Below, piece after piece: positions 1 to 37,137 of a stretch of DNA of 37,137 nucleotides (position 1 is its first letter; each line of letters opens with the position of its first letter). A model generated the notes under the pieces. The model had not been told where the DNA came from and did no database searches. It was given only the letters and a program-made list of their open reading frames with translations. The stretch covers positions 1 through 37,137 of the forward strand of contig JADGPK010000022.1 in the NCBI GenBank assembly GCA_017882445.1, read 5' to 3'. Both the position numbers and the translations under genes were made by a program. The DNA is from Solirubrobacteraceae bacterium (GTDB lineage Bacteria > Actinomycetota > Thermoleophilia > Solirubrobacterales > Solirubrobacteraceae).

Positions 1-135
1 CGCGGTCCGGGCTCTCGCCCGCGCGCGAGCGAGGTCGAGGCGCCGGGCGCCCGAATGCTCGACACGGCCACCTGCCGAGCTTGTATCGTCATGGCCCTGG
101 TGTCCTCCACCCCCGCCCGGGAGGGGCAGCAAGGC

Positions 136-618
136 GTGATCATCACGCACCCCAACCGCGACAAGCCGGTCGTGCAGGCGACGCGCGCGATCGTGGTTGT
201 GCTGCTGCTCGCCAGTGCCGCGCTGGTCCTGATCGTGACCGTCGGCGGCTGGAGCGTGCTCTCGGGCGCCATCCCCGTGCAGATCGGCTACATCGTCATC
301 GATCTGACGTTTGCCTTCTTCGCCGCGCGCTGGAACCGCGGCGTGCTTCCGGTCGCCGCCGCGTTCTCGGTGCTGCTGGCGATCTTCGCGCTCGTCGCCG
401 GACCGGCCTGGTTCGACCGCGACAAGTTCGGCTTCGCCCAGCCCGCCCTCGGCGCCGGGCTGCTCGGGCTGCTCACCCTTCTGATCGTCCCCGTGCAGAT
501 GCTGCTGGTCGCGTTCGCCATGCGTGGCTTCTCCCAGGGCTGGAATGTCGAGCTCGAGCGACGCGCGCCCTCGGGTCGTGCCGACGTGTACGCCGACGCG
601 CCGCCCCACCCCGCCTGA
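136..618 (+). CDS. Small multi-pass membrane protein of unknown function
   Basis: I do not recognise a named family. From the GTG at 136 the product is about 160 aa. After a short polar N-terminus containing PNRDKP it shows four hydrophobic stretches: IVVVLLLASAALVLIV, IPVQIGYIVIDLTFAFFA, VLPVAAAFSVLLAIFALVA and LGAGLLGLLTLLIVPVQMLL. It ends in a charged tail, so a four-helix inner-membrane protein is likely. Start choice is uncertain. GTG 136 has a GGAGGGG ten bases upstream, and a TATCGT hexamer at 84-89 could be its -10 element. An in-frame ATG at 91 would add 15 residues and lacks a ribosome-binding site. The tRNA gene follows 33 bases after the stop. Confidence 0.55.
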   Translation: MIITHPNRDKPVVQATRAIVVVLLLASAALVLIVTVGGWSVLSGAIPVQIGYIVIDLTFAFFAARWNRGVLPVAAAFSVLLAIFALVAGPAWFDRDKFGFAQPALGAGLLGLLTLLIVPVQMLLVAFAMRGFSQGWNVELERRAPSGRADVYADAPPHPA

Positions 619-651
619 CGAGCCGGATATCCTCGCTTCGTAGGCCAGCTT

Positions 652-734
652 GCGGCGGTGGCGGAACGGTATACGCGGGGCCCTCAAAAGGCCTTGTCCG
701 AAAGGGCGTGTGGGTTCGAATCCCACCCGCCGCA
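652..734 (+). tRNA. tRNA-Leu (anticodon CAA)
   Basis: A complete class II cloverleaf can be folded by eye. The acceptor stem is GCGGCGG pairing with CCGCCGC, with discriminator A at 734. The D stem is GCG/CGC. The anticodon stem GGGCC/GGCCT encloses loop CTCAAAA, giving anticodon CAA. A long variable arm pairs TGTCC with GGGCG around GAAA, as expected for leucine tRNAs. The T arm is GTGGG-TTCGAAT-CCCAC. CCA is not encoded. A TATCCT hexamer at 628-633, 18 bases upstream of the mature 5' end, is a plausible -10 element. Confidence 0.95.
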
Positions 735-783
735 TGCTTGAAGAGGCCGGGCAGCCTGAGCGACGCGAGCCCGGGGAACGGGG

Positions 784-2505
784 CTACACCGGCTGCTCGA
801 CCGGCACGGGACCCGAGTAGACCTCGAAGAAGCGGGCCACCATCTCCTCCGGGACGGCGAGGTTCGCGTCGTGGTCGCTGCGCACGCACACGAGGCTGGG
901 CCCATCGTGCTCCCGGGCGCGGCGCAGCGCCGCTTCGAGATCCTGGATCTCATCGACGTACTCGCCGTGGCAGCCGAGTCCCTGCGCGACCAGATCCCAG
1001 CGGATCTCGCCCTGAGCGGTGCCGAACGTCGTGCCGTAGAGGGCCAGCTCGTTGGGCTCCTCCATCGTCCACGAGCCCTCTGCGAAGACGATGGTCGTGA
1101 TCGCCAGCCTCTCCCGGGCCGCCGACTGCATCTCCATGACGTTGAAGCCGGCCGCGCCGTCGCCGGTGATGCACACGACCTCGCGGTCGGGCGCACCGAG
1201 CTTGGCGCCGATCGCAGACGGGATGCCGGTGCCGAGCATCCCCAACTCGAGGATCGAGTGGTAGGAGTGCGGCCGCGTGGCGGGCAGGATCGAATAGGCC
1301 CACAGCGAGGTGTTGCCACCGTCGACCGTGTACACGGCGTCACCGCCGAAGACGGCCCCGATCGTCCCGATCGCGTGTGCGGGATGGATCCCCGGGCCCT
1401 GCCACTCGAGGATCGGCGCCGCCTGCGCCATCCGAGCCTCCGCGTCGAGCGTGCGGTAGCGCGCGAGGTCCTCTCCGTTGCGACTCGGCAGGTCCATCGA
1501 GCGCAGCCGGGTGGCGATCCCCTCCAACGCGGTCCTCGCATCGGCGAGGATGGCGAGGCTGATCGGACGGGTGACACCGAAGTGTCGTTGGTCGATGTCG
1601 ATCTGGATCAGGCGCTGCCCGGCGGGGTCGCCCCAGTACTTGTCGTAGGGCACGTCGAGGTTCCCGATCCGTGAGCCGACGACCAACATGACGTCGGCCT
1701 CGTGGCGCACCAGGTCGCCGGCCTCTCCGAACCCGAACACGTAGTTCGGGTGATCGGACGGCACCGTCGCGCGGCCGGCCATCGTCGTCAGGACCGGGCA
1801 GCCGAGTCGCTCGACGATCTCCAGCAGCGCGGCGTTCGCACCCGCGCGATCGACGCCTGTGCCCGAGATCACGATCGGCCGCTCGGCTGATGCGAGCAGC
1901 TCGACCGCTTCGGTGAGCTGTGCGTCGGAGGCCTGCGGACCCGTGCCGCGGTGGGTGGCCGGCGGTGTGATCGGCGCCGTCTCCTCCTCGCCGGTGGCGT
2001 AGAGGATCGGCGCGGGCAGCTCGATGTGGACCGGCCCGGGGCGTCCGTTCCACATTTCGCGGAAGGCCAGGCGCATCACCTCGGGGATGCGGCCCCACTC
2101 GAAGACCGGGCCACCCCACTTCACCGCCGGGCGAAACAGGTCGAGCTGGTCCTGGCCCTGGAACGTCGACGGCGGCGAGGGGTAGACGATGCCCAGCCGG
2201 TGCTGTGAGGTGATGACGAGCACCGGCACGCCCTCGTGCAGCGCGGTGATCACGCCCGGCAGCAGATTCGCCGACCCCGGGCCCGGGTTGCCGAGCACCG
2301 CGGCGACCCTCCCGGTCGTCTTGTAGAGCCCTTCGGCCATGTGGACGGCCGCGGCCTCGTGGCGCACCGGCACCAGCCGGACGCCGTGCGCCTCCAGCTC
2401 GACCAGCAGAGCGTCGATCTCGGGTGACGGCAGTCCGAAGAGGAACTCGATGCCCTCCGCCTGCAGCGCGCGAGCGAACAGCTCGCCTCCGGTGATCTCG
2501 GTCAT
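784..2505 (-). CDS. Thiamine diphosphate-dependent enzyme, acetolactate synthase/benzoylformate decarboxylase superfamily
   Basis: The 573-aa product has the three domains of the family: N-terminal Pyr domain with the activating glutamate in RHEAAA (E50), a central domain with DVMLVVGSRIGNLD near 271-284, and a C-terminal PP domain with TGDGAAGFN (GDG 448-450). Members catalyse 2-oxoacid decarboxylation or carboligation; the substrate here cannot be told. An oddity: the canonical Asn-Asn about 25 residues after GDG, which supplies a Mg ligand, reads Ala475-Glu476 here (IVFAEGSW). It is the last gene of a four-gene operon, and its ATG overlaps the upstream stop (ATGA). True acetolactate synthase of branched-chain biosynthesis is unlikely, because no small subunit or ilv gene is nearby. 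Confidence 0.85.
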   Translation of the reverse strand: MTEITGGELFARALQAEGIEFLFGLPSPEIDALLVELEAHGVRLVPVRHEAAAVHMAEGLYKTTGRVAAVLGNPGPGSANLLPGVITALHEGVPVLVITSQHRLGIVYPSPPSTFQGQDQLDLFRPAVKWGGPVFEWGRIPEVMRLAFREMWNGRPGPVHIELPAPILYATGEEETAPITPPATHRGTGPQASDAQLTEAVELLASAERPIVISGTGVDRAGANAALLEIVERLGCPVLTTMAGRATVPSDHPNYVFGFGEAGDLVRHEADVMLVVGSRIGNLDVPYDKYWGDPAGQRLIQIDIDQRHFGVTRPISLAILADARTALEGIATRLRSMDLPSRNGEDLARYRTLDAEARMAQAAPILEWQGPGIHPAHAIGTIGAVFGGDAVYTVDGGNTSLWAYSILPATRPHSYHSILELGMLGTGIPSAIGAKLGAPDREVVCITGDGAAGFNVMEMQSAARERLAITTIVFAEGSWTMEEPNELALYGTTFGTAQGEIRWDLVAQGLGCHGEYVDEIQDLEAALRRAREHDGPSLVCVRSDHDANLAVPEEMVARFFEVYSGPVPVEQPV

Positions 2506-3887
2506 GGATATCTCTCCTCGTTCTCGGGTTCCTGGAGCATGGCGCTCGCCAGGCCGGCCAGAGCGCGTCCGATGCGGACTTGCAGCAGCGCGGCGATGAG
2601 CCGGCCGCTCAGCGGCACGCGTGAACGGAACCGGACCGCCCAGCGCACGCGTGAGCCACTGCCGTCGGCCGTCACACTGACCTCGCCGCGGTGGTGGCTG
2701 AGTGGGCCGCCGGAGGTCAGGCGGTAGGCGTAGCCGCGCGGCGGATCCCAGTCGACGATCTCCTCGGTGACCCAGGACCCGAACATCTTCAGGCGCCGGC
2801 GGGTGCCAAGCGCAGGCGGTCCCGGCTCATCGACGCGCACCGGCAGGCCTGACCACGACTCCATCCCCGCAAGGTCTGAGAGGCGCTCCCAGACCGCGCT
2901 CGGCGCGGCCTGCACCTGCTGCTCGGCGACCGCGTAGGGCATGCTGGGCGCGAACCCCATCAGCCGGTCCGCCCAGCGCCGCGGGCGGAGCATCTCGACA
3001 TCGAAGCCGTCTGGGTCGTCGAGATACATCACCCGGCAGGCGCCGATCTCCAGCGGCCTGCCGTGCGGCGTCCAGCCTGCGTCCTTGGCGCGCGCGAACC
3101 AGCGGTCGAACTCGCCGGTGTCGCGGAAGCCGACCGCGAAGTTCATGTAGCCCAGGTCCGAGAGCCGGTAGCCGTCCGGCCAGCGCCGGCCGAGCGGACG
3201 CTCGTACTGCACGACCTCGAGCGCGACGCCGCCGCCACGCAGCACCGCCGAGCGGCGCTCAGCCCCGTCGAGCCCCCAGAGCCGCTCGTGCTCGGGACCG
3301 TGGAGGTCGAGGTCCTCGCGCACGAGCCCGAGGCCGTGCTCGGCTCGCTCGCAGAACGCCTCGACATCCCCCACCGAGACCGTCGCGAAGCGCACCGTGG
3401 CATCGAGGTCGGGGCGCTCGAATGGGGGCGCGAGCTCGGCCAGCGGGTCGCGCTCGAGCAGCTCCAGCAGGTTGCCGTCCGGGTCGGGCACGCAGACCCG
3501 ACGCTCGCCCGCCGGGCCGAGCGGCTCGGTGTAGGGCAGCGAGCCGAGCGCTGCCAGCCGCTCCAGGGCTCCGTCGAAGTCCCGCACGTGGACGCCGACG
3601 GTCGAGTAGCCCCAGTCGGCGGGGGTCCAGTCCTGACGCCGCGGCCGCGAGCGCGGCGTGCGGTACTGGAAGATCTCGACCTGGAAGAAGCCCTGTCGGT
3701 CGAGCGCCCAGGCCGCGAGCAGCAGCGGGTTCGGCACCGCCTGGACCCGTTCGGTGAGCCTGCCGAAGAAGACGTTGCGACCGGCGGGCAGCATCCCCAG
3801 GCCCTCGGTGTACCAGCGCGCCGTCCGCGCCGCGTCCCGCGCGACGATGCAGACCTGGTTGATCGGGGTCGATGGCGCTGCACTCAC
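2502..3887 (-). CDS. Fusion protein: two VOC (glyoxalase/dioxygenase-fold) modules plus C-terminal SRPBCC domain
   Basis: The 461-aa product reads as three parts. Residues about 5-130 form a VOC module (VCIVARDAARTARWYTEGLG ... VCVPDPDGNLLELLERD). Residues about 137-300 form further VOC sequence ending in DDPDGFDVEMLRP. Residues about 315-455 form an SRPBCC/polyketide-cyclase-like domain (VQAAPSAVWERLSDLAGMESW ... VRWAVRFRSRVPLSGRL). VOC enzymes act on vicinal-oxygen substrates, usually with a metal bound by His and Glu. In the first module the usual His position near the start is a Gln (NQVCIV), so metal dependence is doubtful. It starts at GTG overlapping the upstream SDR stop (GTGA) and overlaps the downstream thiamine-diphosphate gene by four bases, so it is translationally coupled. 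A hydrophobic-substrate role is inferred from the SRPBCC domain only. Confidence 0.75.
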   Translation of the reverse strand: MSAAPSTPINQVCIVARDAARTARWYTEGLGMLPAGRNVFFGRLTERVQAVPNPLLLAAWALDRQGFFQVEIFQYRTPRSRPRRQDWTPADWGYSTVGVHVRDFDGALERLAALGSLPYTEPLGPAGERRVCVPDPDGNLLELLERDPLAELAPPFERPDLDATVRFATVSVGDVEAFCERAEHGLGLVREDLDLHGPEHERLWGLDGAERRSAVLRGGGVALEVVQYERPLGRRWPDGYRLSDLGYMNFAVGFRDTGEFDRWFARAKDAGWTPHGRPLEIGACRVMYLDDPDGFDVEMLRPRRWADRLMGFAPSMPYAVAEQQVQAAPSAVWERLSDLAGMESWSGLPVRVDEPGPPALGTRRRLKMFGSWVTEEIVDWDPPRGYAYRLTSGGPLSHHRGEVSVTADGSGSRVRWAVRFRSRVPLSGRLIAALLQVRIGRALAGLASAMLQEPENEERYP

Positions 3888-4711
3888 GCGCGCCCCCGCT
3901 CGCGACGCGCGCGTTCGAACTGCTTCATGCCCTTGCGCTTGAGCGGCCCGTAGAGCAACAGCAGCGTGCTGGGGACGGCGCTCGAGAGCTTCGACAGCAG
4001 GCCGCGACTGAACGGCAGGTCGATCTCCAGCGGCCGGTCGCGCATCGCGCGGAAGATCGCCTCGCTGACCTCGTCCGCCGTCAGTGCTCGCGGCCCGGAG
4101 AAGACCAGCGCGACGGCCTCGGGGTCCTTGACGCCGAGGTGCTGGTCGAACAGCGCGGTGTCCACGAGGTCCGGGCAGATGACGGTCACATACACGCCAC
4201 GTGGCCGCAGCTCGACGGCGGCCGCGATCGAGACCGCCCGCAGGCCGAACTTGGTGGCCGAGTAGATCGAGGTGCCCGGCGTCGGCGTGACCCCGGCGAG
4301 CGACGCCATGTTGATGATGTGACCCGAGCCGCGCGCGGCCATGTGCTCAGCCACGATCCGCATCCCGTACAGCGGGCCCTTGAGGTTGACGTCGACGAGC
4401 GCATCGATGTTCTCGAGCGCCTGGTCGATGAACATCGCCGAGCGATCGATCCCCGCGATGTTGAACAGGTAGTCGATCGCGCCGAAGCGCTCGAGCGTCT
4501 CGTCGACCACGCGCTGCCACTCCTCAAGCGTTCGGACGTCGAACGCCTCCAGCACGACGTTCTCGCCGGCCGGGAACGCCTCGGCGAGCGCCTCGTGGTT
4601 GACGTCGACGAGCACGAGACGCATCCGCGGCCGGCGGCGCCGCAGCTCGGTTGCGAAGTGCCGGCCGATACCGCTCGCCGCACCGGTGATGATCGCGACC
4701 TGGTCACTCAT
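3884..4711 (-). CDS. Short-chain dehydrogenase/reductase (SDR), second of the operon
   Basis: The product is a 275-aa classical SDR. It has the nucleotide-binding TGAASGIG at 9-16, NIAG in place of the usual NNAG, catalytic Ser137 in INMAS, and Tyr150/Lys154 in YSATK. Acidic residues after the second beta strand (VLVDVN) favour NAD(H). The C-terminal ~40 residues are hydrophobic then strongly basic (LLLLYGPLKRKGMKQF), suggesting membrane association. The ATG at 4711 is preferred because a strong GGAGAGGAGG lies just upstream; a more upstream in-frame ATG would run into the preceding gene. It lies 19 bases after the first SDR. The two SDRs probably oxidise or reduce successive alcohol/ketone intermediates of one pathway; the substrate is unknown. 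Confidence 0.88.
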   Translation of the reverse strand: MSDQVAIITGAASGIGRHFATELRRRRPRMRLVLVDVNHEALAEAFPAGENVVLEAFDVRTLEEWQRVVDETLERFGAIDYLFNIAGIDRSAMFIDQALENIDALVDVNLKGPLYGMRIVAEHMAARGSGHIINMASLAGVTPTPGTSIYSATKFGLRAVSIAAAVELRPRGVYVTVICPDLVDTALFDQHLGVKDPEAVALVFSGPRALTADEVSEAIFRAMRDRPLEIDLPFSRGLLSKLSSAVPSTLLLLYGPLKRKGMKQFERARRERGRA

Positions 4712-4730
4712 GCTCGGCCTCCTCTCCGGT

Positions 4731-5564
4731 TCAGCCGCGCCTGACGAGGCGATCCACGTTGCGCGCGAAAGGCTGCACGAGCCGTGGGGAGAGGCGGTGC
4801 AGGAGGTTGAGCAGGGTGACATGGCGACGCGGCACTCCGACGATCAGCTTGCGCTTGTCGATGGCCTTGAGAACCGCCTGCGCGACCTCGTCCGGCGAGG
4901 CGCCGTGCTTGGCGTAGAAGCTCGATATCCGACCGTGGATCTCCGCCATGTCGCCGCGCATGATCCCGCTCGACACGATCGGGGTGTCGATGATTCCGGG
5001 GCAGATCGCGCTGACGTGGATGCCGCGCTTGGACAGCTCGGCGTTGAGCGCCTCGCTGAGGCCGACCACGGCGTACTTCGACGCGCAGTAGGGGGCCATC
5101 CTGGCCGCGGGCACGAGGCCCGCCTGTGATGCCGTGTTCACCACCGACGCCGGGCGACCCTGCTTCAGCATCCGGGGGATGAACGCCTGAACACCGTAGG
5201 CGACGCCGAGCAGGTTCACGCCGATCACCCGCTGCCAGTCCTCTACGGTGATCGCCTCGATGTTCCCGGCGTGACCGATGCCGGCGTTGTTGTGGAGGAT
5301 GTCGACGTGGCCCTCCGTGGCGAACACCTTCGCGGCGAACGCCTCTACCGCGTCGGGGTCTGACACGTCGAGCGCATGCGCCGTAGCACTGCCGCCGGCG
5401 GCCTCGATCGCCCGCGCGACGTCCCCGGCGGAGTCGGCGTTGAGGTCGGCGACGTGGACCCTGGCGCCGTGGCGCGCGAGCAGCAGCGCGGTCGCGCGGC
5501 CGATGCCAGAGCCACCGCCGGTGACCACCGCGATCTTCCCGGCCAGATTCGGGTCGTTGTTCAC
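4731..5564 (-). CDS. Short-chain dehydrogenase/reductase (SDR), first gene of the TetR-linked operon
   Basis: The 277-aa product has all classical SDR marks: TGGGSGIG at 15-22, acidic VADLN after the second beta strand (NAD preference likely), NNAG at 92-95, Ser146, and Tyr159/Lys163 in YCASK. The C-terminus is amphipathic and basic (LLHRLSPRLVQPFARNVDRL), similar in style to the next SDR. The start is GTG, with GAGG a few bases upstream. It is the promoter-proximal gene of a four-gene operon that diverges from a TetR regulator, so it is probably repressed by that regulator until a ligand, likely a pathway substrate, is present. The exact reaction cannot be deduced. Confidence 0.88.
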   Translation of the reverse strand: MNNDPNLAGKIAVVTGGGSGIGRATALLLARHGARVHVADLNADSAGDVARAIEAAGGSATAHALDVSDPDAVEAFAAKVFATEGHVDILHNNAGIGHAGNIEAITVEDWQRVIGVNLLGVAYGVQAFIPRMLKQGRPASVVNTASQAGLVPAARMAPYCASKYAVVGLSEALNAELSKRGIHVSAICPGIIDTPIVSSGIMRGDMAEIHGRISSFYAKHGASPDEVAQAVLKAIDKRKLIVGVPRRHVTLLNLLHRLSPRLVQPFARNVDRLVRRG

Positions 5565-5613
5565 AATGCCTCGCGGTCCTCAGGCGGGCCGCTCTCCCTC
5601 TGCTAAAGATCTG

Positions 5614-5635
5614 AACGCTACTCGCGTTATAATAT
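5614..5635. promoter_or_regulatory. Divergent promoter/operator candidate between SDR operon and tetR
   Basis: In the 132-base gap, AACGC (5614-5618) and GCGTT (5624-5628) form an inverted repeat with a 5-base spacer. The right arm overlaps a perfect TATAAT (5628-5633, plus strand). The same AT patch read on the minus strand gives TATTAT/TATAAC as the SDR operon -10. An operator lying on both -10 elements is what a self-regulating TetR repressor would need. Confidence 0.5.
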
Positions 5636-5696
5636 GAGGGGAAGCGGCTGCTGTCAAGGGGCCGTCGAACCCAACTGAAACCATCTACAGGACACC

Positions 5697-6326
5697 GTGA
5701 CCGACACGATCCGCCAGCGCCGGGAGCCGGTTCAGGTGCGCAGCCGCGAGACCGTCGCGCGCATCCTGCAGACGACCGCCGAGCTGATCGAAACGGACGG
5801 CGCCGACGCGGCGAGCACGCGGGCGATCGCCGACCGAGCCGGCGTGTCCGTTCCATCGCTCTACCGCTTCTTCGCGGACCGCGACGAGATCTTCGACCGG
5901 CTGATGAGCACCCAGCTCGCCGAGCTCGACCGGCACTCAGAGGAGACGGAGGCCACCTGGGAGGTCGCTTCGATCCGCGACTTCGTCAGCCGCGAGCTCG
6001 ACCTGCACGTCGCCTACTACGAACAGCATCCAAGCTTTGTGCGGCTCTGGTTCGGCGGGCGCATCTCACCGACCGTGATCGCCGAGGTACGCAGGCGCAA
6101 CCGCACGCTGGCGCGACGCGCTCGATCGACCCTCGTGGCTGCGGGCCTCGTCGAGGAAAGCGTGAGCGAGACCGCCTTCGTCCTCCTCGTCGAGCTCGGC
6201 GACCGCGTGCTCGACCTCGCCTTCCGCGACCGGCGCCGCGCCGACCGTACGATGATCGAGCAGGGGCGTGACGCTCTCTGCGCCTACTTCGAAGGCATCG
6301 CCGTAAGCGCGAGCGCCCGATCCTGA
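5697..6326 (+). CDS. TetR-family transcriptional regulator
   Basis: The product is 209 aa. The N-terminal DNA-binding domain spans residues about 14-60, with the helix-turn-helix in STRAIADRAGVSVPSLYRFF followed by the usual DRDEIFDRLM. The C-terminal helical ligand domain (about 75-200) is not diagnostic for an effector. The start is GTG with AGGA four bases upstream. It is transcribed divergently from the SDR/VOC/thiamine-diphosphate operon across a 132-base region with an inverted repeat on the promoter, so local repression of that operon and of itself is the simplest reading. A conserved FVRLWF-type segment occurs in many TetR regulators of lipid or aromatic catabolism, but this does not fix the ligand. 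Confidence 0.9.
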   Translation: MTDTIRQRREPVQVRSRETVARILQTTAELIETDGADAASTRAIADRAGVSVPSLYRFFADRDEIFDRLMSTQLAELDRHSEETEATWEVASIRDFVSRELDLHVAYYEQHPSFVRLWFGGRISPTVIAEVRRRNRTLARRARSTLVAAGLVEESVSETAFVLLVELGDRVLDLAFRDRRRADRTMIEQGRDALCAYFEGIAVSASARS

Positions 6327-6347
6327 CCCGAAGCTCCGCCGGTGTCT

Positions 6348-7193
6348 CTACGGGCCGCCGATGAGCTCGAGCAGCGGCCCCGCCAGCGCCGGCCGTGCCA
6401 CGAGGATCCCCCAGGGCAGGTCCTCGTGCACCGGCAGCTCCAGCACGAGCAGACCCGCTCGTTCGCAGATGAGCGCCCCGGCGGCTATGTCCCACTGCTT
6501 GACCGACCGCTCGAAGTACGCGTCGTAACGTCCCGCGGCCGTCCACGTCAGATCGAGCGCAGCGCTGCCGAAGCGGCGAATGTCCCGCACGCGCGGGGCC
6601 AGCCTCCCGAGCACGCGCGCCTGCGCTGAGCGCACCTGCGCGTCATACGCAAGACCGGTTGCGACCATCGCGCTCGCCATGTCCTCGCCGCCGCCCGGGG
6701 TTGGGCTCGCTCCCCGCTCCCCACTCCCCTCGGCGGCCCCCCCGGGGCCGCTCAGCTCCACGGCACCCTCGGGGCCGACGAGCGTCGGAACGCCGTCTCT
6801 GCTCGCCGTGAACAGCTCGTCGCGGTTCGGGTCATACACCGCTCCCGCGAGCGTGCCCGTGGCGTCGCGCACCGCCACGCTGACGCACCATTGGGGTATC
6901 CCGAACAGGAAGTTCACCGTGCCGTCGAGCGGGTCCACCACCCAGCTGAGGCCGCTCGTGCCACCCTCGCTGCCGCCCTCCTCGCCGAGGAAACCGTCGT
7001 CCGGGCGTCTCCTACCGAGCAGCTCGCGGATGGCGCTCTCCGCGGCTAGATCCGCCTCGCTGACCAGGTCGGTCGGCGTGCTCTTGCTCGTCACGTCCCG
7101 CTCGGCCCCCCCGCGGACGCGTTCCAGGAGCAGCGCGCCGGCCATCCGAGCGGCGTCCGCGGCCACCTCCAGCAGCGCCTCGCCTTCGCTCAC
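6348..7193 (-). CDS. Inositol monophosphatase family protein
   Basis: The 281-aa product carries the Mg-binding signatures of the family: GEEGG (70-74), DPLDGT (87-92) and WDIAAG (W234-D235). Members hydrolyse inositol phosphates, fructose-1,6-bisphosphate, histidinol phosphate or 3'-phosphoadenosine phosphates; the substrate cannot be assigned. Residues about 148-171 form a Gly/Ser/Pro/Glu-rich insertion absent from most homologues, probably a surface loop. Its GTG start overlaps the amidase stop by four bases (GTGA), so it is the second gene of a two-gene unit. The plus-strand tetR ends 21 bases from its own stop, convergently. Confidence 0.85.
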   Translation of the reverse strand: MSEGEALLEVAADAARMAGALLLERVRGGAERDVTSKSTPTDLVSEADLAAESAIRELLGRRRPDDGFLGEEGGSEGGTSGLSWVVDPLDGTVNFLFGIPQWCVSVAVRDATGTLAGAVYDPNRDELFTASRDGVPTLVGPEGAVELSGPGGAAEGSGERGASPTPGGGEDMASAMVATGLAYDAQVRSAQARVLGRLAPRVRDIRRFGSAALDLTWTAAGRYDAYFERSVKQWDIAAGALICERAGLLVLELPVHEDLPWGILVARPALAGPLLELIGGP

Positions 7194-8605
7194 GAGAACT
7201 CTGGCGGGCGATTCTGCGCCCAGGGACGCTCGGTCTCGAGCTGTCCCGCGAGCGACAGGAGCGTCGCCTCATCGTTGGGACGCCCCACGAGCTGGACCGC
7301 GCGCGGGAGCCCATCCGCGCCGAATCCGCCCGGAACCGATGCCGCGGGCTGGCCGGTCACGTTCCAGACGCCGTTGTACGGGACCATGCCCGCGACGGCG
7401 TTGAGCGTCCACAGCGCGCCGCGGCCCTGCAGCTGGCCGATGCGCAGGGGCGGCGCGGCCGTCGCGGGTGTCAGCAGCACGTCGTGATCGTCAAAGACGC
7501 GGTTCAACCTGCGCGAAAGCTCCGCCTCGCCCGCCAGCGACCGCTGCAGAAGGGCCGCTGGGATCAGACCACCCAGTCGGGCGATGGCGCGCGTGCGCCG
7601 TTCCAGGCGCTCCGGATGGGGCAGCGCACCAGCGTCGTCGTGCACCCCTCTCAGGTAGCGCACGAGCACCGCCGGGATCGTGTCCGAGCCGTAGTCCGGA
7701 TCGCTCTCGGTCAGCTCATGCCCGAGCGAGCGCAGCAGCTCGACCATCTCCTTGAGAACGCGTTCCGCGTCGCCGTCCAGGCTCGAGAGCACCCCGAAGG
7801 GAACGCGTGTCGAGTAGGCGATCTTCAGGCGTCCCGGCGGGGTGGCCGCCGCCTGGCTGAACGGGACATCGGGCGCGGGGACGCTGTCGCGATCGGTCTC
7901 GATCGCGCCCGAGGCCACGTCGTAGAACAGCGCCGTGTCGGTGACGCCGCGGGTCAGGACGCCGTTGACCGACAGGCCGTACCACGGACCCACGCGGGGC
8001 GCCATCGACACCCGTCCGCGCTGGGACTTCAGGCCGAACAGACCGCACCAGGCCGCCGGGATGCGGATCGAGCCCGCTCCATCTGAGCCCAGCGCGGCGC
8101 CCACGAGCCCGGCGGCGACCGCCGAGGCGCTGCCCCCGCTCGACCCGCCGGGTGCGCGCTGGATATCCCACGGGTTGCGGGTCGCGCCGAACGTGGCGGT
8201 CTCCGTGAACGGCCACAGCGTCAGCTCGGGCACGTTGGTCTTGCCGATCACCACCGCGCCCGCCTCACGCAGGCGACGCACGACCTCGGCGTCCGCCGGC
8301 GCGGGCCCCCCGTGCGCGTTGGTGCCGAATGCGGTCACCTCGCCGGCCACGTCGATGTCGTCCTTGACGGCCACCGGCACGCCCAGCAACGGGCGCTGAT
8401 CTCCCGCGCCGCGCCGCGCGTCCGCCTGTTCGGCCTCCAGCCGAGCGCGCTCGCCCAACACGATCCGGAATGCGTTCAGCCGCGGGTCCAGCCGCGCGAT
8501 CCGCTCCAGGTAGAGGTCGACCAGCTCGGCGGAGGAGATCTCGCCCGCGGCGATCAGCTCGGCCTGGCGGGCGATTCCGGCGTAGGCGAGGTCGGTGGAA
8601 TCCAT
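7190..8605 (-). CDS. Amidase (amidase-signature family)
   Basis: The 471-aa product contains the full amidase signature. Lys81 lies in AVKDDIDVAG, the cis-Ser is Ser155 in GGSSGGSA, and the probable nucleophile is Ser179 in GSDGAGSIRIPA; their spacing matches the family's Ser-cisSer-Lys triad. The family hydrolyses diverse amides, or acts as GatA when paired with GatB and GatC, which are absent here, so a catabolic amide hydrolase is more likely. The ATG at 8605 lacks a good ribosome-binding site; TAGATT (read on the minus strand, 8620-8615) ends nine bases upstream, suggesting an almost leaderless mRNA. It is cotranscribed with the downstream inositol-phosphatase-like gene. Confidence 0.88.
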   Translation of the reverse strand: MDSTDLAYAGIARQAELIAAGEISSAELVDLYLERIARLDPRLNAFRIVLGERARLEAEQADARRGAGDQRPLLGVPVAVKDDIDVAGEVTAFGTNAHGGPAPADAEVVRRLREAGAVVIGKTNVPELTLWPFTETATFGATRNPWDIQRAPGGSSGGSASAVAAGLVGAALGSDGAGSIRIPAAWCGLFGLKSQRGRVSMAPRVGPWYGLSVNGVLTRGVTDTALFYDVASGAIETDRDSVPAPDVPFSQAAATPPGRLKIAYSTRVPFGVLSSLDGDAERVLKEMVELLRSLGHELTESDPDYGSDTIPAVLVRYLRGVHDDAGALPHPERLERRTRAIARLGGLIPAALLQRSLAGEAELSRRLNRVFDDHDVLLTPATAAPPLRIGQLQGRGALWTLNAVAGMVPYNGVWNVTGQPAASVPGGFGADGLPRAVQLVGRPNDEATLLSLAGQLETERPWAQNRPPEFS

Positions 8606-8757
8606 CTCAGCGGCAATCTATTGAATCTGCTCGCAACTACGCCGCGAACCGACTTACGATGCGCCCGATAGTCCTTTGCGGTCTCGCCCCCGCCGCACTC
8701 AGAGCACGGACCTCGGGGACCAAAACGCTTCGCGCCCACCGCGAGAGGGGAGCATTC

Positions 8758-9359
8758 ATGTCATATCCAGTCACCTTCGAGGCTGACTACGTCCAGCAGC
8801 GCAGCAGGCTGACCGCCTTCTTCCGTCTGGTCCTGGCGATTCCGCTGGCGATCTGGGGGTACCTCTACGCAATCGCCGCGTCGATCGCGCTCGTGATCGC
8901 CTGGTTCGCGATCGTGTTCACCGCCCGCTACCCCAAGGGTCTGTACGGGTTCGTCTCCGGCTACACGCGCTTCATGGCGCGCCTCACCGCCTACGTCGCG
9001 CTGCTGAGTGACGCCTATCCGCCGTTCGGGGGCTCTGACGATCGGGCCTACCCGGTGCGCATGCACTTCGCCGGGCCACTCGAGCGTACAGTCGCCTCAA
9101 GACGCTCTTCCGGATCATCCTCGCCATCCCGATTCTGATCCTGCGCTACGTCATGAACCTGCTCCTGGAGATCGGCGCCGTGGGCGCCTGGATCGTGATC
9201 GTGGTGACCGGCAAGATGCCGCGCGGCCTGTTCGACCTGATGGTGCTCGCCAACTCCTACATGGCGCGCTCGGACGCCTACATCTGCCTGCTGACCGAGA
9301 CCTACCCGCCGTTCCAGGACGAGCAGACCCGCGCCGCGGGAACCGCCCAGCCGATCTAG
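8758..9359 (+). pseudogene. DUF4389 membrane protein, internally duplicated, broken by a 1-base frameshift
   Basis: From ATG 8758 (GAGAGGGGAG upstream) the frame encodes one DUF4389 unit: YPVTFEADYV ... FFRLVLAIPLAIW ... FTARYPKGLYGFVSGYTRF ... YVALLSDAYPPFG. A second unit then begins (YPVRMHFAGPLER). At 9086/9087 the reading frame must shift: GAG CG|TAC AGT CGC. The other frame continues the family sequence as YSRLKTLFRIILAIPILILR ... TGKMPRGLFDL ... YICLLTETYPPFQDEQ to the TAG at 9359. Restoring one base between 9086 and 9087 would give an intact protein of about 200 aa with two similar halves. The cause may be a real mutation or a sequencing error. Function is unknown; the family is common in actinobacteria. 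It converges on the carboxyltransferase gene with one base between the stops. Confidence 0.8.
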
Positions 9360-9360
9360 A

Positions 9361-10890
9361 TCAAACGGGCGTCACCGCGTTGTGCTTGGCGGGCCATTCG
9401 CGCCGCTTGGTGCTCGCGTGCGCGAAACGCCGGATGAGCTCGGCGCGCAGCTCGTCCGGCTCGATCACCGCGTCGATCACCAGTTCTGAGGCGAGATGCA
9501 GCAGATCGATGTCCGCCGAGTACTCGGCGCGCAGCTCCTCGGTCTTGGCGGCGCGCTCACGCTCGTCCTCGATCGCCTGCAGCTGGTTGTAGTAGACCGC
9601 GTTGATCGCCGCCTGCGGCCCCATCACGGCGATCGACGCACCTGGGAGCGCGATGCAGCAGTCGGGGTCGAACGCCGGGCCCGCCATCGCATACAGACCA
9701 GCGCCGTAGGCCTTGCGCACGATCACCGAGATCTTGGGGACGGTCGCCTCGCTGACCGCGCTGATCATCTTCGCGCCGTGTCTGATGATCCCGTCCCGCT
9801 CGACCTGCGTGCCGATCATGAAGCCGGGGACATCCGCTAGAAACAGCAGGGGGACGTTGAAGGCGTTGCACGTCCAGATGAAGCGCGCGGCCTTGTCGGC
9901 CGAGTCGGAGAACAGCACTCCGCCCTTGTGCTTGGGCTGGTTGGCGACGATGCCCACCGCTTTGCCCTCCAGGCGCGCGAAGCCGACCACGACCTCCTTG
10001 GCCCAGCGCGGATGGATCTCGAACAGAGACCCGTCGTCGATAAGCGCCGCGATGAGCGTCTTGATATCGAAGGGCTTGTTCTCGTCGCTCGGTATCAGCG
10101 CCGCGATGCGCTCGCCGGCCGGGAGCGACGGCGGGGAAGCCGGCGTGCCGGCCGGGGCCTCCCCCCTCCAGCTGCTCGGCAGGTAGGAGAGGTAGCGTCG
10201 CGCGGCCTCGATGCCCTCCTCGTCGCTCTTGACGAGCAGGTGCCCGCACCCGGAGACCCCGGTGTGCATACGCGCGCCGCCCATCTCCTCGAGGCTCACC
10301 TTCTCGCCGATCACCATCTCTGCCATCCGCGGCGAGCCCAGGTACATCGACGCGTTCCCGTCGCGCATGATCACGATGTCGCAGAACGCCGGGATGTACG
10401 CGCCGCCCGCCGCGCTCGGACCGAACAGCACGCACACCTGGGGAACCGTTCCCGACAGCTTGACCTGGTTGTGGAAGATCCTTCCAGCGCCCCTGCGGCC
10501 CGGGAACATCTGGACCTGATCGGTGATCCGCGCTCCCGCGGAGTCCACGAGATAGATCATCGGGATCGCCAGAGCGAGAGCGCGTTCCTGGACGCGCAGG
10601 ATCTTCTCGACCGTCTTGGGACCCCACGAGCCCGCCTTGACGGTCGGGTCGTTGGCCATCAACGCCACCGGCCTGCCGTCGAGCGTTCCGAGGCCTGTCA
10701 CCACACCGTCGGCGCCCAGGCCCTCCTCCTGCCAGTTCGCCAACAGCGCCTCCTCGGCGAACGAGTCGTCGTCCAGCAGCAGCGCCACCCGCTCGCGCAC
10801 CCCCAGCTTGCCCTGCTCGCGGGCCTTCTCCCGGTGGCGCTCAGGGCCACCTGCTAGCGCCCGGCCGGTGGCTGTACCGAGATCGGTCAA
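9361..10890 (-). CDS. Acyl-CoA carboxylase, carboxyltransferase (beta) subunit
   Basis: The 509-aa product spans both crotonase-like halves of a biotin-dependent carboxyltransferase: GKLGVRERVALLLDD at the start, GPSAAGGAYIPAFCD in the N half, and PGFMIGTQVERDGIIRHGAKM plus KAYGAGLYAMAGPAFDPD in the C half. It moves carboxyl from carboxybiotin to an acyl-CoA such as propionyl- or methylcrotonyl-CoA. The alpha (biotin carboxylase/carrier) subunit is not in the window, so specificity is open. HMG-CoA lyase nearby would fit leucine breakdown, and Ccr/mutase would fit propionyl-CoA. The start is probably TTG 10890, giving MTDLGTATG; no in-frame ATG or GTG lies nearby upstream. It lies 159 bases downstream of the dehydrogenase gene and has its own AT-rich control region. 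Confidence 0.87.
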   Translation of the reverse strand: MTDLGTATGRALAGGPERHREKAREQGKLGVRERVALLLDDDSFAEEALLANWQEEGLGADGVVTGLGTLDGRPVALMANDPTVKAGSWGPKTVEKILRVQERALALAIPMIYLVDSAGARITDQVQMFPGRRGAGRIFHNQVKLSGTVPQVCVLFGPSAAGGAYIPAFCDIVIMRDGNASMYLGSPRMAEMVIGEKVSLEEMGGARMHTGVSGCGHLLVKSDEEGIEAARRYLSYLPSSWRGEAPAGTPASPPSLPAGERIAALIPSDENKPFDIKTLIAALIDDGSLFEIHPRWAKEVVVGFARLEGKAVGIVANQPKHKGGVLFSDSADKAARFIWTCNAFNVPLLFLADVPGFMIGTQVERDGIIRHGAKMISAVSEATVPKISVIVRKAYGAGLYAMAGPAFDPDCCIALPGASIAVMGPQAAINAVYYNQLQAIEDERERAAKTEELRAEYSADIDLLHLASELVIDAVIEPDELRAELIRRFAHASTKRREWPAKHNAVTPV

Positions 10891-10962
10891 CTTGCGGGTC
10901 GCCCAGTTCGACCGGAGGGTGGTCTGGTCGGGACGTGTGCTTGCAAGAAAAAGTTGCGTATC

Positions 10963-10992
10963 ACCATCGTATTCACTGAATAAATACCATCG
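10963..10992. promoter_or_regulatory. Operator-like repeats upstream of the carboxyltransferase gene
   Basis: An unusually AT-rich patch in a GC-rich gap holds a perfect inverted repeat ATTCA-C-TGAAT (10971-10981), flanked by a direct repeat ACCATCG at 10963-10969 and 10986-10992. On the minus strand TACGAT or TATTTAT in the same patch could be the -10 of the carboxyltransferase gene, leaving a leader of about 70 bases. This looks like a repressor site on the promoter; the regulator is unknown. Confidence 0.45.
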
Positions 10993-11049
10993 CTATACAG
11001 TCCTCGAAAGAAGGAACATCAAAACCCGAGCTGGCCCGGCTCGCCCGTC

Positions 11050-11937
11050 CTAGATCCCAGGGTTCTCGGTTGGCGTCTCGCCCGAGTAGTCGTAGAAGCC
11101 CATCCCCGACTTGCGCCCGAACCAGCCGGCGCTCAGCATCTTGCGAAGCGTCGGCGGCCGCGCGAAACGACGCTCGCGGAACTCGTCGAACATCACGTCG
11201 CAGATCGAGCCGAGCGTGTCCAGGCCGACGAAGTCCGCGAGGGTCAGCGGCCCCATCGGGTGCCCGGCGCCGGCCTTCATCGCCTCGTCGATCTCTCCCA
11301 CCGAGCCCACGCCCTCTTCGTAGGCACGGACCGCGTCGAGCAGGTAGGGCACGAGCAGGCGGTTGACGATGAAGCCGGCCTTGTCCTTGGTCGGGATCGC
11401 GAGCTTGCCCTCCGATCGAGCGAACTCCATGGCGGTCGCGAACGCCTCATCCGAGGTCGTCACGCAGCGCACGACCTCGACCAGCTTCATCACCTGGGCC
11501 GGGTTGAAGTAGTGAAGGCCCACGAACCGCGACGGACGGCCGGAGACAGCCGCCTGGTCGATCACCGCCAGCGAGGACGTGTTCGTCGCGAAGACCGCCT
11601 CCGGCTTGATGATCTCGTTCAGTTCCTTCCACATCTCGAGCTTCGCCTGAAGGCTCTCGGTGATCGCCTCGATCACCAGGTCGCAGTCGGCCAGGTCGCG
11701 GTAGTCGATCGTGCCCTGGATGCGACCGCGGACGGCGTCAGCCTCCTCTTGCGTGGACTTGCCCTTCTCCACGGCGCGAGCCAGCTGCTTCTCGATCCTG
11801 CCGATCCCCCTCTTCAGCGCCGCCTCGTCGACCTCCCGCACCACCACCTGATAGCCCGCCTGGGCGGCCACCTGGGCGATGCCGTGACCCATCAGCCCGG
11901 CCCCGAGCACTCCCACCTTCTCGATCTGCTGCGCCAT
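11050..11937 (-). CDS. 3-hydroxyacyl-CoA (3-hydroxybutyryl-CoA) dehydrogenase
   Basis: The 295-aa product has the Rossmann motif GAGLMGHGIAQ near its start, the substrate-binding ATNTSSLAV, the catalytic histidine in GLHYFNPAQVMKLVEVV, and the C-terminal domain with KDKAGFIVNRLLVPYL and GAGHPMGPLTLADFVGLD. The length is typical for the single-function enzyme that interconverts acetoacetyl-CoA and 3-hydroxybutyryl-CoA. The ATG at 11937 (MAQQIEKVG) is chosen because GGAGGT sits four bases before it; an ATG 33 bases upstream is in frame but poorly placed. Together with the divergent crotonase and the later Ccr it forms the acetoacetyl-CoA to butyryl/ethylmalonyl-CoA sequence. Confidence 0.92.
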   Translation of the reverse strand: MAQQIEKVGVLGAGLMGHGIAQVAAQAGYQVVVREVDEAALKRGIGRIEKQLARAVEKGKSTQEEADAVRGRIQGTIDYRDLADCDLVIEAITESLQAKLEMWKELNEIIKPEAVFATNTSSLAVIDQAAVSGRPSRFVGLHYFNPAQVMKLVEVVRCVTTSDEAFATAMEFARSEGKLAIPTKDKAGFIVNRLLVPYLLDAVRAYEEGVGSVGEIDEAMKAGAGHPMGPLTLADFVGLDTLGSICDVMFDEFRERRFARPPTLRKMLSAGWFGRKSGMGFYDYSGETPTENPGI

Positions 11938-12142
11938 GAGACCTCCGCTTGAATTCTCCGGTTGCGTCACGGGAGCCTATTACGCCCTCGTCGGGCGCCG
12001 CTGCGCCCCACCCCGGCGGCGGGGCGAGCTCCCTCGCGAGGCGCCGGGGCGACGGCCGTGAGCACCAGAGCGGTTGTAGGCTCACATCTGCACGCGCGCT
12101 CGCCAGCGGCGAAGCGCCCTCCACCACCACGAGGAGTCACCG

Positions 12143-12940
12143 ATGAGCATGGTCGTCACCGAGGATCGTGGGCCGGTCAGGCACGTCGTGCTGAATCGAC
12201 CCGAGAAGCGCAACGCGATGAACCAGCAGCTGCTCGGGGAGCTGGGAGACGCCCTGCGGCGCGCCGCCGCCGACAGCGCCGTCCACTGCGTCGTCCTGCG
12301 CGGCGAGGGTCGCGTGTTCTCCGCCGGCGTGGACCTGGTCGAGCTTGCCGAGTTCGCCGGTCAGGCCGGCCTGCTGCGCCCGTTTCGCAAGATCTTTCTC
12401 GACTGCGCGAACCTCTGCGAAGAGATGGCCAAGCCGGTCGTCTGCCAGATCCACCGCACCTGCGTCGGCGGCGCCCTGGAGGTGGCGCTCGGCTGCGATC
12501 TGCGGATCGCCTCCAGCGACGCCCAGCTGGGGCTGCCGGAGGTCAAGTTCGGGCTCATCCCCGACGTCGGCGGCTCCACCCGCCTGCCGGCCGTCGTCGG
12601 CCTCGGCCGCGCCAAGGAGCTGATCATGACCGCCCGCACGATCGACGCCGCCGAGGCCGAGCGCATCGGCCTCGTCAACCGCGTCGTCGCACCGGAGGAG
12701 CTCGAGCAGGCCACCGGGGCGCTGGTGGACGAGCTGCTCAGCAACTCGCACGTCGCGGTCGGCCGCGCAAAGCGGGTGATCGACGCCTCCGCCCGCCCCG
12801 CGCTCGCCCAAACCCTCGAGATGGAGATCGCCGTGCAGGAGTACTGCGTGGCCGCGGCCCGCGAGAGCGCGCGTGAGGCGGCCGATGCCGAGGCGGCCGA
12901 TGCCGAGGCAGCGCAGGCCGAAGAGGCGCTCGCCGGTTAG
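12143..12940 (+). CDS. Enoyl-CoA hydratase/isomerase family protein (crotonase-like)
   Basis: The 265-aa crotonase-fold product has the oxyanion-hole segment FSAGVDLVEL, the second hole and first catalytic Glu in VGGALEVALGCD, and the second Glu in LGLPEVKFGLIPDVGGSTRL, so both hydratase glutamates are kept. Expected reaction: hydration of a 2-enoyl-CoA such as crotonyl-CoA. The C-terminus carries a short repeated Ala/Asp/Glu tail (ADAEAADAEAAQAEEA), outside the usual fold. ATG 12143 follows GAGGAG. TAGGCT around 12077-12082 may be the -10 element of a leader of about 60 bases. It is divergent from the dehydrogenase gene and converges with the HMG-CoA lyase gene. Confidence 0.9.
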   Translation: MSMVVTEDRGPVRHVVLNRPEKRNAMNQQLLGELGDALRRAAADSAVHCVVLRGEGRVFSAGVDLVELAEFAGQAGLLRPFRKIFLDCANLCEEMAKPVVCQIHRTCVGGALEVALGCDLRIASSDAQLGLPEVKFGLIPDVGGSTRLPAVVGLGRAKELIMTARTIDAAEAERIGLVNRVVAPEELEQATGALVDELLSNSHVAVGRAKRVIDASARPALAQTLEMEIAVQEYCVAAARESAREAADAEAADAEAAQAEEALAG

Positions 12941-12953
12941 GCGGCCCGCGCTG

Positions 12954-13970
12954 CTAGGCCGCGCCGCCGTGCCACTGCACCGGCCCGGCCACAAGCGTAT
13001 GGCTCCCCAGCGGACGGCCGAGGATCTCCTGGACGCGCCACGCGCAGGCGATGAGCGCTCCGAGCTCGACGCCGGTCTCGATCCCCATCTCGTGCAGCAT
13101 CGAGACGAGATCCTCGCTGGCGATGTTCCCCGTGGCGCCGGCGGGCACGGGACAGCCACCCAACTCGCCGAAGCTCGACTCGAAGCTCGCCACCCCCGCC
13201 TCCAGCGCGGCGAGCACGTTCGCCAGGCCCTGGCCACGCGTGTTGTGGAAGTGGGCGGTCAGCTCGACGTCCCCTCCCAGCGCCACCCGCGCCGCTGCGA
13301 AGAACTCCCTGACCTGACGGGGGTTGGCCATACCGGTCGTGTCGCCGAAGCCGATCTCCTGCGCGCCCGCGTCGCGCAGGCGAGCGGCGATCTCGAGCAC
13401 CCGCTCGCGCGGGACATGGCCCTCGTAGGGGCAGCCGAACGAGGTCGAGATCACACCCTCGCAGCGCAGACCGCCCGCGCGCGCGCGGGCGAGCACGACC
13501 TCCAGGCCCTCCAGCGACTCGGCGACCGACCGGTTGACGTTCTTGCGGTTGTGCGTCTCTGAGGCCGACAGGAACACGTTGACCTCGTCGAAGGCCTCCG
13601 TGCGGGCCGAGGCCTCCGACGGGGACCGCCTCGCCGCTTGACGCAGCTCCAGGGCCGCGTCGAGTCCCCGCTCGTTGGGGATCAGCACCGAGATGCTCAC
13701 CTCGCGGGGCACATCCACCCGCGCGAGCACCTCGGCGGCGTCGGCGAGTTGGGGGATCACATCCGCACGCACGAAGCTCGTCACCTCGAGTCGCCTGAGC
13801 CCGGTGCGAGCCAGCGCGTCGATGAGCTCCACCTTGCGCTCCGTGGGGATGACCTCCGGCTCGTTCTGGAAGCCGTCGCGCGGACCGACCTCCCTGATGC
13901 TCACTGCGGAGGGGACCTTCTCGACCGGCGCGCCCACCGAATCGAGAGTCCGCTTTCCCTCGAGACTCAT
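12954..13970 (-). CDS. Hydroxymethylglutaryl-CoA lyase
   Basis: The product is 338 aa from ATG 13970. It has the catalytic REVGPRDGFQNE (Arg-Asp pair), EVTSFVR, the metal-site histidines in ELTAHFHNTRGQG, and the cysteine signature GCPVPAGATGNIASEDLV. It cleaves 3-hydroxy-3-methylglutaryl-CoA to acetyl-CoA and acetoacetate in leucine breakdown. A Ser/Arg/Ala-rich insertion (around RRSPSEASARTEAFDE) enlarges one loop. TAGGCT (minus strand, 13983-13978) ends seven bases before ATG 13970, and no Shine-Dalgarno is present, so a leaderless start is favoured over the ATG at 14003, which would overlap the divergent npdG start. Confidence 0.9.
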   Translation of the reverse strand: MSLEGKRTLDSVGAPVEKVPSAVSIREVGPRDGFQNEPEVIPTERKVELIDALARTGLRRLEVTSFVRADVIPQLADAAEVLARVDVPREVSISVLIPNERGLDAALELRQAARRSPSEASARTEAFDEVNVFLSASETHNRKNVNRSVAESLEGLEVVLARARAGGLRCEGVISTSFGCPYEGHVPRERVLEIAARLRDAGAQEIGFGDTTGMANPRQVREFFAAARVALGGDVELTAHFHNTRGQGLANVLAALEAGVASFESSFGELGGCPVPAGATGNIASEDLVSMLHEMGIETGVELGALIACAWRVQEILGRPLGSHTLVAGPVQWHGGAA

Positions 13971-13977
13971 CCGTCGA

Positions 13978-13987
13978 AGCCTATACT
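13978..13987. promoter_or_regulatory. Overlapping divergent -10 elements for HMG-CoA lyase and npdG
   Basis: The ten bases AGCCTATACT contain TATACT for npdG (plus strand, 13982-13987) and TAGGCT for HMG-CoA lyase (minus strand, 13983-13978), sharing two base pairs. Their starts lie 9 and 7 bases away. The -35 regions would fall inside or next to the opposite gene, so the two promoters should exclude each other physically. Confidence 0.5.
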
Positions 13988-13996
13988 CGGCCGGCT

Positions 13997-14692
13997 GTGC
14001 CATCCCCCACGCCAGATCCGGTCGCAGTCATCGGCGCCTCAGGGGCGCTCGGCTTCGGCCTCGTGGTGAGGCTGGCCCGCGCCGGCGTGCCGATCATGAT
14101 CGGATCTCGCGACGCGACCCGCGCCGAGGACACCGCCGAGCGCGCCCGCGCCGTCGTGCCCGAGGGCTCCTTTGCGGCGCACGACAATCGCGGCGCCGCG
14201 GGCGCGGCGAACACGGTGATCCTGAGCGTCCCCTTCCGCAACCAGGCGGACACCCTGACCGACCTCGGTGACGCGCTGAGCCCCGGGCAGCTGCTGATCG
14301 ACGCGACCGTCCCGCTGGCGGCCACCGTCGGCGGGAAGGCCACCCGCATGCTCGGGGTGTGGCAGGGCTCGGCCGCTCAGCAGGCGTTCGAGATGGTGCC
14401 CGATGGTGTACGCGTGGTCTCTGCGCTGCACACCGTCAGCGCCGCCTCGCTGAGCGACCTCGAGCACCCCTTGGAGCAGGACGTGCTGATCTGCGGCGAC
14501 TCGCGCACGGACAAGCGCGAGGCGGCCAGCGTGATCGAGCGCATCGACGGCCTGCGCTGCGTGGACTGCGGACGCCTGGAGATGGCGCGCACGACCGAGG
14601 CTCTCACCGCCCTCTTGATCTCCGTCAACGTCCGCTACAAGATCCATGCCGGTCTGCGCCTCACGAGCCTGCCGGACAGCCTGTGGGCGTGA
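13997..14692 (+). CDS. npdG: NADPH-dependent F420 reductase (F420:NADP oxidoreductase)
   Basis: The 231-aa product has an N-terminal dinucleotide-binding motif (AVIGASGALGFGLVVRLARAG), then MIGSRD, which favours NADP, and the family segments ILSVPFRNQ, LIDATVPL and RVVSALHTVSA. It passes hydride between NADP(H) and coenzyme F420. The GTG 13997 start has no ribosome-binding site and follows TATACT by nine bases, so translation is probably near-leaderless. Its stop overlaps the fbiA start (GTGA), tying cofactor recycling to cofactor synthesis. The product lacks other domains and is of normal length. Confidence 0.92.
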   Translation: MPSPTPDPVAVIGASGALGFGLVVRLARAGVPIMIGSRDATRAEDTAERARAVVPEGSFAAHDNRGAAGAANTVILSVPFRNQADTLTDLGDALSPGQLLIDATVPLAATVGGKATRMLGVWQGSAAQQAFEMVPDGVRVVSALHTVSAASLSDLEHPLEQDVLICGDSRTDKREAASVIERIDGLRCVDCGRLEMARTTEALTALLISVNVRYKIHAGLRLTSLPDSLWA

Positions 14693-15609
14693 GCCCCCCC
14701 GATATCGTCGTCCTGTCCGGCGGCAGCGGCGGGGCGAAGTTCGCGAGGGGCATGGCGGACGCGGTCGGAGGCGAGCGTCTCTCAACGATCGTCAACACGG
14801 GCGATGACATCGAGATATACGGTGCGCACGTCTCGCCCGATCCCGATCTCGTGTCCTTCTGGCTGGCCGACGTGATCGACGAGCGCGGCTGGGGGCTGCG
14901 CGACGACAGCTTCCGGGTGATGGACGCCCTGCGGGCGCTCGGGGTCGATGTGTGGTTCAACCTCGGCGATCGCGACCTCGCGTGGTGCATCGAGCGCGCG
15001 AGGATGCTCGCCGAGGGGCTGTCGCCCACCGCCGCGCTTGCGCGCCTGAACGAGGCGCTCGGGGTCCGCGGGCAGGTGCTGCCGATGAGCGACGATCCCG
15101 TGCGGACCTGGGTGCGCACCGGCCAGGCGGGCTGGTGCGGCTTCCAGGAGTTCATGATCCGCGAGGGTGCAGCCGGGCTCGTCGAGGGCCTGGAGTACCG
15201 GGGCGCCGAGCAGGCCTCCCCGAGCAAGCAGGTGCTCGCGGCGATAGCGGGCGCGAGCACGATCGTGATCGGCCCTTCCAACCCGCTCGCCTCGATCGGC
15301 CCGATCCTCGCCGTGCCCGGGATCCGGGAGGCCCTGATCGACGCCGATGCCCCGATCGTGGCCGTCAGCCCGATCGTCGACGGGAAGGTGCTCAAGGGGC
15401 CCACGGCGGAGTTCATGGCCTTTGCGGCGCTCGAGCAGAGCGCGGACGGCGTGGCCGACTTCTACGGCGAGATGCTCGACGGGATGGTGTCCGACGAAGA
15501 CGTCACAAGCCTGCCAACGCTGCAGATGGACACCCGAATCGACGACGCCGCATCTCGCGTGCGACTCGCCGAGCAGACGCTCTCCTTCGCCGAAGCCCTC
15601 GTTGAATAG
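14689..15609 (+). CDS. fbiA: 2-phospho-L-lactate transferase (F420 biosynthesis)
   Basis: The 306-aa CofD/FbiA enzyme joins the phospho-lactate or phosphoenolpyruvate moiety from the guanylylated donor to FO, making F420-0 or its dehydro form. Visible marks are the glycine-rich VVLSGGSGGAKFARG at the N-terminus, IVNTGDDIEIYGAHVSPDPD, FNLGDRDLAW, and IVIGPSNPLASIGPIL in the FO/GDP-binding half. The start is GTG overlapping the npdG stop, giving translational coupling. The next gene on the same strand is a type III polyketide synthase rather than fbiB, because a minus-strand sulfotransferase-like gene intervenes. Confidence 0.95.
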   Translation: MSPPDIVVLSGGSGGAKFARGMADAVGGERLSTIVNTGDDIEIYGAHVSPDPDLVSFWLADVIDERGWGLRDDSFRVMDALRALGVDVWFNLGDRDLAWCIERARMLAEGLSPTAALARLNEALGVRGQVLPMSDDPVRTWVRTGQAGWCGFQEFMIREGAAGLVEGLEYRGAEQASPSKQVLAAIAGASTIVIGPSNPLASIGPILAVPGIREALIDADAPIVAVSPIVDGKVLKGPTAEFMAFAALEQSADGVADFYGEMLDGMVSDEDVTSLPTLQMDTRIDDAASRVRLAEQTLSFAEALVE

Positions 15610-15613
15610 TCCG

Positions 15614-16315
15614 TCACGCCGGCGAAAAGAACTCGCGTTCGCGCCACGCCCCGAGCGAGTCCAGGGCTCCGCCGATGACGCGTTCCACGAACGGGCCCCG
15701 CTCGTTCGCGTGCGGCAGCGGCGCGTCGGGCACATCCACCTCGAGGAACTCGCACAGAGGCCCCCATCCGTCGGTGACCTCCCACACGAGCAGCCGCTCC
15801 GGCGGGACGACGCGCTTGACCTCCTCGTTGTGGCGAACCATCTGCTCGATCAGCATCGCGGGCTCTGAGTGGCCGGCGGAGAAGGTGCCCTGCGGTCCCC
15901 AGAACATGCGATCCACGAGCGCCAGGTACCTGCGCCAGCGGGGGTCGACCTCCGCGCGGGCCCGCGACAGCAGGGGCATCAGCGACTCGCCGTGACACAT
16001 CGTCCAGATGGTGTCCCTGAAGCTGCGCTCCCACGCCTCTGGGTCGCGCACGCTCAGCAGGACCTTGGCCTCGGGATAGGCGTCCATGAGCTCGCGATAG
16101 AAGTAGCCGCCGGGCCAGTCCACCGTGGAGCGCTGACCGTCGAAGACCTCGTCCCACGGCGCCTCTCCGTCCAGCGCCCGGCTCCACAGCTCGACCTGAT
16201 CGAGATCGGCGATCACGTTGACCCAGTGGTAACAGGGCCCCAGCCCGAGGTCCTCCAGCGCCAGCTTCTGCGTCAGCGTGCCGGTGCGGGGCAGCCCTGC
16301 TCCTATCAGCCTCAT
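15614..16315 (-). CDS. Sulfotransferase-family protein
   Basis: The 233-aa product begins with the 5'-phosphosulfate-binding-like loop GAGLPRTGTLTQKLALEDLG (PRTGT at 9-13) and later shows KVLLSVRDPEAWERSF, resembling the 3'-phosphate-binding RDP-x6-S signature. These features are typical of PAPS-dependent sulfotransferases, though many bacterial members have no known acceptor. It sits inside the F420 gene group on the opposite strand; its stop is four bases from that of fbiA. TAGGTT (minus strand, near 16346-16341) could be its -10 element. Its ATG at 16315 lies beside the start of the divergent polyketide synthase gene, so the two may share a control region. Confidence 0.75.
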   Translation of the reverse strand: MRLIGAGLPRTGTLTQKLALEDLGLGPCYHWVNVIADLDQVELWSRALDGEAPWDEVFDGQRSTVDWPGGYFYRELMDAYPEAKVLLSVRDPEAWERSFRDTIWTMCHGESLMPLLSRARAEVDPRWRRYLALVDRMFWGPQGTFSAGHSEPAMLIEQMVRHNEEVKRVVPPERLLVWEVTDGWGPLCEFLEVDVPDAPLPHANERGPFVERVIGGALDSLGAWREREFFSPA

Positions 16316-16331
16316 GCTCGTCGATCCCTCG

Positions 16332-17519
16332 ATGGCAGTAACCTACCGATCCATATCGTCTAACCCCCAGTTCGACGGCTCGGTTCCAACATCCCCCGCG
16401 AACCACGGGCCCACAACCCTGAAGCGCAGCTCGAGCCCTAACGGCGGAGAATCGCTAGCCCGTCCGGCGACGATCACAGCCCACCGCGTCCGGCGCGCCG
16501 GCCCGCGAATCGCCGCGCTGGCGGTGTCCGACTCGGCAGAGGTTCTCTCCCAGGAGCAGGTCCTCGCTCGTCTCGGGCTCAACGGAGACGAGTTCGCCAC
16601 GGGCATCTTCGAACGCTGCGGGGTCGAGCGCCGCCACCTCGATCTGAGCGAGGACTTCCTCGCACGCACCTTGCAGGGTCGCGCTGCACAGATCGAGGAG
16701 GGACTGCTGCGACACTCGATCCGGGCGGTCGACGCTCTCGAGGTCGACCCCCGCACGATCGGCACCGTGCTCAGCTCGAGCCTGTACTCGCTCGGCTGCC
16801 CCACGCTCGCCCACCGCCTCGTCGAGCACTACGACATGGATCCCTCGACCGACAAGTACCACGTGACCGGCGTGGGCTGCGCCGGCGGCGTGCCACTCAT
16901 GCGACTTGCAGGCCAGGCGTTGCGCGAGCACCCGGACAAGCAGGCGTTGGTCGTGGCAGCGGAGAGCATGAGCGGCATCCTGGCGCGGGCCGCACCGGAG
17001 GACCCGAAGGCGAAGGTCGTCGGCTCGGCGATCTTCGGCGACGGCTGCGCGGCGGCCCTGCTCTCGAACGATTCACTCGCGCGCGGGCCGATCATCCTCG
17101 CCTCCCAGGTCCACCAGATCGGGGAGACGCTCGGCGCGGTCAGCCTCGAGTTCGCAGAACAGGACGGCTACCTTCACCTCGCGCGCGATCTGCCCGATCT
17201 TGCCGGAGCGGGCCTGCTGGAGGTCGTGGAGCGATTCCTGCGCCGCAACGACCTCGAGCGCTCGGCGATCGACCACTGGGTCGTCCATCCGGGGGGCAGA
17301 CGCATCATCGAGCACGTGCAGGCGGCGCTCGAGCTCTCCCACGACGATGTGGAATTGAGCTGGGATGCACTCGCCGAGCACGGCAACGTCGGCACTCCTT
17401 CGATCCTCTACATACTCAAGGACACCATCGAGCGTCGCAGGCCGGCGCCCGGCGAGCGCGGCCTGATGGTGACGATCGGCCCCGGGATCACCGTCGGCAT
17501 GATGCTCCTGGGCTGGTGA
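16332..17519 (+). CDS. Type III polyketide synthase (chalcone/stilbene synthase-like)
   Basis: From ATG 16332 the product is 395 aa. The catalytic triad of the family is clear: Cys183 in TGVGCAGGVPLMRLA, His319 in VVHPGGRRIIEHV, and Asn352 in EHGNVGTPSILYIL. It also ends with the usual GPGITVGMMLLGW. Such enzymes extend an acyl-CoA starter with malonyl-CoA units and cyclise the product. The first ~55 residues are Ser/Pro/Arg-rich and unlike the core, so the true start may lie elsewhere; no Shine-Dalgarno marks 16332. fbiD follows after 27 bases, suggesting cotranscription with F420 genes. The starter and product are unknown; alkylresorcinol or alkylpyrone synthesis is one possibility. Confidence 0.85.
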   Translation: MAVTYRSISSNPQFDGSVPTSPANHGPTTLKRSSSPNGGESLARPATITAHRVRRAGPRIAALAVSDSAEVLSQEQVLARLGLNGDEFATGIFERCGVERRHLDLSEDFLARTLQGRAAQIEEGLLRHSIRAVDALEVDPRTIGTVLSSSLYSLGCPTLAHRLVEHYDMDPSTDKYHVTGVGCAGGVPLMRLAGQALREHPDKQALVVAAESMSGILARAAPEDPKAKVVGSAIFGDGCAAALLSNDSLARGPIILASQVHQIGETLGAVSLEFAEQDGYLHLARDLPDLAGAGLLEVVERFLRRNDLERSAIDHWVVHPGGRRIIEHVQAALELSHDDVELSWDALAEHGNVGTPSILYILKDTIERRRPAPGERGLMVTIGPGITVGMMLLGW

Positions 17520-17546
17520 GCGACGGCTCTGGCGCCGTCGTCGTCG

Positions 17547-18239
17547 ATGCGAATGCGCACCGCCGCAATTCTGCCCGTCAAGCGCTTCGCCCAGGCCAAG
17601 CAGCGCCTCGGGGCGAACGTCGCCGACAACCTGCGCCTGGCGCTCGCCGGCGCGATGGTCGCGGATGTACTGCTGGCCCTGGCGCAAACCGACGCGATCG
17701 AGTGCACGATCGTCGTGACCCGCGAGGTCCTCGCTGCGCGCGCGGCGCGCGAGCAGGGGGCGATCGTGGTCGAGGACCTGCTCGAGAGCGGCCAGTCCGC
17801 CGCCGTGACGCTCGGCGTCGAGCGAGCGCTGGCGGAGGGGATCGAGCGTGTGCTGTGCATCCCCGGAGACTGCCCGGCGCTCGACCCGGCCGAGCTTGAG
17901 TCGCTGCTCGCCGGGCGCGCCGGCGCCGAGCGCGAGGTCGTGATCGTGCCCGACCGTCACGGGACCGGCACCAACGGGCTGCTGCTCACGCCCCCCGACG
18001 CGATCGCCCCCAGCTTCGGGCCCGACAGCTGCGAGCGCCACCGCGTGCATGCGCTCGACGCGGGCGTGGAATTCCGTCTCGAGCGGCCCCCATCGCTGCT
18101 GCTCGACATCGACACGGGAGCAGACCTCCGGGTGCTGCGCGAGCGCCTGGAGGGGGCGAGCTCGCGCGCCGCGGGCACGCGCGCCGTTCTCGGCCTGCGC
18201 GCACACACGGACGCCCTCTCGGAAACCGGCGCCGGCTGA
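17547..18239 (+). CDS. fbiD: 2-phospholactate/phosphoenolpyruvate guanylyltransferase (F420 biosynthesis)
   Basis: The 230-aa CofC/FbiD protein activates 2-phospholactate, phosphoenolpyruvate or a related acid with GTP to supply FbiA. Family marks are ILPVKRFAQAKQRLG at the N-terminus (nucleotide-sugar-transferase-like loop), LCIPGDCPALDP (metal-binding Asp) and IVPDRHGTGTNGLLL. Which phosphoacid it uses cannot be read from sequence alone. ATG 17547 or the ATG six bases later is the start. fbiB begins about ten bases after the stop. The C-terminal ~30 residues (ASSRAAGTRAVLGLRAHTD) extend beyond the usual fold. Confidence 0.92.
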   Translation: MRMRTAAILPVKRFAQAKQRLGANVADNLRLALAGAMVADVLLALAQTDAIECTIVVTREVLAARAAREQGAIVVEDLLESGQSAAVTLGVERALAEGIERVLCIPGDCPALDPAELESLLAGRAGAEREVVIVPDRHGTGTNGLLLTPPDAIAPSFGPDSCERHRVHALDAGVEFRLERPPSLLLDIDTGADLRVLRERLEGASSRAAGTRAVLGLRAHTDALSETGAG

Positions 18240-18250
18240 TCGGAGTGTTC

Positions 18251-19024
18251 GTGGCGAGTCTCTGCGCCCGCCCCATCGGCCCCCTCCCCGAGGTGCGCGC
18301 CGGCGAGGATCTCGCCCTGCTGATCGCGTCTGCGGTGACCGATGCGCCTCTGAAGGACGGGCAGGTCGTCGTGATCGCCCACAAGGTGGTCTCAAAGACC
18401 GAGGGCGCGGTCGTGACGCTCGACGACGTCCGGCCGAGCGCGCGCGCGCTCGAGCTGGCGGCCGGGCTAGAGCTGGCGGCCGCGCAGGACCGCGATCCCC
18501 GCGCGGTCCAGGTGGTGCTCGACGAGTCCGCGGAGATCCTGCGCGCCGAGCGCGGCGTGCTGATCTGCCGTACCCGCCATGGCTTCGTCTGCGCCAACGC
18601 CGGCGTGGACGCCTCCAACTCGGCCGATTCCGGCACGCTGATCCTGCTGCCCCGCGACCCCGACGCCTCCGCGCGGCGCCTGCGCAGGCGCCTGCGCGAG
18701 CTGACGGGCGCGACGGTCGCGGTGCTGATCACCGACAGCTTTGGCCGCGCCTGGCGCCATGGCCAGGTGGACGTCGCCATCGGCATCGCCGGCATGAAGC
18801 CGCTCGACGACTGGCGCGGTCGGACGGACACGCGCGGACTGGAGCTGAGGGCGACCTGGCTGGCGGTCGCAGACGCCGCCGCCGCGAGCGCCGACCTGGC
18901 GCGGGCCAAGGACTCGCGCGAACCGGTCGTGATCCTCGACGGGCTGGACCGCTTCGTCACCGAGGACGACGGCCCCGGCGCCGCCGCGCTGCTGAGAGAT
19001 CTCCAGGAGGACCTGTTCCGCTGA
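18251..19024 (+). CDS. fbiB: Coenzyme F420-0:L-glutamate ligase, CofE-type single domain
   Basis: The product is 257 aa from GTG 18251, chosen because CGGAG at 18241-18245 lies five bases upstream; GTG 18245 would overlap that site. It contains the CofE fold: DGQVVVIAHKVVSKTEGAVV, ICRTRHGFVCANAGVDASN, and TDSFGRAWRHGQVDVAIGIAG. It adds glutamates to F420-0 using GTP. Mycobacterial FbiB is longer, with a C-terminal FMN domain that reduces dehydro-F420; that domain is absent here, and the gene ends cleanly after DLQEDLFR. It is the last gene of the plus-strand F420 run and converges on fbiC. Confidence 0.92.
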   Translation: MASLCARPIGPLPEVRAGEDLALLIASAVTDAPLKDGQVVVIAHKVVSKTEGAVVTLDDVRPSARALELAAGLELAAAQDRDPRAVQVVLDESAEILRAERGVLICRTRHGFVCANAGVDASNSADSGTLILLPRDPDASARRLRRRLRELTGATVAVLITDSFGRAWRHGQVDVAIGIAGMKPLDDWRGRTDTRGLELRATWLAVADAAAASADLARAKDSREPVVILDGLDRFVTEDDGPGAAALLRDLQEDLFR

Positions 19025-19037
19025 CCCCTCTCCCGCT

Positions 19038-19063
19038 CCTCCTCGCGCGGATCGCGCGGGAGG
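19038..19063. terminator. Hairpin between convergent fbiB and fbiC
   Basis: CGCGCG (19044-19049) and CGCGCG (19053-19058) pair around GAT. The stem extends with CCTCC (19038-19042) to GGAGG (19059-19063) across one bulged T. It lies in the 52-base gap between convergent stops, so it could end transcripts from both sides. No T-run follows, so intrinsic termination is not certain. Confidence 0.55.
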
Positions 19064-19076
19064 CGCGGGAGGCCGG

Positions 19077-21344
19077 TCAGGCCGCCACCGGCACGTCCCC
19101 TTCGCCCTTCAGCGGGTAGCGGCGCCTGATCTCATACAGCGTGGTGCGCTCGGCCGCCGGGCGGCCCGCGGCGTGAGCTGCCGCGATGAGCTGGTCGGGG
19201 TCGAGCCTGGTGCCGTGGTAGCTGCCCGCGAGTCGGCTGATCGACTCCTCCATGAGCGTTCCGCCGAGGTCGTTGACTCCCCAGCGCAGAGACTCGCTCG
19301 CCGCGTCGAGGCCCATCTTCACCCAGCTCGCCTGCAGGCTCGCGATCGTGCGTCCGAGCGCCAGGCGAAAGACCGCGGTGTGCTTGAGGTTCTCCGCGCG
19401 CGAGATCTCCTCCACGCCGTGCGTTCGGCCGAGCAGCGTCTGGAAGGGGATGAAGGACAGCGGCACGAACTCCGTGATCCCACCTGTGCGCTCCTGCAGC
19501 TCGCGGACGACCCGCATGTGCTCGGCCAACTCCCACGGCTCCTCGATGTGACCGAACATGACCGTGGCGGTCGAACGCAGCCCGGCGAGGTGTGACGCCT
19601 CGATGATCTCCACCCAGCGCGCCACGGGCAGCTTGTTCGGCGATATGCGCTCGCGCACGCCGTCGTGCAGCACCTCCGCGGCGGTCCCGGGCGTCGATCC
19701 CAGCCCCGCGTCCTTCAGCCGCGCGAACACCTCCGCGGGGGCCAGCCCGGAGATGTCGCACATGTGGGCTATCTCCATCGGGCTGTAGGCGTGAAGGTGG
19801 ATGTCGACGCCCGCCCGCCCGGCCGTGGTCTTGGCGAGGCGCAGCCAGCCGAGGTAGTCCTCGAGCGTCCAGTCGGGGTGGATGCCCGACTGGATGCACA
19901 GCTCGGTGGCGCCGTAGTCGACCGCTTCGAGGATGCGCGCGACGAACTCGCGCTCATCGTGCTCGTAGGCGTCAGGCGAGCGCTTGCCCTGACCGAACCC
20001 ACAGAATGCGCACCCGACGACGCAGACGTTCGAGACGTTGATGTTGCGGTTCACCACGAACGTGACCGTCTCCCCCACGAGCTCCTCACGCAGCTCGTCG
20101 GCCGCCTGGCGAATCTCCTCGATCGCCTCGGGCCGCGTCTCTGAGAAGAGGACCGTCAGCTCGTCAGCGCTCAGCGCGAGCCCGTCGCGGCCCTTCCCGA
20201 TCGCGCCGGCGAGGAGGTCCAGACGGATCGGTCTCGGAGGATCGGTGCGGCCCGATCCTCGTCGGGGTATGAAGCTCCAGTACTTCACCTTGATCGTGTC
20301 CATGACCGCGGGCGCCACCCAGTCGGGGTCGATGTAGCTGGCGTACACGCACAGGCGCTCGGTCAACGCGTAGCCGTCTGACTGCAGCGCCTTGCGCACC
20401 TGGTGCGGTGAGGGGAACGGGTGCTCGGGAGAGATGTGGTCGCCGTTGGCGCTCAGCCCGCCGAGATCGGTGGCCCCGGCGGCCACCAGCTCGCCCCACC
20501 AGTCAGCGAGGTTCGGCGGGATCTGTATCCCCACGTCGGGCATCAGCCGTCGCGTCTCTGAGATCAGGCGCTTCATGTCCTCGATGTTGATCGGGCCCGC
20601 ACCCGCGCCCGCCTGCGCCCATTCGGGCAGCGGCAGCTGCGGGCGCCCGTCAGCCACACCCGTGCGCCAATAGGCGCGCGCGGCTGCGTCGGCGATCTGC
20701 GCGGGCTCCTCGCCGTAGTAGCGCTGGTGCGGCACGAAGTTCTGCAGGATCACCTCCTGCAGGTGGCCGTGCTCTGCGTGGACCGCTGCCAGAGCCTCGA
20801 GCGATTCGATGCGCTCCTGCTCGGTCTCCCCGATCCCGACGAGGATGCCGCTCGTGAACGGGATCCTCAGCTCGCCCGCTGCCCGGATCATCTCCAGGCG
20901 CCTCGCCGGATGCTTGGTAGGCGAACCAGCGTGCACGGTCTGCATCAGCCGCTCGGCCACCGACTCGAGCATCAGTCCCTGCGAGGCCGTCACCTCGCGC
21001 AGGCGCGCGAGGTCGCGACGCGCGAGCACCCCGAGGTTGGTGTGCGGGAGCAGTCCGCGCTCCAGCGCCCGTTCGCACACCCACACGACATAGCCGGTGA
21101 AGTCCTCGTGGCCGTACTCGCGCAGCCGCTCGCGCACCTCGGGGTTGACCTCGGGGCGCTCGCCCGTCAGCACCAGCAGCTCCTTGACCTGCCGGCGAGC
21201 GGCCCCGTCGAGGGTGTCGATCACCTCCTGCGGCGAGTACAGGTGCGCGGTGTGCGTGGCGAACGCGCAGTACTTGCAGAAGCACCGGCAGGTCCGCGAC
21301 AGCGACAGCGTCAAGTTGCGCGAGAAGGTGACCCTGCGGCGCAT
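19077..21344 (-). CDS. fbiC: FO synthase, fused CofG-CofH radical SAM enzyme (F420 biosynthesis)
   Basis: The 755-aa product has two radical SAM cores. The CofG half carries its iron-sulfur cluster motif CxxxCxxC at C19, C23 and C26 (TCRCFCKYCAF). The CofH half has C441, C445 and C448 (CVVGCAFCGF). It makes the deazaflavin chromophore FO from tyrosine and 5-amino-6-ribitylamino-uracil. It is slightly shorter than mycobacterial FbiC because the N-terminus begins almost directly at the first cluster motif. That N-terminus follows an ATG with no ribosome-binding site but with TACACT (minus strand, 21356-21351) six bases upstream: another apparent leaderless gene. It converges on fbiB and diverges from the aquaporin gene. 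Confidence 0.96.
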   Translation of the reverse strand: MRRRVTFSRNLTLSLSRTCRCFCKYCAFATHTAHLYSPQEVIDTLDGAARRQVKELLVLTGERPEVNPEVRERLREYGHEDFTGYVVWVCERALERGLLPHTNLGVLARRDLARLREVTASQGLMLESVAERLMQTVHAGSPTKHPARRLEMIRAAGELRIPFTSGILVGIGETEQERIESLEALAAVHAEHGHLQEVILQNFVPHQRYYGEEPAQIADAAARAYWRTGVADGRPQLPLPEWAQAGAGAGPINIEDMKRLISETRRLMPDVGIQIPPNLADWWGELVAAGATDLGGLSANGDHISPEHPFPSPHQVRKALQSDGYALTERLCVYASYIDPDWVAPAVMDTIKVKYWSFIPRRGSGRTDPPRPIRLDLLAGAIGKGRDGLALSADELTVLFSETRPEAIEEIRQAADELREELVGETVTFVVNRNINVSNVCVVGCAFCGFGQGKRSPDAYEHDEREFVARILEAVDYGATELCIQSGIHPDWTLEDYLGWLRLAKTTAGRAGVDIHLHAYSPMEIAHMCDISGLAPAEVFARLKDAGLGSTPGTAAEVLHDGVRERISPNKLPVARWVEIIEASHLAGLRSTATVMFGHIEEPWELAEHMRVVRELQERTGGITEFVPLSFIPFQTLLGRTHGVEEISRAENLKHTAVFRLALGRTIASLQASWVKMGLDAASESLRWGVNDLGGTLMEESISRLAGSYHGTRLDPDQLIAAAHAAGRPAAERTTLYEIRRRYPLKGEGDVPVAA

Positions 21345-21350
21345 CCCCGG

Positions 21351-21411
21351 AGTGTAGGCGCTCGCGGACGCCCGCCCGAGCGCGGGGTCCGTCCGATCGA
21401 GACCGTAGGTT
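21351..21411. promoter_or_regulatory. Divergent -10 elements for fbiC (minus) and the aquaporin gene (plus)
   Basis: TACACT on the minus strand (21356-21351) ends six bases before the fbiC ATG. TAGGTT on the plus strand (21406-21411) ends seven bases before the aquaporin GTG. Neither gene has a Shine-Dalgarno sequence. No convincing -35 hexamer was seen for either. Confidence 0.5.
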
Positions 21412-21418
21412 TTCCGTC

Positions 21419-22159
21419 GTGTTCGAGGATGCCCTTCGGCGTGCCGTCGCCGAGTTCATCGGCGCCTTCACGCTGATCTTCATCGGCGCCGGAGCAGCCG
21501 TCGCCGCCAACCAGGTCCACGACGGCTCGCTGATCGGCGTGGCTGTTGCGAACGGCCTGGCGATCGGCGTGATGGTCTCGGCCCTGGGCCACATCTCCGG
21601 CGGGCACTTCAACCCGGCGATCACGTTCGGCTTCCTCATCACCCGGCGCATCAAGCCGGCGCTCGGGGTCGTCTACTGGGTCGCGCAGCTCTCCGGCGCG
21701 GCGCTCGCAGCGCTGCTCGTGCACGACCTGATCCCCCACGCGATCACCGAAGCCGTGAAGCTCGGCGTGCCGGCGACCGGCAACGGCGTCGATGCGGCCT
21801 CGGCCTTCGGCCTGGAGGCGATCATGACCTTCTTCCTCGCCTTGGTCGTGTTCGCCAGCGCCGTCGACGCGCGCGGAACGTTCAAGTCGATCGCGGGCCT
21901 CGCGATCGGTCTCACGATCACGATCGACGTGCTCTTCGGCGGTCCGTTCACGGGCGCCGCGGTGAACCCCGCCCGCGCCTTCGGGCCGCAGCTCATCGGC
22001 GACTACTGGTCGCATGCCTGGGTCTGGTACGCCGGTCCGATCGCCGGCGCCGCGGTCGCGGCGCTCCTGTACGAGTTCCTGTACCTGCGCCCGGCCGAAC
22101 GCGAGCCCGTCGGGCCCTCCGACGGCGGGGTCCTGGAGCCGCGCGCCAGCGAGAGCTAG
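21419..22159 (+). CDS. Aquaporin (MIP family), water-channel type
   Basis: The 246-aa membrane channel has six hydrophobic helices and both half-helix motifs: GGHFNPAITF in the first half and GAAVNPARAFGP in the second. The residue after the second NPAR is Ala rather than the Asp typical of glycerol facilitators (NPARD), which favours water selectivity. Transport of other small neutral solutes cannot be ruled out. The polar C-terminal tail is short. The start is GTG 21419, seven bases after TAGGTT, with no ribosome-binding site. The following phosphatase gene starts at the very next base after its TAG stop, so the pair is cotranscribed. Confidence 0.9.
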   Translation: MFEDALRRAVAEFIGAFTLIFIGAGAAVAANQVHDGSLIGVAVANGLAIGVMVSALGHISGGHFNPAITFGFLITRRIKPALGVVYWVAQLSGAALAALLVHDLIPHAITEAVKLGVPATGNGVDAASAFGLEAIMTFFLALVVFASAVDARGTFKSIAGLAIGLTITIDVLFGGPFTGAAVNPARAFGPQLIGDYWSHAWVWYAGPIAGAAVAALLYEFLYLRPAEREPVGPSDGGVLEPRASES

Positions 22160-22756
22160 GTGGCCGCACGGGTCCACCTGGCCCGGCACGGCCAGACGGC
22201 CTACAACCTCGAGGGCCGCTTCCAGGGCCATCTGCCCGTGCCGCTCGACGACACCGGACGCGCACAGGCCGCCGAGCTGGCCGAGCGCGCCGCCGCGCAC
22301 GACTTTCGCGCGCTGTGGTGCAGCCCGTTGCTGCGCGCCCGCGAAACGGCCGATGTCGTGGCCCGCAGGATCGGCCTCGAGCCAATCGAGGACCCCCGAC
22401 TGATGGAGACCGACGCCGGCGACTGGACCGACCGCTCGTTCGCCGACGTTCATGCCGAAGCGCCTGAGCTGTTCGCGGCGTTCATCGCCGGCGAGCCCTC
22501 CTTCGCTTTCCCCGGCGGCGAGTCCTTCGCCGAGCAGGAGGAGCGGGTTAGCGCGGCTCTCGCGGAGGTCGAGCAAGGCGAGCTGCCCGCGCTCGTGGTG
22601 TGCCACGGCATGGTGATCCGCGCCGCCCTCGCGCGCCGGGCCGGACATCGCGTGGAGCGCTTCGAGCGTGTGCCCAACGGCGCGTTGGTGCCGCTCGACC
22701 CGGCCGAGGCGGAACGCGCCGAGGTGGGCGGCGGCGCGGCCACGCCGTCGAGCTGA
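22160..22756 (+). CDS. Histidine phosphatase family protein (phosphoglycerate mutase-like)
   Basis: The 198-aa product opens with the catalytic LARHGQTAYNLEGRFQG (phospho-accepting His in RHG). It continues with SPLLRARETADVV, the proton-donor region METDAGDW, and the second His in VVCHGMVIRAAL. This is the cofactor-independent phosphatase branch, whose members act on sugar phosphates, cobalamin precursors or nucleotides; the substrate is not evident. The start is GTG immediately after the aquaporin stop. The C-terminal ~25 residues are Ala/Glu/Gly-rich and probably disordered. Confidence 0.88.
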   Translation: MAARVHLARHGQTAYNLEGRFQGHLPVPLDDTGRAQAAELAERAAAHDFRALWCSPLLRARETADVVARRIGLEPIEDPRLMETDAGDWTDRSFADVHAEAPELFAAFIAGEPSFAFPGGESFAEQEERVSAALAEVEQGELPALVVCHGMVIRAALARRAGHRVERFERVPNGALVPLDPAEAERAEVGGGAATPSS

Positions 22757-22783
22757 GCTGCGACGAGCCGGCAGGCCGCGTAG

Positions 22784-23167
22784 CTAGAGGCGAGCCGCCT
22801 GGCCCAGGCGCGCTACGAGCTCTGCTCCCTCGCGGGCCATGCGCGAGCGCGGCACGAGCAGCTCGAAGCCGGCCCGCTTTCCGCGCTCGCGCGCGGACTC
22901 ATCGACGTGCGAGTAGAAGCCCAGCGTGCGCACCCCGGCCAGCCGCGCTTCGCGGGCGAGCGCTTCGACGATCGCCGCTCCGTCGAGGCGATCGTCGGTC
23001 AGGTCGACCACCAGCACCTCGGCGCCGGGCGCCGCGACGTCTGCGAGCCGCGTCCTCAGCCGTTGCTCGTCTGCGATCAGCTCCACCTCGTGGCCGGCCG
23101 CGGCCAGGGCGCCCTGCACGCGCGAGCCGAACAGCAGATCGCCGGTCAGCGCCAGCACGCGCGCCAT
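22784..23167 (-). CDS. Stand-alone receiver-like domain protein (degenerate CheY-type)
   Basis: The 127-aa product reads as an alpha/beta receiver-like fold: MARVLALTGDLLFGSRV, AEVLVVDLTDDRLDG with Asp where the phosphoacceptor would be, VRTLGFYSHVDESARERG, and FELLVPRSRM near the end. The conserved Lys of active receivers is not present at the expected VPR position, so phosphorylation is doubtful. There is no output domain. It begins two bases after the stop of the upstream 120-aa gene and is coupled to it. No sensor kinase is near. Function is unknown; a regulatory or protein-binding role is inferred from the fold only. Confidence 0.6.
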   Translation of the reverse strand: MARVLALTGDLLFGSRVQGALAAAGHEVELIADEQRLRTRLADVAAPGAEVLVVDLTDDRLDGAAIVEALAREARLAGVRTLGFYSHVDESARERGKRAGFELLVPRSRMAREGAELVARLGQAARL

Positions 23168-23169
23168 CG

Positions 23170-23532
23170 CTACTGTGCCCGCAGCCGCCGAAACTCCTCG
23201 CGCGCGGACTGCGGACGTCCCCACATCTGGGTGACCTCCACGCGCCCGCTGCGCATCTCGCGCACGACGAGCTCCGCCTCGATATGAGCGTCGTCGAGCA
23301 GCCCCAGCGCGCCGTGGACGACCTCGGCCGCTGCCGCGTGGCCGAAGGTGTGGGCGACGAGCAGCCGCCAGTGCCAGTCGTGATGCGAGTAGGGGCGCGC
23401 GTTGCAGGTCGCCAGGTACAGGGCGGCTTCGACGTAGCGCGACTCCTCGGCGATCCGCAGGTCGAGCTCCAGGTCGGTCCAGTCCGCCGGCAACGAGTCC
23501 ACGATCTCCTGGAATGTGTCGGCGAGAGCCAT
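23170..23532 (-). CDS. Conserved hypothetical protein, 120 aa
   Basis: I do not recognise the family. The product is 120 aa from ATG 23532 (MALADTFQEIVDSLP). It is soluble, with a helical middle (RYVEAALYLATCNARPYSHHDWHWRLLVAHTFGH, here split in reading order) rich in His and Trp, and a C-terminal part with VTQMWGRPQSAREEF. The clustered His residues could bind metal, but no known motif fits. TAGGCT on the minus strand (23546-23541) lies eight bases before the ATG, with no ribosome-binding site. It is followed two bases later by the receiver-like gene and diverges from the YgfZ-like gene. Confidence 0.6.
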   Translation of the reverse strand: MALADTFQEIVDSLPADWTDLELDLRIAEESRYVEAALYLATCNARPYSHHDWHWRLLVAHTFGHAAAAEVVHGALGLLDDAHIEAELVVREMRSGRVEVTQMWGRPQSAREEFRRLRAQ

Positions 23533-23540
23533 TGCCCGCA

Positions 23541-23559
23541 AGCCTAGCGCGGCTATTCT
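23541..23559. promoter_or_regulatory. Back-to-back -10 elements for the 120-aa gene (minus) and the YgfZ-like gene (plus)
   Basis: TAGGCT on the minus strand (23546-23541) and TATTCT on the plus strand (23554-23559) are separated by seven bases. They lie 8 and 7 bases from their start codons. The whole intergenic space is 34 bases, so no room exists for a 5' leader on either side. Confidence 0.5.
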
Positions 23560-23566
23560 CGAAAGA

Positions 23567-24559
23567 GTGGCGAGCACCGGCACAGACACCCTGCAAGCGG
23601 ACTACGACACGCTCGTGCACGGCTGCGGGCTGCTCGACCGCTCAGAGCGGGGCAAGCTCGCCCTGAGCGGATCCGGGGCGGTCGAGTTCCTCAACGGCCA
23701 GGTCACAAACGAGCTGATGACCCTGCGGCCGGGCGAGGGCCTCTACGCGGCGTTCCTCACCCACAAGGGCAAGATGTTGGGCGACCTGCGCGTGCTCGCC
23801 GTCGGCGAGGACGCGGTCGGACCCACGTCTGAGCTCGAACCGCCGTCGGAGCTCCTGCTCGACACGGAGCGCTCGACGCTTCAGGCGCTCTTCGACATGA
23901 TCAGCCGCTTCAAGGTCGGCTATGAGGTCGAGCTGCACAAGCGCACGCTCGAGTGCGGGCTGCTGTCGCTGATCGGCCCCGAGGCCGATCGAATAGCGCG
24001 CGCCGAGCTGCTCGCAGGAGCCGAGCACGCGCACGGGGCCGTTGAGATCGGAGGCCTTCGCGCGCGGGCGGTTCGCACCGACGTGGGCGTGGATCTCCTC
24101 TGCGACGCCGAGCACACCGAGCGGCTTCTCGACGAGCTGGGAGGGCGCGGTGCGGTGCGCGTCTGCGAGCAGGCCGCGGAATGCCTGCGGATCGAGCATG
24201 GTCGCCCGCGCTACGGGCTGGACCTCGATGACTCGGTCATCCCCCAGGAGGCGGGCCTGAACGAGCGCGCGGTCAGCTTCACCAAGGGCTGCTACGTCGG
24301 CCAGGAGACGGTCGCGCGCCTTTACTACAAGGGCAAGCCCAATCGCCATCTGCGCGGGCTTCGGCTGTCCGAGCCGGCCGGCACGGGTGATGAGCTGCGA
24401 CTGGGAGACCGCCCCGTGGGGCGGGTGGGCAGCAGCGCGATCTCGCCAACGCTCGGCCCGATCGCCCTCGCGCTGGTGCGCAGGGAGGCAGCGCCCGGCA
24501 CGACGGTGACGGTCGGTGACGCCGGCGCGAGCGCCGAGGTGCTCGAGCTGCCGTTCTGA
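23567..24559 (+). CDS. YgfZ/GcvT-like folate-binding protein
   Basis: The product is 330 aa from GTG 23567. It has the aminomethyltransferase-like fold: FLNGQVTNELMTLRPGEGLYAAFLTHKGKML near the start and the hallmark KGCYVGQETVARLYYKGK, the YgfZ signature (K-G-C-Y-x-G-Q-E) whose Cys is required in characterised members. YgfZ supports repair or assembly of certain iron-sulfur enzymes with tetrahydrofolate. A link to the radical SAM protein FbiC nearby is possible but not shown. TATTCT ends seven bases before GTG, indicating a leaderless mRNA; a longer in-frame start would overlap the divergent gene. Confidence 0.88.
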   Translation: MASTGTDTLQADYDTLVHGCGLLDRSERGKLALSGSGAVEFLNGQVTNELMTLRPGEGLYAAFLTHKGKMLGDLRVLAVGEDAVGPTSELEPPSELLLDTERSTLQALFDMISRFKVGYEVELHKRTLECGLLSLIGPEADRIARAELLAGAEHAHGAVEIGGLRARAVRTDVGVDLLCDAEHTERLLDELGGRGAVRVCEQAAECLRIEHGRPRYGLDLDDSVIPQEAGLNERAVSFTKGCYVGQETVARLYYKGKPNRHLRGLRLSEPAGTGDELRLGDRPVGRVGSSAISPTLGPIALALVRREAAPGTTVTVGDAGASAEVLELPF

Positions 24560-24596
24560 GCCGGTCGAGCGCTCCCGCGGCGGGGAAGCTAGGACA

Positions 24597-24782
24597 CTAG
24601 GAGGCGGGGGGCGGGTCCAGGGGGCGGCGACCCTCGAGGTGCTTGCGGATCGCCGCCTCATGCGCCTTGACCGCGTCGGGATGCGGCGGCGTGTCGAACG
24701 TGCTGCTCGCGTTCGGCCCCTTCAGCGGAACCTTCGTCGGCTCCAAGTCCCCTGCACCCTTGAACGGCTCGTGTTCATTCAT
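24597..24782 (-). CDS. Small hypothetical protein, 61 aa
   Basis: The product is 61 aa from ATG 24782 (MNEHEPFKGAGDLEPTKVPL). It is highly polar and Pro-rich, ending EGRRPLDPPPAS, with no membrane segment or known motif. The ATG overlaps the stop of the upstream DUF3467 gene within ATGAATGA, and AAGGTG lies upstream inside that gene, so translational coupling supports it as real. Function is unknown; pairing with DUF3467 suggests a joint role. Confidence 0.55.
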   Translation of the reverse strand: MNEHEPFKGAGDLEPTKVPLKGPNASSTFDTPPHPDAVKAHEAAIRKHLEGRRPLDPPPAS

Positions 24783-25089
24783 CGCGTTCACCTTCAGGCG
24801 GAATACCAGACTCCTCAATGTACGCCTGCCACTGCTCGCCGAGAAGGTCCAGCAGCTGACTGGCGAGCAGAGGTGAGAACGAGACGCGCGAGACGACCAT
24901 GCCCTGCTGCCCCTGCGGTCCGATGCGCATGAAGTCGAGCGTGAACTCGTGCGGTGTTCGTGCGATGGCCGCCGCGTTGGCCCACCTGCCGGCGAACTCC
25001 TCCGGCGGCATCATGATGGTGGGGCCCGGATCGGCTGGGATCTCCTCGGACTCGTCGGGCTGCTCTGACTCGTGCTCTGACTCGGCCAC
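24775..25089 (-). CDS. DUF3467 domain protein
   Basis: The product is about 104 aa from GTG 25089 (VAESEHESEQPDE). It has an acidic N-terminus, then the DUF3467 core: FAGRWANAAAIARTPHEFTLDFMRI, RVSFSPLLASQLLDLLGEQWQAY. The family is small, widespread and uncharacterised. TAGGCT (minus strand, 25105-25100) precedes the GTG by ten bases. An alternative GTG at 25131 would place its start inside the 20-bp palindrome, which is less likely. It is divergent from marR across that palindrome and coupled to a 61-aa gene downstream. Confidence 0.75.
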   Translation of the reverse strand: MAESEHESEQPDESEEIPADPGPTIMMPPEEFAGRWANAAAIARTPHEFTLDFMRIGPQGQQGMVVSRVSFSPLLASQLLDLLGEQWQAYIEESGIPPEGERDE

Positions 25090-25115
25090 CAGGCTGCTGA
25101 GCCTATCGCGATGGC

Positions 25116-25135
25116 GTGTGTGATGTGTCACACAC
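25116..25135. promoter_or_regulatory. 20-bp palindrome, candidate MarR operator
   Basis: GTGTGTGA (25116-25123) and TCACACAC (25128-25135) form a perfect 8+8 inverted repeat around TGTG. It lies 21 bases upstream of the marR -10 element and 10 bases upstream of the DUF3467 -10, so a bound dimer would cover the -35 region of both. Length and symmetry suit a MarR dimer. Confidence 0.65.
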
Positions 25136-25156
25136 AGACAACCATTGCGCTGGGCA

Positions 25157-25162
25157 TATGGT
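25157..25162 (+). promoter_or_regulatory. -10 element of marR
   Basis: TATGGT ends seven bases before ATG 25170, with no Shine-Dalgarno sequence between, predicting a leaderless marR-MFS transcript. Confidence 0.5.
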
Positions 25163-25169
25163 TGCGCTC

Positions 25170-25733
25170 ATGCAAGCAACTACCGAAGCGATCCCCTCCC
25201 AGGTCGATGCGAGCACCTCATACGGCCAAGCGCCCCCCTCTGAGGCCGTCGCGAGCACCTCTGAGCGCACGGCGCTGACGCGCGACATGTACGCGCTGGC
25301 GAGCTACCTGATGCGGACGGCCAACCTTCACACCTTCAACGCGATCGCCGAGCTGGACCTCTCGTTCACGCAGATCAAGGCGCTGTGCGCGCTCGAGAGA
25401 GACGGCGAGGGGCGCTCGGTGAAGGCGCTCGCGGACTCGCTCGGGGCGTCCCTGCCGGCGATGAGCCGCGCGGTGGACGGCCTGTACGAGCGCGGCCTGG
25501 TGAGACGGGAGGAGGACCGGGAGGACCGGCGCATGAAGCGTGTCCGACTGACGAGCGCCGGGCAGCGGGTGCCCCAGGCGCTCGACGAGGCCCGGCTGTC
25601 GGCGCTCTCGGAGCTGATCGGCTCGCTGCTCGACGAGGAGTCGCTCGCGCTCGAAGGGGCCCTGCGGCTGATCCTCGATCGGCGCGCGGAGATCGCGGCC
25701 TACAGGCCGGCCCTGGACCGAGACGCGATATGA
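25170..25733 (+). CDS. MarR-family transcriptional regulator
   Basis: The product is 187 aa from ATG 25170. The first ~35 residues are a Ser/Ala-rich extension. The winged helix follows, with LSFTQIKALCALERDGEGRSVKALADSLGASLPAMSRAVDGLYERGLVRREEDREDRRMKRVRLTSAG (shown here only as landmarks: recognition helix around SLPAMSRAVDGLYERG, wing around EDREDRRMKRVRLT). The Asp-Arg-Arg wing is diagnostic. Its stop overlaps the start of the DHA2-type efflux gene (ATGA), so it probably senses a compound and controls its own operon through the adjacent 20-bp palindrome. Confidence 0.92.
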   Translation: MQATTEAIPSQVDASTSYGQAPPSEAVASTSERTALTRDMYALASYLMRTANLHTFNAIAELDLSFTQIKALCALERDGEGRSVKALADSLGASLPAMSRAVDGLYERGLVRREEDREDRRMKRVRLTSAGQRVPQALDEARLSALSELIGSLLDEESLALEGALRLILDRRAEIAAYRPALDRDAI

Positions 25734-27349
25734 GCGCGAGGATCCGCTCGCTGCAGATGAACGACGAGAACCGCCGCTGGTGGGCTCTGGGCGCGATGTG
25801 CTTCGCCCTGTTCATGGTGATGCTCGACAACACGGTGGTCAACGTCGCGCTGCCTTCCATCCAGCGCGGCCTGCACGCCTCCACGGCGTCGCTGGAGTGG
25901 ACCGTCAACGCGTACACGCTCTCCTTCGCCGTCCTGCTCGTCACCGGCGGACGCCTCGGAGACCTCTTCGGCAGGCGCAAGGTCTTCCTCGCGGGGGTGA
26001 TCGTGTTCGCGGGCGCGAGCGGTGCGATCGGCTTCTCGCCGAGCGACACGTGGCTGGTGGCCTGGCGAGCCGTTCAGGGCGTCGGCTCGGCCTTGATGAT
26101 GCCCGCAACGCTCTCGATCATCACCAACGCGTTCCCGGCCGCCGAGCGCGGCAAGGCGATCGGCACCTGGGCGGGTGTCTCGGCGTTGGCCCTCGCGATC
26201 GGGCCGGTCGTCGGCGGCCTGCTCGTGCAGGACGTCAGCTGGCAGTCGATCTTCTTCCTGAACCTCCCCGTCGCGGTCGGCGCGGTCCTCGTGACGCTGT
26301 TCGCCGTGCGCGAGTCGCGCGATGAGACCGTCGCGCAGAGGATCGACGTGCCCGGCGTGATCGCCCTGACGATCGGCCTTGCCGCGCTCGTGCTCGCCCT
26401 GGTCGAGGGCAACGAATGGCACTGGGGCTCCACACGTGAGCTTCTCCTGTTCGCCGTCGCCGTCGTCGGGCTGGCCGGCTTCGCGGTCATCGAGCGCCGC
26501 CGGCCCGCTCCGATGGTCGACTTCAGCTTCTTCGCATCGCGCACCTTCCTGGGCGCGAACATCGTCGCGTTCATCGTCAGCTTCGCGATGCTCGCGATGT
26601 TCTTCTTCATGGCGTTGTACATGCAGAACGTCCTGCACTACACGCCTCTGCAGGCGGGAGTTCGCTTCCTGCCCTCGACCGTGATGATCGTGCTGATCGC
26701 ACCCATCGCGGGACGTCTGGCCGATCGCATCGGCCCGCGGCCGCTGATCACGGTTGGCCTGGTGGGCGTGTCGGGATCGTTGCTCTGGCAGTCGCAGCTG
26801 ACGGTCTCGAGCCGCTATGGAGCGCTGCTCCCGGGCTTCGTTCTGCTGGGGATCGGCATGGCGATCGTGATGTCGCCGATGAGCATGGCGGCGATGAACT
26901 CCGTCGAGCAGACCAAGGCGGGCGTCGCCTCGGGCATCCTCTCGATGAGCCGCATGGTCGGCGGAACGTTCGGCGTGGCGGTGCTCGGAGCGATGGTCGC
27001 GACGCTCGGACGCTCGAAGATCGATGAGTTGCTGCCCGCGCTGCCGGACGCCGCGCGCGCCCGCCTGGCCGGGGGCCTTGGCTCGGGTGGCGTCCTGCAC
27101 GGGGTACCGCCGCAGATCGTGGACGCCGGCCAGCGGGCCTTCGTCTATGCCCTTCAGTACGGGCTTCGGCTGGGGTCCGCCGTGGCGCTGCTCGGCGCGC
27201 TGCTCGCGTGGACCCTGATCGGCCGGCGCACAGGGGCGACGGCGGCGACCGCGGCGACCGGGCCGGCGCAGAGCTCGGAGGCCCCACCGGACGCATCGCC
27301 CGCGCCGAGCGCGGGTCGCGGCCGAGCGCACGAGACGCTCCAGGTCTGA
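25730..27349 (+). CDS. MFS drug efflux transporter, DHA2 (EmrB/QacA-like) 14-TM family
   Basis: The 539-aa membrane protein has the family motifs in order: LDNTVVNVALPSIQ in TM1 (motif D1), GGRLGDLFGRRKVF in the first loop (motif A), and ALAIGPVVGGLLVQ in TM5 (motif C, antiporter signature). Fourteen hydrophobic segments can be counted roughly, followed by an Ala/Pro-rich cytosolic tail (GATAATAATGPAQSSEAPP). It should export hydrophobic compounds against protons. ATG 25730 overlaps the marR stop. A 14-bp tandem duplication spans its stop codon and a GC hairpin follows, likely ending the operon. Confidence 0.92.
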   Translation: MSARIRSLQMNDENRRWWALGAMCFALFMVMLDNTVVNVALPSIQRGLHASTASLEWTVNAYTLSFAVLLVTGGRLGDLFGRRKVFLAGVIVFAGASGAIGFSPSDTWLVAWRAVQGVGSALMMPATLSIITNAFPAAERGKAIGTWAGVSALALAIGPVVGGLLVQDVSWQSIFFLNLPVAVGAVLVTLFAVRESRDETVAQRIDVPGVIALTIGLAALVLALVEGNEWHWGSTRELLLFAVAVVGLAGFAVIERRRPAPMVDFSFFASRTFLGANIVAFIVSFAMLAMFFFMALYMQNVLHYTPLQAGVRFLPSTVMIVLIAPIAGRLADRIGPRPLITVGLVGVSGSLLWQSQLTVSSRYGALLPGFVLLGIGMAIVMSPMSMAAMNSVEQTKAGVASGILSMSRMVGGTFGVAVLGAMVATLGRSKIDELLPALPDAARARLAGGLGSGGVLHGVPPQIVDAGQRAFVYALQYGLRLGSAVALLGALLAWTLIGRRTGATAATAATGPAQSSEAPPDASPAPSAGRGRAHETLQV

Positions 27350-27368
27350 GCCGCCAGGTCTGAGCCGC
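27341..27368 (+). repeat. 14-bp tandem duplication over the MFS stop codon
   Basis: CAGGTCTGAGCCGC occurs twice head to tail (27341-27354 and 27355-27368). The first copy contains the TGA stop of the transporter gene. It looks like a recent slippage duplication. Confidence 0.8.
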
Positions 27369-27369
27369 C

Positions 27370-27386
27370 CGGCGGGACGCCCGCCG
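27370..27386 (+). terminator. GC-rich hairpin after the marR-MFS operon
   Basis: CGGCGGG (27370-27376) pairs with CCCGCCG (27380-27386) around an ACG loop, 21 bases after the transporter stop. There is no T-run, so it is a weak or factor-dependent terminator candidate. Confidence 0.45.
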
Positions 27387-27463
27387 CGGGCGCACGCATG
27401 CACCACGCCGGGGTAGGATTGGGCTCCCCTTCCCTGATCCCGACAGACGAGGTTCCAGAGCAC

Positions 27464-28720
27464 GTGGCAATCGATCTCCAACAAGTCTCCGCCATAGACG
27501 TCGAGCCCGGCGAGCTGCCCAAGACGATGGCCGCGTGGGTGATTCGCGAGGAGCGCTTCGGCGAACCGAAGGACGCCTTCCAGCTCGAGGAGATCGAGGT
27601 GCCCGAGCCGGGCGCCTTCGAGGTGATCGTGCGCGTGATGGCGGCGGGCGTGAACTACAACAACGTGTGGGCCGCCCTGGGCAAGCCCGTGTCGGTGATG
27701 CGCTACGGCGACCACCCCGAGTTCGGCCATCACATCGGCGGCTCTGACGCGTCGGGCATCGTGTGGAAGATCGGCGCGGGTGTCACGCGCTGGAAGCCGG
27801 GCGACGAGGTCGTGGTGCACTGCAACCAGGCGTCCTACGAGGACCCCGAGGTTCACGGCCTGGACCCCATGGCCGCGCCCTCACAGAAGATCTGGGGCTA
27901 TGAGACGACGTGGGGCTCCTTCGCGCAGTTCACCAAAGTGCAGGCCCAGCAGCTGCTCCCCAAGCCCGCGGCGCTCACCTGGGAGGAGTCGGCCTCCTAC
28001 GGCCTCGTCTACTTCACGGCGTACCGCATGCTGATGACCCGCTGCAAGCTCCAGGCCGGGGGCAAGGTCCTGATCTGGGGAGCCGCCGGCGGTCTGGGCG
28101 TGTTCGCCACCCAGCTGTGCGCGGCCGCCGGAGCCCACTGCGTCGGCGTCGTCTCATCGCCAGAGAAGGGCGAGCTGGTCAAGCGGCTTGGAGCGGTCGA
28201 CTTCATCGACCGCGGCGAGTTCGCGGGCATGATGCGCACCGGGAAGGAGTCCGACGAGGAGGAGAAGGAACGCTTCGGCGTCTCGCGGGCATTCGCCAAG
28301 CGCGTCAAGGAGATCCTGGGAGACTCGCCCGACATCGTCTTCGAGCACGTCGGCCAGGCGACGTTCCCGACATCCGTGTTCACGGTCAAGCCGTTCGGCA
28401 AGGTCGTCATCTGCGCGGGCACCACCGGCTTCAACCTCGACTTCGACGTCCGCTACCTGTGGATGAAGCAGAAGGAGATCCTCGGCTCCCACTTCGCGAA
28501 CGCGTACGAGTGCACGAAGGCCAACGAGCTGATCGAGAGCGGCCAGATCCGTCCGGTCCTGTGGCGCACGCTCGGCTTCGAGGGCGTCGCGGAGGCCCAC
28601 CAGCTGATGCTGGAAAACAAGCATCTCGGCAAGATCTCGATCCTCGTCGGAGCCGACTCGGAGGGCAAGGGCAAGACCGCCGAGGGCCCCGGAGCGATCC
28701 ACGCCGAGGTCGGCGCCTGA
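27464..28720 (+). CDS. ccr: Crotonyl-CoA carboxylase/reductase
   Basis: The 418-aa medium-chain dehydrogenase/reductase carboxylates crotonyl-CoA with CO2 and NADPH to ethylmalonyl-CoA. Family-specific segments: VNYNNVW (64-69 region), HHIGGSDASGIVWKIG, IWGYETTWGSFAQF, WGAAGGLGVFATQL (cofactor loop), VFEHVGQATFPTSVF, ICAGTTGFNLDFDVRYLWM and GSHFAN. CO2-pocket positions described for this family appear as Asn in NYNN, Glu147 and His343; the neighbouring aromatic is Tyr146, where Phe is found in Streptomyces-type enzymes. GTG 27464 has GAGG 11 bases upstream; TAGGAT at 27414-27419 may be the -10. An ATG at 27398 would overlap that promoter. A 122-aa gene overlaps its stop by one base. Confidence 0.93.
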   Translation: MAIDLQQVSAIDVEPGELPKTMAAWVIREERFGEPKDAFQLEEIEVPEPGAFEVIVRVMAAGVNYNNVWAALGKPVSVMRYGDHPEFGHHIGGSDASGIVWKIGAGVTRWKPGDEVVVHCNQASYEDPEVHGLDPMAAPSQKIWGYETTWGSFAQFTKVQAQQLLPKPAALTWEESASYGLVYFTAYRMLMTRCKLQAGGKVLIWGAAGGLGVFATQLCAAAGAHCVGVVSSPEKGELVKRLGAVDFIDRGEFAGMMRTGKESDEEEKERFGVSRAFAKRVKEILGDSPDIVFEHVGQATFPTSVFTVKPFGKVVICAGTTGFNLDFDVRYLWMKQKEILGSHFANAYECTKANELIESGQIRPVLWRTLGFEGVAEAHQLMLENKHLGKISILVGADSEGKGKTAEGPGAIHAEVGA

Positions 28721-29088
28721 TGGCCGGCACGGTGATCGTGCCGTGGTACGCCACGGGCTTCCGCGCGGACGCCTTCGAGAAGGACCTCGGCGAGGTGGCC
28801 GCGACGGCTCTTCGCTACGGCGCCAGCTCATACGCCGTCTACCGCTCCCGCGACGACCGCTACAAGTTCCAGCAGCTCGCCGCCTTCGAGGACTACCTCG
28901 AATGGGAACGCTTCTGGGACGGGCCCGAGATGGTCTACTTCAGGGCCGCCCACGCCAGCTGGTACCAGGTGCCCCTGCTGTACGGCTGGTGGGACCTGAG
29001 CGCCGCTGGCGCCGTCGTCGGCGAGCCCGTGGCCAGCGGCGGCAACGGCCACGGCAACGGCGGGCGTAGCGGCGACATCGTCCAGTAG
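28720..29088 (+). CDS. Small protein cotranslated with Ccr, possible dimeric alpha/beta-barrel (ABM-like)
   Basis: The product is 122 aa; its ATG overlaps the ccr stop (TGATG), so the two are translated together. I cannot name the family. The pattern VIVPWYATGFRADAFEKDL, SSYAVYRSRDDRYKFQQLAAF, YLEWERFWDGPEM and VPLLYGWWDL resembles antibiotic-biosynthesis-monooxygenase-like ferredoxin folds: beta strand, long helix, beta hairpin, FxxxExWxxF-like segment. The last ~25 residues are a Gly/Asn/His-rich tail (GGNGHGNGGRSG). A role linked to Ccr, such as accessory or stress protection, is inferred only from coupling. Confidence 0.7.
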   Translation: MAGTVIVPWYATGFRADAFEKDLGEVAATALRYGASSYAVYRSRDDRYKFQQLAAFEDYLEWERFWDGPEMVYFRAAHASWYQVPLLYGWWDLSAAGAVVGEPVASGGNGHGNGGRSGDIVQ

Positions 29089-29172
29089 CGATAGGCCGAG
29101 AGGTCGAACCCCAAGCCGGGTGAGGGACTCCCGGGCTCGGCCGATGGATCCTTTCAGAGTCTCGAGCAGTCC

Positions 29173-29213
29173 GTAAGGTTAGTGCGCTATCCTTACAAAA
29201 CTCTCTGGAGTTT
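29173..29213. promoter_or_regulatory. Two inverted repeats in the Fic gene control region
   Basis: The first repeat pairs GTAAGGTTAG (29173-29182) with CTATCCTTAC (29187-29196) around TGCG, with one mismatch over 24 bp; it has the size of a dimeric operator and holds a TATCCT hexamer. The second, AAACTC (29198-29203) and GAGTTT (29208-29213) around TCTG, sits just before the GAAAGGA ribosome-binding site and could form an RNA hairpin. The Fic protein has a C-terminal winged-helix region, so autoregulation is possible. Confidence 0.6.
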
Positions 29214-29225
29214 GAAAGGAACACG

Positions 29226-30437
29226 ACGTCCCCTCCCACACAGGCGCTGCGCCCCACCGGCCACCTCGAGGAGCGCTTCTGGCCGCTCGACGAGAGCGTA
29301 CCGTCGTGGGGTCGGCAAGGCGGCGCCTATCGCGTCTTCCTGCCCGATCGGATCGCGGAGCGCGAGTTTCCCCTCGAAGGCGCTGCCGTCGCCTCGGTGA
29401 CGGATGCGACGAAGGCACTTAGTCACCTCAACAGCACGCAACCCGCGCTCTCCACGCTGGGGGCGCTGGCGCGCAACCTCCTGCGCTCAGAGAGTGCGGC
29501 GTCATCGCGCATCGAGGGGGTCAAGATCTCCCACCGGCGCCTGGCCCGTGCCTCCTACGCCCGCGCCGGCGGACGGCGCGGCGACAACCGCGCCGCCGAA
29601 GTGCTCGGCAATGTGGAAGCGATGGAACGTGCGATCGAAATCGGAGGACGAGCTGACCCGTTCACGGTCGCCGACATCGTCGACATCCACCGCACGCTGC
29701 TTCGCTTCACCGACGACCGCGAAATCGCCGGCGTCATCCGCACCAAGCAGAACTGGATCGGCGGCAACGACCATCACCCGATCGGCGCTACGTACGTCCC
29801 GCCGCCCCCCGAGCTGGTCCCGGCTCTGCTCGAAGATCTAGCCCAGTTCATCGGCCGAACCAACATCGCCGCCGTCGCGCAGGCCGCGATCGTCCATGCT
29901 CAGTTCGAGAACATCCATCCGTTCGCCGACGGCAACGGCCGCACCGGACGCGCATTGATCTACACAGTCCTGCGTCGCCGCCAGGAGATCACCGAGTACA
30001 TACCCCCCATCAGCCTCGTGCTCGCCAGTCAGCCGAAGAGCTACGTCGCCGGGCTGGGCGCCTACAGCTCGGGCGACGTCAGCCGCTGGTGCGAGATGTT
30101 CGCCCAAGCCACGTCTCGCGCGACATACGAGGCCGAGCGCTTGGCCGAGGCGATCGAAGCCCTACAGGCGGACTGGATCGGGCGACTCGGGCGACCCCGA
30201 AAGGATTCCGCTGCCCGCGAACTCATCAGCGCGCTTCCGGCCCAGCCGGTGATCGACGTCCCCGCAGCTCAGCAGCTGACGGGGAAGTCCCATGTAGCAA
30301 TCGGGAATGCAATCCACCAGCTTCAAGCAGCGGGCATCCTCAAGAGCCTCAACGAGCGAAAATGGGGGCAGGTCTGGGAATGCCACGAGCTGCTCTCCCT
30401 CGTCGACCGCTTCGAGAAGAACGTCTCCACGCCCTAG
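29226..30437 (+). CDS. Fic-family protein (AMP-transferase fold) with N-terminal inhibitory motif and C-terminal winged helix
   Basis: In frame from 29226 the product is about 403 aa. The Fic core has HPFADGNGRTGR (catalytic His231). An inhibitory motif SSRIEG (Ser93, Glu97) lies N-terminal to it, which marks a class II, self-inhibited Fic. The C-terminus (PVIDVPAAQQLTGKSHVAIGNAI and following) looks like a winged-helix DNA-binding part. Such proteins AMPylate target proteins. The start is odd: clearly coding Fic-type sequence (HLEERFWPLDESVPSWG, YRVFLPDRIAE) lies upstream of the first canonical in-frame start, GTG 29397, and no ATG, GTG or TTG exists in frame back to the stop at 29121. GAAAGGA at 29214-29220 points to ACG 29226. 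Confidence 0.82.
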   Translation, partial: TSPPTQALRPTGHLEERFWPLDESVPSWGRQGGAYRVFLPDRIAEREFPLEGAAVASVTDATKALSHLNSTQPALSTLGALARNLLRSESAASSRIEGVKISHRRLARASYARAGGRRGDNRAAEVLGNVEAMERAIEIGGRADPFTVADIVDIHRTLLRFTDDREIAGVIRTKQNWIGGNDHHPIGATYVPPPPELVPALLEDLAQFIGRTNIAAVAQAAIVHAQFENIHPFADGNGRTGRALIYTVLRRRQEITEYIPPISLVLASQPKSYVAGLGAYSSGDVSRWCEMFAQATSRATYEAERLAEAIEALQADWIGRLGRPRKDSAARELISALPAQPVIDVPAAQQLTGKSHVAIGNAIHQLQAAGILKSLNERKWGQVWECHELLSLVDRFEKNVSTP

Positions 30438-30463
30438 CAACCGCGCCAATGTGCTGACGCTGG

Positions 30464-30562
30464 GCCGGTGGGCGCATGCGCCCACCGGCGGGGCAGCACA
30501 TGTGCTGCCCCGAGGAGCGCCGCATGCGGCGCTCCACAGGCCGGATCACACGTGACCCGGCC
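30464..30562. repeat. Array of four abutting palindromes between Fic gene and clpS
   Basis: Palindrome 1 is perfect over 26 bp (30464-30489; left half GCCGGTGGGCGCA). Palindrome 2 is perfect over 24 bp (30489-30512; left half CGGGGCAGCACA) and shares one base with the first. Palindrome 3 is perfect over 22 bp (30514-30535; left half GGAGCGCCGCA). Palindrome 4 covers 24 bp (30539-30562), pairing GGCCGG and TCAC with GTGA and CCGGCC, with one mismatched pair and an unpaired centre. The first three share only the central CATG. Their sequences differ, so symmetry itself seems selected. The role is unknown. Confidence 0.85.
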
Positions 30563-30563
30563 C

Positions 30564-30667
30564 TGAGACGGTCGTGGACCAAGCAGGGCTAGGACGCAGT
30601 GAGCGAAGTGTGCTTCGCACATGAGCGATCGAGGACGACGCCCTGCGCCGCGTCCACGGCCGTCTCA
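30564..30667. repeat. Nested long inverted repeat (about 104 nt) ending in the clpS stop codon
   Basis: A 16-base arm TGAGACGGTCGTGGAC (30564-30579) pairs with 30652-30667 (15 of 16). Inside it GCAGGGC (30583-30589) pairs with GCCCTGC (30640-30646). Inside that GCGAAG (30603-30608) pairs with CTTCGC (30613-30618) around TGTG. TGAGCGA occurs twice (30600-30606, 30622-30628). It could be a structured RNA, a shared terminator, or a mobile palindromic element. The right arm includes the clpS stop codon. Confidence 0.7.
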
Positions 30668-30952
30668 GCCCCGCTCGAGGGGAGCCATCGTCAGCCCCGC
30701 GCCCTTCAGCTGCTCCCAGTAGTGCTCGGCTGCCTCCTGGTGGCCGGTGTAGACGACCGCCTTGCCCGAGCTGTGGATCACGTTGGCGATCTCCATGCCG
30801 CGCGTGAGCGTGATGCCGGGGATGTAGCGCGCGAGCGTTCGGGCGACGTGATCGAAGGTGTTGTGGTCGTCGTTGCAGACGATCACACGCCAGGCCCCTC
30901 CCAGCCCGCTTCCGGGCGGGCCCGTGCGGGGAACCTCGATCGCTTGATCCAT
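30665..30952 (-). CDS. clpS: ATP-dependent Clp protease adaptor ClpS
   Basis: The 95-aa product has the ClpS core WRVIVCNDDHNTFDHVARTL, whose Asn-Asp-Asp-His region forms the N-end residue pocket, then ANVIHSSGKAVVYTGHQEAAEHY, including the usual helix and GxA-V segment. It delivers substrates with destabilising N-terminal residues to ClpAP/ClpCP. ATG 30952 is chosen: TATCCT (minus strand, 30964-30959) lies six bases upstream and no ribosome-binding site is seen. An ATG at 30997 would overlap the start of the divergent mutase gene. Its stop lies inside a large inverted repeat. Confidence 0.93.
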   Translation of the reverse strand: MDQAIEVPRTGPPGSGLGGAWRVIVCNDDHNTFDHVARTLARYIPGITLTRGMEIANVIHSSGKAVVYTGHQEAAEHYWEQLKGAGLTMAPLERG

Positions 30953-30958
30953 CGCATC

Positions 30959-30988
30959 AGGATAAAGCTCGCGGCCCGACCGTACAAT
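30959..30988. promoter_or_regulatory. Divergent -10 elements for clpS (minus) and the mutase gene (plus)
   Basis: TATCCT on the minus strand (30964-30959) is six bases from the clpS ATG, and TACAAT on the plus strand (30983-30988) is seven bases from the mutase ATG at 30996. The gap between the two starts is only 43 bases, so both messages would be leaderless. Confidence 0.55.
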
Positions 30989-30995
30989 GACGAGC

Positions 30996-33050
30996 ATGAG
31001 CGGCGATCACTCTGCGCGGCTGCCCGAGCGAGACCGGCCCTGGATGATGCGCACCTACGCCGGGCACTCCACGGCCAAGGCATCCAACGAGCTCTACAGG
31101 CGCAACCTGCAGAAGGGTCAGACGGGCCTGTCGGTCGCCTTCGACCTGCCCACCCAGACCGGCTATGACCCCGACGACGAGCTGGCCAGGGGCGAGGTCG
31201 GCAAGGTCGGAGTGCCGATCTCCCACCGGGGTGACATGGCTGCGCTGATGGACGGCATCCCGCTGGGCGAGATGAACACCTCGATGACCATCAACGCCAC
31301 CGCGGCCTGGCTGCTGGCGCTCTACATCGTGGCGGCCGAGGAGCAGGGCGTGAGCCAGGAGCAGCTCCAGGGCACCACCCAGAACGACATCATCAAGGAG
31401 TTCCTCGCGCGTGGAACCTACGCGTTCCCGCCCGCCCCCTCGATGCGACTGATCGCGGACATGATCGCCTACACGGTCGAGCACGTCCCCAAGTGGAACC
31501 CGATCAACATCTGCTCCTACCACCTGCAGGAGGCCGGCGCGACCCCCGTTCAGGAGATCGCCTACGCGATGAGCAACGCGATCGCCGTCCTCGACGCCGC
31601 CCGTGAGCGCATCGGCGGCGGACACGGCGAGGCCGGCACGCAGCTCATGGGCGAGGTCTTCGGGCGCATCTCGTTCTTCGTCAACGCGGGCGTGCGCTTC
31701 ATCGAGGAGCACGCCAAGCTGCGCGCCATGTCGATCCTGTGGGAAGAGCTCGGGCGCGAGCGCTACGGCGTGGAGGACCCCCGCCTCCTGCGCTTCCGCT
31801 ACGGCGTGCAGGTCAACTCGCTGGGGCTGACCGAGGCGCAGCCCGAGAACAACGTCCAGCGCATCGTGATCGAGGCGCTCGCCGTCACGCTGGGGCGCGA
31901 CGCGCGCGCACGGGCGGTCCAGCTGCCTGCGTGGAACGAGGCGCTCGGACTGCCGCGGCCATGGGATCAACAGTGGTCGCTGCGAATCCAGCAGATCCTC
32001 GCCTACGAGACCGACCTCCTGGAGTACCCGGACATCTTCGAGGGCTCCAGGGTGATGGAGGCGCTCGTGGAGGAGCTGCTCGGCGGAGCCCGCGCCGAGA
32101 TGGCCGTCGTCGCCGAGCACGGCGGCGCGGTGCAGGCCGTCCCCTACATGAAGGCTGCGCTGGTCGACTCGCACCGCGAGCGCATCCGCCGCATCGAGAC
32201 GGGCGAGCAGGTGGTGGTGGGACAGAACCGCTTCACCGAGTCCGAGGACTCGCCGCTGACCGCCGACGCGGAGGGCGGAATCCTGGTGGTCGACCCGGCG
32301 CTCGAAGCCGAGCAGATCGCGGAGGTGCGCCGCTGGCGCTCCGAGCGAGACCAGGCTGCGGTGAAGGACGCGCTCGCCGCGCTCGCGGCCGTGGCTTCAG
32401 AGGAGAACGCCTCTGAGAACCTCATGACCGCGACGATCGCCGCCGCGCGCGCGGGCGCCACGACCGGCGAGTGGTCTCGCACCCTGCGCGAGGTGTTCGG
32501 CAGCTACCGCGCACCTACGGGCGTCGGCGAGGCGACCGCGACGGCGCCCGACGAGGAGATGAACGAGTTGCGCGGCGAGGTCTCGCGTCTGCAGGAGAAG
32601 CTCGGCCGCAGGCCCAAGATCCTGGTCGGCAAGCCGGGCCTGGACGGTCACTCCAACGGCGCCGAGCAGATCGCCGTGCGCGCGCGCGACTCGGGCATGG
32701 ACGTGGTGTATGAAGGCATTCGCCTGACGCCCGCCCAGATCGCCGCCTCGGCGCTGCAGGAGGGCGTGCACGTGATCGGGCTGTCGATCCTCTCGGGCTC
32801 CCACCGCGAGCTGATCCCCGCCGTGATGAACGCACTTCACGACGCCGGCGTCTCGGCTCCGGTGGTGGTCGGCGGCATCATCCCCGAGCAGGACGTGGCC
32901 ACGCTGGAACAGGCGGGCGTCGCCGCGGTGTACACCCCCAAGGACTTCGACATCACCCGCATCATGCGCGACATCGTGGCCCTGGTGGGAGCCGGCGCCG
33001 ACCGGTCACCGGCCGTCGCGAGCAGCACCTCCGCCAACGGCTCGGCGTGA
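30996..33050 (+). CDS. ecm: B12-dependent acyl-CoA mutase, ethylmalonyl-CoA mutase type
   Basis: The 684-aa product comprises a large substrate barrel and a C-terminal cobalamin domain with DGHSNG (Asp550, His552, Gly555), the DxHxxG base-off B12 motif. Barrel segments MMRTYAGHSTAKASNELYRRN, FDLPTQTGYDPD, NTSMTINATAAW and the tail KPGLDGHSNGAEQIA match, from memory, ethylmalonyl-CoA mutases rather than classical methylmalonyl-CoA mutases (which read YAGFSTAEESN and ATHRGYD). Together with ccr this supports the ethylmalonyl-CoA pathway; methylmalonyl-CoA activity is the alternative. ATG 30996 lies seven bases after TACAAT; an ATG nine bases upstream overlaps that hexamer. meaB is coupled at its stop (GTGA). 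Confidence 0.9.
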   Translation: MSGDHSARLPERDRPWMMRTYAGHSTAKASNELYRRNLQKGQTGLSVAFDLPTQTGYDPDDELARGEVGKVGVPISHRGDMAALMDGIPLGEMNTSMTINATAAWLLALYIVAAEEQGVSQEQLQGTTQNDIIKEFLARGTYAFPPAPSMRLIADMIAYTVEHVPKWNPINICSYHLQEAGATPVQEIAYAMSNAIAVLDAARERIGGGHGEAGTQLMGEVFGRISFFVNAGVRFIEEHAKLRAMSILWEELGRERYGVEDPRLLRFRYGVQVNSLGLTEAQPENNVQRIVIEALAVTLGRDARARAVQLPAWNEALGLPRPWDQQWSLRIQQILAYETDLLEYPDIFEGSRVMEALVEELLGGARAEMAVVAEHGGAVQAVPYMKAALVDSHRERIRRIETGEQVVVGQNRFTESEDSPLTADAEGGILVVDPALEAEQIAEVRRWRSERDQAAVKDALAALAAVASEENASENLMTATIAAARAGATTGEWSRTLREVFGSYRAPTGVGEATATAPDEEMNELRGEVSRLQEKLGRRPKILVGKPGLDGHSNGAEQIAVRARDSGMDVVYEGIRLTPAQIAASALQEGVHVIGLSILSGSHRELIPAVMNALHDAGVSAPVVVGGIIPEQDVATLEQAGVAAVYTPKDFDITRIMRDIVALVGAGADRSPAVASSTSANGSA

Positions 33051-34021
33051 GCGGGGCACCGCGCCCGCAGGGTGGGGTCGGAGCCGCGATCGGCGCGCGC
33101 CTGCGCCTGAGAGACCTGTCGGCGGCGCCGGCCGCGTTGAACCTGCTCGAGAGCACCGCGCCGGTCGACCGCGAGCAGTCGGCGGCGCTGCTCAAAGAGG
33201 TCTCCCCGGCCGCGCTCGGCAGCGAGGCGCCAGCGCACGTGATCGGCGTCACCGGGCCGCCGGGCGCCGGCAAGTCGACGCTGCTCTCCGCCCTGCTGCA
33301 CGCCTGGCGCCAGCAGGGGCGCAGCGTGGCGATGCTCGCCGTCGATCCGAGCTCCCGCCGCTCGGGTGGCTCGCTGCTCGGCGACCGTGCGCGCATCGAC
33401 TTCGACCCGACCGACCGCGGTGTGCTGATCCGCTCCACGGCGGCCGGCGAGCGACTCGGGGGGCTGGCGTGGGCCACACGCGCGGCCGCCCACGCGCTCG
33501 CCGCGGCGTTCGACATCGTCGTGATCGAGACCGTCGGCGTCGGGCAGGCCGAGACCGAGGTCGCTGACGTGGTCGACACCGTCGCGGTCGTCGTGCAGCC
33601 GGGCAGCGGCGACGTGCTGCAGTTCCTGAAGTCGGGGATCATGGAGATTCCCGACGTGCTCGTCGTCACCAAGGCGGACATCGGCCAGATCGCGATGCGC
33701 ACCAGGCGCGACCTGAGCGCAGCGCTGCGCTCGCTCGGCTCGCGCTCGACGCGCGTGCTCAGCGTCTCCTCGCTTCCGCCGCCCAGCGGCATCGAGGACC
33801 TGGTGGCCGCGCTCGAGGAGCATCGCGCGGGGCTGGACGTCGGCGAGCGTCGCCTGCGAGCGCGCCGGGCCGGCGCGCTGACGGACTTCGCCCTCGAGCA
33901 CGGCGAGCGCGGCCTGCGCGCCCTCGGCGGACGCCGGGCGGCCGAGCAGCTGCTGGCGGCACAGGAGCCGGGCCTGGAGGTGCCCGCCCTCGTGGCCGCG
34001 CTCGAACGGGGAATGCGATGA
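33047..34021 (+). CDS. meaB: MeaB/ArgK-type GTPase, B12-mutase chaperone
   Basis: The 324-aa G3E-family P-loop GTPase has Walker A GPPGAGKST (70-78), the switch/base region DPSSRRSGGSLLGDRARI, IETVGVGQAETEVADVVD, and TKAD in place of NKxD. It protects and reloads the cobalamin cofactor of acyl-CoA mutases. The GTG start overlaps the mutase stop, which is strong evidence that it serves this mutase. The C-terminal ~70 residues (RLRARRAGALTDFALEHGERGL and beyond) correspond to the dimerisation arm. The length is typical. Confidence 0.93.
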   Translation: MSGAPRPQGGVGAAIGARLRLRDLSAAPAALNLLESTAPVDREQSAALLKEVSPAALGSEAPAHVIGVTGPPGAGKSTLLSALLHAWRQQGRSVAMLAVDPSSRRSGGSLLGDRARIDFDPTDRGVLIRSTAAGERLGGLAWATRAAAHALAAAFDIVVIETVGVGQAETEVADVVDTVAVVVQPGSGDVLQFLKSGIMEIPDVLVVTKADIGQIAMRTRRDLSAALRSLGSRSTRVLSVSSLPPPSGIEDLVAALEEHRAGLDVGERRLRARRAGALTDFALEHGERGLRALGGRRAAEQLLAAQEPGLEVPALVAALERGMR

Positions 34022-34069
34022 TCGCCGCCCTCGAGGATGGTCGATCAGGGAGCATGAGCTGAAGTCTCG

Positions 34070-34075
34070 TATGCT
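34070..34075 (+). promoter_or_regulatory. -10 element of the luciferase-like oxidoreductase gene
   Basis: TATGCT ends six bases before GTG 34082, with no Shine-Dalgarno sequence, again suggesting a leaderless message. Confidence 0.45.
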
Positions 34076-34081
34076 CCGCCG

Positions 34082-35047
34082 GTGGCAACCGGCTGCTTCA
34101 TTTCCACCGGGCGCTCTCTCGGGGAGGCGATCGAGCGGGTCAAGCTCGCCGAGTCTCTTGGCTACGAGTCGGTGTATGTGACCCACATCGCAGGGCGGGA
34201 GTCGCTGACGGTGCTGACCGCCTACGCGCTCTCGACCAGCCGCATCCGACTCGGCACCGGCGTGGTGCCGATCTACACGCGCACACCCGCCACGATGGCC
34301 CAGACCGCCGCCACGGTCGACGAGCTCTCGGGCGGACGCCTCACGCTCGGGCTGGGCGTCTCCCACCGGCCGGTCGTCGAGGGCTGGTACGGACAGACGA
34401 TCGACCATCCGGCGGCCGAGATGCGCGAGTACGCCTCGATCGTCCGGGCGATCCTCCGCGGCGAGGATCCACCGCGCGGCGAGAAGTGGCAGACCGGCTT
34501 TCACCTCGTTGGCCTCGACCCGCGCCCGGGGCTGCCGATCTACATCGCCGCCCTCTCCCCCGCGATGCTGCGCCTGGCCGGCGAGATTGCCGACGGTGTG
34601 CTGCTGTGGCTGTGCAACCCGCGCTACATCGAGGAGGTCGTGATCCCCGAGGTGAGGGCCGGTCGCGAGCGCGCCGGGCTGACGCTCGAGGGCTTCGACG
34701 TGGTGCCGGCCGTGCCGGCGGCGCTGACCGACGATCCTCGCGGCGCCTACGCTGCGATGCGCAAAGATCTGATCCCCTACTTCGGGCTGCCGTTCTACAG
34801 GAAGATGATCGAGCGCACCGGCTTTGCGTCCGACATCGAGGCATACGACCGTGCCGGCGGAGACCTCGAAGCGATGCAGGCCGCCGTGTCCGAGGGTTTT
34901 CTCGACGAGCTCACTGCGGTGGGGGACGAGTCGGCTCTGAGCGCCGGCGTCGAGCGCTACCGCGAGGCGGGAGCGAGCTCGCCCTGCATCGGCCCGATCC
35001 CCAAGACGGACTTCGAGGCCACGCTGCGCGCCGGCGTCGGCTCCTAG
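34082..35047 (+). CDS. Luciferase-like (LLM) oxidoreductase, probably F420-dependent
   Basis: The 321-aa TIM-barrel product has the LLM pattern: AIERVKLAESLGYESVYVTHIAGRE (broken here at E/S boundaries), TSRIRLGTGVVPIYTRTPATMAQTAATVDELSGGRLTLGLGVSH-type core, and LPIYIAALSPAMLRLAGEIADGVLLWL, close to actinobacterial F420-binding members of the family. It should use reduced or oxidised F420 for hydride transfer to an unknown substrate. FMN use cannot be excluded. The presence of the complete F420 route in the same window supports F420. It begins 60 bases after meaB with its own -10 and may be cotranscribed or separate. Confidence 0.85.
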   Translation: MATGCFISTGRSLGEAIERVKLAESLGYESVYVTHIAGRESLTVLTAYALSTSRIRLGTGVVPIYTRTPATMAQTAATVDELSGGRLTLGLGVSHRPVVEGWYGQTIDHPAAEMREYASIVRAILRGEDPPRGEKWQTGFHLVGLDPRPGLPIYIAALSPAMLRLAGEIADGVLLWLCNPRYIEEVVIPEVRAGRERAGLTLEGFDVVPAVPAALTDDPRGAYAAMRKDLIPYFGLPFYRKMIERTGFASDIEAYDRAGGDLEAMQAAVSEGFLDELTAVGDESALSAGVERYREAGASSPCIGPIPKTDFEATLRAGVGS

Positions 35048-35121
35048 GAACCATCACGCCGTCTCGGGCACGCGCGGGACGACGCTACGCGTCTACGTTC
35101 AAGATAGGCCACGCCACGCTC

Positions 35122-35163
35122 TCGGAGGCTGGGCCACCCCGCTTAGGGCACCCCAGCCTCCGA
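35122..35163. terminator. Bidirectional hairpin between the LLM and vWA genes
   Basis: TCGGAGGCTGGG (35122-35133) pairs perfectly over 12 bases with CCCAGCCTCCGA (35152-35163) around an 18-base loop. It lies in the 146-base gap between convergent genes and is the only strong structure there, so it probably stops transcription from both sides, although no T-run follows. Confidence 0.65.
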
Positions 35164-35193
35164 CATCTCCGCGCGCCGCAAGGAGCTGGTTCG

Positions 35194-36201
35194 TCAGCGA
35201 GTCTGCGTTGCCTGCGTGGTGAGGCTCACCCGCGGAGCCCCCGATCCGATCTTCGTCGCGCGCACGGTGAAACGCAGGTTCCCGCTCACGAGCTGCGAGA
35301 GTCTGGCCACCAGGAAGGTGCTGCCCTGGTGCGTGGTCAGCTTGAGCTTGCGTGCTGCCACCGCCACGGTCTTGCCTTTCCTCACGATCCTCAGGTTCGA
35401 GATCGCAAACGAGTCGAGTGGGCTCGACCAAGAGAGCGTCAGCTGCACCGAGCGCACTTTGCTCGCCAATGCAACCACGTGGCTCTTGCTCTGGCCAACC
35501 TTTGCAAATGCATCTTTGAAGGACGTCGGTGGCGTCTGACAGGTGAGCGTCGTGCCGATCTGGTTGACCACAGCCTGCAGGTTGCTCGAGTCGGTCTGCG
35601 GGAAGTACCTGCCCCCAGTATCAGTTGCGATTTGCTGCAGCCGCTGTCCATCAGTGCCTGTGACCGCGCTGCTGAAGCCGATCACGTAGGTCGGCGGGCC
35701 GCCGCGGTGACCATTTTCGAATTCACCGACGTCGTGTCCCCCGTCGGTCAGGAAGATCCAGGCCTTTGCGCCAGGGTTGTCGACCTTGGCCTTGGCGAAG
35801 GCCGCGTTGTAGTCAGTGAGGCCGTTGTCAGCTTTGATCTTTTCGGTCAGCGCCGCCTGCATCGCGCTCGCGTTCGGCCCGATCGGCTCCGGTGAGAAGA
35901 CCGTGTCGCTCGACGCTTCTCCGGTCCGGAAGGCACCACCGAACTCGACCGCCCCCAGCGTGATCTTTTCGTTGCCCGGCGTTTCGATCAGCAGATCCAG
36001 CGCAGCAACGCGCAGCCTGTTTGGGTCGGTGCCCGACATCGAGCCCGAGTCGTCGATGATCGCCTCGATGTTCGAGACCGGAGTACAGGTCGCCGCAGCG
36101 CGCGCGCCATGCGCGCCCATGCCAGCGACGATCGCGAGAGCCACGACGAGCGCAGCCGCGCCCCCCGCTGCGGTGACTGGAACAGTGTGTCGTGAGCTCA
36201 T
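35194..36201 (-). CDS. Secreted von Willebrand factor A (vWA) domain protein
   Basis: The product is 335 aa from ATG 36201 (AAAGGAG nine bases upstream). A signal peptide covers residues about 1-37: hydrophobic core AALVVALAIVAGMGAHG, then ARAAA before TCTPV. The mature protein has a vWA domain with an intact metal site: D50-x-S52-x-S54 in IIDDSGSMSG, a Thr in GLTDYNAAF, and Asp in WIFLTDGGHD. After about residue 225 a beta-rich C-terminal part follows (SVQLTLSWSSPLDSF, LRFTVRATKIGSG). vWA proteins bind protein or matrix ligands. Two Cys residues (in ATCTP and LTCQTP) could form a disulfide outside the cell. There is no membrane anchor or sortase signal. Confidence 0.85.
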   Translation of the reverse strand: MSSRHTVPVTAAGGAAALVVALAIVAGMGAHGARAAATCTPVSNIEAIIDDSGSMSGTDPNRLRVAALDLLIETPGNEKITLGAVEFGGAFRTGEASSDTVFSPEPIGPNASAMQAALTEKIKADNGLTDYNAAFAKAKVDNPGAKAWIFLTDGGHDVGEFENGHRGGPPTYVIGFSSAVTGTDGQRLQQIATDTGGRYFPQTDSSNLQAVVNQIGTTLTCQTPPTSFKDAFAKVGQSKSHVVALASKVRSVQLTLSWSSPLDSFAISNLRIVRKGKTVAVAARKLKLTTHQGSTFLVARLSQLVSGNLRFTVRATKIGSGAPRVSLTTQATQTR

Positions 36202-36603
36202 GTGCTGGTGCTCCTTTGCATAGTTGAACAGCTTCTCGCGTGACCTGGGAAGAAACCGACCTATCACGCCGTCGTTCCGATGAGTTGGGGCAATCCATTT
36301 CTATCGCTTCGGCCAGGCTCCTCTTTGGTCCAGTCTGGCCGGGGGATCTCGCCCAGTCGCTGCGCACTCTACCGCTCACAACGGAGGCGCCCCAGACGGA
36401 GCGTCTCGTGGCCGGGGAGCACCCGCAAGCCACTTGGCCATTGCGCGCCCGAGTATCGCCGACCCACTCGCTCCCCCGGCCGGCTCCCTGCGCTCACCAC
36501 CCCCAGCCCGATGCGCAGCCGATCGGTCATCCTCCCCAGCGGCCGCGGCCGTTCATCGAGACGCGTCGTCGCGGTCGGCGCGCAGGCGCCTACAATGACC
36601 CTC
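36202..36603. other. Intergenic region, 402 bases, no gene seen
   Basis: The gap lies between the divergent vWA and zinc-ribbon genes. It holds the vWA ribosome-binding site (AAAGGAG near 36211-36217), a 7-base inverted repeat CGGCCAG/CTGGCCG (36310-36316, 36335-36341), and TACAAT at 36591-36596 as the -10 of the plus-strand gene. Open frames here look like shadows without family resemblance. No RNA gene was recognised. Confidence 0.5.
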
Positions 36604-37137
36604 ATGGAGGGCTCGATGGCCGAGACGAGCGCGCGCAGCTGGCTGCGCTGCTACCGATGCTGGTCGCAGGATCTCGAGGTCCAGGTCCACTACGAGGGAA
36701 TTCACAAGATCGACCCTGACACCGGCGAGCGCGCTGAAGTGGTCGACGAGCTCCAGGAGGCGGTCGTGCAGTGCCTGGACTGCATGCACGACCAGCCGCA
36801 CCTCGGTTTCAACAACGGACGCGTGGAGCCCATCGAGGATCGCTGGGAACGGATGATCGCCGGCACGCCGTGGGTCGCCTCGTGCACCGTGACGGTCGAC
36901 TCCGAAGACGTCGACAGCTGCTCGGGACCGGAGGCCGGGGACGCTCTCTCCTACGCGGCCTTCGGGGACCACGGCGTGCGCGAGTTCTTCACCCACGTTC
37001 GCTTCCACAAGCACGAAGACGACACCCGCATCATCGTTCATCTCCTCGTCGAGCTGTACGCGCGCTCGCTGGAGGAGGCAACCGAGGTGCTCGAGTCTTC
37101 AGCGCGCGGCGGGCTGACCATCACCTCGCTCGCCGAG
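36604..37137 (+). CDS. Zinc-ribbon-like hypothetical protein, 3' end outside the window
   Basis: The open frame runs from ATG 36604 to the window edge (178 codons, no stop). Two Cys pairs, C16-x2-C19 (RCYRCW) and C57-x2-C60 (QCLDCM), should bind one zinc ion at the N-terminus. The rest alternates acidic and hydrophobic residues (HLGFNNGRVEPIEDRWERMI, FFTHVRFHKHEDDTRIIVHLLVELY) and does not match a family I know. TACAAT ends seven bases before the ATG and no ribosome-binding site is present, as in the other apparent leaderless genes. Function is unknown. Confidence 0.65.
   Translation, partial: MEGSMAETSARSWLRCYRCWSQDLEVQVHYEGIHKIDPDTGERAEVVDELQEAVVQCLDCMHDQPHLGFNNGRVEPIEDRWERMIAGTPWVASCTVTVDSEDVDSCSGPEAGDALSYAAFGDHGVREFFTHVRFHKHEDDTRIIVHLLVELYARSLEEATEVLESSARGGLTITSLAE

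What the first reader, a model, noticed from the sequence alone, without database searches (positions are those of the whole stretch)
30464..30562. Four abutting long palindromes with different sequences but the same architecture
Three perfect palindromes of 26, 24 and 22 bp and one near-perfect of 24 bp lie end to end in 99 bp between the Fic gene and clpS. The first three share only the central CATG, so this is not a duplicated repeat: independent sequences all keep dyad symmetry. Possible roles include a multi-site docking platform for a dimeric protein, a cruciform-forming or replication/segregation element, or a compound transcription barrier. I know of no described element that fits well.
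Basis: seen in the sequence. Interest (0 to 1): 0.8.

Follow-up and report, generated by a model that had tools for sequence, protein, structure and literature searches.

The report
Dispersed palindrome-triplet element of soil bacteria
A group of soil bacteria carries scattered copies of a small DNA element made of three or more abutting 24-letter palindromes whose letters differ freely between copies but almost always change in mirror-matched pairs, even inside essential genes, which points to an unrecognised spreading element whose two halves copy each other.

Summary
The palindromes are real and far beyond chance. They are one copy of a dispersed family of arrays (2-6 units, mostly 3-4) of abutting ~24-bp palindromes with an RCATGY centre, found in 19 of 24 genomes of the window's genus (Solirubrobacterales MAGs) by covariance model and read in two related genera. 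Arms are 97-100% paired out to pair 10 and pairing ends after pair 12. Between species at the same site arms change almost only in matched pairs: 22 double-change cells and no broken or G-U cell of 153 at one intergenic site; 23 double, 4 broken, 0 G-U of 174 inside a gene. Arrays usually lie just 3' of genes, but also sit in frame in variable linkers of an ABC-F ATPase (6 of 17 genomes), leucyl-tRNA synthetase (4 of 20) and LysA (1 of 22). That, with no U-tract and very few G-U pairs, argues against a terminator or RNA-selected hairpin. Best reading: a non-autonomous mobile palindromic element, behaving like Rickettsia palindromic elements, whose symmetry is kept at DNA level by arm-to-arm (hairpin-templated) copying. 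REP membership fails (no GTAG; Y1 transposase in 1 of 24 genomes). Mobiliser and function remain unknown.

The parts
30464..30489 (.). unit 1 (class A, CCGGNNGG arm): perfect 26-bp palindrome, centre GCATGC; 24-bp unit 30465-30488
   Evidence: aligned with other arrays
30489..30512 (.). unit 2 (class B, CGGGNCNG arm): perfect 24-bp palindrome, centre ACATGT
30514..30535 (.). unit 3 (class C): perfect 22-bp palindrome, centre GCATGC; 24-bp unit 30513-30536
30539..30562 (.). decayed fourth unit: 24 bp, two mismatched pairs (both A-C on the + strand), centre CACG instead of CATG
   Evidence: pairs counted by hand from the sequence
30465..30536 (.). three-unit array as found by covariance model R1 (90.7 bits on +, 78.6 bits on -; the window is one of the 15 sequences used to build R1)

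Best explanation
The array is one copy of a short, non-autonomous, dispersed palindromic element: normally three 24-bp palindromes (classes A-B-C, each with an RCATGY centre and 12-bp arms) placed end to end, with a short conserved motif (about GYTGTT) outside the A end. It has spread to 11 places in the window's genome and 20 in a relative (arrays picked up by a three-unit pattern), fewer in others, within a Solirubrobacterales genus, and occurs in related genera. It persists where it does little harm: just behind stop codons, and in frame in loops or linkers of proteins. Its exact symmetry is not a protein-binding sequence and not an RNA hairpin held by base-pair selection. It is kept at DNA level: when one arm mutates, the change is copied into the other arm (or reversed), by strand switching or hairpin-templated repair at replication, or during the element's own copying through a hairpin. 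Shown: family, dispersal, symmetry, paired changes, in-frame sites, scarcity of G-U intermediates. Inferred: mobility (from occupied and empty sites), DNA-level arm-to-arm copying, harmlessness. Unknown: the enzyme that moves it and what reads RCATGY and the 12-bp arm length.
For: Family: three spaced RCATGY motifs give 196 forward hits in 24 genus genomes against 5 for the reversed control (my sums of the table; one array can give several hits); covariance model hits 19 of 24 genomes. Symmetry: 63 arrays, 227 units from 9 genomes; pairs 1-10 are 97-100% paired, pair 11 94%, pair 12 79%, pair 13 7.5%; centre spacing 24 in 105 of 164; 201 of 227 units are perfect over 22 bp. Nine distinct arrays from genera g25 and g10 have the same build. 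Paired change at shared sites: intergenic, 5 species, 153 of 153 cells paired, 14 of 40 pairs changed on both sides; in the ABC-F gene, 6 species, 170 of 174 paired, 17 of 29 pairs changed on both sides, no G-U. Units differing by one symmetric pair of bases: 355 comparisons; by a single base: 11; by two asymmetric bases: 0. Not RNA: 13 of 2188 folded pairs are G-U in arrays against 314 of 2766 in 133 ordinary downstream regions; no G-U excess over A-C on the sense strand (17 against 20); symmetric changes are as often transversions as transitions (184 against 171). In-frame sites. Empty sites: lepA array in 2 of the 21 lepA loci fetched (20 read), leuS in 4 of 20, lysA in 1 of 22, ABC-F in 6 of 17 genomes.
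Against: No transposase or other mobiliser is identified and no clean target-site duplication was seen. Selection on DNA hairpins or cruciforms at every site would give the same paired changes. Arrays persist at the same site in up to five (intergenic) or six (ABC-F) species, which could mean function. Palindrome detection allowed about one mismatch per unit, so decayed units are under-counted; one clearly decayed array (L174, G003) fell out of the counts, and half-broken units exist elsewhere (window unit 4; G008 leuS). The sharp 12-bp arm limit is not explained by ordinary template switching. The unit comparisons overlap and are not independent; 87 comparisons differ by three bases and 18 by four in a non-symmetric way, against 1106 by two symmetric pairs. 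The 133 control regions are not known to be functional hairpins.
Confidence: 0.6

Rival explanations
1. Host-useful transcription-boundary element: tandem hairpins at gene 3' ends that terminate transcription or protect mRNA 3' ends in either direction, kept by selection on RNA structure.
For: Of the 57 intergenic arrays with both neighbours called, 38 are tandem, 13 convergent, 6 divergent; for gaps of >=100 bp in a 417-kb sample of the own genome the figures are 67 tandem, 12 convergent, 37 divergent. In tandem gaps the array is a median 25 bp behind the upstream stop and 71.5 bp before the next start; in the 20 arrays the same tendency holds (tandem 10, convergent 7, divergent 2, inside 1). 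The RNA of 30434-30680, which includes the element after the array, would fold very stably: -154.6 kcal/mol for 247 nt, z -7.2.
Against: Against gaps of every length (263 tandem, 66 convergent, 65 divergent) the excess of convergent over divergent gaps is weaker. Arrays lie in frame inside leuS, lysA and an ABC-F gene. No T-run follows the stem (27 oriented arrays) and no terminator-like site is found in 29900-31400. G-U pairs are nearly absent. One array (L020) follows what looks like an ordinary terminator with a T-run (read by eye).
Confidence: 0.17
2. DNA-level host function: docking or cruciform platform for a dimeric or structure-specific chromosomal protein that recognises RCATGY plus a 24-bp dyad.
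For: Centre CATG is strongly preferred even when any centre is accepted (229 of 284 units, next CACG 4), arm length is fixed at about 12 bp and units are regularly spaced; sites are shared by several species.
Against: Pairs 5-11 take all four pair types, so no arm sequence is read; 24-bp spacing does not put units on one helical face (inference); 5 of 24 genus genomes have no model hit; presence at a given gene differs between species of the genus.
Confidence: 0.15
3. Member of the REP/BIME class moved by a Y1 (TnpA_REP) transposase.
For: Small palindromes in clusters, mostly extragenic; some REPs are perfect palindromes (PMC8266576 passages).
Against: No GTAG before the stem (A-end flank is about GYTGTT, 27 arrays); Y1_Tnp found in only 1 of 24 genus genomes, not in G000, G002 or G005 (drafts of 58-97% completeness).
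Confidence: 0.04
4. Assembly artefact or chance of high G+C sequence.
For: The window's genome and most relatives are drafts in many contigs; G+C of the window is 70%.
Against: Present in separately deposited MAGs and in frame in genes of several species; far above shuffles and the reversed-pattern control.
Confidence: 0.01

Closest known systems
Rickettsia palindromic elements (RPE)
   Same: Small palindromic elements scattered in one bacterial lineage, often in frame inside unrelated metabolic genes (PMC10969869 section 13).
   Different: RPEs are ~150 bp, in ten sequence families, each with an ORF for a conserved peptide (same source). Here: 2-6 abutting near-perfect 24-bp palindromes with freely changing arms, no conserved peptide beyond the His of CAT, another phylum.
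REP / BIME with TnpA_REP
   Same: 20-50-nt palindromes, clustered, mostly extragenic (PMC8266576 passages).
   Different: No GTAG, no Y1 transposase found in 23 of 24 genomes, 24-bp units abut directly, arms not conserved.
Coding palindromes of Nematomorpha mitochondria
   Same: Perfect inverted repeats inside protein genes whose arms evolve in concert, with template switching proposed as one possible mechanism (PMC6649704 abstract and passages).
   Different: There the repeats lie in conserved native coding sequence and vary in length; here they are an added, dispersed, fixed-length element.
Quasipalindrome correction by template switching
   Same: A process that turns imperfect into perfect inverted repeats (papers seen in the listing and one passage).
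   Different: By itself it does not explain dispersal, the CATG centre, the A-B-C order or the 12-bp arm limit (inference).
Bacterial intrinsic terminators
   Same: G+C-rich hairpin behind the stop codon.
   Different: No U-tract, dyad through the loop, in-frame copies inside genes.

Membership tests
REP/BIME (TnpA_REP) | GTAG tetranucleotide 5' of the palindrome | tested here: not met
   27 oriented arrays: consensus before unit A is about GYTGTT
REP/BIME (TnpA_REP) | cognate Y1 transposase in the genome | tested here: not met
   PF01797 in 1 of 24 genus genomes; genomes are drafts
REP/BIME (TnpA_REP) | palindromes of 20-50 nt, mostly extragenic | tested here: met
   ~24-bp units; 57 of 63 arrays between two called genes, 4 inside, 2 at contig edges
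Rickettsia palindromic elements | in-frame insertion in unrelated protein genes | tested here: met
   ABC-F, LysA, LeuRS; CAT is a codon in each
Rickettsia palindromic elements | ~150-bp unit encoding a conserved peptide, in sequence families | tested here: not met
   arrays of roughly 50-145 bp; peptides differ between species except around His-Ala/Val
Rickettsia palindromic elements | found in Rickettsia | tested here: not met
   named matches to one A/B consensus pattern: 9 of 10 Solirubrobacterales or Solirubrobacteraceae, 1 Bifidobacterium which is a lone hairpin
MITE | terminal inverted repeats of a known transposon and target-site duplication | tested here: inconclusive
   conserved end motif seen but no clean duplication at empty sites; no parent transposon sought beyond PF01797
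Intrinsic terminator | U-tract after the stem | tested here: not met
   (0 sites in 29900-31400); base counts after the C end of 27 arrays show no T-run
Intrinsic terminator | stops transcription | not testable with these tools
   arrays in frame inside genes speak against it
Known RNA family (Rfam 15) | gathering-score match | tested here: not met
   only a tRNA in the window; none in L012, L017, L020, L102

The most novel reading that the evidence does not exclude
A new class of mobile DNA whose heritable unit is the hairpin itself: each 24-bp palindrome is rebuilt from one arm through a fold-back intermediate measured by an unknown enzyme that reads RCATGY and 12 bp to each side. Sequence may drift without limit while symmetry is regenerated at every copying or repair event, and the element spreads by the triplet.
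Probability: 0.3. Interest if true: 0.92.

Novelty: new variant of a known kind. Interest (0 to 1): 0.77.

Why it matters
It is a very clean natural case in which the two arms of DNA palindromes change together, with hardly any of the G-U half-steps that RNA stems show, and inside protein genes as well as between them. This makes a long-standing question directly testable: whether short inverted repeats stay perfect by selection or by arm-to-arm copying. It also adds a lineage far from Rickettsia where palindromic elements sit in frame in essential enzymes, and it predicts an unknown enzyme that measures 12-bp arms around RCATGY.

Tried and rejected
Transcription terminator: no U-tract, in-frame copies. 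REP. Chance. Rfam family. Phage or plasmid origin: no match in viral contigs (one consensus pattern), plasmids or phages. The Bifidobacterium match is a single long hairpin, not an array. Solitary palindromes in the genome: in 380 kb of contigs or contig parts without pattern hits (C1, C104, C2, first 40 kb of C133; not a random sample) no intergenic CATG-centred one was listed, and one perfect 24-bp GCATGC-centred one lies in a called gene. Clean empty sites: lepA, ABC-F, LysA and LeuRS gave occupied and empty loci, but the empty ones are too diverged to show a duplication. The mismatch-type test accepted any centre and so includes chance hairpins among its 284 units.

Literature: searches (open-licence PubMed Central only; listings seen) gave no paper that by its title or abstract start describes such arrays; one search looked for a recalled genus name and found nothing. 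Papers: PMC10969869 passages and section 13 whole; PMC6649704 abstract, outline and passages; PMC8266576 passages; PMC13155455 passages; other papers in the listings only.

Full report
Observation. The window holds three perfect palindromes (30464-30489, 30489-30512, 30514-30535) and a decayed fourth (30539-30562) end to end between the converging Fic and clpS genes. The longest other perfect palindrome in the window is 20 bp. In 200 dinucleotide shuffles of the window 19 palindromes of 22 bp or more appeared in all, so one alone would be only mildly unusual but three abutting ones are not chance.

It is a family. A similarity search of the own genome with the 241-bp stretch gave other copies of the array (86% over 65-66 nt at C216 and C133) and, separately, copies of the hairpin stretch that follows it. 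Around these copies there are arrays of three to five abutting palindromes of 20-28 bp, nearly all centred on CATG but with different arms. A pattern of three RCATGY motifs 20-30 bp apart has 196 forward matches in the 24 genomes of the genus, against 5 for the reversed pattern; 21 of 24 genomes have at least one (my sums of the table; a long array gives several matches, and genomes with one or two matches were mostly not read). A covariance model built from 15 three-unit arrays, the window's own among them, finds matches at E <= 0.001 in 19 of 24 genomes, one of them weakly (G033, 4.3e-4); G001, G006, G009, G016 and G018 have none. Matches are counted per strand, so the number of arrays is lower than the number of matches. 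Among 399 genomes of the class, counts outside the genus are mostly like those of the control. Genera g25 (G387 17, G389 18, G232 11) and g10 (G171 6) of the same family stand out, and reading their matches confirms arrays: nine distinct ones in the loci held. G390 (5 hits) and two of three G298 hits are not palindromic arrays by eye. A few other genomes with 4-6 hits (such as G042, G045, G049, G111, G222, G314) were not looked into beyond a capped list, in which the hits shown for G045, G222 and G314 are not arrays by eye. Named relatives are Solirubrobacterales and Solirubrobacteraceae MAGs; contig lengths identify G002 with JADGPL (Chersky.17_7), G007 with PLYX (palsa_744) and G010 with WQXW (Emb289P3bin56).

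Anatomy. In 63 arrays with 227 units from nine genomes, pairs 1 to 10 from the centre are 97-100% Watson-Crick, pair 11 is 94%, pair 12 79%, and pair 13 only 7.5%. The centre-to-centre spacing is 24 bp in 105 of 164 cases. Over 22 bp, 201 of 227 units are perfect. The CATG centre is partly a result of how I searched; a scan that accepted any centre around the same arrays still found 229 CATG of 284, with CACG (4) as the next commonest. Arrays have 2 to 6 units, mostly 3 (30) or 4 (21). The usual order, judged by eye, is A (CCGGNNGG arm), B (CGGGNCCG arm), C, with reversed, longer and double-ended versions. A motif of about GYTGTT lies just outside A (27 oriented arrays of 63). Similar flanks are seen by eye in g25.

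Paired change. At one intergenic site shared by five species (acyl-CoA dehydrogenase / PIN gene) 153 of 153 cells pair, 14 of 40 pairs are changed on both sides in some species, 22 cells carry a double change, and none is G-U or broken (no shuffle of 500 reaches the covariation score). Ten of those 40 pairs have letters in only one species and say nothing. Across 15 arrays 446 of 449 cells pair, 108 are double changes, 3 are broken and none is G-U. Within an ABC-F gene of six species 170 of 174 pair, 23 are double changes, 4 are broken and none is G-U. Among distinct units, 355 comparisons differ by one symmetric pair of bases, 11 by a single base and none by two asymmetric bases; 87 differ by three bases, 1106 by two symmetric pairs and 18 by four bases otherwise. 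Symmetric single-pair changes are transversions as often as transitions, 184 to 171 (the comparisons overlap and are not independent, and the threshold for calling a unit disfavours units with two mismatches). Folded as RNA, arrays have 13 G-U of 2188 pairs, while 133 ordinary downstream regions have 314 of 2766 (those regions are not known to be functional hairpins). On the sense strand G-U type mismatches (17) do not exceed A-C type (20). RNA-level selection normally passes through G-U (general knowledge); this pattern does not show it.

Place. In one search the arrays lie in 38 tandem, 13 convergent and 6 divergent gaps, 4 inside genes and 2 at contig edges; 20 further arrays give 10, 7, 2 and 1 inside. 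For gaps of at least 100 bp in a 417-kb sample of the own genome the figures are 67, 12 and 37; for gaps of any length 263, 66 and 65. In tandem gaps the median distance is 25 bp from the upstream stop and 71.5 bp from the downstream start. Genes were called with a script of my own, so single cases may be wrong. Some divergent cases involve small or doubtful genes.

Inside genes. The array is in frame, in a length-variable linker, in an ABC-F ATPase of 6 of 17 genomes, in leucyl-tRNA synthetase between catalytic and anticodon-binding domains in 4 of 20 loci (in G008 the third unit is decayed), and in a variable loop of diaminopimelate decarboxylase in 1 of 22. In each the CAT is a codon (His, followed by Ala or Val). 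Flanking protein sequence continues normally on both sides, so transcription and translation presumably pass through (inference). Between species the encoded peptides differ while DNA symmetry is kept, so the protein is not what keeps the palindrome.

Gain and loss. The clpS array is present only in the window's species among the 28 clpS loci examined; the lepA array in G000 and G002 of the 21 lepA loci fetched, 20 of them read. Twelve groups of arrays share neighbours between species, often with different numbers of units. G003 carries a partly decayed array.

Mechanism. Sequence-specific binding cannot keep variable arms symmetric. RNA selection is disfavoured by the scarcity of G-U and by in-frame copies. 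Two possibilities remain: selection for DNA hairpins or cruciforms at every site, or a copying process that transfers a change from one arm to the other. I prefer the second because symmetry is kept in very different contexts, because single-sided states are rarely caught, and because concerted change of arms, with template switching as one possible mechanism, is reported for mitochondrial coding palindromes (PMC6649704 abstract and passages). The sharp 12-bp limit and RCATGY centre suggest an enzyme with a fixed measure, which would also be the natural candidate for the mobiliser (inference). A Y1 transposase is unlikely (PF01797 in 1 of 24 genomes).

Known or new. The nearest relatives in behaviour are Rickettsia palindromic elements (PMC10969869, section 13 read whole), which also sit in frame in metabolic genes, and REPs (PMC8266576 passages). 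Defining features of both were tested and some not met (see the membership table). Searches of an open-licence library listed no paper on such arrays; that is not proof that none exists.

Noticed in passing
window 30558-30673: A second dispersed element directly follows the array: an imperfect long hairpin with a conserved ~50-nt core (GGACGCAG..GAGCG..GTGC...GCAC.CGAGCG..CGAGGAC), with copies on C2, C218, C1, C216 and C17 and a weak match on C212 of the own genome.
   Followed up: partly
L181-L200, roughly 50-300 nt upstream of lepA: A conserved stretch of about 200 nt with self-complementary blocks lies upstream of lepA in many genus members; no Rfam match in L012 or L102 at gathering score. 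Possibly an undescribed small RNA.
   Followed up: no
L019:3951-3976: A perfect 26-bp palindrome of a different kind (CGCTGTATCACCATGGTGATACAGCG) about 55 bp from an array near ftsZ, perhaps a regulator operator (guess).
   Followed up: no
L123:13079-13102: A solitary perfect 24-bp palindrome with a GCATGC centre inside a called gene of the own genome; it may be a lone unit or chance.
   Followed up: no
G234 (genus g20), whole genome: The reversed control pattern has 19 forward matches in this one genome, so it may hold some other repeat with that spacing.
   Followed up: no
L116:2943-3097 (G002): An irregular array in which GCTGTT-like motifs recur before successive hairpins, hinting that the motif belongs to the single unit as well as to the array end.
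   Followed up: no
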